Source of the DNA: Rhodococcus sp. 1163
Lineage (GTDB): Bacteria; Actinomycetota; Actinomycetes; Mycobacteriales; Mycobacteriaceae
Length of the DNA: 64,000 nucleotides
Assembly (NCBI RefSeq): GCF_002091985.1
Contig: NZ_MKKX01000032.1
Location: forward strand, 1-64,000
Reading direction: 5' to 3'
Each line of letters starts with the position of its first letter. Position 1 is the stretch's first letter. This document shows positions 1 through 64,000 of the stretch, piece after piece. Both the position numbers and the translations under genes were made by a program. Below the pieces are notes generated by a model. The model saw only the letters and a program-made list of their open reading frames with translations, searched no databases and was not told the origin of the DNA.

Positions 1-16
1 CAATACCGTTTACTTA
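1..16 (+). repeat. IS left terminal inverted repeat
   Basis: CAATACCGTTTACTTA, a perfect match to the reverse complement of 1486-1501. The TAA stop of the shifted, full-length transposase frame (14-16) lies inside this repeat. Confidence 0.92.
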
Positions 17-1457
17 CGGTGGTGGTAGGGACTGCGCAGCGAGGACACGGGGTCGGCGGTCGATGCGTGGTGCGCCTCGGTGGTGTGGGTGTTTGACGTG
101 AAATACGGACATCTTCCGTTTGACGACGCGGGGGTTTGCTCGGTGGGTTCGGATGGGCAGTAGTTCGCGGACGACTTCTGCTGTGACGCGGCGGTGGGCG
201 TCGGTGTGGGTGTCAGGGGGAAAAACCCGGGTGGCTCGTCGTGCTGCGGCGAGCGGCCCGTAGGGTCCGGGTGAACGAAATCCTGTCTGGATCTCGTCCG
301 GAATGGTCTGCTATGGAATGCATTACAGATCTGATGGCGTAGTGCACGCAGAGATGTCCGTAAACTTCTTGGAGGACGCCGTCGGAGGTTTTCGATCGTA
401 GGACCACCCTTGGTCCGCGCTGGTGGGTTTTCAGCTCGTCGAATGCGGTCTCGATTTCCCATCGTTGGGCATACAGTTCGGCGACCTCGTCGGCGGGTGC
501 GTCCTGCGGGTCGGTGATCGTAGTCAGCAGGCGGTAGGTGCGTTGCTCGACGTCGTCGATCGCAGTGTCGGTGCTCGTATCGGGATCGGTGGTGCCGAGG
601 GTGTATTCGATGACGCGGACCGCGACACCGTCGCGGTCGTTGCGGCGTGCGGTCGTGCCAGGATAGATGTGTGAGGCGAAAGATCCATCGGCGTAGCGTG
701 TCTCGACGGGCAGTATCGCGTTCGACTTCATTCGCCACACCAGATCGGCTCCGGTCCCGGCGCATCGATTCCACAGGGAGTAGCTGAAGAAGCCGCGGTC
801 GGCCAGTACCAGCATTCCCGCTGTCATCGATGTGGTCACCGATTGGGCGAGGGTCTGCTCGCCCTGTTTGTACGGCCCCAGTGCCACGTCGATGATCGCG
901 TGCGAGCCACACTCGGCCAGTCCCAGGACGCGAACCTGTGGGAATGCCCCACCACGTCCACCGCCACGCGAGGACGGTGGTCGACCGAAATACTCCACAT
1001 TCACTGCGGTGTCGGGTACATCCAAAGTCAACCCGTCGATACTGGTCAACTGCCATCGACGATAGAAATCGCCTGCGACATTGCGATCAGCCAACGGTTG
1101 AGCAACTCTGGCGTACAACATCTTCAGTGCCTCGGACCCCAACCGTCTGCGAGCCTGAAACAGTGCCGCTTTCGTCGGAACCGTCCACTGGTGCGACCAA
1201 CCAGAGGCCCACTCGAGACCTGCAACCAACTTGCGGATGACCTCCTCGTACGAATCGGAGGAGAACAATCCCAGTGCCAGAACGTAATACACCACCACTC
1301 GCGCCGGCAACAATCGCGACCGCTGCTCCACTCGGCCACACTCGACCAACACCTCGTCGACCACATCCGGTGGAAACACCCGCGTCAACACACCCAACGA
1401 AATATGGTCCGTCAACCGCTGAGAATCATCTGGTTTCACCCATCCCACACGTGGCAT
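14..1457 (-). CDS. IS4-family transposase, C-terminus in a +1-shifted frame
   Basis: DDE transposase that cuts and joins the IS ends. The uninterrupted frame (213-1457, 414 aa) has D141 in SIDGLTLDVPDT, D220 in LVLADRGFF and the full IS4 YREK signature Y329-R332-E336-K343 (YAQRWEIETAFDELK). It stops at TGA 213-215, right after HPGFSP. Skipping one base there opens a frame that reads DTHTDAHRRVTAE, then KRKMSVFHVKH, and ends at TAA 14-16. That tail resembles the usual C-terminus of actinobacterial IS4 transposases. The full product would be about 480 aa. The break lies in a T5C5 run, so it is either a one-base insertion or a +1 recoding site (CCC-TGA-C). All catalytic residues precede it. Confidence 0.85.
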
Positions 1458-1485
1458 GACTCAAAGAATAACACCCCTGTCATTC

Positions 1486-1501
1486 TAAGTAAACGGTATT
1501 G
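1486..1501 (-). repeat. IS right terminal inverted repeat
   Basis: TAAGTAAACGGTATTG, the reverse complement of 1-16, lying 28 bp upstream of the transposase start. Similarity stops at 16 bp: the next three positions mismatch. Confidence 0.92.
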
Positions 1502-1532
1502 AGGCTAGCGGCGATCGCTCAGTTGCGTCCTC

Positions 1533-3002
1533 TCACGTACGGAGTGCTTCCAAGGTCGCTCGGGCGCCGTGCTCGTGGAGCGAGGCGAGTGTCTTGGTGT
1601 ACTCCGCTACGAATCGCTCGTTGTCGATGAGATCACCGAACACTGCTCGGTTGGAGATGAATGCGGTCGGATCGTCCTTCTGTTTGCGCGCGAGCGGTAC
1701 GAGCGAATCCTTCAGCTGGTCGACGATCTCGATCGGCTGACCCTGTTCGTCGACGCCCTCGGCGTACCGAGCCCAGCTCGCGACCACTGCGGTAGCCAAC
1801 GTGATCGGTCCGCCGTTGTCGAGGTTGGTGCGGATGACGGGCAACAGCCACTTGGGGATTCGGTCCGAGGATTCGGCGCACAGGCGTGCAACAGTGTCCC
1901 GAATTTCCGGGTTCGAGAAGCGCTCGATCAACGTCTTCTTGTACTCACCCAGATCGATACCGGGAACTGCCTGGAGTGTGGGGGTGGCCTCGTCGTCCAT
2001 GTACGCCAACAGGAACTCGGCGAACAACGAGTCCTGTGCAACCTCGTGCACCAGTCGGTATCCGCTGAGGTAGCCGAAATAGCACAGCGCCTGATGGCTC
2101 GCGTTGAGTAGGCGGAGCTTCATCGACTCGTACGGAGTGACGTCGTCCACGACCTGAACTCCGACGTGTTCGAACGCCGGACGCCCGAGCGTGAACTTGT
2201 CTTCGAGTACCCACTGTGTGAACGGCTCACCTGCGACGGGCCACTGGTCGTCGAGTGCGTAACGGTCCGAAAGTTCCTGCACCACTTCGGGAGTGGTGAC
2301 CGGGGTGATTCGATCGACCATCGAGTTGGGGAAGGCGCCCTCGGCGGTGATCCACTCCGCGAGAGCGGGGTCCTTCAGGCGAGCAAACGTGGTGAACGTC
2401 GATTCCGCGATGTGGCCGTTGCCCTCGATGTTGTCGCAGGACATTATAGTGAACGGCTTCAGTCCCCGATCTTTACGGCGCGCAAGGGCTGCCACGACGA
2501 GACCGAACGTGGTCGACGGCGTCGCACCCGGCTCGAGATCCGCCGCGATCGCTGGACTGGCGGTGTCGAACTCACCCGTCGTGGCCGAGAAATTGTATCC
2601 CCCTTCGGTGATGGTGAGCGAGACGATTCTGGTGCTTTCGGCCGCCATCTTCTCGATGACGGCATCTGCGTCTTCGGGTGCGAAGAGGTATTCGACTATC
2701 GAGCCGATCACCCGGGTGTCCCACGCTCCGTCGGAATGCTTGAGCGCAAGCGTGTAGAGGCAGTTCTGAGCCTCCATGACGTCCCGCATCTTTTGGTCCC
2801 CGGGCAGTACTCCGACGCCACAGATTCCCCACTCGGACGCTTCCCCCTGCTGGAGGAGCCGGTCCACATACATTGCTTGATGTGCACGGTGAAATCCGCC
2901 GACACCGAAGTGCACTATCCCGGCTGTGACTTCGGATCTGTCGTAAGTGGGTACCTCGACGTCCTCGATGAAGTCGGCGAGGGTGTGCGAATTGAGCTTC
3001 AT
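1533..3002 (-). CDS. Mannitol 2-dehydrogenase family (polyol long-chain dehydrogenase)
   Basis: 489 aa, the usual length of the NAD(P)-dependent polyol-specific long-chain dehydrogenase/reductase family (mannitol 2-dehydrogenase, arabinitol dehydrogenase, fructuronate reductase). The N-terminal nucleotide-binding region has GVGGFHRAHQAMY, and the catalytic signature K-x4-N-x2-H is seen in MKLRLLNASHQALCYFGYL. It would oxidise mannitol to fructose, or a related polyol, in the cytoplasm. The start ATG overlaps the stop of the upstream zinc dehydrogenase by 4 nt (ATGA), so the two are translationally coupled. Next to an ABC importer resembling the Smo/Mtl systems, mannitol or arabitol is the likeliest substrate; the exact sugar cannot be read from the sequence. 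Confidence 0.88.
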   Translation of the reverse strand: MKLNSHTLADFIEDVEVPTYDRSEVTAGIVHFGVGGFHRAHQAMYVDRLLQQGEASEWGICGVGVLPGDQKMRDVMEAQNCLYTLALKHSDGAWDTRVIGSIVEYLFAPEDADAVIEKMAAESTRIVSLTITEGGYNFSATTGEFDTASPAIAADLEPGATPSTTFGLVVAALARRKDRGLKPFTIMSCDNIEGNGHIAESTFTTFARLKDPALAEWITAEGAFPNSMVDRITPVTTPEVVQELSDRYALDDQWPVAGEPFTQWVLEDKFTLGRPAFEHVGVQVVDDVTPYESMKLRLLNASHQALCYFGYLSGYRLVHEVAQDSLFAEFLLAYMDDEATPTLQAVPGIDLGEYKKTLIERFSNPEIRDTVARLCAESSDRIPKWLLPVIRTNLDNGGPITLATAVVASWARYAEGVDEQGQPIEIVDQLKDSLVPLARKQKDDPTAFISNRAVFGDLIDNERFVAEYTKTLASLHEHGARATLEALRT

Positions 3003-4033
3003 GCGTCGGTCTCCTTGTGCGAGGACGGTATTACCACTGCCTTGATGCTTCCCGGCAGTGCGTCGGCGTTGAGCGCATCCTCGACGTGTGCGAGGTCGTA
3101 GCGCCCGGTGACCATGGCGTCGAGATCGACGCGGCCGGAGAGTACGAGTTCGCGAGCGATCGGCCAGGTGTTCGCGTAACGAAAGACCCCGGTGAGGACC
3201 AGTTCACGATTCTGAATCAACGACATCGGCAACGCGTAATCCGACGCGCCCATCCCTACCAGGACGACCGTGCCTGCGGGACGGACGGCGTGGATGCCGT
3301 CGACGACTGCCCGGGGCGCGCCCGACGCATCGATGAACGCGTCGACGTCGAGAGCCCGGACGTCTTCGGTCATCGGGTCGATCACCTGCGTTGCGCCGAA
3401 TCTCTCCGCATTCTCGCGGCGGTCGGGTGCGATGTCGCTGACGATGATCGTGGTGGCGCCGAACGCGCGAGCCACCTGGGCAGTGACGAGGCCTACTGGA
3501 CCGGCGCCTGCGATCAGCACACTCGACCCGGCTGTGATGCCTGCCTTCTGCGCCGACGCAATCCCCACCGACAACGGCTCGAACAATGCCGCGGCCTCGT
3601 CGGAAATCTCGTCGGGAACCGAGTGCGCGAACGCCGATTGGATGAGAACGTACTCTGCCAGCGCGCCGTCGATGGGTGGCGTGGCGAAGAACTCCATCGA
3701 CGGGCACAGGTTGTACCGGCCCGCCCGCGACTGTGCGCTCGTCGGGTCGGGGCGCTGCGGTTCGATCGAGACCCGTTGCCCGATGCGCGTATCGGCGACG
3801 GCGCATCCGACGGCGACGATTACCCCGGCAGCTTCGTGACCTAGCACCAAAGGCCCGTTGACGACGTGATCGCCGATGCGGCCTTCGCGGTAGTAGTGAG
3901 CATCGGAACCGCAGACGCCGACCGCGGTGACCTGCACGAGAACCTCGTCCGCCGCGGGGGAGGGCACTGGGCGGCTTTCCAGACGGATCTCCTGCGGACC
4001 GCTGAGGACGCTGACCTGCATGGACTGTGTCAC
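2999..4033 (-). CDS. Zinc-type medium-chain dehydrogenase (sorbitol dehydrogenase-like)
   Basis: 344 aa MDR-family NAD(P)-dependent polyol dehydrogenase. Catalytic zinc region: GVCGSDAHYY and GHEAAG near the N-terminus; Rossmann motif GAGPVGL in the middle. The lobe that normally carries four structural-zinc cysteines reads EPQRPDPTSAQSRAGRYNLC, so at least three are missing, as in animal sorbitol dehydrogenases. I chose the GTG at 4031-4033 because GGGAG lies 6 nt upstream; an internal ATG at 4019-4021 has no such site. It is first of a two-gene minus-strand operon and faces the SorC regulator across a 138-bp region. It probably oxidises a sugar alcohol brought in by the divergent transporter. 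Confidence 0.85.
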   Translation of the reverse strand: MTQSMQVSVLSGPQEIRLESRPVPSPAADEVLVQVTAVGVCGSDAHYYREGRIGDHVVNGPLVLGHEAAGVIVAVGCAVADTRIGQRVSIEPQRPDPTSAQSRAGRYNLCPSMEFFATPPIDGALAEYVLIQSAFAHSVPDEISDEAAALFEPLSVGIASAQKAGITAGSSVLIAGAGPVGLVTAQVARAFGATTIIVSDIAPDRRENAERFGATQVIDPMTEDVRALDVDAFIDASGAPRAVVDGIHAVRPAGTVVLVGMGASDYALPMSLIQNRELVLTGVFRYANTWPIARELVLSGRVDLDAMVTGRYDLAHVEDALNADALPGSIKAVVIPSSHKETDA

Positions 4034-4104
4034 AAAGATCTCCCTGCTTCCGCTTCTTCGATCACGCCGACTCCAATACTGGTAGGTGTTGTGTAGATCA
4101 CACC

Positions 4105-4154
4105 TTAATGTTAGCTTAATGAGCAGAAGAACACATTGTGAGCATCTGCTCATT
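4105..4154. promoter_or_regulatory. Divergent operator region of the polyol locus
   Basis: Between the dehydrogenase operon and the regulator there is a perfect 10-bp inverted repeat, AATGAGCAGA (4119-4128) and TCTGCTCATT (4145-4154), with a 16-bp spacer. A direct repeat TTAATG (4105-4110 and 4116-4121) has an 11-bp, one-turn spacing. SorC-family regulators bind such long palindromes as tetramers, so this is the probable operator for both directions. That assignment is inference. Confidence 0.6.
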
Positions 4155-4171
4155 GAGTCTAGGGAGTGTTC

Positions 4172-5221
4172 GTGACCGCATCGGTCCCCGAGGTAACGGC
4201 AGTGCAGCGCTCGTCGAAGTCGAGCGACGACCTCCGCCTCGCCCTCCGTGCGGCATCGATGTACCACCTGGAAGGTGCGACTCAGGCCGAGATCGCGAAG
4301 AAACTCGGAATCTCGCGTCCCACCGCCGGCCGACTCGTTGCCAAGGCGCGAGCGCTGGGGTTGGTGACCATCGAGATCAATGTGCCCGACGAACTCCAGG
4401 GCACCGTGCACGCGGACATCGAAGCTGATTTGGAGCGAGAATTCGGCCTCACCGAAGTGCTTGTCGTTCCCGATGTCATCGACGGCACCGACACCGGGTA
4501 CGGATCGTTGGGGCGGGCCGCCGCGGCGATGCTCTCGCGGCGACTGGAGGGTGCCGACGTCCTCGGGTTCACCTGGGGGCCGGAAACTGTCGCCGTCGCC
4601 CAGTCGCTCAAGACGCGTGGAGCGCGATGCGACCGCGTGGTTCAACTCGACGGTTCGATGAGTTCGGCCGACTATCAAACCGGCGTCGAATACACCCTGG
4701 GGCGGTGTGCGCAGTACCTGCAGGCGAGGCCGGTGCGCCTCAACGCGCCGCTGTACGCCGACCCGGCCACGGTGACTGCACTGCAGCAGGATTCGGTGAT
4801 ATCGCGCGCCCTCCAAGCCGGGACCGAGGCCGATGTGATGATGTACGGCCTCGGTCCCGTTTCCACGTCCACGACCCTGTTCGAGGGCAGCTTCATCGAC
4901 CTGGACATTCTCGACGAACTGCGCCAGCTCGGCGCCGTCGGCGAGATTGGCGGCAGGTTCTTCGACCTCGACGGCACACCAACCGGTGGATCCTTGCCGG
5001 GGCGGACCGTATCGGTTGGACTCGACGCAATCCGTGACTGTGATCGGGCGATCCTGATCTCCGGTGGCAGCAAGAAGCATCAGGCGATTCTCGGAGCGCT
5101 TCGCGGAGGCTTCGCAACCGTGCTGGTGACCGATATCGAAAGTGCGCGTTGGCTGATGGCGCACACGAAGGCTGACAGTGGAGCCTGCAGGAACGACCCA
5201 GAGGGAAAGGTATCCAAGTGA
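4172..5221 (+). CDS. SorC-family sugar-binding transcriptional regulator
   Basis: About 349 aa. The N-terminal helix-turn-helix is visible as EGATQAEIAKKLGISRPTAG, followed by the ~250-residue SorC/DeoR sugar-binding domain (GLTEVLVVPD, TWGPETVAVAQ, MYGLGPVS, EIGGRFFDLDG). It should sense a phosphorylated or free polyol/sugar and control the polyol genes. Start: GTG at 4172 with AGGGAG 5 nt upstream; another GTG at 4166 would add two residues. Its stop overlaps the GTG of the binding-protein gene (GTGA, 5218-5221), so the regulator is the first gene of the importer operon and is probably autoregulated. Confidence 0.87.
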   Translation: MTASVPEVTAVQRSSKSSDDLRLALRAASMYHLEGATQAEIAKKLGISRPTAGRLVAKARALGLVTIEINVPDELQGTVHADIEADLEREFGLTEVLVVPDVIDGTDTGYGSLGRAAAAMLSRRLEGADVLGFTWGPETVAVAQSLKTRGARCDRVVQLDGSMSSADYQTGVEYTLGRCAQYLQARPVRLNAPLYADPATVTALQQDSVISRALQAGTEADVMMYGLGPVSTSTTLFEGSFIDLDILDELRQLGAVGEIGGRFFDLDGTPTGGSLPGRTVSVGLDAIRDCDRAILISGGSKKHQAILGALRGGFATVLVTDIESARWLMAHTKADSGACRNDPEGKVSK

Positions 5222-6570
5222 GAGTTCTACCGAAAGTGGCCGTCGCGGCATCGTGCGCGATGACCTTGGTGCTGTCCGGCTGTGCCGGCGCGGGATCGTT
5301 CGGCGGTGATGGTGACGGTACGACGATCACCGTGGCCATCGTCTCGAACTCGCAGATGTCCGACGCTATTTCGCTGGCACCGGAGTTCGAGGCAGAGAAC
5401 CCAGGGATCAACCTGAAGTTCGTGTCATTGTCGGAGAACGAGGCGCGCGCGAAGATCACTGCTTCCGTCGCGACCGGCGGCGGAGAGTTCGACGTCGTGA
5501 TGATCAGTAATTTCGAGACCCCGCAGTGGGCCGCGAACGGTTGGCTCACCAATCTTTCGGAGTACGCGAACGAAACTCCCGGTTACGACGAGGCCGACTT
5601 CATTCCGACACTGAAGGACTCGCTCTCCTACGAGGGCAGCATGTACTCGGTGCCGTTCTACGGTGAGTCCTCGTTCCTGATGTACCGCAAGGACCTCATG
5701 CAGGAGGCGGGTATCACGATGCCCGAGGAGCCCACCTGGCAAGAAGTCGCCGATGCCGCCGCGAAGCTCGACAATGACGATGTCTCCGGAATCTGTCTTC
5801 GCGGAAAGCCGGGCTGGGGCGAAGTTCTCGCACCTTTGAATACGGTCATCAACGCATTCGGTGGACGTTGGTACGACGAGAACTGGAACGCACAGCTCGA
5901 CAGTCCGCAGGTGGAAGAGGCCGTCCAGTTCTACGTCGACCTCGTTCGCACACACGGTCAAGCAGGCGCAGCGACCAGCGGATTCAGTGAGTGCGGTACT
6001 CAGCTCTCGCAGGGAAACACCGCTATGTGGTACGACGCCACCTCGGCAGTGTCGGTGCTCGAGGATCCCACGTCGAGCAACGTCGTCGGCAAGATCGGGT
6101 ATGCGAAGGCACCGAGCGCGGTCAAGGGCGACAACGGCTGGCTGTACTCGTGGGCTCTCGGCATCCCGAAGACGTCGGAGAATCCGGACGAAGCGTGGAA
6201 GTTCGTGTCGTGGATGACCAGCAAGGAATACCTGAACAAGGTCGGTAACGAATTGGGTTGGGAGCGTGTGCCCCCGGGTAGCCGCTTGTCGACCTACGAG
6301 ATTCCCGAGTACAAGGAAGCATCGGCTGCGTACGGCCAGGTGACCCTCGACTCCATCAACGGTGCGGATCCGAACAAGCCGACCGTGGATCCGGTTCCAT
6401 ACACCGGAGTGCAGTTTCTGACCATCCCGGAATTTCAGGATCTCGGAACCCGCGTCAGTCAACAGATCAGCGCTGCAGTGGCAGGACAGATCAGCGTCCA
6501 GGACGCGCTCGCTCAGGCGCAGCAATACGCCGAAGTGGTCGGTAAGACGTATCAGGAGGGCCAGGGATGA
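5218..6570 (+). CDS. ABC transporter sugar/polyol-binding lipoprotein
   Basis: 450 aa extracellular solute-binding protein, family 1. The signal peptide ends in the lipobox VLSGC with Cys22 as the lipidation site, so it is anchored outside the membrane. Family-type stretches follow: EFDVVMISNFETPQWAANG, VPFYGESSFLMYRKDLM and TAMWYDATSA. It captures a polyol and passes it to the two permeases encoded next. It starts with GTG overlapping the regulator stop, with GAGGGAAAGG upstream. Gene order matches polyol importers such as smoEFGK of Rhodobacter and mtlEFGK of Pseudomonas (known systems), which supports the substrate class but not the exact sugar. Confidence 0.9.
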   Translation: MRVLPKVAVAASCAMTLVLSGCAGAGSFGGDGDGTTITVAIVSNSQMSDAISLAPEFEAENPGINLKFVSLSENEARAKITASVATGGGEFDVVMISNFETPQWAANGWLTNLSEYANETPGYDEADFIPTLKDSLSYEGSMYSVPFYGESSFLMYRKDLMQEAGITMPEEPTWQEVADAAAKLDNDDVSGICLRGKPGWGEVLAPLNTVINAFGGRWYDENWNAQLDSPQVEEAVQFYVDLVRTHGQAGAATSGFSECGTQLSQGNTAMWYDATSAVSVLEDPTSSNVVGKIGYAKAPSAVKGDNGWLYSWALGIPKTSENPDEAWKFVSWMTSKEYLNKVGNELGWERVPPGSRLSTYEIPEYKEASAAYGQVTLDSINGADPNKPTVDPVPYTGVQFLTIPEFQDLGTRVSQQISAAVAGQISVQDALAQAQQYAEVVGKTYQEGQG

Positions 6571-7517
6571 CCACAACCGAAGTGCACTCGCCACAAGCGG
6601 ATTCGGAAAAGTTCGTACCGAGACCGAGGGTGATCTCGAAAGCGGAGGGTTGGCGCCGTCGCGGGCCGTTGCTTCCGGCCATGGTCTTCGCGATCATCGT
6701 CACCCAGGTGCCGTTCCTGTTCACGCTGTATTACTCGACGCAATCATGGAACCTCGTTCGGCCTGGGTCGCAGGAATTCAACGGGCTCAACAACTATGTC
6801 GACGTGTTCCGTGACAGTCAGTTCCGTCAGGTCGCTCTCAACACCGTGATCATGATCGTCGGAACCGTCCTCATCTCGGTCATTCTGGGGCTCTTCCTCG
6901 CGTTGCTGCTCGATCGGAAGTTCATCGGCCGCAGCTTGATTCGCACACTGCTGATCACACCGTTCCTGATCACCCCGGTTGCCGGTGCGCTGATCTGGAA
7001 GACCACGATGTTCGACCCGGTCTTCGGGTTGATCAACTTCGCTCTCAGCCCGTTCGGCGTCGGCCAGATCGACTGGGTCTCGCGCTTTCCGTTGGCCGCG
7101 GTGATGACGAACCTGGTGTGGCAGTGGACGCCCTTCATGATGCTGTTGATCCTCGCCGGGCTGCAGTCGATGCCGAAGGACATCGCCGAGGCTGCCCGCG
7201 TCGACGGCGCGGGGCCGTTCAAGCTCTTCCGTGAACTCACGCTCCCGCATCTACGACGCTTCATCGAACTCGGTGCCGTTCTCGGGGCGATCTACCTGGT
7301 CAACACCTTCGACGCCGTGTACATGATGACTTCCGGCGGACCTGGCGTCGCCAGCGCCAACCTGCCCTTCTACATCTACCAGCGTGCGTTCCTCGGGTTC
7401 GACATCGGCCAGGCCGCGGCTATGGGCGTGGTCACCGTGGTCGCCACCATCATCGTCAGCACTCTGGCGCTGAGACTGATCTTCAAGAGCTTCAGTGGAA
7501 ACGAGGAGGCTGCGTGA
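6567..7517 (+). CDS. ABC polyol transporter permease, first subunit
   Basis: 316 aa MalF/SmoF-type inner-membrane permease with about six hydrophobic segments. The cytoplasmic EAA loop that contacts the ATPase is visible as DIAEAARVDGAGPFKLFREL. The start ATG overlaps the binding-protein stop by 4 nt (ATGA). It forms the transmembrane channel together with the next gene product. Confidence 0.92.
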   Translation: MTTTEVHSPQADSEKFVPRPRVISKAEGWRRRGPLLPAMVFAIIVTQVPFLFTLYYSTQSWNLVRPGSQEFNGLNNYVDVFRDSQFRQVALNTVIMIVGTVLISVILGLFLALLLDRKFIGRSLIRTLLITPFLITPVAGALIWKTTMFDPVFGLINFALSPFGVGQIDWVSRFPLAAVMTNLVWQWTPFMMLLILAGLQSMPKDIAEAARVDGAGPFKLFRELTLPHLRRFIELGAVLGAIYLVNTFDAVYMMTSGGPGVASANLPFYIYQRAFLGFDIGQAAAMGVVTVVATIIVSTLALRLIFKSFSGNEEAA

Positions 7518-8407
7518 TGAGTACCGCAACCACGAACAACAAGCGCAAGAAAGCAGTGCCACAGACCTCGGACGGCGTGGCGATCAAGCGTAAGAGCAAC
7601 TGGGGGCCGGGCACCATCTGGTCTGTCGTTGCGTGGGTCGCCGGGATCGTCTTCTTCTTCCCGGTGCTCTGGATGGTCCTCACCGGCTTCAAGCAAGAGG
7701 CCGACGCGTACTCCGACCCACCGAAACTGTTCTTCACCCCGACGCTCGATCAGTACCGCGGGGTACTCGACAGCGGTATCGGCACTGCGCTGCTCAATTC
7801 TGCTTTCGCGACGATCGTATCGACGCTTCTCGTTCTGCTGCTGGGGGTTCCGGCTGCGTTTGCGTTGTCGCTTCGGCCGGTGAAGAAGACGAAGGACGTG
7901 TTGTTCTTCTTCATCTCTACCAAGATGCTCCCGGTCGTCGCGGCCATCGTGCCGCTGTACGTCATCGTCGGTGATATCGGCATGTTGGACAACATCTGGA
8001 CGCTGGTGATCCTCTACACCGCGATGAACCTCCCTATCGCGGTGTGGATGATGCGTTCGTTCTTCCTCGAGGTCCCGAGCGAACTGCTCGAGGCCGCGAG
8101 CATGGACGGTGCGTCGCTGTGGACCTCGGTCCGTGAGGTGATTCTGCCTCTCGTCTCTCCTGGAATCGCCGCGACGTCGCTGATCTGCGTGATCTTCTCG
8201 TGGAACGAGTTCTTCTTCGCAGTCAACCTCACCGCTGTTCAGGCACAGACCATTCCGGTCTATCTCGTCGGATTCATCACCGGCCAGGGTCTGTACTGGG
8301 CCCAGCTGTCCGCCGCTGCGACGTTCGCAGCACTCCCCGTCGTCCTTGCTGGGTGGTTTGCGCAGAACAAGCTCGTGCGCGGTCTGTCCTTCGGCGCCAT
8401 CAAGTAA
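7517..8407 (+). CDS. ABC polyol transporter permease, second subunit
   Basis: 296 aa MalG/SmoG-type permease. The EAA loop reads SELLEAASMDGASLWTSV. A basic N-terminal extension (NNKRKK, IKRKSNWG) precedes the first membrane segment. I chose ATG 7517, which shares one base with the previous TGA and has GGAGG 7 nt upstream; a GTG at 7514 would add one residue. It is partner of the permease before it. Confidence 0.92.
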   Translation: MSTATTNNKRKKAVPQTSDGVAIKRKSNWGPGTIWSVVAWVAGIVFFFPVLWMVLTGFKQEADAYSDPPKLFFTPTLDQYRGVLDSGIGTALLNSAFATIVSTLLVLLLGVPAAFALSLRPVKKTKDVLFFFISTKMLPVVAAIVPLYVIVGDIGMLDNIWTLVILYTAMNLPIAVWMMRSFFLEVPSELLEAASMDGASLWTSVREVILPLVSPGIAATSLICVIFSWNEFFFAVNLTAVQAQTIPVYLVGFITGQGLYWAQLSAAATFAALPVVLAGWFAQNKLVRGLSFGAIK

Positions 8408-8439
8408 CTCGGCCCTTTCACGAACCAGGAGAACAAGTC

Positions 8440-9546
8440 ATGGCTGCAATCAAGTACAAAGAGGCATCCTGCGTCTACGAAGGTGCCGACTCGCTCGCTG
8501 TCGATTCACTCTATCTGGACATCGAGGACGGCGAATTCGTCGTCCTCGTCGGACCTTCCGGTTCCGGAAAGTCCACCGCCCTCCGGATGCTCGCCGGCCT
8601 CGAGGAGATCGACGGTGGCGCCATCGAAATCGGTGGGCAGAACATGGTCGGCGTCCCATCCAAGGATCGCGACATCGCGATGGTGTTCCAGAATTACGCC
8701 CTCTACCCCAACAAGACCGTCGGGGAGAACATGGGTTTCGCGCTCAAGATGCGCGGTGTTCCGCTCGAGGAACGTAAGAAGAAGGTGGCCGACGCGGCGA
8801 AGATTCTCGACCTGACGGATTTCCTCGATCGCAAGCCGGGCAAGCTCTCCGGTGGTCAGCGTCAGCGAGTTGCCATGGGCCGCGCCATCGTTCGTGAACC
8901 GCAGGTGTTCTGCATGGACGAGCCGTTGAGTAACCTCGACGCGAAACTGCGTGTGCAGACTCGTACACAGATCGCCGCGTTGCAGCGAAGACTCGGCACC
9001 ACGACCGTCTACGTCACCCACGACCAGGTGGAGGCGATGACGATGGGCGATCGCGTTGCAGTGTTGCGCGGGGGCAAGCTGCAGCAGTTCGCCAGCCCAA
9101 CCGATCTCTACGACCACCCTGTCAACGCTTTCGTGGCCGGCTTCATCGGCTCGCCTGCCATGAACTTGATGACGGTTCCCATCGGATCGGGTGGTGTACA
9201 GATCGGAAACTTTCTGCTGCCGCTCGAGCGCGAGGAGCTCACCAAGCTTGCGAGCCTCGGTCTCGACAACGTGACGATCGGCCTGCGGCCCGAGCAGCTC
9301 GGCATCGTGCATGGCACGGGGGAGGGCTTCGAGAGCAAGGTGGATCTGATCGAAGAGCTCGGCAGCGAGTCCTACGTGTACGCGCATCTGAATGATCCCA
9401 AGGTCAAGGGGCTCGACGGCGGACCGGTGTCTCTCGTCGCGCGCTCGGCGGTGCGTGCGCCGGCGAAGATTGGTGAGAGCATCGGTTTGAGCAGGCTCGA
9501 CGGCGCTGTTCACCTGTTCCATCCGGAAACCGGCGAGCGGATCTAG
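8440..9546 (+). CDS. ABC polyol transporter ATP-binding protein (MalK/UgpC type)
   Basis: 368 aa ATPase energising the polyol importer. Walker A GPSGSGKS at residues 38-45, signature LSGGQRQRVAMGRA, Walker B VFCMDEPLSNLDAKLR, and H-loop YVTHDQVEAM. The roughly 130-residue C-terminal regulatory (OB-fold) domain is present (ITIGLRPEQLG-like region near residue 285). AGGAGAAC lies about 6 nt before the ATG. It is last gene of the regulator-importer operon; a hairpin follows. Confidence 0.93.
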   Translation: MAAIKYKEASCVYEGADSLAVDSLYLDIEDGEFVVLVGPSGSGKSTALRMLAGLEEIDGGAIEIGGQNMVGVPSKDRDIAMVFQNYALYPNKTVGENMGFALKMRGVPLEERKKKVADAAKILDLTDFLDRKPGKLSGGQRQRVAMGRAIVREPQVFCMDEPLSNLDAKLRVQTRTQIAALQRRLGTTTVYVTHDQVEAMTMGDRVAVLRGGKLQQFASPTDLYDHPVNAFVAGFIGSPAMNLMTVPIGSGGVQIGNFLLPLEREELTKLASLGLDNVTIGLRPEQLGIVHGTGEGFESKVDLIEELGSESYVYAHLNDPKVKGLDGGPVSLVARSAVRAPAKIGESIGLSRLDGAVHLFHPETGERI

Positions 9547-9562
9547 GGGCTTTCTCGTACGT

Positions 9563-9597
9563 GCGCGGAAACTCGGTGCCCTCCGAGCTTCCGCCGC
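9563..9597 (+). terminator. Hairpin after the polyol importer operon
   Basis: Stem GGAA-A-CTCGG (9567-9576) pairs with CCGAG-C-TTCC (9583-9592) across one A:C mismatch, flanked by further GC pairs, with a 6-nt loop. No T-tract follows, so termination is plausible but unproven. Confidence 0.45.
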
Positions 9598-9717
9598 GCG
9601 CAGGGCCGACGTTATCGATCCGTGATTCAACGTCGGCTGTTCTGTTATCTTCCCTGTTGCTCGCCCGACATCGACGCCATGCAAGATTGGTTCCTCTACG
9701 ACCCAGAGGTGGCCACT

Positions 9718-10149
9718 ATGTCAGGTCTGTCGGATGCGCGCTCGATGCTCTCGCGCGGTGTGCCACGCCTGGTCATCTTGGATCCATCCCCACCTCTCGG
9801 CATACCCACCCTCGATATTTCCGAGAGCAGGCACGGAAAGTGTCTCCGCCTCGTCGTCAGCGGTGAAGTCGACCTCGGGACGGTCTCTGAGTTCCGGGCT
9901 GCACTCTTCAGTGCATCGAACTCGGCGATCGGTGCGCTCATCGTCGATATTCGCGGAGTCACATTTTTAGGGGTGTCGGGGCTGTCCTGCCTCGTCGACC
10001 TCGTGCGGGGCAACATGCTGACTGCGCTGGCGATCGTCGCCAACACCCATGCCACGCGTAGGTCCATCGAGATCATCGGCCAGGACCCCGACCTGGTGGT
10101 GTTCTCTCGACTCGGTGACGCGCTGCACTACGTGGACGTTCGAACCTGA
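9718..10149 (+). CDS. STAS-domain protein (anti-sigma factor antagonist-like)
   Basis: 143 aa with a STAS domain over the last ~110 residues: CLRLVVSGEVDLGTVSEFR, ALIVDIRGVTFLGVSGLSCL. Such proteins bind an anti-sigma kinase and are switched by phosphorylation of a Ser in the [DS]SGL motif; here it reads GVSGL, so the usual preceding acidic/Ser residue is altered but the key Ser is present. I prefer ATG 9718 (AGAGGTGG upstream); the frame is open back to GTG 9622. No anti-sigma or sigma gene is adjacent, so its partner is unknown. Confidence 0.75.
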   Translation: MSGLSDARSMLSRGVPRLVILDPSPPLGIPTLDISESRHGKCLRLVVSGEVDLGTVSEFRAALFSASNSAIGALIVDIRGVTFLGVSGLSCLVDLVRGNMLTALAIVANTHATRRSIEIIGQDPDLVVFSRLGDALHYVDVRT

Positions 10150-10159
10150 CCGGGGGCGG

Positions 10160-10177
10160 TACCCCTGTTCGGGGGTA
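10160..10177 (+). terminator. Short hairpin after the STAS gene
   Basis: TACCCC (10160-10165) and GGGGTA (10172-10177) flank a 6-nt loop directly after the STAS stop. It is small and lacks a T-tract; it may be a weak terminator or a leader structure of the next gene. Confidence 0.3.
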
Positions 10178-10247
10178 GCGCATCGGTAGCTGTGAGCCAT
10201 AGCGTGAGTCGAGCTAGCGAGAGACGTGCGCCACAGCAGGGAGAAAC

Positions 10248-11936
10248 ATGACGAACGTGACGGAACACGACGCCTTCAAGTCGGCAAGAGATCTACTTCT
10301 CGATGCCTACGGCGACTACGACGCGGCCGTATCGAACTTTCAGTGGCCCGACCTGGGTGAGCGGTTCAACTGGGCAATCGACTGGTTCGACGCTATCGCC
10401 CGGGGCAACGAGAAGACGGCGCTCTGGATCGTCGAAGAAGACGGGTCCGAAGCGAAGTACAGCTTCGAATCGATGTCGCACCGTTCGGACCAGGTGGCTC
10501 GGTGGCTCTCCGGGCTAGGTATCGGCCGCGGGGATTCCGTGATTCTCATGCTCGGAAACCAGGTCGAGCTGTGGGATTCGATGCTCGCGGTCATGAAGCT
10601 CGGCGCCGTATTGATGCCGACTACCACGGCGATCGGCTCAGCGGATCTCACCGACAGAGTCGAACGCGGCCAGGCGCGAGCCGTCATCGCGAACCCAACG
10701 GATACGTCCAAGTTCGAGGACGTGCCTGGGGACTACCTGAAAATCGCGGTCGGAGATGCAGACGGGTGGACCGACTTACGCGCAGCCTACGACATCGAGA
10801 GTCCGAAACCGTTCGAGACCGTGACTGCCCCGTCCGACCGTTTGCTTCTGTATTTCACCTCGGGAACGACGAGTAAGCCCAAGCTCGTCGAGCACACGCA
10901 GGTGTCCTATCCGGTAGGGCATTTGAGCACGATGTACTTCCTCGGTCTGAAGCCGGGTGATATTCACCTGAACATCAGCTCACCAGGCTGGGCCAAGCAT
11001 GCGTGGAGTTGCTTCTTCGCGCCGTGGATCGCCGAAGCCACCATCTTCATCTACAACTACAAGCGCTTCGACGCGAGCGCTCTCCTCGACCAGATTCGTC
11101 GCGCCGAGGTGACGACCTTCTGTGCTCCACCGACCGTGTGGCGCATGCTCATTCAGGCCGACATCTCCGGTGGAGGTGGCGCGTTGCGCGAAGCGATCGG
11201 CGCAGGTGAACCGCTGAACCCCGAGGTCATCTCGAGGGTGCAGAACGAGTGGGGCCTCAACATTCGCGACGGTTTCGGTCAGACGGAAACGACTGCCTTG
11301 GTAGCGAACACGCCAGGAGCGAAACTGAAGTTCGGCGCCATGGGCCGTCCGTTGCCGGGTATCCCGGTCGTCATCATCGATCCGGTGACCGGCGAGGAAG
11401 CCGACGAAGGCGAAATCTGTCTCGATCTGGCCAAGAAGCCGTTCAACCTGATGACGAGATACCTCGGCAACCCGGCTCGCAACGAGGAAGTCATGTCCGG
11501 TGGCTACTACCACACAGGCGATGTGGCCTCCCGCGACGAAGACGGTTACATCACCTACGTCGGTCGCACCGATGACGTCTTCAAGGCCTCGGATTACAAG
11601 GTGTCACCGTTCGAGCTCGAAAGCGTGCTGATCGAGCACCCCGCCGTCGCCGAAGCTGCTGTCGTACCGGCACCCGACGAAACACGACTTGCGGTCCCGA
11701 AGGCGTACGTGGCCCTGGCAGCAGGCTGGGAACCGAACGAGGAGACTGCATTTCAGATCCTGAAGTACGCACGCGAGCATCTGGCCCCGTACCTGCGGAT
11801 CCGAAGGATCGAGTTCTTCGAACTGCCGAAGACCATCTCTGGCAAGATTCGACGCGTCGAACTCCGGGCTCGCGAGGACTCCGGCGAGGTGCTCTCGGCC
11901 GAGTGGCGTGATGATCAGTTCACCGGGCTGAAGTAG
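10248..11936 (+). CDS. AMP-dependent acyl-CoA synthetase (medium-chain type)
   Basis: 562 aa ANL-superfamily ligase that activates a carboxylic acid to acyl-AMP and then acyl-CoA. Motifs: phosphate loop LLYFTSGTTSKPK, DGFGQTETT, hinge YVGRTDDVFKASDYKVSP, and the C-terminal catalytic Lys in KTISGKIRR. Overall it resembles the medium-chain acyl-CoA synthetase (ACSM) group rather than acetyl-CoA synthetase. AGGGAGAAAC precedes the ATG. A convergent XRE-TetR regulator and a second ligase lie downstream, so it may belong to the same acid-activation pathway. Substrate unknown. Confidence 0.88.
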   Translation: MTNVTEHDAFKSARDLLLDAYGDYDAAVSNFQWPDLGERFNWAIDWFDAIARGNEKTALWIVEEDGSEAKYSFESMSHRSDQVARWLSGLGIGRGDSVILMLGNQVELWDSMLAVMKLGAVLMPTTTAIGSADLTDRVERGQARAVIANPTDTSKFEDVPGDYLKIAVGDADGWTDLRAAYDIESPKPFETVTAPSDRLLLYFTSGTTSKPKLVEHTQVSYPVGHLSTMYFLGLKPGDIHLNISSPGWAKHAWSCFFAPWIAEATIFIYNYKRFDASALLDQIRRAEVTTFCAPPTVWRMLIQADISGGGGALREAIGAGEPLNPEVISRVQNEWGLNIRDGFGQTETTALVANTPGAKLKFGAMGRPLPGIPVVIIDPVTGEEADEGEICLDLAKKPFNLMTRYLGNPARNEEVMSGGYYHTGDVASRDEDGYITYVGRTDDVFKASDYKVSPFELESVLIEHPAVAEAAVVPAPDETRLAVPKAYVALAAGWEPNEETAFQILKYAREHLAPYLRIRRIEFFELPKTISGKIRRVELRAREDSGEVLSAEWRDDQFTGLK

Positions 11937-11959
11937 AGCGTGCTGCGCCACTCGCGTTG

Positions 11960-12853
11960 CTACTTAACGTATTTCATGATATCAAGGGCGAATCCGACAT
12001 AGTCTTCTGCGACTTGTTCCGCACTGAGAGGGCCGTCGGGGCGCCACCAGTTGGGGAGCGCGGTACACATGGTCACGATCGCTCGGGAGGCTTCGTAGGG
12101 GCGGTCGTTGCGGAACAATCCCTCGTCGACAGCGCCCGTGACTTCTTCGTCGACCATCCGTTGCTGCGTTCTTCGTCGGTCTGCGACCCTTAGGCGATTG
12201 TCGGTGTCGAGGCTTCGCATCTCACTCGATCCGACGAAGCCGAGTTCGCGCCGGTGCGTGTGGAAGAGCACAAGATGCTCGATGAGCAGACAGAAGCGCT
12301 GAACCGGATCTTGCCCCTCGGAACGTGCGGCCTCGCTACGCTGATGCAATTCCGTCATTGCGTGGTCGAGAATGGTAACCAGCATGTGCTGTTTACTCGT
12401 GTAGTAGTGATAGATACCGGAAACCGAGAGCCCACATCTCGCGGCAATACTGCGAACGCTCGCGCCGTGATAGCCGATTTCCAGGATTTCCTCGAGGGCC
12501 GCCCGTAGAACCGGGTCGAAATCCAACGGGGCATAGGTACGCCAGTTGGGTAGATTCGGCGATGTCGTCCTTGGCTTCTCCGCAAGCGGCATCGCCGGTG
12601 CATGCTGCGTTTCCACGTCGACGACGATGTCGAGGATCTGCGGCACGGTGATATGCAGTGCTTCAGCGATTCGATTGAGGCGCACGACGCTGATTCCGGT
12701 CTTGCCGGTCTCGATCTGGCTCACAGTCGCCGGACTCACTCCGAGCGCACCGGATAGTGCCCGTAGGCTCAACTTCTGTGCCGTCCTCGCCGAACGCACC
12801 TGCGCTCCCAAGACGGCGTCAGCCTCATGGCTGGACTCCCTGTCCTCTCTCAC
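11960..12853 (-). CDS. Dual DNA-binding regulator: XRE helix-turn-helix fused to TetR
   Basis: 297 aa. Residues ~15-72 form a Cro/CI (XRE) HTH (LSLRALSGALGVSPATVSQI). A linker (~75-110) leads to a TetR N-terminal HTH at ~113-160 (ASVRSIAARCGLSVSGIYHY) and a TetR-type ligand/dimer domain to the end. The protein therefore has two different DNA-binding domains. It starts with GTG and diverges from the cyclase/ligase operon at 13041; the 187-bp gap holds two kinds of palindrome. It probably controls that operon in response to a pathway acid or CoA ester. The family is known from annotated genomes but I know of no characterised member. Confidence 0.85.
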   Translation of the reverse strand: MREDRESSHEADAVLGAQVRSARTAQKLSLRALSGALGVSPATVSQIETGKTGISVVRLNRIAEALHITVPQILDIVVDVETQHAPAMPLAEKPRTTSPNLPNWRTYAPLDFDPVLRAALEEILEIGYHGASVRSIAARCGLSVSGIYHYYTSKQHMLVTILDHAMTELHQRSEAARSEGQDPVQRFCLLIEHLVLFHTHRRELGFVGSSEMRSLDTDNRLRVADRRRTQQRMVDEEVTGAVDEGLFRNDRPYEASRAIVTMCTALPNWWRPDGPLSAEQVAEDYVGFALDIMKYVK

Positions 12854-12876
12854 CTGTGATGCGCCTCCCGTAGATT

Positions 12877-13004
12877 GTTTAGGAATTCTAAACTAGCGGA
12901 CTCGAACGTTGAAATCAGGTCTAGTGAGAGGGGCTTGGACAGGCTATTGACAAAGCCTAACGTGAGTTAGATCATAATCTAAACACCAACCGAGCGATCG
13001 CTCG
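12877..13004. promoter_or_regulatory. Operator cluster in the regulator/cyclase divergent region
   Basis: Four symmetric elements are seen: GTTTAG-n5-CTAAAC (12877-12893), CTAAC-n4-GTTAG (12957-12970), TTAGAT-n4-ATCTAA (12967-12982), and a perfect 14-bp palindrome CGAGCGATCGCTCG (12991-13004). The AT-type boxes share a CTAA(A)C core; the GC palindrome looks like a TetR operator. Two motif types match the two HTH domains of the divergent regulator. Binding is inferred. Confidence 0.55.
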
Positions 13005-13040
13005 AATGATCTGGGTCGTTTGTGAACCTGAGGAGATCGA

Positions 13041-14012
13041 ATGTCTGAAGCCGCCCCCGAGATGCACGAACTACTCGGTGACAACGCCCCTAGTAACTGG
13101 GGAAAATGGGGCTCCGATGACGAATTGGGCACCTTGAACTACCTCGACACGAGCGAGGTGTTGCGCGGCGTGCAGCACATCAAGTCAGGTGAGACGTTCA
13201 CACTGCAGATTCAGATGGGACGCACGGAAAGCCCCGGCGATCCTCTCTGGCCGGCGCGAGAGGGCATACAGCGACAGAACGTGCTCGACGAAAGCTCCTG
13301 GGATGGAGATGGTGCGCCGGCATTTCCTGGTGGCTTGCACTACGCCGATGACACCGCTCTGATGTTCTTGCAAGGTTCCACGCAGTACGACGCTCTGGGG
13401 CACGTCTGGTACGACGGCAAGTTGTGGAACGGTTACGACGCGCGAACAACCGTCGGGAAGATGGAAAAGGCGTCGGTGCTCCCCATAGCGGAAAAGGGTG
13501 TCGTTGGCCGAGGTGTCCTCATCGACATGGCGCGGCACCGCGGCAAGGACTCTTTGGACAAGAAAGAAACGTTCGATCACAACGATCTGGAAGCTGCTGC
13601 ACAGGCTCAAGGCGTAACCATCGAGCCCCATGACATCCTGCTCATTCGGACCGGCTGGATGAACTACTGGTATGAGCTGAACAACCCGAAAGAATTTTAT
13701 GACGAGTTCTGCGAACCGGGATTGACGTACTCGCGCGAGCTGGTGGAATGGTTCCAGAACCGCGAGATTGCGAACCTCGTCACCGACACCATTGCCAACG
13801 AAGTAACAAACGACCCCGAGTCCGGTGTCGCGCTGCCGCTTCATTGCGCGCTGATGCGCAACCTGGGGGTCGTCTTTACCGAAATGGCCTGGCTCGATGA
13901 TCTGGCCGATGCCTGTTCCGCCGATGGCAGGTGGAGCTTTCTCTACACGGCCGCCCCGCTCAAAGTAGTCAATGGGACCGGCGCCCCGGTCAATCCAATC
14001 GTAATTCGTTGA
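13041..14012 (+). CDS. Cyclase-family metal-dependent hydrolase (PF04199 type)
   Basis: 323 aa, kynurenine formamidase/isatin hydrolase-like family. The metal-site region reads TQYDALGHVWYDGKLWNGYD (D117, H121, D125), a variant of the usual HxGTHxD motif found in longer actinobacterial members. Also DILLIRTGW, typical of the family. Members hydrolyse amide, lactam or lactone bonds. The gene is separated from the following acyl-CoA ligase by 11 nt, so a ring-opening or deacylation step feeding a CoA-activated acid is a reasonable inference. Start ATG with GAGGAGAT upstream. Confidence 0.82.
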   Translation: MSEAAPEMHELLGDNAPSNWGKWGSDDELGTLNYLDTSEVLRGVQHIKSGETFTLQIQMGRTESPGDPLWPAREGIQRQNVLDESSWDGDGAPAFPGGLHYADDTALMFLQGSTQYDALGHVWYDGKLWNGYDARTTVGKMEKASVLPIAEKGVVGRGVLIDMARHRGKDSLDKKETFDHNDLEAAAQAQGVTIEPHDILLIRTGWMNYWYELNNPKEFYDEFCEPGLTYSRELVEWFQNREIANLVTDTIANEVTNDPESGVALPLHCALMRNLGVVFTEMAWLDDLADACSADGRWSFLYTAAPLKVVNGTGAPVNPIVIR

Positions 14013-14023
14013 AAGATTCCAGC

Positions 14024-15679
14024 ATGAGCGTGTATGACGACAAGATTTGGTTGAGTCGATACGGGCCAGGGCAGCCCGCCCAGATCGAGGTGGAGTTCGA
14101 CAACGCGCTGGACATGTTCAAAGCGGCAGTCGAGCGAAATCCGGACGGCGACATCATCCGTTACTTCGACGGCCGGGTCACGCTACGCGAGCTCGATGAG
14201 CTGTCCGATGCCTTTGCGCTGGGAATTGCCGAAGCCGGATTCGTACCCGGTGAGAGACTGGCTATCTACGCCCAGAATATCCCGCAGTTCGTCATCGCCC
14301 AAATCGGCACGTGGAAGGCCGGCGGAATCGCTGTCTCGATCAATCCGATGAACCGGCAACGAGAGTTGAAACAACTGCTGATCGACTGCGGTGCAACGGT
14401 ACTCGTCGCGCTGGAGACTCTTTACCGCGATATCGCAGCGGAGGTCCTACCTGAAACCCAGGTGCGGACAGTGATCACGACTTCGGAGCTGGAGTACCAG
14501 AGCGGCGGTCACCCTGGATTCCTCGCCGAGGTGGAGCGAATCGAGAGTCCTGACACCGTCGATATGACCGAACTCATACAGAGATTTCATGGAAAAGTCT
14601 GTCCCACCGTGGTTTTGGCTCCTGGTGACGTGGCGTTTCTGACCTACACGTCGGGAACCACCGGCCCGCCCAAGGGGGCTATGACCACTCACCGCAACGT
14701 GGTGTTCAATGCTCAGACGTACCGAGACTGGATCGGTATCGGCTCCGATGACGTCATTCTCGGCATAGCACCTCTCTTTCACGTCACCGGTTTGATCGGA
14801 CACATTGCGATCTCGCTGCTCGTCGGGGCACCGCTGGTGCTGATGTACAGACTCGACCCGGTAGAGACGATCAAGACGATCGAAGCCGAAAAACCCACGT
14901 TCACCGTGGGGTCGATCACGGTATTCATTGCTTTGATGAACGCTCCCAACGCGGAGAAAGATGCGCTCGCAAGTTTGACGAAGATCTACTCCGGCGGTGC
15001 TCCGATTCCACCGAGCACGATTGCCGCATTCCAGAAGTCCTTCGGACACTACATACACAACATCTATGGACTCACCGAGACCACATCGCCGTCGCACGCG
15101 GTCCCACTAGGGGCTGTTGCGCCCGCCGATCCCGCGACTGGGGCAACGTCTATCGGGGTACCGGTCTACAACACCGTGGTGCGCATCGTCGACGACCAAG
15201 GCAAGGATCTAGCGCCTGGCGAGATCGGCGAGCTCGTCATTGCAGGGCCGCAGGTAGTTGCCGGGTATTGGAACAAGCCCGAGGCGACGGAAGAAGCTCT
15301 GCCCGGTGGTGCTCTACATACCGGGGACGTCGGCTATATGGACGAACAAGGCTGGTTCTACATAGTCGATCGGAAGAAGGACCAGATCAATGCCGGTGGC
15401 TACAAAGTGTGGCCACGAGAGGTCGAGGACGTGCTCTACGAGCATCACGCGGTCCGCGAAGCTGCCGTGGTCGGTGTTCCCGATGAGTACCGCGGTGAAA
15501 CCGTGAAGGCTTTCGTAAGCTTGCGCCCCGGACAGACCGCTACACCCGAGGAGCTCATTGCGTTCACAAAAGAACGGATCGCGGCCTACAAGTATCCGCG
15601 TTATGTAACCATCGTCGAAGACATTCCCAAGACGGTCACCGGTAAGTTGCTACGCCGAGAGCTACGCGAACTGAACTGA
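14024..15679 (+). CDS. AMP-dependent acyl-CoA ligase (long-chain/aromatic type)
   Basis: 551 aa ANL-superfamily ligase. Motifs: LTYTSGTTGPPKGAM, IYGLTETTSP, the GDVGYMDEQGWFYIVDRKKD stretch, and catalytic Lys in KTVTGKLLRREL. It activates a carboxylic acid to a CoA thioester. It follows the cyclase gene by 11 nt and is almost certainly cotranscribed with it under the XRE-TetR regulator. It resembles long-chain-fatty-acid or cyclohexanecarboxylate/benzoate-type ligases; the substrate cannot be called. Confidence 0.88.
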   Translation: MSVYDDKIWLSRYGPGQPAQIEVEFDNALDMFKAAVERNPDGDIIRYFDGRVTLRELDELSDAFALGIAEAGFVPGERLAIYAQNIPQFVIAQIGTWKAGGIAVSINPMNRQRELKQLLIDCGATVLVALETLYRDIAAEVLPETQVRTVITTSELEYQSGGHPGFLAEVERIESPDTVDMTELIQRFHGKVCPTVVLAPGDVAFLTYTSGTTGPPKGAMTTHRNVVFNAQTYRDWIGIGSDDVILGIAPLFHVTGLIGHIAISLLVGAPLVLMYRLDPVETIKTIEAEKPTFTVGSITVFIALMNAPNAEKDALASLTKIYSGGAPIPPSTIAAFQKSFGHYIHNIYGLTETTSPSHAVPLGAVAPADPATGATSIGVPVYNTVVRIVDDQGKDLAPGEIGELVIAGPQVVAGYWNKPEATEEALPGGALHTGDVGYMDEQGWFYIVDRKKDQINAGGYKVWPREVEDVLYEHHAVREAAVVGVPDEYRGETVKAFVSLRPGQTATPEELIAFTKERIAAYKYPRYVTIVEDIPKTVTGKLLRRELRELN

Positions 15680-15689
15680 CATCGAAGTA

Positions 15690-16427
15690 TCAACTTCGTT
15701 CGGGGGAAAGGCAGAACCCCCACGGTAGTTCGAGACGGTGCCGGGCGAGGAGCTCGGTGTCACCGAGAATGTCCGCGATCGGTCCGTCCGCGACGAGTGC
15801 GCCGTCGTCGAGAATGACGGCCCGCGTGCACAACTGAGCGGCATACGGCAGATCGTGCGTGACCAGCAGCATCGTGGTGTCGAGATCCATCAACGTCTCG
15901 GCGAGTTCGCGACGCGCGACCGGATCGAGATTGGCGGACGGCTCGTCGAGGACGAGGATGTCCGGTTCGCAGGCGAGGACCGTGGCGAGGGCAACGCGTC
16001 GACGCTGGCCACCCGAAAGGTGTGTGGAGTTGCGGTCGGCATGATCGGCCATGCCGACGACCTTCAGGGCTGCGGCGACGCGAGCGACGAGCGTGGGTCC
16101 GGTGACACCGAAGTTGGCGGGGCCGAATGCGACGTCCTGTGCGACTGTGGGCATGAACAGTTGGTCGTCGGGATCCTGGAAGACGATCCCGACGAGTCTT
16201 CTGATTTCACGTACTGTCTTGCTGCTCAGACGGATTCCACTGACGTCCACGGTTCCCTGGTCTGCGGTGAGGACGCCGTTGAGCTGAAGCATCAGCGTCG
16301 TCTTTCCTGCTCCGTTGGGACCGAGGATGGCGACGCGTTCGCCGTGTGCGATCTCGAGGTTCAGTGCGGTCAATGCGGCCGTGCCGTCGGGATAGGCGAA
16401 GGACACATCGTGAAGTTTCAGGCTCAT
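15690..16427 (-). CDS. cbiO: ECF cobalt/nickel transporter ATPase (CbiO/NikO)
   Basis: 245 aa ABC ATPase. Walker A GPNGAGKT, signature LSGGQRRRVALATV, Walker B ILVLDEPSANLDP, and H-loop LLVTHDLPYA. It powers the energy-coupling-factor metal importer encoded upstream. I chose ATG 16425-16427, whose ATGA overlaps the CbiQ stop; an ATG at 16437-16439 would add four residues. It is last gene of the M-N-Q-O operon and ends 10 bp from the convergent acyl-CoA ligase. Confidence 0.88.
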   Translation of the reverse strand: MSLKLHDVSFAYPDGTAALTALNLEIAHGERVAILGPNGAGKTTLMLQLNGVLTADQGTVDVSGIRLSSKTVREIRRLVGIVFQDPDDQLFMPTVAQDVAFGPANFGVTGPTLVARVAAALKVVGMADHADRNSTHLSGGQRRRVALATVLACEPDILVLDEPSANLDPVARRELAETLMDLDTTMLLVTHDLPYAAQLCTRAVILDDGALVADGPIADILGDTELLARHRLELPWGFCLSPERS

Positions 16428-17191
16428 CGGACCAGCCATGCTGCCAATGAAATTCCGAGGGCAACGACCGCCGGCATAGTGCCCAGGATCCAGTCACGCC
16501 GGACTGCGGCGACGGAGACCCCTGCGATCCCGTCCATTGCGGGTATTGCGCCGTCGAACCCGCGGGAGGCCATGGCCAGATGTACGCGCTCACCGCGTTC
16601 GTAGGACCGGAGAAACAATCCACCGACGCCACGGGCCGTAGCCGCGATCTGATGGAAGGCCCGCGGGTCATCGCCTCTGGCCGAGCGCGCGATCCGCATC
16701 CGATCTGCCTCGGCGGCAAGCAGTTCCACGTAGCGGAGCATCAGTACCACGATGGTCGCGATGAAGGACGGTACGCGAAGCCTCGTGAGACCGACGGGTA
16801 GTTCGCGAGGATCGGTGGTGGCGGCCAGTGTCAGGGAGACTGCAACGCCGAGAGTGCCTTTGACGATGATGCCCCATGCAGCCCATAGTCCTGATGTCGA
16901 CAGTTCCATGCCGAGAACAGCAATTCTGTCCCCGCCCTCCGCGAACGGCAGCAACACCGCGAGTACGACGAAAGGTAACTCGATGAGCATCCGAGGGGCG
17001 ATCCACGTCAACGGGATGGAAGCTGTGCGCCACAGGCAGAGAAGGCCGATCGCGTACAGAGCGTAGGGCCACAACATTTCTCGCGGAGTCGCGACTACTG
17101 CCAGGACGGTGGCGACGGCACAGACGATCTTGACCTCGACGGGCACCTCGTGCAGCGGTGAACGTATCTCGCGATACAGCGCGATGCCCAT
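16424..17191 (-). CDS. cbiQ: ECF transporter membrane coupling protein (CbiQ/NikQ)
   Basis: 255 aa with about five membrane segments; the EcfT-type coupling helices that contact the ATPase are represented by MRIARSARGDDPRA and the later AMASRGFDGAIP. It connects the substrate-binding CbiM to CbiO. It lies 6 bp downstream of the PDGLE gene and overlaps cbiO by 4 nt. Confidence 0.87.
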   Translation of the reverse strand: MGIALYREIRSPLHEVPVEVKIVCAVATVLAVVATPREMLWPYALYAIGLLCLWRTASIPLTWIAPRMLIELPFVVLAVLLPFAEGGDRIAVLGMELSTSGLWAAWGIIVKGTLGVAVSLTLAATTDPRELPVGLTRLRVPSFIATIVVLMLRYVELLAAEADRMRIARSARGDDPRAFHQIAATARGVGGLFLRSYERGERVHLAMASRGFDGAIPAMDGIAGVSVAAVRRDWILGTMPAVVALGISLAAWLVR

Positions 17192-17197
17192 GCCTGT

Positions 17198-17536
17198 TCA
17201 GTCCGCTCGACTGTGCCGCGACCGTGCGATCAGCCAGAACAGTCCTCCGGCAGCCGCGAATGTGGCTATGACCCCGATGATGCCAGCGACACCGGTGAGC
17301 GAATCACGGCCGCCGATGGTGTAGTCCGCCAAGGGTGTACCGGTCATTCCATGGTCGGTCGCAGACTGAGCTATGCACGATCCGGTCAGCGCCTCACCGG
17401 CGTCGGTTTCGACCACCTGGCAGCCCTGCAGAGTCGTCGAGTCCAGACCGTCGGGGTGTGAACTGGCGAAGTAGGAGACGATTCCGGCGATCAGCAGAGC
17501 CGCCACCGCGAAGCCGACGTAGAACCTGCGCGTCAT
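17198..17536 (-). CDS. PDGLE-domain small membrane protein (CbiN/NikN-like subunit)
   Basis: 112 aa with a membrane helix at each end and an extracytoplasmic region between. The family name motif is present as HPDGLD shortly after the first helix. PDGLE proteins replace or resemble CbiN/NikN, the small subunit that helps load the metal into CbiM. The ATG overlaps the cbiM stop by 4 nt. Two cysteines (QGC, GSC) lie in the external part and could pair. Confidence 0.82.
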   Translation of the reverse strand: MTRRFYVGFAVAALLIAGIVSYFASSHPDGLDSTTLQGCQVVETDAGEALTGSCIAQSATDHGMTGTPLADYTIGGRDSLTGVAGIIGVIATFAAAGGLFWLIARSRHSRAD

Positions 17537-18219
17537 ACCGCTACCTGCTTGCGAGTACGCAGGAGGTGCACCAGGTCTGGTCGCACACGCGCCACCGCGA
17601 CAACCGTCAGTGCGGTGATGATTCCTTCACCGATGCCGATGAGAGTGTGGGTGCCGAGCATGTACGCCGCGACGGTCCCGACCGAGGTCGAGGAGGCGCC
17701 GCCGAGCGAGTATTCGACGATGAACCCGGCCGACGCGGCGACCGTGCCGCACAGGGCAGCCACGAATGCGATGGTGCCGAGCCCGGCCAGGTTCTCCCGC
17801 CGAAGGATGACGCGTCGCAGTCCGACGGCAACGCCGTATCCGACGGCAACACCGATCAGTGCCATGTTGGTGATATTTGCTCCCAAGGCGCTCAATCCGC
17901 CGTCGGCGAAGAGCAGCGCTTGAACGACGAGCACTATCGACACGCAGAGTGCGCCGGTGAACGGTCCGACCAGGATGGCAGCGAGCGCGCCTCCGAGCAG
18001 GTGTCCGCTGACGCCGGGGAGGATCGGGAAGTTGACCATCTGGACGGCGAAGATGAACGCGGCGACCAGCCCGGCCATGGGCACGGTGCGCTCGTCGAGT
18101 TCCGAACGTGCCTTCCACGCACACACTCCGACACCCACGAGGGCGATGAGTCCGAACAAGAGCGAGGTCGGGAGATCGATGATGCCGTCGCTCATGTGCA
18201 TGGCGACGTTCTGGTTCAT
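17533..18219 (-). CDS. cbiM: ECF cobalt/nickel transporter substrate-binding protein (CbiM/NikM)
   Basis: 228 aa integral membrane S-component with about seven hydrophobic segments; typical stretches are NFPILPGVSGHLLGGALAA and GANITNMALIG. In characterised CbiM/NikM proteins the metal is held by the N-terminal Met-His and later histidines. Here MHMSDGIID is present but sits six codons inside the best-supported start (ATG 18217-18219, GAGGGGAGC upstream). If translation began at the ATG of MHM (18199-18201), the N-terminus would match the family rule. A 24-bp metalloregulator-like palindrome lies upstream. First gene of the ECF operon. Confidence 0.86.
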   Translation of the reverse strand: MNQNVAMHMSDGIIDLPTSLLFGLIALVGVGVCAWKARSELDERTVPMAGLVAAFIFAVQMVNFPILPGVSGHLLGGALAAILVGPFTGALCVSIVLVVQALLFADGGLSALGANITNMALIGVAVGYGVAVGLRRVILRRENLAGLGTIAFVAALCGTVAASAGFIVEYSLGGASSTSVGTVAAYMLGTHTLIGIGEGIITALTVVAVARVRPDLVHLLRTRKQVAV

Positions 18220-18280
18220 ATCGGTGTTGCTCCCCTCGGGAGCCGGAACGGTCACCAGCGAACACTAACCCCAAATTTCA

Positions 18281-18304
18281 TCATCTGCTCAATTGTTCAG
18301 ATGA
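18281..18304. promoter_or_regulatory. Metalloregulator-like operator upstream of cbiM
   Basis: A 24-bp imperfect palindrome, TCATCTG-n2-CAATTG-n2-CAGATGA (20 of 24 positions symmetric). The half TTGTTCAGATGA resembles ArsR/SmtB-type operators (TGTTCA cores). It lies about 60 bp before cbiM and about 180 bp past the... minus-strand SulP gene end side, so it most likely controls metal uptake. Regulator not in the window. Confidence 0.5.
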
Positions 18305-18347
18305 CTTTTCGAAGCACCACCAGAGACGGCGTCTTCGTTCGGGCCGA

Positions 18348-20066
18348 TCACGGTTTCTCCACGCGCCGCTGGAAGTCCTCCACGGCTGCTTCGACTGTGG
18401 GATAGAAACGCGAGGTGTCGAATCTGCCGCCCACCCCGAAACGGATGAGTCGATCCTTGATCGGGCCCTTCATCTCGGCAAATATCAACCGAATCCCGCG
18501 GCTCGCCAAATTCTGATCGAGGTCGACGAGTTCGTCGACGGCGGTGGTATCTAGTCCGGTGATGGGCTCGGCGGCGATGACTACCCACTCGACCGGGGAC
18601 GGCGCATCCGCCACCACCGAACGTACGTACTGATCGAAGATCTCACCGTTCGCGAAGAAGAGCGGCGCGTCGAAGCGAACCATGGCCAGCCCTGGGATGC
18701 GCTGCCCGTCCGGATGCCGCTCGATGTCGTGGAAGCCGGGGCGGTCGGACGTGCGGACGAGCTCGGTGCGGTACGGCTGCCATGCCCGTACGACCACCGC
18801 GAGGAACGAAAGACCTATCGCGACGAGGATGCCCTGCAGCACGCCGACTAGGGCGACCCCGAGGAAGGTGGCTGCGGCGAGACCGAATTCGACACGGCTC
18901 ATATGCCACATGCGGACCATGCCGCGCACGTCGATCAGCGCCCCGGCCGCGATGATCACCACCGCCCCGAGAGTCGCATCGGGCAGATACGCGGTGACGC
19001 CGGGTGCAACGAGGACGAAGAGCAGGACGGCCAGCGCTCCCACCACGCCCGCCAGTTGGGTGCGGGCACCGCTCTGTTCGGCCACCGGGGTCCGCGAGCC
19101 GCTGGCCGAGATGGGGAAACCGCCGAACAATCCACCGGCGATGTTGGCGACACCGATTGCCTTCATTTCGGTACTACCGTTCACGTCCTCACCATGCCTT
19201 GCCGCGAACGTGCGAGAGAGCACACCGGTGTCGGCGAACGCGATCAGCGCGATCGCTGCTGCTGGTCCGATCAGATGTCCTACATCTCGCCAGTCGACGC
19301 CGCCGAACGACGGCAGCGGAAGCCCGGCCGGTAATGCGCCGACCATCTCGATGTCTTCGGTGAGTCCGAGTATCGCCGACAGGACGATCGACCCGATCAC
19401 GGCGACCAGAACCCCGGGGACGCGGTGGACCCATCGTTCGAAGATCGGGATGACGGCAAGCGAGGTGATTCCCACGGCGGCTGCCATGGGATCGATGTCG
19501 CCCGCCGCGACCGATTGCGCGGTCTCCTTGGCCTGGCCGAGGACGCCGGACGCATCGACGGAGAACCCGAGCAGCTTGGGTATCTGCCCGATGACGACGA
19601 TGAGCGCGATCGCGTTGAGGTAGCCGAGCCTGATGGGTTTGGAGAGCAGTTCGGTCACGAACCCGAGCCGAAGGAATCCGCCGAGCACGAGGATCAGGCC
19701 GACGAGAACTCCTAGAATCCCGGCCAGCGCGAGCGCGCTCTTCGGGTCGTCGGTCACTGCCAGCGGGATTACCGCTGCCGCGATGAGGGGCGCAAGCGAA
19801 GAGTCGGGACCGAGAACGAGAATTTTCGACGGCCCCACGATGGCATAAGCGAGTAGGGGCACGATCGTGGCGTACAGCCCGGCGTAGGCGGGCAACCCGG
19901 CCGCCTGTGCGTACCCCATCCCGGCCGGGATCAGTAGGGCGGTGAGGACCAGACCGGCCGTGATGTCGCTGCGCAGCCATGCGCGCTGGTAGGTCCTGGC
20001 CGTCGCGATACCCGGCAGCCGGCCGAGACCAGCCGTCCAGGCCATGGTCCCTCCAGTCCGCGACAT
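18348..20066 (-). CDS. SulP/SLC26-family anion permease with C-terminal STAS domain
   Basis: About 572 aa. The N-terminal membrane domain has the family signature region (LIPAGMGYAQAAGLPAYAGLY) and 10-12 hydrophobic segments; the C-terminal ~120 residues form a STAS domain (GLAMVRFDAPLFFANGE, LDTTAVDELVDLD). It imports sulfate, bicarbonate or another anion. Starts are ambiguous: ATG 20066 (chosen) or ATG 20045, the latter with GGAGGG only 3 nt upstream. It overlaps nothing and follows the ABC-F gene on the same strand at 44 bp. Confidence 0.87.
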   Translation of the reverse strand: MSRTGGTMAWTAGLGRLPGIATARTYQRAWLRSDITAGLVLTALLIPAGMGYAQAAGLPAYAGLYATIVPLLAYAIVGPSKILVLGPDSSLAPLIAAAVIPLAVTDDPKSALALAGILGVLVGLILVLGGFLRLGFVTELLSKPIRLGYLNAIALIVVIGQIPKLLGFSVDASGVLGQAKETAQSVAAGDIDPMAAAVGITSLAVIPIFERWVHRVPGVLVAVIGSIVLSAILGLTEDIEMVGALPAGLPLPSFGGVDWRDVGHLIGPAAAIALIAFADTGVLSRTFAARHGEDVNGSTEMKAIGVANIAGGLFGGFPISASGSRTPVAEQSGARTQLAGVVGALAVLLFVLVAPGVTAYLPDATLGAVVIIAAGALIDVRGMVRMWHMSRVEFGLAAATFLGVALVGVLQGILVAIGLSFLAVVVRAWQPYRTELVRTSDRPGFHDIERHPDGQRIPGLAMVRFDAPLFFANGEIFDQYVRSVVADAPSPVEWVVIAAEPITGLDTTAVDELVDLDQNLASRGIRLIFAEMKGPIKDRLIRFGVGGRFDTSRFYPTVEAAVEDFQRRVEKP

Positions 20067-20110
20067 GGCACGAGTATCGACCCTGCAGTGGACCACCGTG
20101 GTGATGGGGT

Positions 20111-21661
20111 CTAGAGCTCGATCCATCGTGTCGGCGCAAGGCCACGTAGAAACGGCAGATCATGGCTGGCCACGACGAGTGCGCCCTCGTAGGTCGCCAG
20201 CGCCTCGGTGAGGTGCGCTCGGCCGGCGATATCGAGGTTGTTGGTCGGCTCGTCGAGCATGAGCAATTTCGGCGGCGGTTCGGCCAGCAGGATTCGTGCC
20301 AGCGCGGCACGTAGTCGCTCGCCGCCGGACAGGGTGGAGGTGACGGCATCCGAGTCGTGACCACGAAAGAGGAACCGGGCCAGTTGAGCGCGGATCTGTT
20401 CGTTCGACGCGTGTGGCGCGACGTCGGCGACGTTCTCGAACACTGTTCTCGATTCGTCGAAAACGTCGAGCCGTTGCGGCAGGCACTGCCACGGCACCGA
20501 GGGGCCTGCGGATTCGAGCTTTCGTAGCAGTGTCGTCTTGCCGCTGCCGTTGGGCCCGATCACCGCGATCCGATCGGGACCGACGATCTCGAGATCCTCG
20601 ATGACGACTACCTGTTGCCCCGCATGAACGTTCGTCAATGGTAGATCGATTCTTATCTCGCGGTCATCACGCAGGCGGTCCTCGGTCGCGTCGAGCATGG
20701 CCTGTGCGTCGGAAACCTTGTCCTCGTGGGCTCCGCGCAGTTTTCCGGCGGAGACCTGCGCCGCGCGCTTGCGAGCACCCATGATGATCTTCGGTTCGCG
20801 TTTCTGCTCGAACATCTTCTTGCCGTAACGAACCCGCCTGTCGATCTTCGTCCTGGTCTCGATCAATTCGCGTTTCTGTTTGCGCACATCGTTCTTGGCA
20901 TCGCTGAATGCCGCTGCCGCTGACTGCTGTTCGGCGTCGATCACCGACCGATAATGCGAGTAGTTGCCGCCGAACATCCGGATCGAGCGCACGCCGTTGC
21001 GCTCGGCGCGCACTTCGGCGGTGCTGTCCATGATGTCGAGAAGTTCGAGATCGTGGCTCGACACCACGAGGACCCCCGGAAACTCCAATACGGCAGAGTG
21101 CAACCGAGCACATGCGTCGATGTCGAGGTTGTTGGTCGGCTCGTCCAGCAGGAGCACCTCGGGTTCGGCGAGAAGTTCGGCAGTCAGTGCCAGCAGCATC
21201 GATTCCCCACCGGACAACGTACCGAGAGTGCGGTCGAGATCGGCTCGCGCGGAGACGATGCGGCCGAGTCCGAGCTTGTCGAGCACGGCCACGGCGCGGT
21301 CCTCGGCATCCCATCTGGACCCCACTGTCGAAAAGTCGGCTTCGGTTCCATCTCCGGACTCGATGCGCTGCAGTGCTTCTCGAAGTTCGCGAAGGCCGAG
21401 GATCTCGTCTACTCGCCGGCCTGGTATCGATGTCACGTCCTGCGGTAGGTAGCCGAGTTCTCCTTCGGTGCTGATCGACCCGCGCTGAGCCTGCAGCTCA
21501 CCGGCGACGAGTCGGAGGAGGGTGGATTTTCCCGATCCGTTCGATCCGACGAGACCTGTTCTACCAGAGGGGAATACGACATCGAGGCCGTCGTAGACCT
21601 GCTCGCCGTCCGGCCAGGTGAACTCGAGATCGGAAATGCGTAGGGCGGATGAAGTAGGCAT
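20111..21661 (-). CDS. ABC-F family ATPase (ribosome-associated type)
   Basis: 516 aa with two ABC domains and no membrane segment. First Walker A GSNGSGKS and signature LSGGE; second GPNGSGKT and LSGGE; both domains have the LLLDEPTNNLDI/LMLDEPTNNLDI motif. The lysine/arginine-rich linker (about residues 250-330, e.g. VRKQKRELIETRTKIDRRV) is typical. ABC-F proteins act on the ribosome as translation factors or antibiotic-protection proteins. GGAG lies 5 nt before the ATG. A 130-nt leader with inverted repeats precedes it, so attenuation control is possible. Subfamily not determined. Confidence 0.88.
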   Translation of the reverse strand: MPTSSALRISDLEFTWPDGEQVYDGLDVVFPSGRTGLVGSNGSGKSTLLRLVAGELQAQRGSISTEGELGYLPQDVTSIPGRRVDEILGLRELREALQRIESGDGTEADFSTVGSRWDAEDRAVAVLDKLGLGRIVSARADLDRTLGTLSGGESMLLALTAELLAEPEVLLLDEPTNNLDIDACARLHSAVLEFPGVLVVSSHDLELLDIMDSTAEVRAERNGVRSIRMFGGNYSHYRSVIDAEQQSAAAAFSDAKNDVRKQKRELIETRTKIDRRVRYGKKMFEQKREPKIIMGARKRAAQVSAGKLRGAHEDKVSDAQAMLDATEDRLRDDREIRIDLPLTNVHAGQQVVVIEDLEIVGPDRIAVIGPNGSGKTTLLRKLESAGPSVPWQCLPQRLDVFDESRTVFENVADVAPHASNEQIRAQLARFLFRGHDSDAVTSTLSGGERLRAALARILLAEPPPKLLMLDEPTNNLDIAGRAHLTEALATYEGALVVASHDLPFLRGLAPTRWIEL

Positions 21662-21730
21662 AGGTGCTCCAGAGGTGTGCGTGCGAGAGTGCAGGCGTAA
21701 GAAACCTCTAGAAGAGCAATGGCCTCTCCG

Positions 21731-21762
21731 AATCTGTTGGCGACAAAGGCGAAACCCAGATT
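21731..21762 (-). promoter_or_regulatory. Possible leader hairpin upstream of the ABC-F gene
   Basis: On the minus strand an AATCTG/CAGATT inverted repeat (arms 21757-21762 and 21731-21736, 20-nt spacer) lies in the 130-nt leader. A second weak AGAG/CTCT pair follows nearer the gene. A small open frame begins at ATG 21789 and runs across the leader. This fits ribosome-mediated attenuation but is weak. Confidence 0.25.
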
Positions 21763-21792
21763 AGACCGGGGTTGCCGGCCTCGCAACATTGT

Positions 21793-22335
21793 TTACGACG
21801 GGCCCTTCTTGCGTAGGTCGTCCACGGTGGTCATGGCCTCGCGTAGTTCCCCCAGCCACTCCTGAGTGTGTTCGCCGACGAGCTTGACAGCCCACGACAG
21901 AGCGTCCGCGCGAGAGCGGGCCACACCGGCGTCGACGAGCGTGTCGAGAACCTTGCGTTCGGGTTGGCGGAGCCTGGTCATCACCGGAACTGCGAGGTGG
22001 GTGAAGAGTACGGCCTCACCATCGACGGCGACGCCCCACGCGATCTTGCGGCCGTACCGTGCCTCCGCCTCGTCGGCGATCTTCATCCGGTCCTGCCGCG
22101 TCGTCTCGCGGAACCGAGCGATACGGCCCTCGGTGGTCGCTGCCGAAGCGTCGTCGGGTGTGGGGAGTTCACCGATGACGACGATCTCCTCGCGGTCTAC
22201 CTCGACGGTTGCCGCACCGGCGAACCACTCGTCGGGCAGTCGGCCGGCGAACCACTGCGCGGCATCTCCGGCGTCGGGTGCGTCGGCTTGTTGCCACCCG
22301 CCGGGGCGGCCGAACTTATGTCCTTGGTGTCTCAT
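21793..22335 (-). CDS. Conserved hypothetical protein, possible ribbon-helix-helix C-terminus
   Basis: 180 aa, soluble, no signal peptide. Not recognised as a named family. The N-terminus is Gly/Asp-rich (GRPGGWQQADAPDAGDAAQW); the middle has EEIVVIGELPTPD and GRKIAWGVAVDGEAVLFTH. The C-terminal part VLDTLVDAGVARSRADALSW looks like the helix region of ribbon-helix-helix/antitoxin-like proteins that begin with a short beta strand, here AVPVMTRL. Role unknown. It is transcribed away from the PBP gene across an 86-bp region with a TGTAA-n6-TTACA palindrome. Confidence 0.65.
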   Translation of the reverse strand: MRHQGHKFGRPGGWQQADAPDAGDAAQWFAGRLPDEWFAGAATVEVDREEIVVIGELPTPDDASAATTEGRIARFRETTRQDRMKIADEAEARYGRKIAWGVAVDGEAVLFTHLAVPVMTRLRQPERKVLDTLVDAGVARSRADALSWAVKLVGEHTQEWLGELREAMTTVDDLRKKGPS

Positions 22336-22355
22336 GTCGGACCCTTCGTTGGTTG

Positions 22356-22380
22356 TGTAAGCCTAATTACATGATTACAC
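22356..22380. promoter_or_regulatory. Palindrome between hypothetical gene and PBP gene
   Basis: TGTAA-n6-TTACA (22356-22371), with a further TTACAC (22375-22380) pairing with GTGTAA (22355-22360). The AT-rich symmetric element sits in the divergent intergenic region and could be an operator. No regulator can be assigned. Confidence 0.35.
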
Positions 22381-22421
22381 CGTAAAACTTATATTCGCCA
22401 CGTTTGAGGCATGATCGTCCC

Positions 22422-24233
22422 GTGCTCACTTCGAAGAGAACGGTGTCCGCCCTCGTTGCCGTCACCGCGCTGGTACTTGCCGGTTGCTCGGACGACGGTC
22501 CGCCGGAACCGAACACCACAGCCCAGCAGTTCGTCGACGCGGTCAACGGTGGAAATGCCGAGGCAGCCGCCGCGCTGACTACGGACCCGGCCGCCGCGGC
22601 CGCAGCACTGACGGGCCTGTACGACGGTCTGAGCGCCGGGGGGACGGTGACGGCGACACCCGATTTCACCGTCGGGGACACCTCCGAGGAGGGCGGGACG
22701 GTCACTCTGGATGCCACGTGGCGTTTCTCGACGACGCAGGACGGTACCGAGGAGCCGGACGGTGAACCGAAGCAGTGGCAATATGCGACAACTGCAACGG
22801 CCACCGAGACCGATCAGGGTTGGCGGATCGACTGGGACCCCGCCGTCTTGGCCCCGACCCTCGCGGCCGAGCGCACCATCCGGTTCACGCCGACCGATGC
22901 GCTCGTGAGCGCCAAGGTGTTCGATCGTGCCGGACGCGAATTGATGTCGCAGCAGGTAGTGACGCTCGTGAACGTCGACGCCACCGCCGATCCTGCGGCC
23001 GTCGCAGCGCTCGTGACACCGATCGTTCCGACGATCACTGCGCAGTCGATCACAGCCGACGTCGCGGGTGCGCAGGGTAAGACGGTGACTCTCGTGTCGT
23101 TGCGAGCGTCCGACGTCGATCCCATTGCCGCCCAACTCGCCGCAATGCCCGGTGTGACGCTTGCGCCGCAGGCCCGGCTCCTCACCACCGATAGCGCGCT
23201 CGCGTCACCAGCGCTGAACGGGGTATCGGAGCTGTGGCAGCAACAACTCGACGCCAACAAGGGCTGGTCCGTTCAGTCGGTCAAGGTCGACGGATCCGTG
23301 GAACCGCTGGCGGGAATCGACGCGCAGCCAGCACCGGACATCGCGACCACGCTGGACTCCGCCCTTCAGATCAAAGCCGAGAACGCTCTTGCGTCGTTGC
23401 CGCAGCAGGCGGCGATCGTCGCGTTGCAGCCCTCGACCGGCAACGTCCTCGCTGTCGCGCAGAACGCTGCGGCGGACGCCGAAGGCCCGATCGCGCTTAC
23501 GGGTCTGTATCCGCCCGGTTCGACATTCAAGACAGTGACGACGTCGGCGGCGCTGGAAGCCGGGACAGCGACCCCCGACACGATCCTGCCGTGCCCAGGG
23601 ACCGAGAACATCGAGGGCCGCCAGATTCCGAACGACGACAACTTCGATCTCGGTGACGTCCCGCTGCACACGGCATTCGCCCGATCGTGCAATACGACGA
23701 TGGGCCGCCTCGGCGTCGGACTCCCCGCCGACGGATTGCAGCAGACGGCACAGCAGTACGGCCTCGGTGTCGACTATGTGACGCCGGGGCTGACCTCGGT
23801 CACCGGCAACGTTCCTCTCGCAGCTACGCCGGCGCAACGCGTCGAATCCGCCATCGGTCAGGGGCAGGTGACGGCGTCACCGTTCGGGATGGCTTTGGTC
23901 GCGTCGTCGATCGCGAGTGGTGCGTTGAAGGCTCCGACGCTTCTCGACGGACAGCCCGGTGTAGCGAATGCGACGCCGAAACCCGTGGATCCGCAGGTAG
24001 CCGAACAGGTGAAGGCGATGATGCGCGAGACCGTCACCAATGGCACGGCCACGCAGTTGCAGGACATCCCCGGCCTACTGGGTAAAACCGGAACTGCCGA
24101 GTTCGGGCCGAACAACGAGATCGCGCACGGTTGGTTCGTCGGGATCGCGGGTGATCTTGCTTTTGCGGTCTTCGTAGCGGGTGGTCAAAGTTCGGGTCCC
24201 GCGCTCGAAGCAGCGGGTAAGCTCCTCCGATAG
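22422..24233 (+). CDS. Penicillin-binding lipoprotein, transpeptidase with MecA_N-like domain
   Basis: 603 aa if started at GTG 22422 (an upstream TTG 22404 is in frame). Lipobox LVLAGC with Cys22 places it outside the membrane. Then an NTF2-like/MecA_N domain (~residues 30-150), a dimerisation region, and a class B transpeptidase domain with intact SxxK (S367-TF-K370), SxN (S422-C-N424) and KTG (K555-T-G557). It cross-links peptidoglycan and would be a beta-lactam target. From memory it corresponds to the M. tuberculosis lipoprotein Rv2864c in length and architecture. A catalytically degenerate paralogue follows 117 bp downstream on the same strand. Confidence 0.88.
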   Translation: MLTSKRTVSALVAVTALVLAGCSDDGPPEPNTTAQQFVDAVNGGNAEAAAALTTDPAAAAAALTGLYDGLSAGGTVTATPDFTVGDTSEEGGTVTLDATWRFSTTQDGTEEPDGEPKQWQYATTATATETDQGWRIDWDPAVLAPTLAAERTIRFTPTDALVSAKVFDRAGRELMSQQVVTLVNVDATADPAAVAALVTPIVPTITAQSITADVAGAQGKTVTLVSLRASDVDPIAAQLAAMPGVTLAPQARLLTTDSALASPALNGVSELWQQQLDANKGWSVQSVKVDGSVEPLAGIDAQPAPDIATTLDSALQIKAENALASLPQQAAIVALQPSTGNVLAVAQNAAADAEGPIALTGLYPPGSTFKTVTTSAALEAGTATPDTILPCPGTENIEGRQIPNDDNFDLGDVPLHTAFARSCNTTMGRLGVGLPADGLQQTAQQYGLGVDYVTPGLTSVTGNVPLAATPAQRVESAIGQGQVTASPFGMALVASSIASGALKAPTLLDGQPGVANATPKPVDPQVAEQVKAMMRETVTNGTATQLQDIPGLLGKTGTAEFGPNNEIAHGWFVGIAGDLAFAVFVAGGQSSGPALEAAGKLLR

Positions 24234-24350
24234 GGCCCAGCAGGCAAATACCTGGTGTGGCCCAATCGTGACCGGAGTGTATGTCTGTCGTGCTTGTTAC
24301 CCTTGTGGCTACAGTGAATATTGTGACCCATGAGTTCTGGAAGGTCACTG

Positions 24351-25976
24351 ATGCCTCGTCGTATTCGTGTCCGATATGTGGTGGCGCTCGGCGCAATTTT
24401 GGTATTGGCCGCATCACTTGCTACGTGGACCCTCGATCGCCCCACCGGCGGGGCCGAATCCACGGTGTCCGATTTCGTCGAGGCACTCAACGACCGCGAC
24501 GTCGATGCAGCCGCCAACCTGACTTCGTACCCCAACGCGGCGGCGGCATCGATCTCGCAGATGTTCGACGGCCTGTCCGCGGGCGGAAAATCATCCTCGC
24601 AGTTCGAACTCTCGCAGTTCATCGACCTCGACCAGGACTCGGGGTTCTTCACCCTCGGTTCGGCGTGGAACTTCGGTGAGGGCAAGGACTGGAAGTACTC
24701 GACGCGCGGCAGCACGAAGAGATTGAGCGTCGGCTGGCGGATCACCTGGGAACCGGAGATCCTTGCACCGGGCCTGGCCAGTGCAGTGCACTACACCCGA
24801 ACGGACGCGCCGCCACCGCTGGTGTTCGACGCTGCCAAGAACGTCCTGATGAGCGAACGCACCATCAACGCCGTCTCCCTCGACCCAGCGCAGATGCCCG
24901 ACCCGGCAGCGTCCGCGTCGCGACTCGCCGACGTCATCGACGTCGTGGCGCCGTTGATCACTGCAGAATCGCTGACCTCCGAGCTGAATGCCGCACCTGG
25001 TTCACCAGTCCTCGCGGTCAACCTGCGCGACGACGACTTCGCGGTTCTCGAGGACGATCTGCGTGCCATTCCTGGAGTCGTGATCTCGCAGACACCCAAA
25101 CTGATCGCGGGCGATCGACGCATCACCTCCCCGTTGCTCGACTCCATTCGCGACGCCTGGCAACTTGGCCGCGACGCGACGTCCGGTTGGGCAGTGGACG
25201 TCGCCGGTGCCGACGGAATTCCGGTGCGTCAGGTCGGCTTCCAGGGTCCTGCCGGTCCGGACCTGCATGCCACGCTCGATCCCCGGATTCAGCTGGCCGC
25301 CGAGGATGCCGTGGTCAGCGTCGGGACGTCCGCGTCGATCGTGGCTATCGTGCCGTCGACCGGTGCCATCGTCGCGGCTGCTCAGAACAGTTACGCCAAC
25401 GAGCAGGGGGAGATTGCGTTCTCGGGGATGTATCCGACGGGATCGGCAACGGCATTGCTCGACGCCCTGCAGTCCGGTGATAACCCAGGCACGCCGTCTG
25501 AGCTCGGCCTCGGGGTCAACTACTCGATGCCCGGACTCGACGCCTTCGCCGGTCAGCGTTCCGGACCGGGTGGGTCGATCGATCGGATCCGGTCCGTCGG
25601 AAACGAGAGCTCCACGGAGTCGATGACGCCGTTCGGCCTGGCTCAGATGGGTGCGGCGATCTCCCGTGGAGCTGCGCCCCTACCGTCGATCGTCGTCGGT
25701 CAGACCGCCGTCGCCGACCAGCCGACCGATTCGATTCCGCCCGAAGCTCTTGCCAAGCTCCGAAAGATGTTGGTGGACTCTGCTCATGCCGAAGGGCTCG
25801 ACGCGTACGCGGGATTGACAGGGTTCGCGGGTAACAGTGGCGACGACCGGTGGTTCATCGCCAACCGAGGCGACCTTGCGTTTGCCGTCTACATCGAAGA
25901 CGCGGACGGAACGGACCAGGCCGTGAAGATGAGTACCCGTCTGATCCGAGGCATGGACTCCGGCATCGCCGAGTAA
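24351..25976 (+). CDS. PBP-like pseudoenzyme, tandem paralogue lacking catalytic motifs
   Basis: 541 aa. N-terminal membrane anchor (VALGAILVLAASLATWTL), no lipobox Cys. The MecA_N-like and dimerisation regions align with the preceding PBP (FVEALNDRDVDAAANLTSYP; VGWRITWEPEILAPGLAS). In the transpeptidase part SxxK has become S365-ATA (Lys to Ala), about 50 residues containing SxN are absent, and the KTGT segment reads GLTGFAGNSG. The reading frame is otherwise clean and the end (RGDLAFAVYIEDADG) is well conserved, so it is a maintained pseudoenzyme rather than a pseudogene. GGAAGG lies 6 nt before ATG 24351. A regulatory or scaffolding role with the active PBP is inferred. Confidence 0.82.
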   Translation: MPRRIRVRYVVALGAILVLAASLATWTLDRPTGGAESTVSDFVEALNDRDVDAAANLTSYPNAAAASISQMFDGLSAGGKSSSQFELSQFIDLDQDSGFFTLGSAWNFGEGKDWKYSTRGSTKRLSVGWRITWEPEILAPGLASAVHYTRTDAPPPLVFDAAKNVLMSERTINAVSLDPAQMPDPAASASRLADVIDVVAPLITAESLTSELNAAPGSPVLAVNLRDDDFAVLEDDLRAIPGVVISQTPKLIAGDRRITSPLLDSIRDAWQLGRDATSGWAVDVAGADGIPVRQVGFQGPAGPDLHATLDPRIQLAAEDAVVSVGTSASIVAIVPSTGAIVAAAQNSYANEQGEIAFSGMYPTGSATALLDALQSGDNPGTPSELGLGVNYSMPGLDAFAGQRSGPGGSIDRIRSVGNESSTESMTPFGLAQMGAAISRGAAPLPSIVVGQTAVADQPTDSIPPEALAKLRKMLVDSAHAEGLDAYAGLTGFAGNSGDDRWFIANRGDLAFAVYIEDADGTDQAVKMSTRLIRGMDSGIAE

Positions 25977-25982
25977 CCCCCT

Positions 25983-26714
25983 GTGCTCCATTTCGGTCTG
26001 CTCGTGGTGGCCGGTTACTTCGCCGGCCTCGTCGGCTTCGTGACCGGAATGGCGTCGCTGGTGTCGTATCCAGCCTTACTGGCAGCAGGGTTGCCTCCGG
26101 TGAGCGCAAACGTCACCAACACGGTGGCGATGGTCGCCGTCGGTGTCGGCGCTACGACGAATGCTTCGGCCGAGCTCGCCAAAGACGGTAAGCAGCTGGT
26201 TCGGTATGCCGTCTATTCGGCAGCCGGTGGGCTGGTCGGCGCCGTCGTTCTGCTCGTTGCGCCCGCGGGATCCTTCGAGGTGGTGGTGCCGTTCCTCGTT
26301 GCGTTCGCGGCCCTCGCGCTGCTACTGCAACCGAGGATTCGAAAGCTGTCCGGAAATCGAGAGTTTCCGACGCTGTATCCGTTCGCACTGTTCTTGGTTG
26401 CTGTCTACGGCGGGTACTTCGGGGCAGGTGCCGGGGTGATCTTCTTGGCGCTCGCCCTGATCGCCACATCCGAAACGATATGGCGCGCCAGCATTCTGAA
26501 GAGTTTCTTTCTGGGCGTCGCGAACCTCGTTGCGGCCGTGATCTTTGCGTTCTCCGGTCAAGTCGACTGGCTCGCTGCGCTGGCGCTGGCGATAGGGGCC
26601 TTCTGCGGTGGTTACTGCGGCCCGCCCGTGGTCAAGCTCATTCCCCCGACGTTCCTGCGCATCGCTGTCGGAATTCTCGGGCTCGGGCTCGCAGCATGGT
26701 TGATGTGGAAATAG
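25983..26714 (+). CDS. TSUP (TauE/SafE) family membrane transporter
   Basis: 243 aa, about seven to eight membrane segments, with the family repeat features (YFAGLVGFVTGMASLVSYPA near the start, GYFGAGAGVIFLAL in the second half). Members export sulfite, sulfonates or related anions. It starts with GTG 6 bp after the pseudo-PBP stop, without a strong ribosome site, so it may be coupled to that gene. Converges with the POT transporter. Confidence 0.8.
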   Translation: MLHFGLLVVAGYFAGLVGFVTGMASLVSYPALLAAGLPPVSANVTNTVAMVAVGVGATTNASAELAKDGKQLVRYAVYSAAGGLVGAVVLLVAPAGSFEVVVPFLVAFAALALLLQPRIRKLSGNREFPTLYPFALFLVAVYGGYFGAGAGVIFLALALIATSETIWRASILKSFFLGVANLVAAVIFAFSGQVDWLAALALAIGAFCGGYCGPPVVKLIPPTFLRIAVGILGLGLAAWLMWK

Positions 26715-26726
26715 CTGCAGGCGTTG

Positions 26727-28175
<1,449 letters not shown>

Positions 28176-28198
28176 TACAGAACTGTCCCACGTGCGGC

Positions 28199-28213
28199 GG
28201 CCCCGATGGGGCC
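28199..28213 (-). terminator. Hairpin after the DUF3054 gene
   Basis: GGCCCC (28199-28204) and GGGGCC (28208-28213) with a 3-nt loop, just downstream of the DUF3054 stop on the minus strand. No T-tract. Confidence 0.35.
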
Positions 28214-28220
28214 GATGGGG

Positions 28221-28643
28221 TCAGTTTTTCCGGGCGGATACAACTCTTGCGAGGGCGCGCCAGCCTAGAAGGAACAGCGCCAGCACGGTCGTGGCGACGA
28301 CGACGAAGCTGAAGGCAGTGCCCTGCCCGCTGATCGCCCGAAGCACCATGCCGATGGCGACGGTGGACACCCACACGATGATGCCGGTCGGGAGAAGAAG
28401 GAACGCGTCGAACTTGTCACGGTAGAGCGCCCAGCTGGCGGCCCAGCCGACGACGGCGCCGATCAGGAACGGCCAGGCGGTCGTCGCCAATCCGGCAAGT
28501 GCACCCGTCTCGTCGTGGCTGCGTCGACCGATGGCGCAGAAGATCAGGACCAACACGAGATCTATGACTGCGGGAATGTACAGCGGCGCGAAACGGCCCG
28601 GTACGGCGGCGATGATCGGGTTGCGCTTGCTCACCGGTCCCAC
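28221..28643 (-). CDS. DUF3054-family membrane protein
   Basis: 140 aa with four hydrophobic helices; the family-typical IFCAIGRRSHDE lies after the first helix and AWPFLIGAVVGW in the second. Function unknown. Starts with GTG (28643 or 28634, three codons apart). Flanked upstream by the strong 17-bp hairpin that ends the YceI gene, so it probably has its own promoter or reads through that hairpin. Confidence 0.75.
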   Translation of the reverse strand: MGPVSKRNPIIAAVPGRFAPLYIPAVIDLVLVLIFCAIGRRSHDETGALAGLATTAWPFLIGAVVGWAASWALYRDKFDAFLLLPTGIIVWVSTVAIGMVLRAISGQGTAFSFVVVATTVLALFLLGWRALARVVSARKN

Positions 28644-28648
28644 AATAG

Positions 28649-28687
28649 AGAACGGGCCCGCGGACTGTATGTCCGCGGGCCCGTTCT
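28649..28687. terminator. Strong hairpin after the YceI gene
   Basis: A 17-bp perfect stem, AGAACGGGCCCGCGGAC (28649-28665) and its reverse complement (28671-28687), with loop TGTAT. It sits 15 bp past the YceI stop and 5 bp before the DUF3054 start. No clear T-run on either side. Confidence 0.7.
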
Positions 28688-28702
28688 GGTGAAAGTGACG
28701 AT

Positions 28703-29254
28703 CTAGGAAGCCAGACCTGCTTCGATTTCGAGGGTCAGGGTGATCTTGTCGCCGACGACTGCGCCGCCGCCTTCGAGAGGCATGTCGATGGTGAGACCGA
28801 AGTCGCGACGGTTGATGGTGGTGGTGGCTTCGAAGCCGGCGACCGGACCGTTGCCCATGCCGGCGTTGACGCCGTTGAACTCGAGTGCCAGGTCGATCGA
28901 CTTGGTGACGCCGTGCAGGGTGAAGTCACCTGTCACGACGAAGTCGGAACCCTTGGGCTGTACCGACGTCGAGACGAAGGTGGCGGTCGGGTACTTCTCG
29001 ACCTCGAAGAAGTCGGCAGTCTTGAGGTGGCCGTCGCGCTGCGCGTTGTCGGTGGTGATGGAGGTGACGTCGATTTCGGCGGCGACGGAAGGCGTGCCGT
29101 CGGCGGCGACGGTGATCGTGCCGGTGAAGGCCTGGAAACGGCCGCGGACCTTGCTCACGACGAGGTGGCGCACGGAGAATCCGACGGTGGAGTGCGAAGG
29201 GTCGATGTTCCAGGTGCCTGCGGACAATTCTGGCAATGCGATCGCGGTGGTCAT
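28703..29254 (-). CDS. YceI-family protein (lipocalin-like polyisoprenoid-binding)
   Basis: 183 aa. Complete YceI domain: WNIDPSHSTVGFSVRHL at the start, GDFTLHGVTKSIDLALEF in the middle, DFGLTIDMP near the end. YceI proteins bind isoprenoid or lipid chains in a beta-barrel. No signal peptide is visible, so this member is probably cytoplasmic, as in other actinobacteria. ATG 29254 has GAGGAGC 4 nt upstream. TACTAT in the 128-bp upstream gap may be its -10 element. Confidence 0.9.
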   Translation of the reverse strand: MTTAIALPELSAGTWNIDPSHSTVGFSVRHLVVSKVRGRFQAFTGTITVAADGTPSVAAEIDVTSITTDNAQRDGHLKTADFFEVEKYPTATFVSTSVQPKGSDFVVTGDFTLHGVTKSIDLALEFNGVNAGMGNGPVAGFEATTTINRRDFGLTIDMPLEGGGAVVGDKITLTLEIEAGLAS

Positions 29255-29382
29255 GTGAGCTCCTCTAATGGTGGGTTGAAGGTTCAAGTTGCATAGTACA
29301 CAAGCGGACCGGAGTCCGAATCTATTCCCGCATGCCGAATAGAGATGCCGATCACAATTTTCGAGTGGGAGGGAAGAACTCG

Positions 29383-30546
29383 TTATCCAGACTCGGGATC
29401 GACGTTGTCCGCCCGCGGCTTGTACAGGTCCCTGATTTCCCGCTGCTCGATGATTTCCCGCTGTTCGACGGCTTCCCGCTGTTCGACCGCGATGTCGTAT
29501 TCGAGGTTCTCGTGGCGGTGGTTGCGAAACAGGACGAGGAACACGATCCAGCCGACGATCGCGACGAGGATGAAGCTGACACCGCGATAGACGAAGGCGG
29601 CTGCGACGGCCTGTGACGCGCTGATGCTGGCCGCGCTGGTGAGAAAGGCGATCAGGGTGGCGTCGACGATGACGAGCCCACCCGGTGCGAGCGGCACGGA
29701 TCCGACGGCCTTGCCTGCGGCGAACGCGATGAGCAGTCCGGAGAGTCGGGGGTCTGCGCCGACGGCGAAGCATGCGAAGCCGAGACAGGCGACGTCGGCG
29801 AGTCGGTGAACCGCGGACCACGACAGGGAGAGCACGCCGTCGCGTGTGCCGAGTCGAACCGATTGAACCTGCTCGATGATCTCGTCGATGCGCTCGGCGC
29901 CGGTATCGGCCGGCTGGTTGCGGAAGTCGTTGATCTTGCGCAACGTCCATCGGGCTGTGCTGCGTATCGCCTGCGGGTGGGCGGAGATGTACCGCACTCC
30001 CAGGACGATCAGGACGACGCCCGCAATGGGGAGTACCAGGGTGAACGTGTTGACCGCTCCGCCCACCAGCAGGGCGCCACCGACGCCGAGGACTGCGAGT
30101 CCCGCCGCCGCGATGACTCCGGAGATCGCGAGTTGCCATGAGGCGACTACCGGACTCGCGCCCCACCGTCGGGTCTCACGGTAAGTGAACGCGGTGGAGA
30201 AGACCTGTCCGGCGGGCAGCGTCAACGACATGGCAGTGCTGCCGTAGATGACCGAGACCGACTTGGACTGACGGACGCGAACTCCGCCGGCTTCGAGCAG
30301 TTGCTTCTGGACCCGGCCGAACGCGCTCAGTGAGAGTGCTTGCGCAAAGACACATGCAGCGAGCCATCCCCAATGGATCTCGGTGAGGGCCTTCCACGAC
30401 TCGTGCAACCGCGGCCAGAGGTAGATTCCCTCGCCGATGAGCAGTGCGACCAGGGCAATCCCGACGACCCATTTGAACCAGCGGAGACGATTCCGCTTCC
30501 GTGGCCCGTCGGGGACGGACTCCGGTCTTGGTTCGGCCACCTTCAC
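29383..30546 (-). CDS. UPF0104/LPG-synthase-type membrane protein (YbhN-like)
   Basis: 387 aa with about eight membrane segments, resembling the flippase-like membrane domain of lysylphosphatidylglycerol synthases (LTLPAGQVFSTAFTYRETR; GSVPLAPGGLVIVDA). No soluble synthase domain follows, so it is the stand-alone YbhN-like form, possibly a lipid flippase or regulator. The cytoplasmic C-terminus carries a threefold hexapeptide-type repeat (EQREAV, EQREII, EQREIR), encoded by an 18-bp tandem repeat, giving a highly charged helical tail. Function not established. Confidence 0.78.
   Translation of the reverse strand: MKVAEPRPESVPDGPRKRNRLRWFKWVVGIALVALLIGEGIYLWPRLHESWKALTEIHWGWLAACVFAQALSLSAFGRVQKQLLEAGGVRVRQSKSVSVIYGSTAMSLTLPAGQVFSTAFTYRETRRWGASPVVASWQLAISGVIAAAGLAVLGVGGALLVGGAVNTFTLVLPIAGVVLIVLGVRYISAHPQAIRSTARWTLRKINDFRNQPADTGAERIDEIIEQVQSVRLGTRDGVLSLSWSAVHRLADVACLGFACFAVGADPRLSGLLIAFAAGKAVGSVPLAPGGLVIVDATLIAFLTSAASISASQAVAAAFVYRGVSFILVAIVGWIVFLVLFRNHRHENLEYDIAVEQREAVEQREIIEQREIRDLYKPRADNVDPESG
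29434..29487. repeat. 18-bp tandem repeat, three copies
   Basis: GATTTCCCGCTGCTCGAT, GATTTCCCGCTGTTCGAC and GGCTTCCCGCTGTTCGAC in register (29434-29451, 29452-29469, 29470-29487). It encodes the charged EQRE repeats at the C-terminus of the YbhN-like protein. Confidence 0.85.
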
Positions 30547-30570
30547 AGGGTAACCACACTGCGACGGCTG

Positions 30571-32082
30571 TCAGGGATGCTCGACCGGCCACGCGAGATG
30601 CGTGCGTCTACGCCGGCCGCGTAATTGAACCTGATCACCGAGTTCCCAATGCGCCTGTTCCTCGTCGCTGGCGAAGTAGAGCGCGGACGTCGACGCGAGA
30701 ACGCGGCCCGGTCTCAGCTTGGCCAGTTCGGTCAATCGAGACGCTTCGTTGACGGGATCACCGATCACGGTGTATTCGAACCGCTCGGCTGCGCCGATGT
30801 TCCCAGCGACGGCCAGTCCCGCCGACACACCGATACCGATGTCGAGTCCGGTGATGTCGTTGAGGGCGAACCGCAGGTCACGAGCTGCGGCGAGCGCAGC
30901 GGTCGGCGCGTCGGGTCGGTCGAGGGGCGCGCCGAAAATGGCGAGTGCCGCATCACCCATGAACTTGTTGACGAATCCGTTGTGCTGATCGATGACGTCG
31001 ACGACGACGCGGAAGAATTCGTTGAGGAGGACGACGACCTCACTGGGAGGACGCTCGGAAGCCGTGGCCGTCGACCCGACCATGTCCACGAAGAGCACCG
31101 CGACGAAGCGAGTCTCGCCTCCCAATTCGGTACCGAATTGCAATGCACGGCGCGCCACATCTTCGCCGACGTGTGCGCCGAACAGTTCACGCAGGACGCG
31201 CCGTTCCGCGGACTCCTCCATCATGCGGTTGAAGCCGACCTGAAGTCGGCCGATCTCGCTGCCGTCGAACACGTCGACCTCGACGTCGTTCTCACCGCGT
31301 TGGACCCGCTCGATCGCCCGACGCAGTTGCCGGATCGGGTCGGAAATCTGGCTGGCCGTCAGCATCGACAGGATGAATGCCTGCCCGATAGCGAGGACGC
31401 TGAGCAGGATGATCGCTATCGCGAGCGAATTGGGGGAGAACACCAGATCGGTGGTCAGCTGGGTCACGCAGAGCAAGATGATGCCGATGACGGGCATCAG
31501 GGTGCCCAGCCCCCAGGTCATCGCCATCCGGGTGCCGATGCCGGGGGTCATGGTGCGGTCGAATCGACCCTCGCTCAGTGCCATCGCAGCGACGGGGCGC
31601 AGGATCCGTTCGCCGAGCATGTAGGTGAATCCGAAGGTGACGGTGGCAGCCATGACCACGGTGACGATGACGGCGACGGCGAGCGACGGCATTTCGGCGA
31701 CCGTCAGGACGACGAACAGGACACCCCCGATGACCCACAGAACGGCATGCACGATTGCTTGACGCAACGGCGCGTGCAGCGCAGTCATCTGTTCCTTACG
31801 GGTGGGTGGGCCACCCCGCAGCTGCCAGCGAACCACCGTCCGCAACATGCGGGACGCGTAATAGAGGCTGACCCCGCCTCCGACCAGCAGATAGATGCCG
31901 AAGATCCAGACATTGCGTGATCGGTCCGCGATGATCGATTCCGACTCGGCAATGGGCAGCCCATAGCGAACGAAGCCGAATACGAGCACCGCGCCGAAGA
32001 GGTTGGACAGGCCCATCGAGACCATATAGAGCGGCCAGCGACTCTTCAGGGTGAGCGAGACCGCTCGGAAAGATGCCAGCAC
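30571..32082 (-). CDS. Membrane class III adenylate cyclase with HAMP domain
   Basis: 503 aa. Six hydrophobic segments (to ~residue 250), a HAMP linker (ASQISDPIRQLRRAIERVQR), then a class III cyclase domain. Catalytic residues are in place: metal Asp in FVDMVGST, adenine-specifying Lys and second metal Asp in KFMGDAALAIF, Asp in VIGDPVNEASRL with the transition-state Asn and Arg. It should make cAMP in response to a membrane signal. The layout matches the M. tuberculosis Rv1318c-1320c/Rv3645 group (from memory). It diverges from the AI-2E family gene with only 16 bp between starts. Confidence 0.88.
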   Translation of the reverse strand: MLASFRAVSLTLKSRWPLYMVSMGLSNLFGAVLVFGFVRYGLPIAESESIIADRSRNVWIFGIYLLVGGGVSLYYASRMLRTVVRWQLRGGPPTRKEQMTALHAPLRQAIVHAVLWVIGGVLFVVLTVAEMPSLAVAVIVTVVMAATVTFGFTYMLGERILRPVAAMALSEGRFDRTMTPGIGTRMAMTWGLGTLMPVIGIILLCVTQLTTDLVFSPNSLAIAIILLSVLAIGQAFILSMLTASQISDPIRQLRRAIERVQRGENDVEVDVFDGSEIGRLQVGFNRMMEESAERRVLRELFGAHVGEDVARRALQFGTELGGETRFVAVLFVDMVGSTATASERPPSEVVVLLNEFFRVVVDVIDQHNGFVNKFMGDAALAIFGAPLDRPDAPTAALAAARDLRFALNDITGLDIGIGVSAGLAVAGNIGAAERFEYTVIGDPVNEASRLTELAKLRPGRVLASTSALYFASDEEQAHWELGDQVQLRGRRRRTHLAWPVEHP

Positions 32083-32098
32083 AGGTTAAATTTACCGG

Positions 32099-33322
32099 GT
32101 GGGTACTGGCGAGCTGCGGGCAGAAGCACCAAAGGAGCCTTCCGGTGCCCGATCGCCCGCGAATTCGGTTCATCCCTTGGTGCGTGTCGGAGCGGAATGG
32201 ACGTGGCGTCTGCTCGTTCTGTTCGCCGGATTCCTCACTGTTTGCTACGTCGTCATCCGGCTCGAAACAGTGTTCATTCCCATCGGACTGGCGCTGCTGG
32301 CTTCGGCGATGCTGGTGCCGATCGTCGATTGGATGCAGAGACGCGGAGTTCCCAGGTCCGCAGCAGTCGTCGTAGTCATCATCGCCAGTATCGGTGTCGT
32401 CGTCGGAATCATGACGTTCGTCGTCGAGCAATTCATCGAGGGACTACCGCAACTCGGCGATCAATTCACCACGAGCATCAACGACATCCAGTCCTGGTTG
32501 TCCACGGGCCCACTCCACATCAGTGAGGACCAGATCCGACAGACGAGCGACGACGCCGTCAAGGCCGTCCAGGACAACCAGGAAGCGGTGACGTCCGGCG
32601 CATTGACCACCGCGACGTTCATCGGTGAGCTCTTCACCGGTGCGTTGCTGACACTGTTCACGCTGATCTTCTTCCTCTACGGCGGCGATCAGATCTGGAA
32701 CTTCGTCACCCGGCTTGCCCCGACGTCGGCGCGGCGCCGTATTCGCCTCGCCGGAAGTCAGGGCTTCGGCTCCCTCATCGGGTACGTTCGCGCGACGGTC
32801 GCCGTCGCCGCTGCCGATGCTGTCGGTATCGGGGCCGGGCTGGCCATTCTCGGTGTGCCCTTGGCCTTGCCGCTGGCATCGTTGGTGTTCATCGGCGCCT
32901 TCATCCCTATTGTCGGTGCTTTCCTGACCGGATTCGTCGCAGTGTTCATCGCATTGGTGACCAAGGGTCTGATCACCGCGTTGATCACGCTCGGCATCGT
33001 CGTCGCAGTCATGCAACTGGAAGGGCACGTACTGCAACCCCTCCTACTGGGACGCGCGGTGCGGCTGCATCCTTTGGCCGTCGTCTTCGCCATCACCCTG
33101 GGAATCCTGCTGGCAGGCATCATCGGTGGCCTGCTGGCCGTTCCGGTCGTGGCAGTGCTCAACACGGCAATCCGATCACTGCTGGCAGAGGACCCGGACG
33201 AGGTCTACGAGGAACTCGAGGAACACGACCCGTCGGAGCCGCTGTTCCCGGCCACAGAGGACAGCCCACGCCCGCGTAGCCGACAACTCGACCCAGGAAC
33301 TCTCGAAAAGCCCGATGACTGA
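32099..33322 (+). CDS. AI-2E family (PerM-type) membrane transporter
   Basis: 407 aa with about eight membrane segments; family stretches include GLALLASAMLVPIVDWM, LPLASLVFIGAFIPIVGAFL and EGHVLQPLLLGRAVRLHP. Function of the family varies (export, ion antiport). GTG 32099 lies right after an AT-rich TTAAATTTACC, so it could be leaderless. The C-terminus is acidic (EEHDPSEPLFP). Its stop overlaps the start of the histidine kinase gene by 8 nt, linking it to the two-component pair. Confidence 0.85.
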   Translation: MGTGELRAEAPKEPSGARSPANSVHPLVRVGAEWTWRLLVLFAGFLTVCYVVIRLETVFIPIGLALLASAMLVPIVDWMQRRGVPRSAAVVVVIIASIGVVVGIMTFVVEQFIEGLPQLGDQFTTSINDIQSWLSTGPLHISEDQIRQTSDDAVKAVQDNQEAVTSGALTTATFIGELFTGALLTLFTLIFFLYGGDQIWNFVTRLAPTSARRRIRLAGSQGFGSLIGYVRATVAVAAADAVGIGAGLAILGVPLALPLASLVFIGAFIPIVGAFLTGFVAVFIALVTKGLITALITLGIVVAVMQLEGHVLQPLLLGRAVRLHPLAVVFAITLGILLAGIIGGLLAVPVVAVLNTAIRSLLAEDPDEVYEELEEHDPSEPLFPATEDSPRPRSRQLDPGTLEKPDD

Positions 33323-34445
33323 CGCATTGACTCCGCTCTGGCGCGCGTCGCAGGTGTTTCGATTCGTCACCCTGCTCTACGCAGTCAGCTACCAGGTCGC
33401 CTCGATGTCGTCCTACAGCAATCCGCGCCTGAGCTGGTTCTTCGTGGCGTTGATGGCAGTGTGGACCGGGGTCTCGGCAGCGCTTCTCTCGGAGAAGAGA
33501 ATCCCGCGATGGAAGGTGGTGTTCGCCGACCAACTCGTCGTCATCGGGTTGATGGCGTCGACTCGGTTGGTCGCCGATCCTCAGTGGTACAGCACTCACC
33601 AAACTCTCCCGACGACATTGTGGGCCACCAATGCGGTCATCTCGGCGGCAATTCTGTTCGGGCCCAGGGGCGGAATCGCGTCGGCGATCGTGCTCGCGGC
33701 CGTGAGCGCACTGGTACGCGATCAGGTGAACTTCGATCTGTGGACGGATGCGACAGCGCCGGTTCTGGTGTCGGTCGGGCTTGCGCTCGGGTTGGCGAGT
33801 AACACCGCCAAACGCGCACACTCGGAATTGGCGCGTGCCATCAGGCTCGCGGCGATCACCGAAGAGCGCGAACGACTCGCACGCCAGGTGCATGACGGCG
33901 TCCTGCAAGTGTTGGCGCTGGTTCGTCGGCGCGGAAACGAAATTGGCGGTGCTGCAGGTGAACTCGCCGATCTTGCCGGTGAGCAAGAAGTTGCACTGCG
34001 GATGCTGATCTCCGAGCAGGGGAACCCGAGCCGCGTCGATACCGGCGATGCAGAGGTCGACCTGGGGAGTCTGCTCCGAGCGCAGGGCAGCACCACGGTG
34101 TCGATCTCGGCCCCGACGGATCCCGTACTCGTCCACGAACCCGTCGCCGAGGAGCTGGCTGCCGTTCTCGCGACAGCGTTGTCGAACGTGACCTTGCACG
34201 CGGGATCGGCTGCGCGCGCGTATGTTCTGCTCGAAGATGTGGCCGGCGACATCATCGTGAGCATCCGTGACGACGGCGTCGGGATAGCTGCCGGCCGCCT
34301 CGCTGAAGCTGAGGCGGAAGGCCGGATGGGCGTCTCCAAGTCGATACTGGGAAGAGTTGAAATGCTCGGCGGCACAGCAGTGCTCGACAGCGATATCGGG
34401 ACGGGGACCGAGTGGGAGATTCGAGTACCGAGGGAGCGGAAGTGA
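33315..34445 (+). CDS. Sensor histidine kinase (HisKA_3, DUF5931-like sensor)
   Basis: 376 aa. About five to six membrane segments up to residue ~160, then the dimerisation/phosphoacceptor helix ERLARQVHDGVLQVL with H193, and a C-terminal HATPase (N box ALSNVTLHA, G boxes RDDGVGI and GRMGVSKSILGRVEMLGG). It phosphorylates the response regulator encoded next, with which it shares one base (TGATG). The multi-span sensor resembles DUF5931/MacS-type kinases of Actinobacteria. ATG 33315 is inside the end of the AI-2E family gene. Confidence 0.88.
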   Translation: MTDALTPLWRASQVFRFVTLLYAVSYQVASMSSYSNPRLSWFFVALMAVWTGVSAALLSEKRIPRWKVVFADQLVVIGLMASTRLVADPQWYSTHQTLPTTLWATNAVISAAILFGPRGGIASAIVLAAVSALVRDQVNFDLWTDATAPVLVSVGLALGLASNTAKRAHSELARAIRLAAITEERERLARQVHDGVLQVLALVRRRGNEIGGAAGELADLAGEQEVALRMLISEQGNPSRVDTGDAEVDLGSLLRAQGSTTVSISAPTDPVLVHEPVAEELAAVLATALSNVTLHAGSAARAYVLLEDVAGDIIVSIRDDGVGIAAGRLAEAEAEGRMGVSKSILGRVEMLGGTAVLDSDIGTGTEWEIRVPRERK

Positions 34446-35101
34446 TGGAGAAGCAGATTTCGGTCATGGTCGTCGACGACCACCCCATGTGGCGCGACGG
34501 GGTGGCACGCGACCTCGATGCGGCCGGATTCGACGTCGTCGCCACCGCTGACGGAGTCGGGTCCGCGGGGCGTCGCGCTCAGGCCACGCAACCGGCCGTC
34601 GTGCTGATGGACATGCACCTGACCGACGGCAACGGTGCCGACGCGACGGTCCAGGTACTGCTCGGTTCACCGAACAGTCGGATTCTGGTGCTGTCTGCCT
34701 CCGCTGAACGCGGTGACGTGCTCGACGCAATCAAGTCCGGTGCCAGCGGATACCTGGTCAAGAGTGCATCGGCCGAGGAATTGTTCGACGCTGTCCGGGC
34801 CACCGCCGCCGGGCAAGCCGTGTTCACTCCCGGTCTGGCCGGGCTGGTCCTCGGGGAGTATCGCCGTATCGCCACTGCCCCCGCGGACGCGAACGACACC
34901 GAATTACTACGTCCGACGCTGACCGACCGCGAAACCGAAGTGCTACGACTGGTAGCAAAGGGATTGAGCGCCAAGCAGATTGCGACCAAACTGACGTTGA
35001 GCCATCGCACGGTGGAAAATCACGTGCAGGCCACACTCCGCAAGCTGCAGCTTGCCAATCGGGTGGAGCTGACGCGTTACGCGATCGAACAGGGTTTGTG
35101 A
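34445..35101 (+). CDS. NarL/FixJ-family response regulator
   Basis: 218 aa. Receiver domain with acidic pair D11-D12 and phosphoacceptor D56 (VVLMDMHLTDG), then a LuxR-type HTH (LTDRETEVLRLVAKGLSAKQ; LSHRTVENHVQATL). It is partner of the preceding kinase. Targets are unknown; the downstream envelope genes (DUF1707/LiaF-like, DUF2339) are plausible candidates because related two-component systems respond to envelope stress, but no operator was identified. Confidence 0.92.
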   Translation: MEKQISVMVVDDHPMWRDGVARDLDAAGFDVVATADGVGSAGRRAQATQPAVVLMDMHLTDGNGADATVQVLLGSPNSRILVLSASAERGDVLDAIKSGASGYLVKSASAEELFDAVRATAAGQAVFTPGLAGLVLGEYRRIATAPADANDTELLRPTLTDRETEVLRLVAKGLSAKQIATKLTLSHRTVENHVQATLRKLQLANRVELTRYAIEQGL

Positions 35102-35128
35102 GCCGCCCGCTCGGGGCAACCCCACCCC

Positions 35129-35353
35129 ATGAGTGAGATGGACAAGCCAGTGGATACGACGGTGGACCCGACCGAGAAGTCGGCCGGCCTCGATGCGGAC
35201 GGTGCGCAGAGCGCGGCCGAGCGTGGGGAGGCCGTCCGCGAGTTCGACGACCACCTCGACGGGTCGGGGGACAAGCCGACGTTCCCGACCCCTGATGCCG
35301 CGGAGGTCACCGACACCGAGACGGACCCGAAGACCACGACGCGGACCGAGTAG
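35129..35353 (+). CDS. Small acidic hypothetical protein
   Basis: 74 aa, Asp/Glu/Thr-rich and probably disordered (REFDDHLDGSGDKPTFPTP, TDTETDPKTTTRTE). No domain recognised. It follows the response regulator by 27 bp on the same strand and ends 1 bp from the convergent SRPBCC gene. No good ribosome site; an in-frame ATG at 35138 is an alternative start. Coding is likely because it fills the gap without competing frames, but this is not certain. Confidence 0.45.
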   Translation: MSEMDKPVDTTVDPTEKSAGLDADGAQSAAERGEAVREFDDHLDGSGDKPTFPTPDAAEVTDTETDPKTTTRTE

Positions 35354-35354
35354 C

Positions 35355-35744
35355 TCAGCTCTTGACCAACTGGTTGAGGGCGAGCTTGGCGATCGGAACA
35401 TACGGAAGCACCAGCCCGGGAAAGCCGTCGACCGTCAACCACGTCCGTGAACCGGCCGGATGGGACTCGACGCCGTGGGTCAGCGTCAAGCCCAGCGCGC
35501 GGTTCTGCCACCAGGCCTGCCACGTCCAGGTATGAGCCGCCTCGTCGACGGCGAGCACGCGGAAGTCGATCCGAATCCAGAGTGGTCCCTCGACTCTGCC
35601 CGAGGTATCGGCAACCAGCCGTTCGCCGTCGTAGTCGACCCCGCTGATCTGTGGCGCCCACGTCGACCACATATCGGGGTTCATGTAGCGCTCCCACACA
35701 ATCCCTGCGGGAGCCGAACCGGTCGCATCGATCGTGATCTCCAT
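35355..35744 (-). CDS. SRPBCC (START-like) family protein
   Basis: 129 aa. Typical polyketide-cyclase/START fold signatures: MEITIDATGSAPAGIVWERY, MWSTWAPQISGVDYDG and TWTWQAWWQNRALGLTLTHG. Such proteins bind hydrophobic ligands in a deep cavity. I took ATG 35744; the frame is open further upstream but that part is antisense to the DUF1707 gene and not family-like. It diverges from the DUF1707 gene across 81 bp. Confidence 0.82.
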   Translation of the reverse strand: MEITIDATGSAPAGIVWERYMNPDMWSTWAPQISGVDYDGERLVADTSGRVEGPLWIRIDFRVLAVDEAAHTWTWQAWWQNRALGLTLTHGVESHPAGSRTWLTVDGFPGLVLPYVPIAKLALNQLVKS

Positions 35745-35825
35745 ACTGTGGGCTGTACCCGCGAGCCGGCCCAGCGAACCTTGCAGTTCCAGGCAGTCGC
35801 TTTGCCTGGGCATTATCCTGGTTTC

Positions 35826-36479
35826 ATGGAGGCCAGGAATCTGCGAGTATCGGATGCCGAAAAGGAACATGTCGGTGAGTTGCTCCAGCGTGCGGTGGGT
35901 CTGGGGATGTTGTCCCTCGGGGAGTTCACCGAACGTATGGACACCGCGCTTACCGCGAAGACGCGTGGTGAGCTGAACGCTGTCGTGGCGGATCTGCCCG
36001 GGATGCAGATAGCCGAGCAGTATCGGCCGTCGGTCCCCGCGGCCTCGGCGCCGTATCAGCAGAGCGCCCCCGCCTACGACCGGGCGCATACGGTGTCGTG
36101 GGATCGAAGTCAGGCTTCGGTCGTCCGCGGCACGATGTCGACGGTGTCGCGCAAAGGTCCTTGGAACGTGCCACCCCGGATGGCGATCGACAGCAAACTT
36201 TCGAATGTCACGCTGGACTTCACGCAGGCAATCATGTCGACGCAGGTCGTCGAGATCATGGTGAGCGACTATTGCAGCACTATCTCGCTGATCCTGCCCC
36301 CGGCGGCTACCGCTGACCTCAACGGCCTCGAAACAGTCGGGGGGAGTGCCAACAACAAGGTGCGCACCGGCCCGCCGATCGGGCCGCTGCACGTCATCGT
36401 GCGCGGGAAGGTCCGGTTCGGGACACTCACCGCCAAGCATCCACTGGGTACGTCACTGCGACGGATGTTCGGCAACTGA
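35826..36479 (+). CDS. DUF1707 (SHOCT-like) protein with LiaF-like C-terminus
   Basis: 217 aa. The N-terminal DUF1707 domain is clear: RVSDAEKEHVGELLQRAVG, GMLSLGEFTERMDTALTA. A Pro/Ala/Ser linker leads to a C-terminal beta-rich region (MAIDSKLSNVTLDFTQA; VRFGTLTAKHPLG) resembling the cell-wall-active-antibiotics response domain of LiaF. No membrane segment. It may be an envelope-stress component working with the nearby two-component system; this is inference from family and proximity. Confidence 0.82.
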   Translation: MEARNLRVSDAEKEHVGELLQRAVGLGMLSLGEFTERMDTALTAKTRGELNAVVADLPGMQIAEQYRPSVPAASAPYQQSAPAYDRAHTVSWDRSQASVVRGTMSTVSRKGPWNVPPRMAIDSKLSNVTLDFTQAIMSTQVVEIMVSDYCSTISLILPPAATADLNGLETVGGSANNKVRTGPPIGPLHVIVRGKVRFGTLTAKHPLGTSLRRMFGN

Positions 36480-36569
36480 GCGTTTCCGTAACGCGGTTAG
36501 GCAAACCCCTAGGTAAGGAGGAGTAGAAATACTCAGCCGTTGCCGGGAACCGTCCGACATGATCTGTCC

Positions 36570-38411
36570 ATGACGAATCCGCGTAGTGCCGGTGTCGATC
36601 CGCAGTTGGTAGCCAGATTGTCCGGTCAGTTCGCAGCACTGGGAGAGCACCTCCGGCAGGTTTCCGGCGAACTCGGGCAGCTGCATTCACAACTGGCAGC
36701 TCAGCAGGCACCGATGTTCCCTGCCCAGCCTCAGGTATTCGCCCAGCCGCGGCCCTTCACTCCGCCCCAGCCCCAGCAGTTTCCTCAGCCCCAGCAGTTT
36801 GCCCAGCCCCAGCAGTTCCCTCGACCACCCCAGCCTGCACCGCCCCGGCCTGCCGCGCCGAAAAAAGAGCCATGGTGGCAGCGGGACGGTGTGATCTCTC
36901 GGCTGCTCGCGATCGCCGGTGCCGGAGTGACATTGATCGGCATCGTGATGCTGCTGGTTCTGGCAGCGCAGGCAGGATGGTTCGGGCCGGAGCTACGTGT
37001 CGGTGCGGGAGCGGCATTCTCGTTGGCGTTGGTGTACATCGGGTCCCGGATTTTCGGTCGATCCGGCGGCAGGGTCGGTGGCATCGCCGTTGCGGCGACC
37101 GGAATTGCCGGTCTGTATCTCGACGTCGTGGCCGTCACCGTGATCTACGAGTGGCTCGAGCCGGTTCTCGGTTTGGCCGCTGCTTTCGGTATTGCGTCGG
37201 CTGGTATCGCGCTGGCGGTGTCGTGGCGTTCGCAACCGATGGCGGTGTTGATCCTTACCGGCGTCGCCGTGTGTGCACCGGTGGTCAGCGGCGGAATCAC
37301 GTTGTCGCTCATCGGTTTTTACGCTGCTACGTTCATTGCAACCTTCCCCGCCCAGCTCGGACGTGACTGGCCGCTTTTGAATGCCGCGCGCACACTGCCG
37401 ATCGTTGCCGCTACGTTGCTGGGAATCTCGGCGGCCTCGCCCTCTGCAATCGACACCGGTGATGCCGTCACCCTGCTGATCGTTGCATCCGTCGTCGCGG
37501 CATTCGGGTTGGGAAGCTCGCTCGAACTCCTTCGCCGCAACGCAGCCGACTCGATGGCATCGGCGATGATGGCGCTCGGTGCACTGCCGATCCTCTTGGT
37601 GGGCACCCTGTTCGAGCGTTGGACACTCGCGCTGGTCGAACTCCTGGTCGCCGTTGCCTGCGCGGCAACTATCGCCTTGGCACGCTGGTTGCCGGTGCAT
37701 GCCAGGATTGTGCTTTCGCTCCTCGGCGCGGCGGCGCTGCTGCAGGCCGTCGTCGTTCCGACCGCAGTGGAGCTGCGTCCGCTCACGCTGTTGGTGGTCG
37801 CTGCTGCGGCACTCGTTCTCGCGCATAAGCTCTCGTCCAAGATCGCGTACTTCCTCGGCGGTGCATTCGCCGCACTCGGGACCATCGGTTTCGTTGTCAT
37901 CGCACCCGTCGACGGCCTTGTGGATGCGGACTACGCCACCGGGCATGTCGGCATCGTGGTTGCCGGGCTGCTGTTGGTAGCGGTTGCGGCGGGCCTGGTT
38001 CTGGTTGCTGTCCAACTCGGTATTGTCGAGGAGAACGTGCAGTCTTGCTGGGTGTTCGCAGGCATTGTCTCGCTTTACGGTCTGACGTCCGCGACGGTCG
38101 CCCTCGGAGTGGGAGCAATCGGCGGCACAACAGGATTCATCGCGGGTCACTGTGCGGCCACTATCGGATGGATGGCGGTGGCCATGGCATTGCTGATCAT
38201 GGGACTCCGGAGTGAGAAGTACGCGCACACTGCACTATTGGCGGGCTTGTCCCTGACCACTGCTGCGGTGGCCAAGCTGTTCTTGTTCGATCTGGTTGCT
38301 CTCGATGGGCTCTTCCGTGTCGGCGCCTTCATCGTCGTCGGACTTCTGTTGCTCTTCGCGGGCACCAGGTATGCAAAGGTGTTCGCAGACCGCGAGTCCG
38401 AACAGGTATAG
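36570..38411 (+). CDS. DUF2339 polytopic membrane protein
   Basis: 613 aa. A short soluble N-terminus with a helix (LVARLSGQFAALGEHLRQV) and a Pro/Gln-rich repeat (PQQF x3), then KKEPWWQRDGVISRLLAIAG, the typical entry to DUF2339, and about 16-18 membrane segments to the end. Function unknown; members are implicated in envelope or peptidoglycan-related roles only by annotation. ATG 36570 lacks a strong ribosome site. An 18-bp tandem repeat encodes the PQQF region. Confidence 0.8.
   Translation: MTNPRSAGVDPQLVARLSGQFAALGEHLRQVSGELGQLHSQLAAQQAPMFPAQPQVFAQPRPFTPPQPQQFPQPQQFAQPQQFPRPPQPAPPRPAAPKKEPWWQRDGVISRLLAIAGAGVTLIGIVMLLVLAAQAGWFGPELRVGAGAAFSLALVYIGSRIFGRSGGRVGGIAVAATGIAGLYLDVVAVTVIYEWLEPVLGLAAAFGIASAGIALAVSWRSQPMAVLILTGVAVCAPVVSGGITLSLIGFYAATFIATFPAQLGRDWPLLNAARTLPIVAATLLGISAASPSAIDTGDAVTLLIVASVVAAFGLGSSLELLRRNAADSMASAMMALGALPILLVGTLFERWTLALVELLVAVACAATIALARWLPVHARIVLSLLGAAALLQAVVVPTAVELRPLTLLVVAAAALVLAHKLSSKIAYFLGGAFAALGTIGFVVIAPVDGLVDADYATGHVGIVVAGLLLVAVAAGLVLVAVQLGIVEENVQSCWVFAGIVSLYGLTSATVALGVGAIGGTTGFIAGHCAATIGWMAVAMALLIMGLRSEKYAHTALLAGLSLTTAAVAKLFLFDLVALDGLFRVGAFIVVGLLLLFAGTRYAKVFADRESEQV
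36771..36824. repeat. 18-bp tandem repeat in the DUF2339 gene, three copies
   Basis: CCCCAGCAGTTTCCTCAG (36771-36788), CCCCAGCAGTTTGCCCAG (36789-36806), CCCCAGCAGTTCCCTCGA (36807-36824). It encodes PQQFPQ-type repeats in the cytoplasmic linker. Confidence 0.85.
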
Positions 38412-38435
38412 GTAGGTGCGGACGAACCCGCCGGC

Positions 38436-40328
38436 TCAGTAGGGTGCTGGTCGGCGGCGTTCGCGGGCATTTCCGGCAGCGCGGTGTTCCCGAAAGCGGC
38501 GGCGGAGGTCGCGGATTCTCCGCTGAGCTTCGTCGGTGCCGGCCCGGGCGAGTTCGGAACGCGAGGGCGGGTGCGTGTGGGGAGGCATGTGTTTCTCCCA
38601 CCAGGTCGGACCGTCCGGGCAATCCTCCGGGGGCGCCGGATGCCTTTTGCGAACGCGAAGTGGCGGGGCATCCGGAACCGAGAAGTCGGGCAATGTGATT
38701 CGTCTGGAACCGGCATTGCCCGTCCACAGGATCGCGCCACCGGATAGCATCGCGCACGCCCACATGCGGGCAGTCTTCGCTTGATGATGACAAGTACATA
38801 CCGGGTGCAGATTGGATCCGACCGTCCATCCACCTGCCCGAGGATTGTCCTGATCGAACGGGACGATGTGGTCGAGTTGGCACCGAGACGACGGCGTGTC
38901 ACAGCCCGGAAATGTGCACGTGCGGTACGCCATTCGGACCATCGAGGCCACAGCTTGCGAAGGCCGATACGTCAACGCTCCGGGTGGTGGACCGTCGAGT
39001 CCGCCGTGCCCGTCAGGGAACACTCCTGCAGCCTTCGATGGATCACGCTCGATCTCGCGCAGGACTGAATCGACGTAGCGGCGTAGGGCAGAGTCCTCCC
39101 CTGGGGTGTGCAGGTAGATCTGGTGTGGGCCTGGTCGAGGAACCTCCGCTGCCCCGCGAACTCTGCCGCGCCCGAGGATCCTCCGAAGTACCTGTTTGAC
39201 CCGCGGTAAGGGCGACTCCGGCTCGTCATCGTGGGTGTCGCTCGATCCTGGATCGGATTGTTCGGCAACCGGATTGTCTACCGCGCCCGTGCGTTCAGTG
39301 GCGTTCTTCCTAGTGGGCCTGATGGCACTCGTCTCGTCCGTCGCGACAGTCTCAGGTTCGGTACCCGAGCCGGTGCTTCCACCTCGGTTCACCTCGAGCA
39401 CCTCGACCAACTCGGTCAAGATTGCCTGCCACCGTGCGTCTTGGGCCAACATCCGCACCAGGTCCGGATCGAATGCCGTCCCGTCGGGCAAGGTCGCCGG
39501 TGTCGAGGACAATCCCAACAATGTTTCGACGTCGATGAGGATGTTGAGTAGATGACCGCGTCGCGGAGCGATCTCTTCCGCGACACCCGCTGCCGTACAC
39601 CCCTCGCTGCGCTCGCACCGGCACGCCAAGGCGTGCTCGCCGTACAGCAAAGCCAACAATCCATCCACGCGGCGCTGCTGGCCTGTACGCGGATCCTTTG
39701 TGCATACGGTCGCGGCGATCTCGGAAATCAGGGCCTCCGCCTCGGCCCCTTGCAGATCCGACATCTGCGCGCGCAGTACAGACATCCCGGTACCGTCCTC
39801 GTGGACGCTGACTCCGGTCGAGGCTGCCTTCGCTTGCGTCTGTGCCGCAGTCGCTTCCGCTCTGTCGAATTGCATCCACAAACTCCACACCCGGTTTCGC
39901 AAGCGGCGTGGTGCCATACTTTCGGCTGCCGCGAGAGCTTGGAATTCGATCGCCTTCACGGTGCGTGCGCTGGCTTTGTCGAGCACCGATGCCAGCACCA
40001 CTACTCGTGCCCAGTCGATGCCCCCGAATATCAACCGCAGCGCCGTCAAGGGCAGGTGGTTCAACGCTTCGGCGGTATCGAGGAGAGTGCGGCCTGTCGA
40101 CAACGACACCGTCAGTTGCGTCGAGATCTCACAGAGCACTTCACGATGACACTCCGACGGATCTCCGCCGCACTCCTCGGCATCGGCGAGGCGGCGATCG
40201 AGGATCTCGCATACTGCCTCGACCAGGCGGCCGCGACGAACATTCTCCGCGGACGCGCATTCGGTGAGGATGTCGAGCATGCCGCCAACAGCCTGGTCAG
40301 CAGTCTCGATGAACCTCGATTCGAACAT
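38436..40328 (-). CDS. DUF222/HNH endonuclease-domain protein (13E12-type)
   Basis: About 630 aa. N-terminal DUF222 helical region, a variable charged middle (~residues 320-400) and a C-terminal HNH nuclease fold: CTFPGCDTPSSRCQLDHIVP, then GSNLHPVCTCHHQAKT. Zinc-binding cysteines and the DH pair are intact. This family is repeated in mycobacteria as REP13E12 and behaves like mobile or multi-copy genes; its substrate is unknown. I used ATG 40328; a GTG at 40358 is also in frame. It ends 24 bp from the DUF2339 gene, convergent. Confidence 0.83.
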   Translation of the reverse strand: MFESRFIETADQAVGGMLDILTECASAENVRRGRLVEAVCEILDRRLADAEECGGDPSECHREVLCEISTQLTVSLSTGRTLLDTAEALNHLPLTALRLIFGGIDWARVVVLASVLDKASARTVKAIEFQALAAAESMAPRRLRNRVWSLWMQFDRAEATAAQTQAKAASTGVSVHEDGTGMSVLRAQMSDLQGAEAEALISEIAATVCTKDPRTGQQRRVDGLLALLYGEHALACRCERSEGCTAAGVAEEIAPRRGHLLNILIDVETLLGLSSTPATLPDGTAFDPDLVRMLAQDARWQAILTELVEVLEVNRGGSTGSGTEPETVATDETSAIRPTRKNATERTGAVDNPVAEQSDPGSSDTHDDEPESPLPRVKQVLRRILGRGRVRGAAEVPRPGPHQIYLHTPGEDSALRRYVDSVLREIERDPSKAAGVFPDGHGGLDGPPPGALTYRPSQAVASMVRMAYRTCTFPGCDTPSSRCQLDHIVPFDQDNPRAGGWTVGSNLHPVCTCHHQAKTARMWACAMLSGGAILWTGNAGSRRITLPDFSVPDAPPLRVRKRHPAPPEDCPDGPTWWEKHMPPHTHPPSRSELARAGTDEAQRRIRDLRRRFREHRAAGNARERRRPAPY

Positions 40329-40376
40329 ACTGTCGAGTGTAACTTCTCTTACCGACACAAACTCGAAACCCAGAGA

Positions 40377-42572
40377 TCAACGTGCGCTTGCTGATTCGCG
40401 CCCAGCCGAAGTCGCGACGCTCTCATCCTCCAAGGCCGGCTCGCCGAGACCGGTTCGACGCTGGATTCGTTTCATCCATTCCGGTGCCCACCAGCAGTTG
40501 TCGCCGAGAAGCTTCATTGTTGCCGGGACCAGGAACATGCGGATCACCGTCGCATCGATGATGAGCGCGGCAATCATGCCGAAGGCGATGTACTTCATCA
40601 TCACCAGGTCCGAGAATGCGAACGAGCCCGTCACCACGATGAGTATCAGTGCTGCCGCGGTGATGATGCGTCCGGAATGCGAAGTGCCGATTCGGATTGC
40701 GTCGGTGGTGCTTGCGCCCCTGTCTCGTGCCTCGACCATCCTCGAGAGCAGGAAGACTTCGTAGTCGGTGGACAGTCCGAAGACGATTGCGCCGATGAGC
40801 AGCAGAATCATCGCCATGATCGGACCCGGGGTGAAGTTCAGCAACTCCGAACCGTGTCCGTCGATGAAGATCCACGTCAGAATGCCCATCGTCGCACCCA
40901 ATCCCAGCGCGGTCATGAGCACTGCCTTGATGGGCAGAATCAGCGACCCGAACGTCAGGAACATCAACAGCGTCACGATGAGGACTACCAGGATTGCGGT
41001 GAGCGGCAGTCGATCCACCAGTGCCGCAATCGAGTCCTGTTCTATTGCAGGCGTTCCCGTGATCTGCACGCTTGCGCCGTCCGGAACTTCGATGCCGCGC
41101 AGGTAATCGAGTGCAGGCTGGGAATCGTTGCGGTCCTCGAGGCCTGCCTTGAAGACGATGACACCGTCTTTGCTTGCACCGGTAGGTGTGAACTTCTCGA
41201 CGAGTCCGGGAGCTTCGTTGGCTTGCTTGGTGATCTGCCCGAGGGATGCGCCCTGCGCGTTCGATATCACCAGCTTGAGTGGCTCGGTGCGTTGTCCAGG
41301 GAACAGTTCGTCGAACTGAGATTGCGCCACCCGCGTCGGGTTGTCGGGCGGAAGATACGTCTCGTTGATTCCGCCGAATTCGATCCTTCCCACCGGAAGG
41401 GTCAGCACCAGCAGCGCGAGCACGATCGTGACGGCAACCTTGACGGGACGCCGCATGACCCAGCGGGTCAGCTTGCCCCACATGCCGTTCTCGATTTCCT
41501 CGGACGACTTGGTTTTACGCATGAACTTGAAGCCCAGCGCGTCGACGCGTGGACCGAGAACTGCAAGCAGCGCAGGTAGGACGGTCACCGCGACGAGAGC
41601 GGCCAGCGCGACGGTAGCGATGGATCCGTATGCGACGGACCGAAGGAAGCCATGCGGGAACAGCAGCAGGCCACCGAGACTGGCAACGATCATCGTCGCA
41701 GAGAACGTCACGGTGCGCCCCGCCGTCATCACGGTGCGGCGGACTGCCTTTCGCGTCGAGTATCCGTCGCCGAGTTCCTCACGGAAGCGGGAGACGATGA
41801 AGAGTCCGTAGTCGATTGCAAGGCCGAGTCCGACCATCGACACCACCGGCGCCACGAATGTGTTGACTTCGGTGAAGTTGGTGAACAGCTTGACGATTCC
41901 GTTGGCGCTGACCACCGTCAAGGCGCCGACGACGAGGGGGAGCGCAGCCGCGACGATTCCACCGAAGATGAAGAACAAAAGGACTGCAACAGCAGGAATG
42001 GCGAGGATCTCCATTCGATGAATGTCATCGGCCATCGTCGATTGCAAGGCCCCGGCAACCGCTTGGAGTCCCGCAACCTGGACGTCGACGCCATCGATGT
42101 AGAACGCGTCCTTGACGGCTTGGAAGTTGTTCGTCAGGGCCGTCTCGTCTTCGCCCACTATCGCGATGCTGGTGACAGCGTGCTGTTTGTCCGTGGTTGC
42201 CAGTGCGGCTGCGCGGGCAGCACCGTCCACGGTGAAGTAGGTGCCGTTGATCTTGGCGATCTGGGCAGGGTGTTCTGCGACAAGCGAGTTCAGGTTGGCA
42301 GTGACCGCGGCAGTGAATTCCGGATCGTCCACCGTCTTTCCCTCGGGAGCGGTGTAGAGCACGATGACATCGCCCTCTGTGTCACGTCCGAACGTGTCGT
42401 CGGCGAACTGAGCAGCACGCACCGATTCCGAACCGGGGTCGTCGAAGCCGCCCTGGCTCAGTCGATTCTCGAATCCGACCCCGTACGCGGCCAAACCGAG
42501 AAGGCCGGCCACCATGACTCCGATGACCGTGAATCGCCAGCGGTGGACAAGATCCCCCCATCGGGCGAACAC
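40377..42572 (-). CDS. MMPL-family transporter, tail-less tandem paralogue of MmpL3
   Basis: 731 aa RND-type exporter nearly identical in layout to the membrane core of the neighbouring MmpL3: same start MFARWGDLV, same proton-relay pairs (GLAIDYGLF, FGLSTDYEVF) and same FMRKTKSSEEIENGMWGKL loop. It ends soon after the last membrane helix and lacks the long cytoplasmic tail. It likely transports a mycolate glycolipid such as trehalose monomycolate or a related lipid. GTG start with GAGGAG upstream. 229 bp separate it from mmpL3, so a private promoter is possible. Confidence 0.88.
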   Translation of the reverse strand: MFARWGDLVHRWRFTVIGVMVAGLLGLAAYGVGFENRLSQGGFDDPGSESVRAAQFADDTFGRDTEGDVIVLYTAPEGKTVDDPEFTAAVTANLNSLVAEHPAQIAKINGTYFTVDGAARAAALATTDKQHAVTSIAIVGEDETALTNNFQAVKDAFYIDGVDVQVAGLQAVAGALQSTMADDIHRMEILAIPAVAVLLFFIFGGIVAAALPLVVGALTVVSANGIVKLFTNFTEVNTFVAPVVSMVGLGLAIDYGLFIVSRFREELGDGYSTRKAVRRTVMTAGRTVTFSATMIVASLGGLLLFPHGFLRSVAYGSIATVALAALVAVTVLPALLAVLGPRVDALGFKFMRKTKSSEEIENGMWGKLTRWVMRRPVKVAVTIVLALLVLTLPVGRIEFGGINETYLPPDNPTRVAQSQFDELFPGQRTEPLKLVISNAQGASLGQITKQANEAPGLVEKFTPTGASKDGVIVFKAGLEDRNDSQPALDYLRGIEVPDGASVQITGTPAIEQDSIAALVDRLPLTAILVVLIVTLLMFLTFGSLILPIKAVLMTALGLGATMGILTWIFIDGHGSELLNFTPGPIMAMILLLIGAIVFGLSTDYEVFLLSRMVEARDRGASTTDAIRIGTSHSGRIITAAALILIVVTGSFAFSDLVMMKYIAFGMIAALIIDATVIRMFLVPATMKLLGDNCWWAPEWMKRIQRRTGLGEPALEDESVATSAGRESASAR

Positions 42573-42626
42573 TCAGGTCACTCCTCGAAGTTCGGCAATG
42601 ACAGCCATGCTTCCCCCATCTCGACG

Positions 42627-42751
42627 TAAGACACCACACATCGCCCCAGCGACTCGATCTGTGGTCGTGATCTTGCTTCCCAGGGGACAACGGTCGGAAA
42701 GAATGCAGCGTTCCCGAATTTCACACTGTGAGATTCCACAGCGGTGTCTTA
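42627..42751. promoter_or_regulatory. Widely spaced 9-bp inverted repeat upstream of the second mmpL gene
   Basis: TAAGACACC (42627-42635) and GGTGTCTTA (42743-42751), perfect, 107 nt apart, within the 229-bp gap between mmpL3 and its paralogue. TTTCACACTGTGAGA lies just before the second arm. These could be paired regulator sites or chance; no regulator is assignable. Confidence 0.3.
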
Positions 42752-42801
42752 CCTTCCCGGCACCGAGAGCGATCCAGGATTGTGATTCGACTGCGGTAGG
42801 G

Positions 42802-45800
42802 CTACTTCCGACGCTCTCGTGCGAGGAGTTCGCTGACGCTCAAGGCCTGCTGCCCGCCGCGGTGGCGTCCGCTGTCGATATCGGCTTCCGCGGGATCAGG
42901 ATTGACGGGATCGTTGATTCGACGTCGACCTTGCGACGGGGTGTCTGCGCCGACGGTCGAGTCCGTGCGCTCGGGGCCGGTAGGCGTCGGCGGATCATCA
43001 GGGGTCTCGTTGCGTCGGCCGGGCGCATTTCGAGTCGTGATGTCGTAGCGCGTACGCGGTTCGCTCGGACGGGCACCAGCGCCGCTACCAGCGGAACCGT
43101 TGGTGTGGGACCCATTGTCAGCGCCGTTGGTGTGCACGCCGTTGGTCGAGGTGCCGTTGGTGGGGGAGCCGTTGGTGTGAGCGCCGTTGGTGTGAGAGCC
43201 GTTGCGAGGAGAGCCGTTGGTCTCGCGACTTTCGCCGGAACCGCCGCCTTGAGTGTAGTCGCGGTTCCCACCGGTTCCGGTGCGCGAGCCGTCGGACTCA
43301 CGGCCGGTCGAACCATTGCTGTAGGAGCCGTTACGGGCACCGTTGGACACCGACCGCTCGGCAGGCGTCGCTGTGGCCTCCTTCGACGCTTCGGGAGAGT
43401 CGGTAGGCGCACGTAGATCCGCCAGCCAGCTCTCGATCGAGCGGGAGTCCGGTGCGGCGGCCCGTACAGGCTCCGGGGTGCGGGGTGGCTGCTGCCTGAC
43501 CACCGGCTGCTCAGGAACTGCAGGCTGTTCCGGGACCACCGGCTGGTGCCGAACCACCGGCTGCTCGGGAACTACAGGTTGCTGCCGAACTGGTGGCTGC
43601 TGCCGAACTACCGGCTTCTGGGGCTCCGGTTGCGCGACGGGGGGAGCGGCCCGAACAATCTCGGCTGCCTGGGTGTCTTCGGATGGTGCCGTGGCAGGCT
43701 TGCCCGTCGCCGAACGCCGTTCTGCTTCTTTTGCTGCATAGGTCGATCGAACGGGGCCAGCGCTCGCAGGCGCGATCATCGGGATCGGTTCGGTCAGAGG
43801 TTCTGCGGCTCGTGGCGCCGGCCTCATCGGCGGCTTCACTGTGGTGAGCGGGCGTCCGCCGACGAGTGCGAGCTCGGGGACGTCGTCCGGCATCAGCTCG
43901 TCCTCGAGGATCGTCTCGCCGAGTCCGAGCCGCTGCTGAATTCGCTTCATCCACTGTGGCGCCCACCAGCAGTCGTCGCCGAGCAGTTTCATGGTGGCAG
44001 GGACGAGGAACATGCGGATGAGCGTCGCGTCGATGATGAGTGCGGCGATCATGCCGTAGGCGATGTACTTCATCATCACCAGGTCGGAGAACGCGAATGC
44101 GCCTGTCACGACGATGAGGATCAGGGCGGCCGCGGTGATGATTCGGCCGGTGTGCGAGGTTCCGATGCGGATTGCCTCGCTGGTGCTGGCTCCCTTTTCG
44201 CGGGCTTCGACCATACGAGAGAGGAGGAAGACTTCATAGTCGGTGGATAGTCCGAAGACGATGGAAATGATCAACACCAACACTGGTGCCATGATCGGCC
44301 CTGGCGTGAAGTTCATGAAGCTCGCGCCGTTGCCGTCGATGAAGATCCACGTCAGAATGCCCATCGTCGCGCCCAACCCGAGCGTCGTCATGAGGACAGC
44401 CTTGATAGGCAACACCAGCGATCCGAAGGTCAAGAACATCAACAGCGTCACTACGAAGATGACCAGAAGTGCCATCAGCGGCAGGTTGTCGATGAGGGCG
44501 GCGATACTGTCCTGCTCGATTGCAGGAGTACCCGTCACCATCACCGTGGCCCCGGCGGGCACGTCGATACTTCGCAGATAGTCGATGGCAGGCTTGGAGT
44601 CGTTTCGGTCGACGAGGCCGGCCTTGAAGACGATGACGCCATCTTTGCTCGCGCCGTCGGGAGCGAACTTTTCGATCAGCCCGGGGGCCTCGTTGGCCTG
44701 CTTGGTGATCTGTCCGAGGGATGAGCCTTGCGCGTTGGAGATGATCAGCTTGAGCGGTTCGGTACGCAACCCGGGGAACAGTTCGTCGAACTCGCCCTGT
44801 GCTTCACGAGTGATGTTGTCGGGCGGCAGGTAGGTCTCGTTGATTCCACCGAACTTGATATTGCCGACGGGGAGCGTCAGCAGTACCAGGCCGAGCACGA
44901 TGGGGATCGTCACCTTGAGCGGGTTCTGCATGACCCAGCGGGTCAGCTTGCCCCACATGCCGTTCTCGATTTCCTCGGACGACTTGGTCTTGCGCATGAA
45001 CTTCAAACCCAGCGCGTCGACGCGTGGGCCGAGGATCGCGAGCATTGCAGGCAGAATCGTGATCGCTGTCAGTGCGGCGAGCGCGACGGTGGCGATCGAG
45101 CCGTAAGCAACGGATTTGAGGAAGCCCTGCGGAAAGAGCAGTAGGCCGCCCAGGGAGGCGACGATCATCGTCGCCGAGAAGACCACGGTGCGGCCTGCGG
45201 TCATGACGGTGCGTCGGACAGCTTGGGTGGTGGAATAGCCGTCGCCGAGCTCTTCTCGGAATCTGGACACGATGAAGAGCCCGTAGTCGATCGCCAAGCC
45301 CAACCCGACGAGAGAGACCACCGGTGCGACGAAGCTGTTGACCTCGGTGAAGTTGGTGAAGACCTTGACGATTCCGTTGGCTCCGACGACCGTGAGCCCA
45401 CCGACGATCAAGGGCAACGCCGCGGCTACGACGCCACCGAAGATGAAGAAGAGTAGGACCGCCACGGCGGGAATGGCGAGCAGTTCCATCCGGTGGATAT
45501 CGCCGGCCATGGTGGACTGCAAGGCGCCGGCGACTGCCTGCAGACCGGTGACCTGCACGTCGACGCCGTCGACGTAGAAGACGTCCTTGATTTTCTGAAA
45601 ATTGTTGGTCAGCTCGGTGTCGTTGTCACCGACGATCGCGATACTGGCGATGGCGTGGGTTCTGTCCGGGGTGGCCAGCGCCGGGGCGCTGACGGCGTTG
45701 TCGACCTTGAAGTAGGTGCCGTTGATCTTGGAGATCTGGTCGGGATGCTCGCCGACGAGAGAGTTGAGGCTGTCGGTGACCTTCGCGTTGAAGTCCGGGT

Positions 45801-46047
45801 CATCGATGGTTTTACCTTCGGGCGCGGTGTAGAGAACGATCACGTCGCTGGACTGATCACGCCCGAAGGTCTCGTCGGCGAGGCGAGCGGCCTGGGCCGA
45901 CTCCGAACCCGGGTCGTCCCAGCCGCTCTGGCTCAGATGGTCGTTGAGATCCAACCCGTACGCTGCGAAGCCCAGAAGCCCGGCCACCATGACTCCGATG
46001 ACCGTGAACCGCAAGCGGTAGACGAGATCTCCCCATCTGGCGAACAC
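42802..46047 (-). CDS. mmpL3: MmpL3-type trehalose monomycolate transporter with long C-terminal tail
   Basis: 1081 aa RND/MMPL transporter that, in mycobacteria, moves trehalose monomycolate to the periplasm and is the target of SQ109-type drugs. Twelve membrane segments in two halves; proton-relay pairs D254-Y255 and D603-Y604. After residue ~680 comes a cytoplasmic tail of about 400 residues with Pro/Gln/Val repeats (VVPEQPVV, VVRQQPPV) and Asn-Gly-Ser/Thr repeats (HTNGSPTNGTSTNG), ending in a basic stretch. Assignment rests on the tail plus synteny: NYN gene, trmB, two P-loop genes and pckA follow as in M. tuberculosis. GTG start with AAGGAG; overlaps nothing but touches the NYN stop. Confidence 0.9.
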   Translation of the reverse strand: MFARWGDLVYRLRFTVIGVMVAGLLGFAAYGLDLNDHLSQSGWDDPGSESAQAARLADETFGRDQSSDVIVLYTAPEGKTIDDPDFNAKVTDSLNSLVGEHPDQISKINGTYFKVDNAVSAPALATPDRTHAIASIAIVGDNDTELTNNFQKIKDVFYVDGVDVQVTGLQAVAGALQSTMAGDIHRMELLAIPAVAVLLFFIFGGVVAAALPLIVGGLTVVGANGIVKVFTNFTEVNSFVAPVVSLVGLGLAIDYGLFIVSRFREELGDGYSTTQAVRRTVMTAGRTVVFSATMIVASLGGLLLFPQGFLKSVAYGSIATVALAALTAITILPAMLAILGPRVDALGLKFMRKTKSSEEIENGMWGKLTRWVMQNPLKVTIPIVLGLVLLTLPVGNIKFGGINETYLPPDNITREAQGEFDELFPGLRTEPLKLIISNAQGSSLGQITKQANEAPGLIEKFAPDGASKDGVIVFKAGLVDRNDSKPAIDYLRSIDVPAGATVMVTGTPAIEQDSIAALIDNLPLMALLVIFVVTLLMFLTFGSLVLPIKAVLMTTLGLGATMGILTWIFIDGNGASFMNFTPGPIMAPVLVLIISIVFGLSTDYEVFLLSRMVEAREKGASTSEAIRIGTSHTGRIITAAALILIVVTGAFAFSDLVMMKYIAYGMIAALIIDATLIRMFLVPATMKLLGDDCWWAPQWMKRIQQRLGLGETILEDELMPDDVPELALVGGRPLTTVKPPMRPAPRAAEPLTEPIPMIAPASAGPVRSTYAAKEAERRSATGKPATAPSEDTQAAEIVRAAPPVAQPEPQKPVVRQQPPVRQQPVVPEQPVVRHQPVVPEQPAVPEQPVVRQQPPRTPEPVRAAAPDSRSIESWLADLRAPTDSPEASKEATATPAERSVSNGARNGSYSNGSTGRESDGSRTGTGGNRDYTQGGGSGESRETNGSPRNGSHTNGAHTNGSPTNGTSTNGVHTNGADNGSHTNGSAGSGAGARPSEPRTRYDITTRNAPGRRNETPDDPPTPTGPERTDSTVGADTPSQGRRRINDPVNPDPAEADIDSGRHRGGQQALSVSELLARERRK
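43085..43225. repeat. Low-complexity repeat encoding the NGS/NGT tail of MmpL3
   Basis: Repeated GCCGTTGGTGTG-type units with a period near 15 bp (approximate limits). They encode the Asn-Gly-Ser/Thr repeats on the minus strand. A second repetitive block at about 43495-43620 encodes the Pro-Gln-Val repeats. Confidence 0.7.
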
Positions 46048-46752
46048 TTAAGAAACTCCTTGACGCCCGACGAGAAGGGCGGACAGTGGTCGGAACGGCT
46101 GCAGCCATGCGCCTTCGTCCGGCAGCGAGTCGAGACTCACGCGAGGCAGAGACTCACGGAAGACCCCGGGAATGTCCTCGAGGTCGAGGAACTCCAGAGT
46201 CTCCGATGTGACCGCCCAGCTTGCGTGCTCACGGAATCCGAGCACCTGAACGGGCACACCTGTTGCGGCGATGCTCTCCAGTGGCTCACGAAAGGCCTGG
46301 CCATCCGCCGAAGCGACCATGACTCCGGCAAGCCCGCCACCGCGATTGCGAAACTCGATGTGGTCGAGCATGTCGTCGTCAACATCACTGTCTTCGTCCA
46401 CCTTGGGCTTGGCGAACACCGCGAAACCCACGTTACGCAACGCTTCGACCCAGGGTCGAACGACGTCGGCGCTGCCTGGGGCGATATTGGTGAAGACCGT
46501 TGCCTCGGCTTCGAGGATCCCCGAACCGTTGGCCGAGAGTTCGGCGGTGCGCTGCAACAGCCATCGGCCCAGCGCATCGAACCGTGGGCGGTACGCCGCA
46601 GTCGGCCTGCCGCCGAGAATTGCACCGAGCCCCATGTCGAGGTTGGGGGCATCCCACACCAGAAGCACTCGCTTGTTGTGATGAGAATCACTTGTGTCGA
46701 GGGCGGGTATGGGAGCGAAAGCTGTATTCGGTACCTCTTCGCTGACGCTCAT
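46048..46752 (-). CDS. NYN-domain protein (Rv0207c-like)
   Basis: 234 aa PIN-like/NYN putative ribonuclease domain. Acidic active-site candidates are visible: VLLVWDAPNLDMGLG near the start, DSDVDDDMLDHIEF in the middle and VMVASADGQAF. ATG 46752 overlaps the trmB stop by 4 nt (ATGA), with GGGGGAAGA upstream, and its stop abuts the mmpL3 GTG. Conserved position between trmB and mmpL3 in mycolate-producing bacteria (from memory). RNA target unknown. Confidence 0.82.
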   Translation of the reverse strand: MSVSEEVPNTAFAPIPALDTSDSHHNKRVLLVWDAPNLDMGLGAILGGRPTAAYRPRFDALGRWLLQRTAELSANGSGILEAEATVFTNIAPGSADVVRPWVEALRNVGFAVFAKPKVDEDSDVDDDMLDHIEFRNRGGGLAGVMVASADGQAFREPLESIAATGVPVQVLGFREHASWAVTSETLEFLDLEDIPGVFRESLPRVSLDSLPDEGAWLQPFRPLSALLVGRQGVS

Positions 46753-47507
46753 GGTGTGATCTTCCCCCATATCAACTCCGTCACCGAGCTACCCACAAGT
46801 TGGGCTTTGCCCTCGAACTTGGTGACGGGTCGCTCGTGTGTCATCGGAGACTCCCAATCGAGAACGGTCAGCAACGGTTCTGCGTTCCCGGCCTCGGCGA
46901 TCCATTCTGCATACTCGGCGTGATCGGTCGCGACATGCAGAACTCCGCCCGGCTTCAACCGGTCGGCGATCATCGCGAAGGTGGGGGCCTGCAGCAGCCG
47001 TCGTTTGTGGTGGCGGACCTTGGGCCAGGGATCCGGAAAGAACACCCGGACGCCCGTCAACGATTCAGAGGTCAGCATGTTCTCCAACACGTCCATCGCA
47101 TCGCCGCGAAGTAGACGAATGTTGTCGATCTCCTCGCGCTCGATCTGCTGCAGCGTCTGAGCGAGACCGGGGCGGTAGACCTCGACCGCCATCAAGTTCA
47201 CGTGCGGTTCGGCCTGTGCCATCGCGGTCGTGGCGGTACCGGTTCCGGATCCGATCTCGAGGATCGTCGGCCCTTGACGGCCGAACCACCCATCGATGTC
47301 GATGAGGTCGTCGGCGACATCGCGACCGATCTTCGGCCATAGCGTGTCCCAGGTGGTCTGCTGCGCGGCGGTCAAAGCGCCGCGCCGGGAGCGAAAGCTC
47401 GTCACCCTCGGGTACAGCCTGGACCCTCGATTCTGGCCCTGGTTGTCCCCTGGTTCGAGGTTCGGCGTGGTGCTTTGTGCGTCGTTCACTGGACCATTGT
47501 CGCCCAT
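46749..47507 (-). CDS. trmB: tRNA (guanine-N7-)-methyltransferase
   Basis: 252 aa. SAM motif I ILEIGSGTGTAT, and the TrmB hallmark FFPDPWPKVRHHKRRL. It methylates G46 of tRNA variable loops to m7G. An N-terminal extension of ~40 residues (Asn/Gln-rich) precedes the catalytic domain, common in Corynebacteriales. First gene of the trmB-NYN-mmpL3 minus-strand cluster. Confidence 0.95.
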   Translation of the reverse strand: MGDNGPVNDAQSTTPNLEPGDNQGQNRGSRLYPRVTSFRSRRGALTAAQQTTWDTLWPKIGRDVADDLIDIDGWFGRQGPTILEIGSGTGTATTAMAQAEPHVNLMAVEVYRPGLAQTLQQIEREEIDNIRLLRGDAMDVLENMLTSESLTGVRVFFPDPWPKVRHHKRRLLQAPTFAMIADRLKPGGVLHVATDHAEYAEWIAEAGNAEPLLTVLDWESPMTHERPVTKFEGKAQLVGSSVTELIWGKITP

Positions 47508-47693
47508 CGGCAGAGTGTGTGGCAGATGGGTCTGGAGTTGAAGTTGAGACTTTCTGTGTAGATGCAGGCCAGCAGGTGTCTGCTGTGGAAAGTTTCTGGC
47601 GGGTCTGTGTCAGAATCGGTCGGCACGACGGGTTGGGGCCCTGTCGTGAGCACAAAACCCGGTTACGTGCAGCAATCTCGGTGGGGGGACGTC

Positions 47694-48740
47694 ATGAGCG
47701 GAGTGAACCAGGGTCGAATGCGCTCACTTGCGTCGAGTGTGTCCGAGCGCGATCCGGCTTCGGGCCACGAGATCGAGCTCGCTCTCGACCGCTGCTTCGC
47801 CCGGATTCGCGTTCAAGTGGGAGGCCGGGTCGGGGTGGGCAAGTCCTCGGTGCGGGCCGTGCTGACGTCGTCGACAGTCCCCGCATTCACTGACGTCGAG
47901 ATCACCGAGACCGCTGCGATGGACGTGCCGAGCGCACCCGACCCCGATCTCGACGGGGACGTAGTGGTCTATGTGCTTACCAGTGGCGCCCAGAAGGCGG
48001 ACGTCGACGCTGTGGCATCGGCTTCGCACGTGGTGCCGGTACTGGCAAAGGCAGACACCGTCGACGATCTTGCGGGGGTGCTGGACCGGCTGACGTCCGC
48101 GGTCGGCATCGAAGTGCTTCCGTTGATGGGAACGATCGCCCGGACGGTGTCGGAGGGCGAGCCGAAGTCCTTCGACATGCTTCGCCGCGCGGCTCCGCAC
48201 CTTTCCTCGGACATGATGCTGACACGGGAGAGATTTCTGCGCGCCGATATTTCCCCCGCGTCGGTGTCAGACGAAGTGCCGACTGCGGCCGAGCGTGACG
48301 TACTCGTCGAGCACATCGAAATCCTCGGTGTGCGCACCGTCGCAGAGGCCCTGCAGTCCGATCCCACGATGGATGACGTGCGGATTCGGCTCCTGCTGCT
48401 CGGCGTCAGTGGCGCGGCGCGGTTCACCGACACAGTCCGGCGGAGTGTCGAGCGGGTGCGCGTCGAAAGGCAGGCCCGCCTACTGCACCGGTTGACCGAA
48501 CTTGCTGCCGAGCATCCGACGAGCGCCGAGGAACTCGAGACCTTCCTGACCTCCGACGAAGCAGTGCTGGCGATCATGCGGTCGGCGTTGGATGCGCTCG
48601 GTGAGACGGTGGAGCCCGGGGACAAGGTCGAAGCGGCCGCACTGTGGCTTGCACGCGCGCAGTCCACCGGAGATCCGAACTACAGCCGGGCAGCACGCGC
48701 GATCTCGCGGGGGTATCTACGAATGCGAGTCCACTCGTGA
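47694..48740 (+). CDS. P-loop GTPase-like protein, Rv0209-like
   Basis: 348 aa, no membrane segment. Walker A/G1 GRVGVGKS at residues 44-51 (in RIRVQVGGRVGVGKSSV) and a G4-like AKAD in VLAKADTVDD; the rest is helical (long C-terminal helices ending REL-rich). Resembles small GTPase domains attached to helical bundles. Start ATG 47694 has GGGGGG 6 nt upstream. Its TGA overlaps the GTG of the next gene (GTGA). Corresponds in position and size to M. tuberculosis Rv0209 (from memory); function not described. Likely works with the following membrane protein. Confidence 0.75.
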   Translation: MSGVNQGRMRSLASSVSERDPASGHEIELALDRCFARIRVQVGGRVGVGKSSVRAVLTSSTVPAFTDVEITETAAMDVPSAPDPDLDGDVVVYVLTSGAQKADVDAVASASHVVPVLAKADTVDDLAGVLDRLTSAVGIEVLPLMGTIARTVSEGEPKSFDMLRRAAPHLSSDMMLTRERFLRADISPASVSDEVPTAAERDVLVEHIEILGVRTVAEALQSDPTMDDVRIRLLLLGVSGAARFTDTVRRSVERVRVERQARLLHRLTELAAEHPTSAEELETFLTSDEAVLAIMRSALDALGETVEPGDKVEAAALWLARAQSTGDPNYSRAARAISRGYLRMRVHS

Positions 48741-50269
48741 TCGACGTACCCGCAGACATGGACAGCGTCGTTCGCCGGTGGTATCCGATAGGGACAGACG
48801 ACATCGCGAACGCACGGCGCGCAGTTCCCCGTGGCGTCTATCTCTCCGGCGTCGGCGGATCGGGCGTCTCTGCCGTCGAAAGGGAATTGGCCGTCGCAGC
48901 CGACGGGGTACTCGAGTGGGCTCATGACGTCACCACGGCAGCGTTGGTGGTCTACGTACTCGACGCGTCCGCACCGCTCGGCCGCGACGCCCTGGCCGAG
49001 CTGGCGCCCGCGTTGGAATCGACGACCGTCGCTGTGGTGATCAACAAGATCGATGCCCACCGAGATTGGCGTGAGGTTCGGCGATCGGTGTCGGCAGTGA
49101 TCAGCGAGCGCGTTCCTCGTGCCGTCGACGTGTCACTGTGGCCCACTTCCGCCAAGCTCGCCGAGTGCAGTCGCACGTCGGCAGATCGCGACGCGCGGGC
49201 CTCGCTCGCGGACGAGTCGGGAATCGATGCGCTCGGGGCCTTCGTCTGCTCAGCGATGGTGCAGTCGGACCGCGCGGTGCGCGAGCGGAAGTACAACGCA
49301 GCCGTACGTGCTGCCGCCGCGGGAGCGCGTCGCGAGATCGTGAACAAGGCGCGGGCGGTGACGAGCGCGTCGACGACAGCCGGACTGCGCGCAGAGCGGG
49401 CTCGGCTCGCCGACTCACGTGATCGCGGCCGGACCGACCGCGCCGCGACGTTGCGTAGCAGGCTTCAGTTGACCCGCGCGGAAACGATGCACGAGATCAA
49501 CGAGGCGATACGTCAATTCACCTCTGATGCAAGAGAATCCGTCGATACGGCGAGCAGAGCGGAACTTTCGCAACTACCCGCGCATCTGACTCGGCTGCTC
49601 GAACGTGCCAGAGACGGGGTGGAATCCTCGTTGGTGGCAAGGCTGCGCTCGATCGATGCCGATCTCGGTTTGGGCGCGGAAGTGCCCGGTGAGGTCCAGG
49701 CTCGGACCGAGATCGAGGAACCGACCCAGCGTCGCCGAAGTATGGAAGACCGCATCATGATTTTCGTCGGCGCATCCGCCGGTGTCGGGTTGGGTCGCAT
49801 TGCGGTGTCGCCGTTGTCGATGGTGCCCGCGCTGGCGATTGCCGTCATTCCCGTCTCGCTGATACTCGGCGCCCTCGCTGCGTGGTGGTTGGTGCGCGCC
49901 CGCTCGCTGGTTGCCGATCGGGTACATGTGCGTACGTGGGCGTACGAGAGGGCAGGATCGGCCAAGTCATTGTGGGAGCAGAGTACGCTCGCCCGAATCC
50001 TCGCTGCCGAGACCGCGTTCGCGCAGGCGGAGGGTGAGACCTCGCGTGCGATGGCGATCTCGGCCGAGACCGAACTCGGACGAGTCGAGGCCGCACTGAG
50101 AGGTGCCGCGCAACATCGGGCGGCGGTTCTCGCAGCGTGCGACAGGGACCTTGCATCGCTGGATCGTGGAATCGAGAAGTTCGACGTGTCCGACCCGGCG
50201 AATACTCACCGGAGATCTATCGAGCCGAGGGTGGAACCGACGCGTTCCGCGGCGCGTCTGAACAGGTAG
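48737..50269 (+). CDS. Membrane P-loop-like protein, Rv0210-like, dynamin-like layout
   Basis: 510 aa. A degenerate G1, GVGGSGVS at 38-45 (Lys replaced by Val), then intact G4 NKID (103-106) and G5 SAK (138-140). A long helical, probably coiled-coil, region follows (~170-330), two adjacent membrane helices (~340-357 and ~362-385) and a final helical region. This order recalls bacterial dynamin-like proteins, but no dynamin signature was seen. GTG start overlaps the preceding gene by 4 nt. Tandem with an intact-P-loop partner, it may be the non-hydrolysing half of a membrane-remodelling pair. Function unknown. Confidence 0.72.
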   Translation: MIDVPADMDSVVRRWYPIGTDDIANARRAVPRGVYLSGVGGSGVSAVERELAVAADGVLEWAHDVTTAALVVYVLDASAPLGRDALAELAPALESTTVAVVINKIDAHRDWREVRRSVSAVISERVPRAVDVSLWPTSAKLAECSRTSADRDARASLADESGIDALGAFVCSAMVQSDRAVRERKYNAAVRAAAAGARREIVNKARAVTSASTTAGLRAERARLADSRDRGRTDRAATLRSRLQLTRAETMHEINEAIRQFTSDARESVDTASRAELSQLPAHLTRLLERARDGVESSLVARLRSIDADLGLGAEVPGEVQARTEIEEPTQRRRSMEDRIMIFVGASAGVGLGRIAVSPLSMVPALAIAVIPVSLILGALAAWWLVRARSLVADRVHVRTWAYERAGSAKSLWEQSTLARILAAETAFAQAEGETSRAMAISAETELGRVEAALRGAAQHRAAVLAACDRDLASLDRGIEKFDVSDPANTHRRSIEPRVEPTRSAARLNR

Positions 50270-50312
50270 GGGTGCGACAGTACTGTCCGTACGAGACATC
50301 GAGGTGGGGACC

Positions 50313-50606
50313 ATGGACTTTACCGATGCGTTCTTCGTAGACGCGAGTACCGCGGCCGACCCCGACGAACCGTCGGAGGCGCCCTCGACACAGATGTTCG
50401 ACGTCGACGGCGATGGGTTCGAGGAAACTCGGGTGACTCACACCGATGCCGGCGTGACCATTGCACGTGACGCCGACGCCGATGGCGTGATCGAAACCTT
50501 CACAAGTTTCGGGCGTGACGGCGGTTACCAATCCTGGGAGATTTTTCGTACCGCCGACGGATCCTCGCGGTGGGAGCGCACCGATTCGGGCGAGATATTC
50601 GATTAG
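50313..50606 (+). CDS. Small acidic protein with DxDxDG-type calcium-binding repeats
   Basis: 97 aa. Two Asp-rich loops resemble EF-hand/dockerin-type calcium sites: FDVDGDGFEETRV and RDADADGVIETFT, each followed by a short beta-like strand, then DGSSRWERTDSGEIFD. No signal peptide. ATG 50313 follows GAGGTGGGG. It lies 43 bp after the Rv0210-like gene on the same strand and may be cotranscribed. Function unknown; actinobacterial genomes have similar small proteins annotated only as hypothetical. Confidence 0.65.
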   Translation: MDFTDAFFVDASTAADPDEPSEAPSTQMFDVDGDGFEETRVTHTDAGVTIARDADADGVIETFTSFGRDGGYQSWEIFRTADGSSRWERTDSGEIFD

Positions 50607-50916
50607 TTGTAGTTGATCGTTCTTCCATGTCAGTACCGATAACGTCGTCGGCGCGAATCGACTTTCCATCAGCTGAATCGTTCTTGTGACCAATCGGACA
50701 ACACCCCGGTTCCGGAACGGCGTCACTCGGCGTTAACCTGAGACCAGGACACCCGGCGCCCGTGTTCTCGATTGACGTGACCGGTAGGATGCGGTATACG
50801 CAATTCGGCAATCGGGCAGCGCCCCACAGAAAGGGATGATCAGGTTTGCTTTGTACCGCTGCTCAGCCCGGCAGCGACGAAGTGTATCTGGTTCCGGCTC
50901 ACCCCAGGAGAGTTAG
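50607..50916 (+). promoter_or_regulatory. 310-bp pckA upstream region with a sigma70-type promoter
   Basis: No convincing gene is present. A good housekeeping promoter reads TTGACG (50772-50777), a 17-bp spacer, then TATACG (50795-50800), giving a leader of about 110 nt. AGGAGAG lies about 5 nt before the pckA ATG. The first ~150 bp show no structure I can name. Confidence 0.6.
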
Positions 50917-52749
50917 ATGACCTCAGCGACCATTCCCGGTTTGAACGGCACTGATGCCGCACTTCCCACTCAACACAAGGAACTTCTTGCGTGGGTGCGG
51001 GAAGTAGCAGAACTCACCGAGCCGGAGCGGGTGGTCTTTGCTGACGGATCCGACGAAGAGTGGGAGCGGCTCACCACACACTTGGTGGACGCAGGCACCT
51101 TCACGCGGCTCAACGACGAAAAGAAGCCGAACTCGTTCCTCGGCAATTCCGATCCGTCCGACGTTGCACGCGTCGAGTCGCGGACCTACATCTGTTCCAA
51201 GGAAGAGATCGACGCAGGCCCCACCAATAATTGGATGGACCCGTCGGAGATGCGTGAGCTGATGACCGGGCTCTACCGCGGCTGCATGCGCGGACGCACC
51301 ATGTACGTCGTCCCGTTCTGCATGGGCCCGCTCGCCGCCGAGGACCCCAAGTTGGGTGTGGAGATCACCGACTCGGAGTACGTCGTCGTCTCGATGCGCG
51401 TCATGACTCGTATGGGCTCGGTAGTACTGGACAAGCTCGGCAACGACGGCTTCTTCGTCAAGGCGCTGCATTCGCTCGGCTCTCCGCTCGCCGACGGCCA
51501 GGACGACGTCCCGTGGCCGTGCAACAGCACCAAATACATCACCCACTTCCCCGAGGACCGCGAGATCTGGAGCTTCGGTTCCGGTTACGGCGGCAACGCT
51601 CTGCTGGGCAAGAAGTGCTACTCGCTGCGCATTGCGTCGGCAATGGCTCACGACGAGGGCTGGCTCGCCGAGCACATGCTGATCCTCAAGCTGATTTCCC
51701 CGGAGGACAAGGCCTACTACATCGCCGCGGCATTCCCGTCCGCATGTGGCAAGACCAACCTCGCAATGATTCAGCCGACCATTCCGGGCTGGCGCGCCGA
51801 GACCATCGGTGACGACATCGCGTGGATGCGCTTCGGCAAGGACGGCCGTCTCTACGCCGTCAACCCCGAATTCGGTTTCTTCGGTGTCGCACCGGGAACC
51901 AACTGGGATTCCAACCCCAACGCGATGAAGACCATCGATCAGGGCAACTCGTTGTTCACCAACGTCGCACTGACCGACGACGGCGACGTGTGGTGGGAGG
52001 GCCTCGAAGGAGACCCGCAGCATCTGATCGACTGGAAGGGCAACGACTGGACGCCCGAGTCCGATCAGAACGCCGCACACCCCAACTCGCGCTACTGCGT
52101 GCCCATGGCTCAGTGCCCGTCGATGGCGGCCGAGTGGGACGACCCGGAGGGTGTGCCGATCTCGGCGATCCTGTTCGGTGGACGCCGCAAGACGACGATT
52201 CCGCTGGTCACCGAGGCACGAGACTGGCAGCACGGCGTGTTCATGGGCGCCACCGTCGGATCCGAGCAGACAGCAGCAGCCGAGGGCACGGTCGGAACCA
52301 TCCGCCGCGACCCGATGGCCATGCTGCCGTTCCTCGGCTACAACGTCGGTGACTACTTCCAGCACTGGATCGACCTCGGCAAGAACGCCGACGAGTCGAA
52401 GCTCCCGAAGGTGTTCTACGTCAACTGGTTCCGCCGCGGCGACGACAAGCGCTTCCTCTGGCCAGGATTCGGCGAGAACTCCCGCGTCCTGAAGTGGATC
52501 GTGGAGCGCATCGAGCACAAGGCCGAAGGCGTCGAGACGCCCATCGGTGTCGTCCCGACGGCAGCTGCACTCGACATCACGGGACTCGACACCACCGTCG
52601 AAGACGTCGCCGAGGCTCTCGCGGTGAACCTCGACGAGTGGAAGGCCGAGATCCCACTGATCGAAGAGTGGTTCGAGTTCGTCGGTGAGAAACTTCCCAC
52701 CGGAATCAAGGACGAGTTCGAAGCACTGAAGCAGCGTCTGGGCGCATAG
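50917..52749 (+). CDS. pckA: Phosphoenolpyruvate carboxykinase, GTP-dependent
   Basis: 610 aa, the normal length for the GTP-class enzyme. The P-loop and catalytic Cys are in [13 protein letters not shown]; the metal site region [13 protein letters not shown] and the C-terminal [19 protein letters not shown] are present. It converts oxaloacetate and GTP to phosphoenolpyruvate, CO2 and GDP in gluconeogenesis. ATG has AGGAGAG upstream. A strong bidirectional hairpin follows its stop. Confidence 0.97.
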
Positions 52750-52754
52750 TCCGA

Positions 52755-52802
52755 CACAACGAAGCGGGGCTCACCCTTTTGGGTGGGCCCCGCTTCGTTG
52801 TG
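52755..52802. terminator. Bidirectional terminator hairpin between pckA and aldehyde dehydrogenase
   Basis: A 22-bp stem (one G:T pair, no bulges) with loop TTTT: left arm 52755-52776 begins CACAACGAAGCGGGGC, right arm 52781-52802. It lies between two convergent genes and should terminate both. Weak T-tract. Confidence 0.85.
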
Positions 52803-52836
52803 TATGTGGGTATCGCCGAACCCCCGCCGGCGGAAA

Positions 52837-54294
52837 TCAAGCAGTTGGCGCTACGTACCCCGGCGGCATGAGGACCGACTTGAGTTCGCAGTACGCCTCG
52901 AGGCCTTCGGGGCCGCTTTCGCGTCCGATGCCGGAGTTCTTGTAGCCACCGAACGGGGCGCTCGGATCGAAGGCGTACCAGTTGATCGCCGATGTGCCCG
53001 TGCGGATCTGCGCGGAGACCTCGACGCCGTGTTCGATGTCGGTGGTCCAGACCGATCCGGCGAGGCCGTAGGTGGAGTCGTTGGCGATCTTGATGGCTTC
53101 GTCTTCGGAGTCGTATGGAATGACCGCGAGGACCGGGCCGAAGATTTCTTCCTGGGCGATCGTCATCGAGTTGTCGACATCGGCGAAGATGGTCGGTTCG
53201 ACGTACCAGCCTTTGTCCAACCCCTCCGGACGTCCGCCGCCGAGGACGAGACGTGCACCTTCTTCTTTGCCCTTCGCGATGTATGCCTCGACGCGGTCGC
53301 GTTGCTTCTCCGAGATGAGGGGGCCGAGCTGTGTTGCGGGGTCCGTCGGATCGCCCATCTTCATCCAGCCGGCTCCCGCGACCATGGCGTCGACGATCTC
53401 GTCGTAGCGCGAGCGCGGGGCGAGGATGCGAGTCTGTGCGACGCAGGCCTGCCCGCTGTTCATGAGTCCGGAGAGCAGCAGCATCGGGATCGCCGACGCG
53501 ATGTCCACGTCTTCGAGCAGGATTGCTGCGGACTTGCCGCCGAGTTCGAGTGAGCATCGTTTGAGTTGTTGCGCGGCTGTTGCGCCGATGCTGCGGCCGA
53601 CGTCGGTGCTGCCGGTGAAGGTGACCTTGTCGACGAGTGGGTGCGCGGTGAGGTATTTACCTGTCTCGGCTCCACCGGGAAGGACCGAGAGCACGCCTTC
53701 CGGTAGTCCGGCCTCGGTCAGGAGGTCGGCGAGCAGGTTGGCGGACAACGGTGTTTCCGGGGCGGGTTTGAGCAGTACCGAGCAGCCTGCGAGCAATGCG
53801 GGCGCCAACTTGTTGATCGCGAGGAACAGTGGGACGTTCCATGCAATGACGGCGGCGACGACGCCGACGGGTTCGCGGGTGATGTTGGACTGGCCGAATG
53901 CGCCGTGCCGGGTTTCCTTCCAGGGGAAGGTCTCGGCGAGCGAGACGTAGTAGTTGAGCGCCGCCAATGCAGGTGTCTGTTGGATCATCCCGACCATGGT
54001 GTGTGGGGCGCCCATTTCGCCCGAGATCACCTCGGTGAGCTCGGCGCTCTTTTCCTCGATCAACTTGGCGAAGTTGGCGAGCACCTGCGCTCGTTCGGCG
54101 GGGGAGGATCGGGCCCACGGGCCGGAGTCGAAGGCGGTGCGCGCGGCCTGTGCCGCCGCGTCGATGTCGGCGGGCGCGGCTACGGGAGTCCTCCCGACGC
54201 GCTCCTCGGTAGCGGGTGAGAAGACGTCGAGCGTCTCCTCGGTTGACGGTGCGGTCCAATGCCCGCCGATGAACAGCTTGGCGAAGTCGGTCAT
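52837..54294 (-). CDS. Aldehyde dehydrogenase (Rv0223c-like)
   Basis: 485 aa NAD(P)-dependent aldehyde dehydrogenase. Catalytic Glu in SLELGGKSAAI and Cys in NSGQACVAQTR; NAD-binding FTGSTDVGRSIG; C-terminal PFGGYKNSGIGRE. It oxidises an unknown aldehyde to the acid. It is in the same position as M. tuberculosis Rv0223c, next to the methyltransferase, but here a ROK kinase lies between. Convergent with pckA. Confidence 0.92.
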   Translation of the reverse strand: MTDFAKLFIGGHWTAPSTEETLDVFSPATEERVGRTPVAAPADIDAAAQAARTAFDSGPWARSSPAERAQVLANFAKLIEEKSAELTEVISGEMGAPHTMVGMIQQTPALAALNYYVSLAETFPWKETRHGAFGQSNITREPVGVVAAVIAWNVPLFLAINKLAPALLAGCSVLLKPAPETPLSANLLADLLTEAGLPEGVLSVLPGGAETGKYLTAHPLVDKVTFTGSTDVGRSIGATAAQQLKRCSLELGGKSAAILLEDVDIASAIPMLLLSGLMNSGQACVAQTRILAPRSRYDEIVDAMVAGAGWMKMGDPTDPATQLGPLISEKQRDRVEAYIAKGKEEGARLVLGGGRPEGLDKGWYVEPTIFADVDNSMTIAQEEIFGPVLAVIPYDSEDEAIKIANDSTYGLAGSVWTTDIEHGVEVSAQIRTGTSAINWYAFDPSAPFGGYKNSGIGRESGPEGLEAYCELKSVLMPPGYVAPTA

Positions 54295-54365
54295 GGAACG
54301 AGACTAGAACACGTTGCAGTAATTCGGAAGGATTCGACCGATGCGTATGTGCGAGCGCAGCTCGA

Positions 54366-55253
54366 TCAGGTGGCCGAGGCCGCCAGTACCGCAGCCCCGG
54401 TCAACGTCCCAACCGCACCCAGTTTCGCCGGCACGATGGTGAGCCCGTCGAGGAACCTCAGCCGCGCATGCAGCGCGGCGGACTCTTGAATCGGATCCCA
54501 CAGCGGTGGTCCTGCCTGTGCGAACCCTCCGCCGATGACCACGAGCTCTACATCGACCAGAGCAGCGGCCGACGCGATTGCCTGACCCAGCGCTACGCCC
54601 GCGCGCTGCAATGTCGTCACCGCTACGACGTTTCCGTTCGCGGCATCCTCGGCCAACTCGGCGCCGGTGGTGCCGGTCCAGCCTTGTTCTTGCGCCCATC
54701 CGACCGCGGATGGCCCGCTCGCGACGGTCTCCACGCATCCGAGGCCGCCGCACGAGCAGGAGGCCGTCGAGCCGGGGACGACGATGTGGCCGATGTGGCC
54801 GGCATTTCCGCTGCGGCCGTGCACTATCTCGCCGCCGAGCACCAGACCGCCGCCGACGCCGGTGGAGACGACGACGCTGATGAGGTTGTCCACGCCCTGC
54901 GCGGCGCCGAACCGATGTTCGCCGAGTGCCGCGCACCCACCGTCGCCGGCCAGACGCGTCGTGGCGTCGGGAAACTTCTCGGCGATTTCCCCGGTGAGGT
55001 CGAAACCGCCCTTCCATTCGCCGATGTTGATCGGTGCGACAGTCCCGGCGACCAGGTCGACCGGGCCTGCGCACGCAATACCGATGGCGGCGATGTCCGC
55101 TCCCGCTACGACCGCGTCGAGCAATTCGGAACATGCTTGCCACACATCGACTTTCGGGGTGGAAACGACGAGAGCCTCGCCGGGTCTACCGTCGGCGTCG
55201 ACGATCGCCGCAGTGATCTTGGTGCCCCCGATGTCCAATGCCAACGCTGTCAT
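54366..55253 (-). CDS. ROK-family sugar kinase
   Basis: 295 aa. N-terminal ATP-binding DIGGTK, active-site region GIACAGPVD, the zinc-binding CSCGGLGCVE (CxCGxxGCxE) and VVSTGVGGGLVLGGE. It phosphorylates a hexose such as glucose, N-acetylmannosamine or allose; substrate not determinable. Starts at ATG 55253; 16 bp after the methyltransferase stop on the same strand. Not part of the remembered Mycobacterium order, so it is an insertion into the conserved block. Confidence 0.87.
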   Translation of the reverse strand: MTALALDIGGTKITAAIVDADGRPGEALVVSTPKVDVWQACSELLDAVVAGADIAAIGIACAGPVDLVAGTVAPINIGEWKGGFDLTGEIAEKFPDATTRLAGDGGCAALGEHRFGAAQGVDNLISVVVSTGVGGGLVLGGEIVHGRSGNAGHIGHIVVPGSTASCSCGGLGCVETVASGPSAVGWAQEQGWTGTTGAELAEDAANGNVVAVTTLQRAGVALGQAIASAAALVDVELVVIGGGFAQAGPPLWDPIQESAALHARLRFLDGLTIVPAKLGAVGTLTGAAVLAASAT

Positions 55254-55269
55254 ATGTCCCAAACTACTG

Positions 55270-56082
55270 TCAGCGTGCGTCGGCGCGCAGGACCACGACG
55301 AGGTTGCTGGCAAGAAATTCGCGAAGTACCGGAACGCGGATCATCCACCACGCCCATTTCGGGTGGTAGCGCGGAAATGCGGCCAGCACAGTGCCCCGCG
55401 TAGTCTCGCGGGCCCACCGCAGTCCCTCCGATGCTCCGACGTCGAACAGGGATTCACCGAAGCGATTCTTGGGTTCACGGCCATGCTTGCGGAGGTATCT
55501 GCGGGCTGCGAACTCGCCGCCGAAGTAGTGCCAGGGACCGGTTTCGTGACCGCCGAACGGTCCCCGCCACAGCGTGTACGACAGGACCATCAGCCCTCCG
55601 GGTTTGGTGACACGTAACATTTCCTCGGCCATGACCCACGGTTGACGCACGTGTTCGGCGACGTTCGAGGAAAAGCACACGTCCACGCTGTCATCGCGAA
55701 ACGGCAACGCCATTCCCGATCCGCGGACGCTGCCGTGCGCGTTCAGACCGGCGGCGTGCATCTCCGTCGCATCCGGTTCGACCGGGATGTACCGGGCTCC
55801 GCTGGCGCGGAAGACGTCCGCGAAATAACCGGGCCCGCCGCCGACGTCCATGACCACGCGATCTTCGAGACTGTCACCGGTCAGGCCCTGGTACAGATCA
55901 CCGATGAGTTCGACGGAATCGCGGGCCAGGGCGCTGTAGAAGATGTCGGGAGCGCTCTGCTCGTGTCCGAAATCCCGAAGCAGGCTCACCGACCGGCGAA
56001 GGGTCGCGCGCTGGGCGAAGAAGCGGGTTACGGGTCGCTCGACACGGCGCGAGCTCGCGAATCGACCCTGTGGACGTGGCAC
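55270..56082 (-). CDS. Class I SAM-dependent methyltransferase (Rv0224c-like)
   Basis: 270 aa. Motif I VVMDVGGGPGYF, acidic VEPDATEM, motif with LPFRDDSVDVCFSSN, and MLRVTKPGGLMVLSY. A positively charged N-terminus and the C-terminal hydrophobic LREFLASNLVVVL suggest membrane association. It likely methylates a cell-envelope lipid or glycan; the M. tuberculosis counterpart is Rv0224c (from memory). Transcribed away from the GT4 gene across 107 bp. Confidence 0.87.
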   Translation of the reverse strand: MPRPQGRFASSRRVERPVTRFFAQRATLRRSVSLLRDFGHEQSAPDIFYSALARDSVELIGDLYQGLTGDSLEDRVVMDVGGGPGYFADVFRASGARYIPVEPDATEMHAAGLNAHGSVRGSGMALPFRDDSVDVCFSSNVAEHVRQPWVMAEEMLRVTKPGGLMVLSYTLWRGPFGGHETGPWHYFGGEFAARRYLRKHGREPKNRFGESLFDVGASEGLRWARETTRGTVLAAFPRYHPKWAWWMIRVPVLREFLASNLVVVLRADAR

Positions 56083-56189
56083 GTTGCAAAAGAGTAGGGG
56101 AATGCACCCTGTCGCGACGCCGCGGGGCGGGTGAACCGTTAAGGTGTCGGGAGTTCATATTCGATTACGCCGTGATGGGGGAGCCAGCT

Positions 56190-57392
56190 GTGCGCGAGGT
56201 GCTCTTGCTCTGTTGGCGCGATACGGGCCATCCCCAGGGCGGCGGCAGCGAACGCTACCTCGAACAGGTCGGTGCCGGCCTGGCGCGACGCGGAGTGCGG
56301 GTGACGCTGCGGACGGCGTCGTATCCGGGTGCTCCAGCGCAGGAGATCGTCGACGGTATCCAGATCAGCCGCGGTGGTGGCCGATTGAGCGTGTATCCGA
56401 GGGCTCTTGCTGCGATCGCTGCCGGCCGGCTCGGGTTCGGGCCGTTGCGCGGGATCAACCCGGATGCTGTCCTCGATACGCAGAACGGCATTCCTTTCTT
56501 CTCGCGTCTCGTCGCGGGCGCGCCGGTGACGTTGCTGGTTCACCATTGTCATCGGGAGCAGTGGCCGGTGGCGGGCCCGTTGATGGCGAAGATCGGTTGG
56601 TGGCTCGAGAGCACGGTCTCACCGCGCGTTCATCGGCGTAATCAGTATTTGACGGTGTCGTTGCCGTCAGCGGATGAGCTCGTTGGGCTCGGAGTCGACC
56701 GCGATCGGGTCGCCGTGGTTCGAAACGGCGCGTCCCCGGCGGCGTCGGTCGGTGGGGCGCATACCAGAACCTCGCATCCATCGCTGTCGGTGTTGTCGAG
56801 GCTGGTGCCGCACAAGCAGATCGAGGATGCGCTCGCTGCCGTGGCCACCCTGCGACGGCAGCTCCCGGACCTGCATCTCGACGTCGTCGGTGGCGGCTGG
56901 TGGGAAGAGAACCTGCGTGAGCGTGTGCGTGAGCTCGGCATCGAAGGCGCTGTCACGTTCCACGGACACGTCGACGAAGAACGTAAACACGAACTGCTCG
57001 GCCGCTCCTGGGTTCATGTGATGCCCTCGCGTAAGGAGGGATGGGGCCTTGCCGTCGTCGAAGCAGCTCAGCATGGCGTCCCGACCGTCGGCTACCGCAG
57101 TTCGAAGGGCCTGACCGATTCGATCATCGACGGCGTGACCGGGGTGCTGGTCGGTTCCGAAGGGCATGACCGTGACGTGCCCGCACTCACCGAAGCCATC
57201 GGGGAACTGCTGCTCGACGCCGATGTCCGCGCCGACCTGGGCGAGAAGGCCCGGGTCCGCGCGCTCGAGTTCTCGTGGGAGCAATGCGCGCAGGGTGTGG
57301 AGAGTGTGCTGGCAGCGTCGGTACTGGGCGCCCATGTCTCCGGGCTCGTGTCATCTTCGCAGCAGGCCCCAGCAGAGTCCGCCCACCAGTAA
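56190..57392 (+). CDS. GT4-family glycosyltransferase (Rv0225-like)
   Basis: 400 aa GT-B glycosyltransferase. N-terminal CWRDTGHPQGGGSERYLEQV typical of GT4; C-terminal donor-site EX7E motif in EGWGLAVVEAAQHG with VMPSRKEGWG. It transfers a sugar, probably from GDP- or UDP-activated donor, in envelope glycan synthesis. GTG 56190 has GGGGAG 6 nt upstream; longer frames lack one. Its 3' end overlaps the convergent membrane-protein gene by 42 nt. Neighbour genes match the lipomannan/lipoarabinomannan-associated block. Confidence 0.88.
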   Translation: MREVLLLCWRDTGHPQGGGSERYLEQVGAGLARRGVRVTLRTASYPGAPAQEIVDGIQISRGGGRLSVYPRALAAIAAGRLGFGPLRGINPDAVLDTQNGIPFFSRLVAGAPVTLLVHHCHREQWPVAGPLMAKIGWWLESTVSPRVHRRNQYLTVSLPSADELVGLGVDRDRVAVVRNGASPAASVGGAHTRTSHPSLSVLSRLVPHKQIEDALAAVATLRRQLPDLHLDVVGGGWWEENLRERVRELGIEGAVTFHGHVDEERKHELLGRSWVHVMPSRKEGWGLAVVEAAQHGVPTVGYRSSKGLTDSIIDGVTGVLVGSEGHDRDVPALTEAIGELLLDADVRADLGEKARVRALEFSWEQCAQGVESVLAASVLGAHVSGLVSSSQQAPAESAHQ

Positions 57393-59087
57393 CAGGGCCC
57401 ACACCAGGTGCGCGGCCACGACGATCCAGTACGACACAGGACCGACGTCGGTGGTTCCGATTGCCCCCGGCACTTGGTACAACGCCAGTTCGTCGTCGGC
57501 GTATACGCGTTCGAGTTGGTCCAGCGTGTCCGCCGACTCGCCGAGCAGTCCGGGCGTCGTGCGCTCGATGAGGACCCAGCCGACGCCCAATTGTGCCAGT
57601 TCGGCTGCGGATCCGCCGTCGAGCAACGTCTTTTCGACGGCGGAAGCGCGGCTGCCCTCGCCGCGTACCGACCCGCCGGCGACGATGAGTTCACCGGTCT
57701 GTAGGACGTCGAGCGGGAGCATTCGTGGTGCGGGATCGAGCACGGGCGCATCGCCGCTGTAAGGGAAGATGCGGAAGATTCCTGCAGGCAGCACCGCCAC
57801 GTCCCCGTCGCGGCCCTGGAGTTCTTCGGCGACAGCGTTCCACGACGGCGGATAGTCGACGGGGGTGAGCTTGCCAGAGACTCCCCACACCAGGTCCGGT
57901 AGTGCCAGGAGCAGCGCTGCGATGGCCGCGACGGCAGGGACCCACGGCATTCGAATTCTTGCGCCGAGCCACATGACTCCGGCGGCGGCGGCGAGCACGT
58001 AGAACGGCATCGCCAGTGCGAGAAATTTCTGGCTGTCTCGCAGCAGGCCCGCACCTGGGATGTCCTGCGCCGCCCACTCGCCGACGCGTAGGCCGATTCC
58101 GGTAGCGCCGAGCGCGGGCATGACGACGGCGAGGACGGCCACGACGGCGAGGGCGGTGATGATCGGGTTTCTGCGTCGACGCCACAGTGGTCGCAACCCG
58201 ACTGCGACGACGGCAAGCAGCAGAAGTGTGCCGAGGACGGCGAAGTGTGTCGTGCGGGTGGCGGGGACGGCGTCGGCGTTCCAGATGCCTCCCAGGCCCG
58301 CCAGGCTCGCAAGTGTGCCGAGGCCGGGTTCGGCCCGGGCAGCGAAGGCGCCGACGCCTGCAGGGTCGGTGCCGAGGGTTCCGCCGCCGGATACGGCGGT
58401 GGCCAGCAGCCAGGGCGAGGAAGCGGCCAGCGCAAGCAGTCCCGTCAGTAATACCCGCCGGGGGCGCCGCAGTCCGGAGGGCAGCGCAACGACGACGAGG
58501 GCGGTGACGGCCGCGAGGATCGCTCCCGTGGGCGTGAGCCCTGCAGCGGCGAGGCAGACTGCCAGCCCCGGCCCTGCCCGTCCTTGCCACCGTCCCGTCT
58601 CGCGCAGCGTCATCGCTGCGGTCACTGTCCACGGAAGCGCGGCGTAGCCGACGAGCAGACTCCAGTGCCCCTGCAGCAATCGCTCGCCCACGTAGGGATT
58701 CCAGATGGCCAGGGTCGCGGCGGTGAGCAACGCAGGCGTCGTCGCGGTCGGCAGTAACCGGCGAACCATCACCGCGGCACCCCAACCGGCGAACCACAGC
58801 GCCAGCGTAAGAATCGTCTTGACCACGAGTCCGCCGTCGAACACGATGGACAACGCGGCGATGGCGCCGTCTTGCGGGACTGCACGGGCGGCAGCGTCGG
58901 TGGTGCCGAGCGCGGAATCGGTGAAGTAGGACCGAGGGGTGCTGACCGCGTCGCGAAGGAGCAGATAGCCGTTCCCCCAGAGCGGGCCCAGGACGATCAT
59001 CGCCAGAACGAAGCTCCACACGGCCGGTGCCGCGGTTCGACTGCGCTGCGTCCACGACACTCTCGGCACCCTATACCGTGTTCCCAT
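57351..59087 (-). CDS. Polytopic membrane protein (Rv0226c-like)
   Basis: About 578 aa with roughly 12-13 membrane segments, a hydrophilic external portion near the C-terminus (DGDVAVLPAGIFRIFPYSG; LDQLERVYADDELALYQVPG) and a final membrane helix (IVVAAHLVWALLLVGGLCWG). The layout resembles GT-C or YfhO-type proteins, so it could be a polyprenyl-dependent glycosyltransferase. Start uncertain: ATG 59087 shares the CATG with the divergent flippase start; GTG 59060 or 59069 are alternatives that avoid overlap. Counterpart of M. tuberculosis Rv0226c (576 aa, from memory). Confidence 0.78.
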   Translation of the reverse strand: MGTRYRVPRVSWTQRSRTAAPAVWSFVLAMIVLGPLWGNGYLLLRDAVSTPRSYFTDSALGTTDAAARAVPQDGAIAALSIVFDGGLVVKTILTLALWFAGWGAAVMVRRLLPTATTPALLTAATLAIWNPYVGERLLQGHWSLLVGYAALPWTVTAAMTLRETGRWQGRAGPGLAVCLAAAGLTPTGAILAAVTALVVVALPSGLRRPRRVLLTGLLALAASSPWLLATAVSGGGTLGTDPAGVGAFAARAEPGLGTLASLAGLGGIWNADAVPATRTTHFAVLGTLLLLAVVAVGLRPLWRRRRNPIITALAVVAVLAVVMPALGATGIGLRVGEWAAQDIPGAGLLRDSQKFLALAMPFYVLAAAAGVMWLGARIRMPWVPAVAAIAALLLALPDLVWGVSGKLTPVDYPPSWNAVAEELQGRDGDVAVLPAGIFRIFPYSGDAPVLDPAPRMLPLDVLQTGELIVAGGSVRGEGSRASAVEKTLLDGGSAAELAQLGVGWVLIERTTPGLLGESADTLDQLERVYADDELALYQVPGAIGTTDVGPVSYWIVVAAHLVWALLLVGGLCWGLLRR

Positions 59088-59088
59088 G
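59060..59088. promoter_or_regulatory. Overlapping divergent starts with a shared TATA core
   Basis: The plus-strand flippase ATG (59086-59088) and a minus-strand ATG (59087-59085) share the tetramer CATG. CCTATACC (59070-59077) gives TATACC on the plus strand, 8 nt before the flippase ATG, and TATAGG on the minus strand, 10 nt before GTG 59060. Both genes could be leaderless from one core. Inference. Confidence 0.4.
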
Positions 59089-60267
59089 CCGAACCGCACT
59101 GCAAGTACGTCGGCGCTCGCCGGGATGACGCTGGTGACGGTTGGTTCGATGACCGCCAATGCTGCCTCGTACCTTCTGCATCTGCCGGCCAGCCGATTTC
59201 TCGGCGTCGAGGGGTACGGCGAGTTCGCGAGTCTGCTTGCCGCTCAACTCGTTCTCGCTGTCCCGGCGCTGGCATTGCAGTCCGTCGTCGCTCGCGAAGT
59301 AGCGCGCGGACGTGGTAGTGCCGAACTCAGAAAGCTCGGCTATCGGTGTGCCGGGGTGGTCGCGATCCTCGCGTTGGCGTTGGCCCCGGTGGTGGCCGTC
59401 GTCCTCGGTACCGGAGTGCTGGCAACAGTGTCGGCGCTCGTCGTGGCGCCGGTGCTCGTGCTGCTCGCGACGGAACAGGGTCTGCTTCAAGGGTCCGGTC
59501 AGTTCGGACGGCTCGGTGCTGTGCTTGCTGCTGCAGGGTTCGGCAAGGTGATCCCCGCCGTCGTTGTGCTCACAGCGGGCGGTGGGCCCGGAATCGTGTT
59601 GGCCGCCAGCGCCGTCGGGACGGCAGTGGTCGCTGTTGGGGCGAGGATCGCGAGTGCGACACGAGAGGGCGATGCGGTACGTCTCCCGCTGACCGTCGGC
59701 ACGGTGCTGCGAGCGTCGCAGGTGCAGTTGGCGCTCATCGGCCTCTCTGCGCTCGATCTGGTGATTGCGGCCGCGCTCTTGAGTGCGGAGCAAGCTGGTT
59801 TGTATGCGCTCGGCGCAGTAGCTACCAAAGCTGCGTTCTGGCTGCCGCAGGCCGTGGGAGTGGTTCTCTATCCGCGGATGGCGAATCCAGCGGAATCTGC
59901 GAAGGCCGTTCGCTCGGCATTGGCCGTCGTGGCTGCGATAGGGGCCGTGTTGGTTCTCGGCTCTGCGCTGGCGGCACCGCTGCTGCCGTCGATCGTCGGT
60001 GAAGGTTATGCGCCTGTGCAGGGGTACCTTTGGATCTTTGCGCTGCAGGGTGCATGCCTGGCGCTGTTGCAGAGCGGACTGTTGTGGGCGATCGCCGGTG
60101 AGCGGACACAGCTCGCCGTCGTTGCGTGGATCGGCTTGGCCGTCGAAGTTCTGCTGCTGTTCTTCGTAGCCGCGACGCCGCTGCAGTTCGTCATCGTCGC
60201 GGCGTCGGTTGCTGCTGTCTGTGCCGCAGTTGTCAGCGGCTTCGCCCTGGGCACTTCACGTAATTAG
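59086..60267 (+). CDS. MOP-type polysaccharide/lipid-oligosaccharide flippase
   Basis: 393 aa with about 12 membrane segments. Wzx/MurJ-type features: N-terminal MTANAASYLLHLPASRFLGVEGYGE-like region (shown here as SRFLGVEGYGEFASL), later ALGAVATKAAFWLPQAVGVVLYP. It would flip an isoprenoid- or phosphoinositide-linked glycan across the membrane. It lies between the Rv0226c-like and DUF3068 genes. In the M. tuberculosis order I remember no such gene there, so it is an addition or a lineage-specific member of this block. Confidence 0.82.
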   Translation: MPNRTASTSALAGMTLVTVGSMTANAASYLLHLPASRFLGVEGYGEFASLLAAQLVLAVPALALQSVVAREVARGRGSAELRKLGYRCAGVVAILALALAPVVAVVLGTGVLATVSALVVAPVLVLLATEQGLLQGSGQFGRLGAVLAAAGFGKVIPAVVVLTAGGGPGIVLAASAVGTAVVAVGARIASATREGDAVRLPLTVGTVLRASQVQLALIGLSALDLVIAAALLSAEQAGLYALGAVATKAAFWLPQAVGVVLYPRMANPAESAKAVRSALAVVAAIGAVLVLGSALAAPLLPSIVGEGYAPVQGYLWIFALQGACLALLQSGLLWAIAGERTQLAVVAWIGLAVEVLLLFFVAATPLQFVIVAASVAAVCAAVVSGFALGTSRN

Positions 60268-60299
60268 CCGCTTCACGCAGCTGAGCTCTTGAAACAAAA

Positions 60300-60336
60300 G
60301 AGCGGAAGCGCAGCCGGGGAGGCCGTGCTTCCGCTC
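60300..60336 (-). terminator. Rho-independent terminator of the DUF3068 gene
   Basis: GAGCGGAAGC (60300-60309) and GCTTCCGCTC (60327-60336), 10-bp perfect stem with a 17-nt loop that has its own small pairing. On the minus strand the stem is followed by TTTTGTTTC, a good T-tract, so it ends the DUF3068 transcript; it may also slow plus-strand reading from the flippase. Confidence 0.85.
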
Positions 60337-60353
60337 ATCTGCGGTGAAAGCTT

Positions 60354-61478
60354 TTACTCTTTCGCGAGGTTGGTACGCGGGATGACCTCGGTCTGATCCG
60401 TTGTCCAGTCACGATTGTGGGGCTCGGTGGGAGCGGTGCCGCCACCGTCGGTGTGCTGCGGTCCGCCGGTGCGTGCAGGCTGACGAGGTCCACCGTTACG
60501 GAGTCCGAGAAGGATTCCGGCGATCAGTGCGATGACACCGAGGATGCCGAGAACGATCGGGACGGTGCGTCCGAACAACGACAACCTGTCCATGCCGTCC
60601 TTGGCTTGCTGGATCTGGAATTCGACGGTGTTCTCGTCGAACTCGATCGGTGCCTTCAGCACCTCGACCTCGGCGGTACCTGCAGTGCGCGAGTAGTACT
60701 GGTGAATATCCTCGCCGCCCTTGACGACGACACCGGTTTCGGGCTCGACCCACAGGGTTCGCGTGTTCTCGTACCAGCGAGTCATCGTGACCGGTGCGTC
60801 TCCACCTTCGACGCCCCAGGTGGCGGCAGGCAGGGTGACCTTGTTGGTGGGGAGGTTCACTACCGACGACAAGTCGACGGGCCCGACCTGCTGCTCGAAC
60901 TTGTAGACCGTGGTGCCGTTGATCTCGGTCTCTTCGACAAAGTCGATGTCCTTCGATTCACGGGCATTGACGTCGAAGTACGGGTAGCTCTTCTGCTCGG
61001 TGTTGAACGGGAACTTGTACTGCAGACCGGTGTGCGGCACTTCCTCGGCAGGCTTGCCGGACTGCAACTGGATGGTCCCGACCGGGTTCTCGACGGGCAT
61101 CGAGCTGACGCGGTCGAGCGTCACGCGGTCGACGCTGGCGGTGAGTAGGCCGCTCTCGCCCTGCTTGTCACCGCGCAGCAGTGTCTGTCCGGCCTGCACC
61201 GTGATCTCGTCTGCGCCCGAGGGATCTTCGACGGTGACGAAGCGCTGCGATACCAGTGGAACGTTCTCGTCGACGACGGCGCGACCCGCTGCCAGTGATG
61301 CAGAATTGAGTACGCTGCCTGTTCCGGTCGAGATCGTGGTGACCTCTAGATCTAGTGGCGTCTTTTCCAGCCGTGACACCGTGTACGTCGGAATCATTAT
61401 GGCCGCTACCAACAGGAAAGCGCCCAAACCGATGAGTACAAGGGCAACGATCCGGCTCGGCCCTGAGCGCTCCGCCAT
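60354..61478 (-). CDS. DUF3068 membrane protein (Rv0227c-like), lipoglycan-associated
   Basis: 374 aa. One N-terminal helix (VALVLIGLGAFLLVAAIMI), a ~280-residue external domain, a second helix (RTVPIVLGILGVIALIAGI) and a Gly/Thr-rich cytoplasmic tail. The external part has typical DUF3068 segments (FPFNTEQKSYPYFDV). Homologues in Corynebacterineae (NCgl2760/MSMEG_0317, as I remember) are needed for lipomannan maturation and lipoarabinomannan synthesis. AAGGAG lies 8 nt before ATG 61478. Divergent from the acyltransferase. Confidence 0.87.
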   Translation of the reverse strand: MAERSGPSRIVALVLIGLGAFLLVAAIMIPTYTVSRLEKTPLDLEVTTISTGTGSVLNSASLAAGRAVVDENVPLVSQRFVTVEDPSGADEITVQAGQTLLRGDKQGESGLLTASVDRVTLDRVSSMPVENPVGTIQLQSGKPAEEVPHTGLQYKFPFNTEQKSYPYFDVNARESKDIDFVEETEINGTTVYKFEQQVGPVDLSSVVNLPTNKVTLPAATWGVEGGDAPVTMTRWYENTRTLWVEPETGVVVKGGEDIHQYYSRTAGTAEVEVLKAPIEFDENTVEFQIQQAKDGMDRLSLFGRTVPIVLGILGVIALIAGILLGLRNGGPRQPARTGGPQHTDGGGTAPTEPHNRDWTTDQTEVIPRTNLAKE

Positions 61479-61684
61479 GTGAGAATCTCCTTAGTCGTTT
61501 TCTCGGCGTGCCATTTTCCACCCCCGACAGATCGAGGTGCGTAAATCCCCCCGACCTGGAGTGTCCGATTGGACCGCCACGTCGGTGGTGAGAGTAACAG
61601 TGATGCGACATTGAGGGCGCGGGCACGCCCGATGACGGGCGACTTTCGCGCTCGCGTCAACTGGAATGATTCACTGGTCCGATC
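61479..61684. promoter_or_regulatory. 206-bp divergent promoter region (DUF3068/acyltransferase)
   Basis: No gene seen. It contains a GC-rich dyad GGGCGCGGGCACGCCC near 61616 (GGGCG...CGCCC arms, close spacing), which might be an operator. No clear -10/-35 pair could be assigned to either direction. Confidence 0.35.
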
Positions 61685-62815
61685 ATGAGCACAACGACCG
61701 ACACCCTCTCGCGAGCCGTCGTGCCGCTGCGCGGGTTCATCCCCTCGCTCGAGGGAATGCGCGCGTTTGCGGCCATCGGCATCATCGTCACGCACGTGGC
61801 GTTCCAGACCGGTGCTGCGAGTTCACCCGTCATGGGGCGTATCTGGGGCCGGTTCGACCTCACGGTCGCCATATTCTTCGCCCTGTCAGGATTCCTGCTG
61901 TGGCGTCCACATGCCGCGCAGGCACGTGGGATCGGTCGTGCACAGTCTGCGGGCCGGTATTTCCACTCTCGTGTCCTTCGTATCGTGCCCGCATACTGGG
62001 TAGTGGTGGTGCTCGTGCTGCTCTTTCTCCCCGGTGCAGGCGGTGACTACCGCGTCTGGTTGGCCAACTTGTCGCTGACTCAGGTATTCGTGCCCCTCAC
62101 GTTGACCGAGGGCATGACGCAGATGTGGAGTCTGTCCGTGGAAGTGGCGTTCTATCTGCTGCTACCGCTTGCTGCCTTCGCGATGGTGAAACTCAGGGGT
62201 TCGGCGGCACGTCTTCGCATTCCGGTGCTCGCCGTGGTCTCGGCGATCAGTCTGAGTTGGGCTTTCCTGCCGGTCGTGTCAGCCCCGAACACCCATCACG
62301 ACAACTGGCTCCCCGGTTACATCCCGTGGTTCGCCGCGGGCATGGTGCTCGCCGAGATTTCCGTCGGACCCATCACCTGGGTACACCGATTGTGCTCGCA
62401 CCGGCGCATCGTCGGTGCCATTGCTTTGCTCGCCTTCGCATTGTCCGCGACGCCGCTCGCTGGACCCCAGGGGCTCGTACGGCCCGAGCCGTGGCAGTAC
62501 GAAGTGAAGATCGTGCTGGGCGCGGTACTCGCCTTCGCGCTGTTGGCCCCACTCGTGCTCGCCGACGACCATCGGCATCACCGAGTTCTGGAGCATCCGG
62601 TGATGCTGGCGTTGGGCCGATGGTCCTACGGCATCTTCATCTGGCATCTGGCGGTGCTCGCCATGGTGTTCCCGGTCTTCGGTGTCGCACCGTTCCAGGG
62701 CCATTTCTGGCTCGTCCTCTGCGTGACGGTGGCATTGTCGATTCCCGTCGCTGCAGCGAGTTATGCGCTGGTGGAGGATCCGATGCGGAGGCGGTTCAGT
62801 CGTTCTCGGCCGTGA
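61685..62815 (+). CDS. Acyltransferase family 3 membrane protein (Rv0228-like)
   Basis: 376 aa with about ten membrane segments. Acyltransferase-3 features: PSLEGMRAFAAIGIIVTHVAFQ with the likely catalytic His, LSGFLLWRPHAAQ, and MWSLSVEVAFYLLLPL. It O-acylates an envelope sugar or lipid. Position matches M. tuberculosis Rv0228 (from memory). Its 3' end overlaps the convergent aftD gene by 20 nt. Confidence 0.88.
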   Translation: MSTTTDTLSRAVVPLRGFIPSLEGMRAFAAIGIIVTHVAFQTGAASSPVMGRIWGRFDLTVAIFFALSGFLLWRPHAAQARGIGRAQSAGRYFHSRVLRIVPAYWVVVVLVLLFLPGAGGDYRVWLANLSLTQVFVPLTLTEGMTQMWSLSVEVAFYLLLPLAAFAMVKLRGSAARLRIPVLAVVSAISLSWAFLPVVSAPNTHHDNWLPGYIPWFAAGMVLAEISVGPITWVHRLCSHRRIVGAIALLAFALSATPLAGPQGLVRPEPWQYEVKIVLGAVLAFALLAPLVLADDHRHHRVLEHPVMLALGRWSYGIFIWHLAVLAMVFPVFGVAPFQGHFWLVLCVTVALSIPVAAASYALVEDPMRRRFSRSRP

Positions 62816-64000
62816 CGGCCACGGCGAGCGCCAGTACCGCAACGAGGGCGGCGAACTGAACGAGGTAGGCGTGCCCGATATAGCCCTCCGGTGATCGCCA
62901 CGGCCCGCGTGAGAGCAGTGCCATGGCTGTCAAGGTACCGATGCCCGCGGTGGACACCAGTACCCGAGCTGCGACGGTGGTGCCGTACCGCCGTTGGAGC
63001 ACAACGGTGCCGATCCCGAGGACGACGGCCACGACGGCTCCGGTGATGCCGGCGATGACGATTGCGGCGGCGATGAGTGCGATGGCGCCGACGATCGACC
63101 GGTTCCAGGGCCGTGGCGGCACACTCGTGCGGGGTGCACTGGCGCGGAGGGCGAGCAATGCCAACGGGATCAGCAGGAGTAGTCCGCCGAAGATGCCGAG
63201 TCGGTACCACGTGTTGCTCGGATAGTCGAGTACGACGGTCCCGTCGACACCTGCCGGGATCACCCATCCTTGCTGCCAACCGTTCACGGTGATCGGTTTC
63301 AACGTCGTGCCGTCGGGAGATGTTGCGTGCCAACCGGAATTGTTGCTCTCCGGTACGACGAGAAGTTGATCGGTGTCGCGGCCCGATACCTCGATCTCGC
63401 GACGGTCCGACGTCCAGGCGGTCGTGTCGGCGCTGACGGGTGCAGAACTAGTCGCGCTCGTGGCGGGAACGGGCATGGTGCGCAATCGCATTCCGTCGAC
63501 GAAGAATGCGGCACCCGGATCCACGACGACATCCTGCTCGCCCGCCGGGAGGGCAATCGGGTTGAGGGCATCGGTCTCCACCGGGAATATCCCCTCGCAC
63601 AGCGTCGCCTTCAGCGGTTCGCCCGATCGGAATGTGTCGACGGTTGCGGTCACCGATGCACGCACGGTCTGTCCGGCGATCGAGATGATCGGGCCACGGT
63701 CGCAACCGACAGTGACTACCCGGTTCGCGTCGAGTGCGCCGCCCAGAACCGCGCCGGCGGACAGTACTTTCACCTCGGCCAGACCGGGAGGCGCCGGCAG
63801 TACGAAGCCGAGAGAGTTCTTGTCCAGCACATCATCCCAGTCGACGATCGAGATGACGATCCTGTCGGTCACCCGCGGGCTCAGCTCGATCGTGGTGGAG
63901 CCGTCGATGTCACGGACCATCGGTCCATCACCCAAATTGACCGCGACCCTCGTCGGGTGCGCAGGTAGGTCCCCCAGGCTGGGGGACAGGGTGAGGCCGT
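62796..64000 (-). CDS. aftD: AftD-type arabinofuranosyltransferase, C-terminal part (cut by window edge)
   Basis: About 401 codons read, open to the right edge, so the N-terminus and all of the GT-C membrane core lie outside. Seen here: an external beta-rich, carbohydrate-binding-type region (VVDPGAAFFVDGMRLRTMP; ESNNSGWHATSPDGTTLKPI) and four to five C-terminal membrane helices ending YLVQFAALVAVLALAVAVT. The fit is AftD (Rv0236c type), which adds alpha-(1-3) branches to arabinan in arabinogalactan/LAM. Location at the end of the acyltransferase block supports it. Family call from the C-terminus only. Confidence 0.75.
   Translation of the reverse strand, partial: GLTLSPSLGDLPAHPTRVAVNLGDGPMVRDIDGSTTIELSPRVTDRIVISIVDWDDVLDKNSLGFVLPAPPGLAEVKVLSAGAVLGGALDANRVVTVGCDRGPIISIAGQTVRASVTATVDTFRSGEPLKATLCEGIFPVETDALNPIALPAGEQDVVVDPGAAFFVDGMRLRTMPVPATSATSSAPVSADTTAWTSDRREIEVSGRDTDQLLVVPESNNSGWHATSPDGTTLKPITVNGWQQGWVIPAGVDGTVVLDYPSNTWYRLGIFGGLLLLIPLALLALRASAPRTSVPPRPWNRSIVGAIALIAAAIVIAGITGAVVAVVLGIGTVVLQRRYGTTVAARVLVSTAGIGTLTAMALLSRGPWRSPEGYIGHAYLVQFAALVAVLALAVAVTAEND

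Follow-up and report, generated by a model that had tools for sequence, protein, structure and literature searches.

The 64,000-nucleotide window analysed here, positions 1 to 64,000 of contig NZ_MKKX01000032.1 from Rhodococcus sp. 1163, contains a gene for an active-looking class B PBP of the MecA_N type, here called P1, followed by a gene for a homolog, here called P2 (Table 1). We consider it fairly likely that P2 is a non-catalytic, membrane-anchored class B pseudo-PBP that takes part in wall synthesis by means of its N-terminal lobes, together with a partner that we infer. With slightly less confidence, we also favor the view that, in the family of Rhodococcus and Nocardia, a PBP lineage linked to DUF3054 has passed from enzyme to pseudoenzyme at least 3 times independently, and that the protein was kept each time. 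The original prediction had placed an active PBP followed by a pseudo-PBP at positions 22422 to 25976, and these positions were right.

Table 1. Features of the P1-P2 locus, with positions counted from the first nucleotide of the window
Feature	Position	Strand	Remarks
Two-domain ABC ATPase gene	20111..21661	-	Conserved neighbor; PF00005 in two stretches; presumably ABC-F type
Gene for protein of 180 aa	21793..22335	-	Conserved neighbor; no Pfam match at 1e-5
P1, active-looking MecA_N-type class B PBP, 603 aa	22422..24233	+	GTG start, TAG stop; lipobox LAGC
P1 SxxK motif, STFK, residues 367-370	23520..23531	+	
P1 SxN motif, SCN, residues 422-424	23685..23693	+	
P1 KTGT motif, residues 555-558	24084..24095	+	
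GGAAGG, likely P2 ribosome-binding site	24339..24344	+	6 nt upstream of the P2 start codon; predicted from sequence
P2, pseudo-PBP, 541 aa	24351..25976	+	ATG start, TAA stop; frame open
P2 hydrophobic N-terminal anchor, residues about 9-29	24375..24437	+	Predicted from sequence; no lipobox
P2 MecA_N lobe, residues 35-143	24453..24779	+	More conserved than in P1
P2 dimer/linker lobe, residues 144-299	24780..25247	+	More conserved than in P1; boundary chosen by us
P2 transpeptidase remnant, residues 300-535	25248..25955	+	Less conserved than in P1; boundary chosen by us
P2 SATA at the SxxK position, residues 365-368	25443..25454	+	
P2 FAGN at the KTGT position, residues 492-495	25824..25835	+	
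TauE/SafE permease gene	25983..26714	+	PF01925; start 6 nt past the P2 stop
Gene for POT-family transporter, part of the conserved locus	26727..28175	-	PF00854
DUF3054 membrane protein gene, marker of the P2 locus	28221..28643	-	PF11255, 99.7 bits; convergent to P2

P1 and P2 aligned with 31% identity over 610 columns in a BLASTP comparison (E 2e-74), and the profile-profile comparison of the two families with hhalign gave a probability of 100 and an E-value of 1.8e-121 over 514 collinear columns, as expected from the prediction that the proteins align across their parts. Read from these alignments, P2 is a full-length paralog of P1 that is collinear with it over the dimer and transpeptidase domains. 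The Pfam scores of P1 were 136 bits for the transpeptidase domain and 35 bits for MecA_N. The P2 protein of the window scored 24.0 bits for MecA_N against a cut-off of 22, and fell below the cut-offs for both the transpeptidase domain (13.3 bits) and PBP_dimer (13.5 bits). Among 48 P2 proteins, MecA_N (PF05223) was found in 44 at an E-value of 0.01, and PF00905 by itself in only 17.

The STFK, SCN, and KTGT motifs were intact in the P1 proteins of all 37 genomes of the genus, and the 3 motifs were kept in the 23 P1 rows read in the family alignment. The SxxK motif, with its serine nucleophile and lysine, was found in none of the 37 P2 proteins of the genus and in none of the 34 P2 rows of the family alignment, 6 of which are rows of the genus that also belong to the 37-genome set. 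The same was true of KTG(T/E) (0/37 and 0/34), while the SxN segment was missing in all 37 P2 proteins of the genus and the motif in all 34 family rows. The motif losses described in the original prediction (SATA for SxxK, a deleted SxN segment, and GLTGFAGNSG for KTGT, where the aligned residues read FAGN) and the open frame of 541 codons were recovered. As far as its sequence allows a judgment, P2 is a class B pseudo-PBP without catalytic residues. The predicted absence of a lipobox held for the 6 P2 rows of the genus, none of which matched the lipobox pattern, and mostly failed elsewhere: the pattern was present in 22 of the 28 P2 rows from other genera, which means that the lipobox loss is local to this genus.

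The genes for P1 and P2 were adjacent and on the same strand in all 37 genomes of the genus, with an intact P2 frame in each, a consistency that cannot be attributed to chance. Full-length matches to P2 were identified in 252 of the 401 genomes of the family, covering 22 of 31 genera; within this sample, genera g4, g29, and g3 yielded no P2. PF00934, taken as a possible marker of Mycobacterium, matched 18 of 22 genomes and did not clearly set that genus apart. The dN/dS values for P2 were about 0.05 to 0.12 in 20 close pairs, far below 1. A search for the pair across Rhodococcus and a dN/dS estimate had both been proposed beforehand, and since P2 was neither frameshifted nor absent in the genus and its dN/dS was not near 1, the prediction of a maintained pseudoenzyme was upheld. 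By these measures, P2 is a pseudoenzyme maintained under purifying selection and not a young pseudogene, and its retention points to a putative cell-wall job that needs no catalysis.

The mean identity values at the 15 loci that contained both genes were higher in P2 than in P1 for the MecA_N lobe (0.54 vs 0.45) and for the dimer lobe (0.57 vs 0.51), whereas the transpeptidase part showed the opposite pattern (0.46 vs 0.68), and the 95% ranges of the differences excluded 0 in all 3 parts. The dN/dS values of 12 close pairs revealed the same inversion by lobe between P2 and P1. As measured by these comparisons, the constraint on P2 has moved away from the catalytic domain and towards the N-terminal lobes.

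The sequence shows that P2 descends from a duplicate of a MecA_N-type PBP. In the scenario that we prefer, it lost transpeptidation long ago and would have been kept since for the action of its membrane-anchored MecA_N and dimer/pedestal lobes. Outside the membrane, P2 may be part of a complex for peptidoglycan synthesis, as a subunit without catalysis that could hold or tune an active MecA_N-type PBP through lobe-to-lobe contact. Wherever the two occur together, P1 would be its client, and PBP-lipo would take this place in the absence of P1. As originally proposed for the adjoining PBP, P2 may regulate, scaffold or sense for some active PBP. PBP-lipo was identified in 31 of the 32 P2-only genomes tested, with intact motifs in all 30 loci read. 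No PBP-lipo was seen in the P2-only genome G158, so neither of the 2 proposed clients is universal. The genome from which the window derives contains a third MecA_N-type paralog of the PBP-lipo kind, located between ispG-like and map-like genes and probably orthologous to PBP-lipo.

Another possibility, which we regard as rather unlikely, is that P2 is a stand-alone peptidoglycan sensor whose N-terminal lobes bind wall fragments, so that P2 signals or buffers without a PBP client. The shift of constraint to these lobes would fit such a role, as would the solved relatives matching this region, which were of the enterococcal PBP5 type and more weakly PBP2a (the best stretch against PBP5 was 26 to 197 of the P2 profile, E 7e-18), and the persistence of P2 in genomes that lack P1 and, in the case of G158, apparently PBP-lipo as well. 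However, no conserved ligand site was identified, and no signaling domain was found in P2.

The original prediction had seen in P2 a dedicated partner of the adjoining active PBP, which would exist to regulate it. Apart from the adjacency within the genus, P1 and P2 were adjacent in representatives of 8 further genera, and 205 of the 401 family genomes contained both, as scored with 2 profiles and score thresholds. Tandem duplication alone would nevertheless be enough to explain the adjacency, and with the same thresholds P1 was missing from 47 of the 252 P2-containing genomes. Furthermore, the 2 genes were located at different loci in 6 of the 15 genera for which one representative holding both was inspected, and one relative, G140, had P1 with a clean loss of P2 beside it. 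Where P1 and P2 were apart, the DUF3054 gene was the neighbor that mostly stayed with P2, with the exception of genus g21, and in several such genomes P2 was located beside DUF3054 while P1 was elsewhere or gone. We scanned 18 chosen neighbors against Pfam at 6 loci where P2 (5 loci) or the longer form PX described below (1 locus) was alone or apart from P1; DUF3054 was common to 3 genera and Pirin to 2. DUF3054 was the most stable neighbor of P2, and it was also noted that a POT-family homolog occurred near P1 or P2 in several other genera. The co-occurrence and locus data rule out an obligate partnership with P1 as a general rule, and a P2 dedicated to P1 is in our estimate a little less probable than the sensor.

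That the old fold has acquired a new enzymatic activity, for which the strong conservation of P2 could be cited, is very improbable: none of the positions conserved at 90% or more in the transpeptidase part of the 48 P2 proteins was Ser, Lys, Cys, Tyr, or His, the 21 such positions being P, D, Q, A, V, G, N, or W, and alternative catalysis was rejected for lack of a conserved nucleophile or base. That P2 is a pseudogene in decay and about to be lost, as its loss in G140 and an apparent frameshift in G367 might suggest, is hardly credible and was ruled out by the low dN/dS values, the 37 intact frames, and the full-length matches in 252 genomes.

A longer form, PX, was identified at the DUF3054-marked P2 locus in 2 genera. 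Its motifs were lost in 6 of 7 genomes and intact in one, G112, the PX of which looks active from its motifs. The trees were quick searches with SH-aLRT values and no bootstraps. PX and P2 formed one clade in the whole-protein tree (SH-aLRT 95), whereas the best tree for the N-terminal part alone placed PX outside P2 and P1, although a clade of P2 and PX was not rejected (p-AU 0.41). We therefore relied on synteny for the kinship of PX with P2. Gene conversion of the G112 copy from its own P1 was not seen: its transpeptidase part was 50% identical to this P1 and 51% to 55% identical to the other PX proteins in genus g20. The transpeptidase part of P1 is, however, highly conserved (47% to 52% to other P1 proteins compared), so that an old conversion in G112 may have gone unseen. 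Going by motifs and synteny, the motifs have decayed more than once at the same DUF3054-marked locus, and catalysis has probably been lost there at least 3 times.

No description of a P2-type pseudo-PBP was found in the searchable literature, in line with the original claim of novelty. If the reading of repeated independent losses is true, these proteins would form the first natural family of class B pseudo-PBPs to be described, and it would follow that in MecA_N PBPs the N-terminal lobes have a wall-synthesis function of their own, separable from transpeptidation. With P2, nature has run the experiment of taking catalysis away while keeping, or even tightening, the N-terminal lobes. The PX copies, one active-looking and 6 decayed, show the change from enzyme to pseudoenzyme part-way. 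Some of the genes counted as PBPs in these genera may encode proteins that lack the residues for binding beta-lactams.

The domain order of P2 is the same as in PBP2a (MecA) and enterococcal PBP5. These 2 proteins are active transpeptidases, unlike P2, which has no active site. The N-terminal lobes of PBP2a border an allosteric site that binds nascent peptidoglycan.

In mycobacteria, PBP-lipo (Rv2864c, MAB_3167c) is likewise a lipoprotein with MecA_N and transpeptidase domains. In the trees it falls into a clade of its own, separate from P2, and it keeps SxxK, SCN, and KTG (4/4 alignment rows, in addition to the 30 loci), which P2 lacks. The closest active relatives of P2 are the P1-type PBPs, and P2 branches within the P1 group in the rooted tree. 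According to one study, a "distal duplication of PBP-lipo" occurs in environmental mycobacteria (MSMEG_6319 and others; PMC3987819), to which the P1-type PBPs probably correspond. Another describes PBP-lipo as essential in M. abscessus; growth of this species was not rescued by an S364A copy (PMC9170245). In S. aureus, the PBP1 protein is needed for division although loss of its transpeptidase activity is tolerated, and the catalytically dead PBP1 and PBP2 proteins made in the laboratory (PMC7617827) provide a precedent for a structural role such as the one proposed for P2. Those proteins are engineered point mutants, whereas P2 is a natural gene family without catalysis.

The P1 and P2 genes are paralogous over their whole length (31% identity in BLASTP, E 2e-74), and the profiles of the two families could be aligned over 514 columns (E 1.8e-121). 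The P1 protein contained the motifs STFK, SCN and KTGT; at the corresponding places the P2 protein contained SATA and FAGN, and some 50 residues forming the SxN block were missing. A third PBP of the MecA_N type, here called PBP-lipo, was located on a different contig of the 4.46-Mb genome, flanked by ispG-like and map-like genes, which we take to be the arrangement of the mycobacterial PBP-lipo. The start of a TauE/SafE gene was located 6 nt past the stop of P2 (window 25976-25983), and because of this short distance the 2 genes are probably co-transcribed in this lineage.

Positions of the paralogous PBP genes in the window
Gene	Coordinates	Strand	Length	Remark
P1	22422-24233	+	603 aa	
P2	24351-25976	+	541 aa	Next gene after P1

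Named relatives assign the window to Rhodococcus/Rhodococcoides. The P2 gene was found in all 37 genomes of the genus, including the one examined here, and the locus sequences of the 36 others were retrieved for comparison. P1 and P2 were adjacent on one strand in 37/37 genomes, with all 3 motifs present in every P1 and none in any P2. The pairwise identities of the P2 proteins ranged from 50% to 100%, and the dN/dS values (NG86) ranged from 0.048 to 0.123 for the 10 pairs among the closest five genomes and from 0.052 to 0.112 for another 10 chosen pairs. The values for P1 were 0.051 to 0.134, except for four pairs with genome G032 (0.257 to 0.379), in which the N-terminus of P1 appears disturbed. 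In the close relative Rhodococcus sp. H36-A4 (loci L047/L075), P1 could be aligned to P1 of the window from residue 72 onward only, and its N-terminus looks frame-disturbed, which raised the dN/dS of P1.

With thresholds set from the score separation obtained with related, non-identical profiles, the P2 profile matched 252 of the 401 sampled family genomes, representing 22 of 31 genera (E 1e-150), and the P1 profile matched 259 (E 1e-185). Cross-tabulated by hand at these thresholds, 205 genomes contained both genes, 47 only P2, 54 only P1, and 95 neither. Outside the family, the 298 order-wide genomes contained no P2-level match, only hits with scores like those of P1 or PBP-lipo, the best of which reached 404 bits, compared with at least 598 bits for the P2 matches of the same search. 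A reading of the motifs at 28 further loci and six of the genus revealed that all three were absent from P2 (34/34) and retained in P1 (23/23) and PBP-lipo (4/4). The 34 P2 sequences formed a single clade (SH-aLRT 99).

Among the 47 genomes with P2 only, the assembly of G049 was only 66% complete, and in G103 a further, incomplete PBP match could represent a broken P1. Genera g20 and g24, in which the PX variant described below was found, account for seven of the 54 genomes with P1 only. The other 47 included one clean loss of P2 (G140), one apparent frameshift (G367), one genome in which the gene was split across two contigs (G067), two incomplete assemblies (G215 and G304), and 42 from genera in which no genome contained P2 at threshold (g4, 20; g29, 20; g3, 2). 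In G367 (locus L221, genus g8), P2 was present as two overlapping open frames, due to a frameshift or a sequencing error.

Additional copies were also noted. In genus g23, genome G241 contained, beside the P2 at locus L138 (contig C1), a second, near-identical P2 on a 775-kb contig (C2; locus L139), with neither P1 nor the usual neighbors within the 12 kb read, possibly the result of recent copying to a second replicon. In genus g9, two P1 matches were obtained in 6 of the 13 genomes with a P1 match; in G044 (locus L166), the second P1-like PBP contained all motifs, lay at a distance of about 175 kb from the adjacent P1 and P2, and formed a deep branch in the P1 group.

According to the original prediction, P2 is a dead partner that regulates, scaffolds or senses for the adjoining P1. 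The pairing was recovered in representatives of nine genera, in which the genes were located side by side (g1, g2, g9, g15, g19, g23, g26, g27, and g28), but a tie to the adjoining P1 did not hold for representatives of six others, which contained P1 and P2 at different loci (g10, g13, g21, g22, g25, and g30), or for the 47 genomes with P2 only. Both genes were also present in genomes of two genera beyond the 15 compared for P1 loci, g8 and g18. In G140, P2 was gone and the gap from P1 to TauE was 31 nt. PBP-lipo was identified in 31 of the 32 genomes tested among the 47 with P2 only, G158 having no match at E 1e-40, and its motifs were kept at 30/30 loci read, the 31st lying on a broken contig. 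Therefore, P1 is not needed by P2, but genomes with P2 almost always encode an active MecA_N PBP. This co-occurrence permits PBP-lipo as a client, although a widespread PBP-lipo would give the same result by chance.

The distribution of constraint within the proteins was examined at 15 loci with both genes read, six from the genus and nine others. The mean pairwise identities in P2 versus P1 were 0.538 versus 0.445 for the MecA_N part (bootstrap 95% range of the difference, 0.040 to 0.150), 0.567 versus 0.507 for the dimer part (0.010 to 0.116), and 0.464 versus 0.683 for the transpeptidase part (-0.265 to -0.170), and the order was unchanged with one row from the genus and nine others (10 rows, two of g23). 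For 12 chosen close pairs, the dN/dS values (ratio of means) of the MecA_N, dimer and transpeptidase parts were 0.065, 0.069, and 0.081 in P2 and 0.108, 0.100, and 0.057 in P1. At the loci of both tests, all of which contained P1 and P2 next to each other, selection thus acts more on the N-terminal lobes in P2 and on the catalytic domain in P1. The transpeptidase part of P2 remains under purifying selection; no Ser, Lys, Cys, Tyr, or His was conserved in it at 90% or more among 48 P2 proteins.

Downstream of P2, the window contains the TauE and POT genes and then a DUF3054 gene located tail to tail with P2. DUF3054 was present at 20 of the 28 P2 loci read elsewhere, and for two of the eight loci without it (L144 and L149), the contig ends close to P2. 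Of another 36 genomes with P2, for which distances were worked out by hand from the coordinates, 34 carried DUF3054 no more than 15 kb from P2 on one contig, 32 of them tail to tail; in both exceptions (g21), it remained with P1. The distance was within about 170 bp in all 14 genomes of g22 and 6 to 15 kb in g9. Within the same limits, DUF3054 was found in none of five genomes with P1 only. A study of R. jostii RHA1 reports the recovery of a clone in which a deletion of 3,522 bp hits a DUF3054 gene, with a YceI gene in the same row (PMC12169178). YceI adjoins DUF3054 in the window too; provided that the same gene is concerned, DUF3054 would therefore be non-essential in that strain.

The PX protein is a longer form encoded beside DUF3054 in g24 and g20, and it has retained the SxN segment. 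In each of the seven genomes identified with PX (four loci plus four genomes, of which one is shared), its gene and DUF3054 are arranged tail to tail. The motifs were SVFQ/SCD/AAGT, AAFT/SCI/AVGT, and AAFT/SCN/AVGT in g24, and SVFE/SCA/ATGA, PVFG/SCA/VTGS, and PVFA/SCA/ATGA in g20, where PX in G112 was fully intact (SAFK/SCN/KTGT). The latter clustered with the other g20 PX proteins read (SH-aLRT 97; N-terminal part, 92), and its N-terminal part was 56% to 57% identical to theirs versus 30% to its own P1. Assuming no regain, there would have been a minimum of three losses of catalysis: one in P2, one in g24, and one in the g20 members other than G112. An old gene conversion of the G112 transpeptidase part from a P1 could also have given this pattern, and would lower the number of losses. 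P2 and PX formed one clade for the whole protein (SH-aLRT 95) and no joint clade in the best N-terminal tree; for the N-terminal part, a joint clade was not rejected (p-AU 0.41).

At the level of sequence, we could show the descent of P2, its predicted inactivation, its retention, and its shifted constraint. P2 may act through its anchored MecA_N and dimer lobes as a subunit with a structural or regulatory role, the putative clients being P1 or PBP-lipo. The full-text literature on pseudo-PBPs, inactive PBPs, and MecA_N proteins, in which subscription papers are mostly not covered, yielded no description of a family like P2. A rival reading of P2 as a sensor depends on where we take the allosteric site of PBP2a to be positioned. 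An allosteric site of PBP2a that a second peptidoglycan molecule opens is described in PMC7617827.
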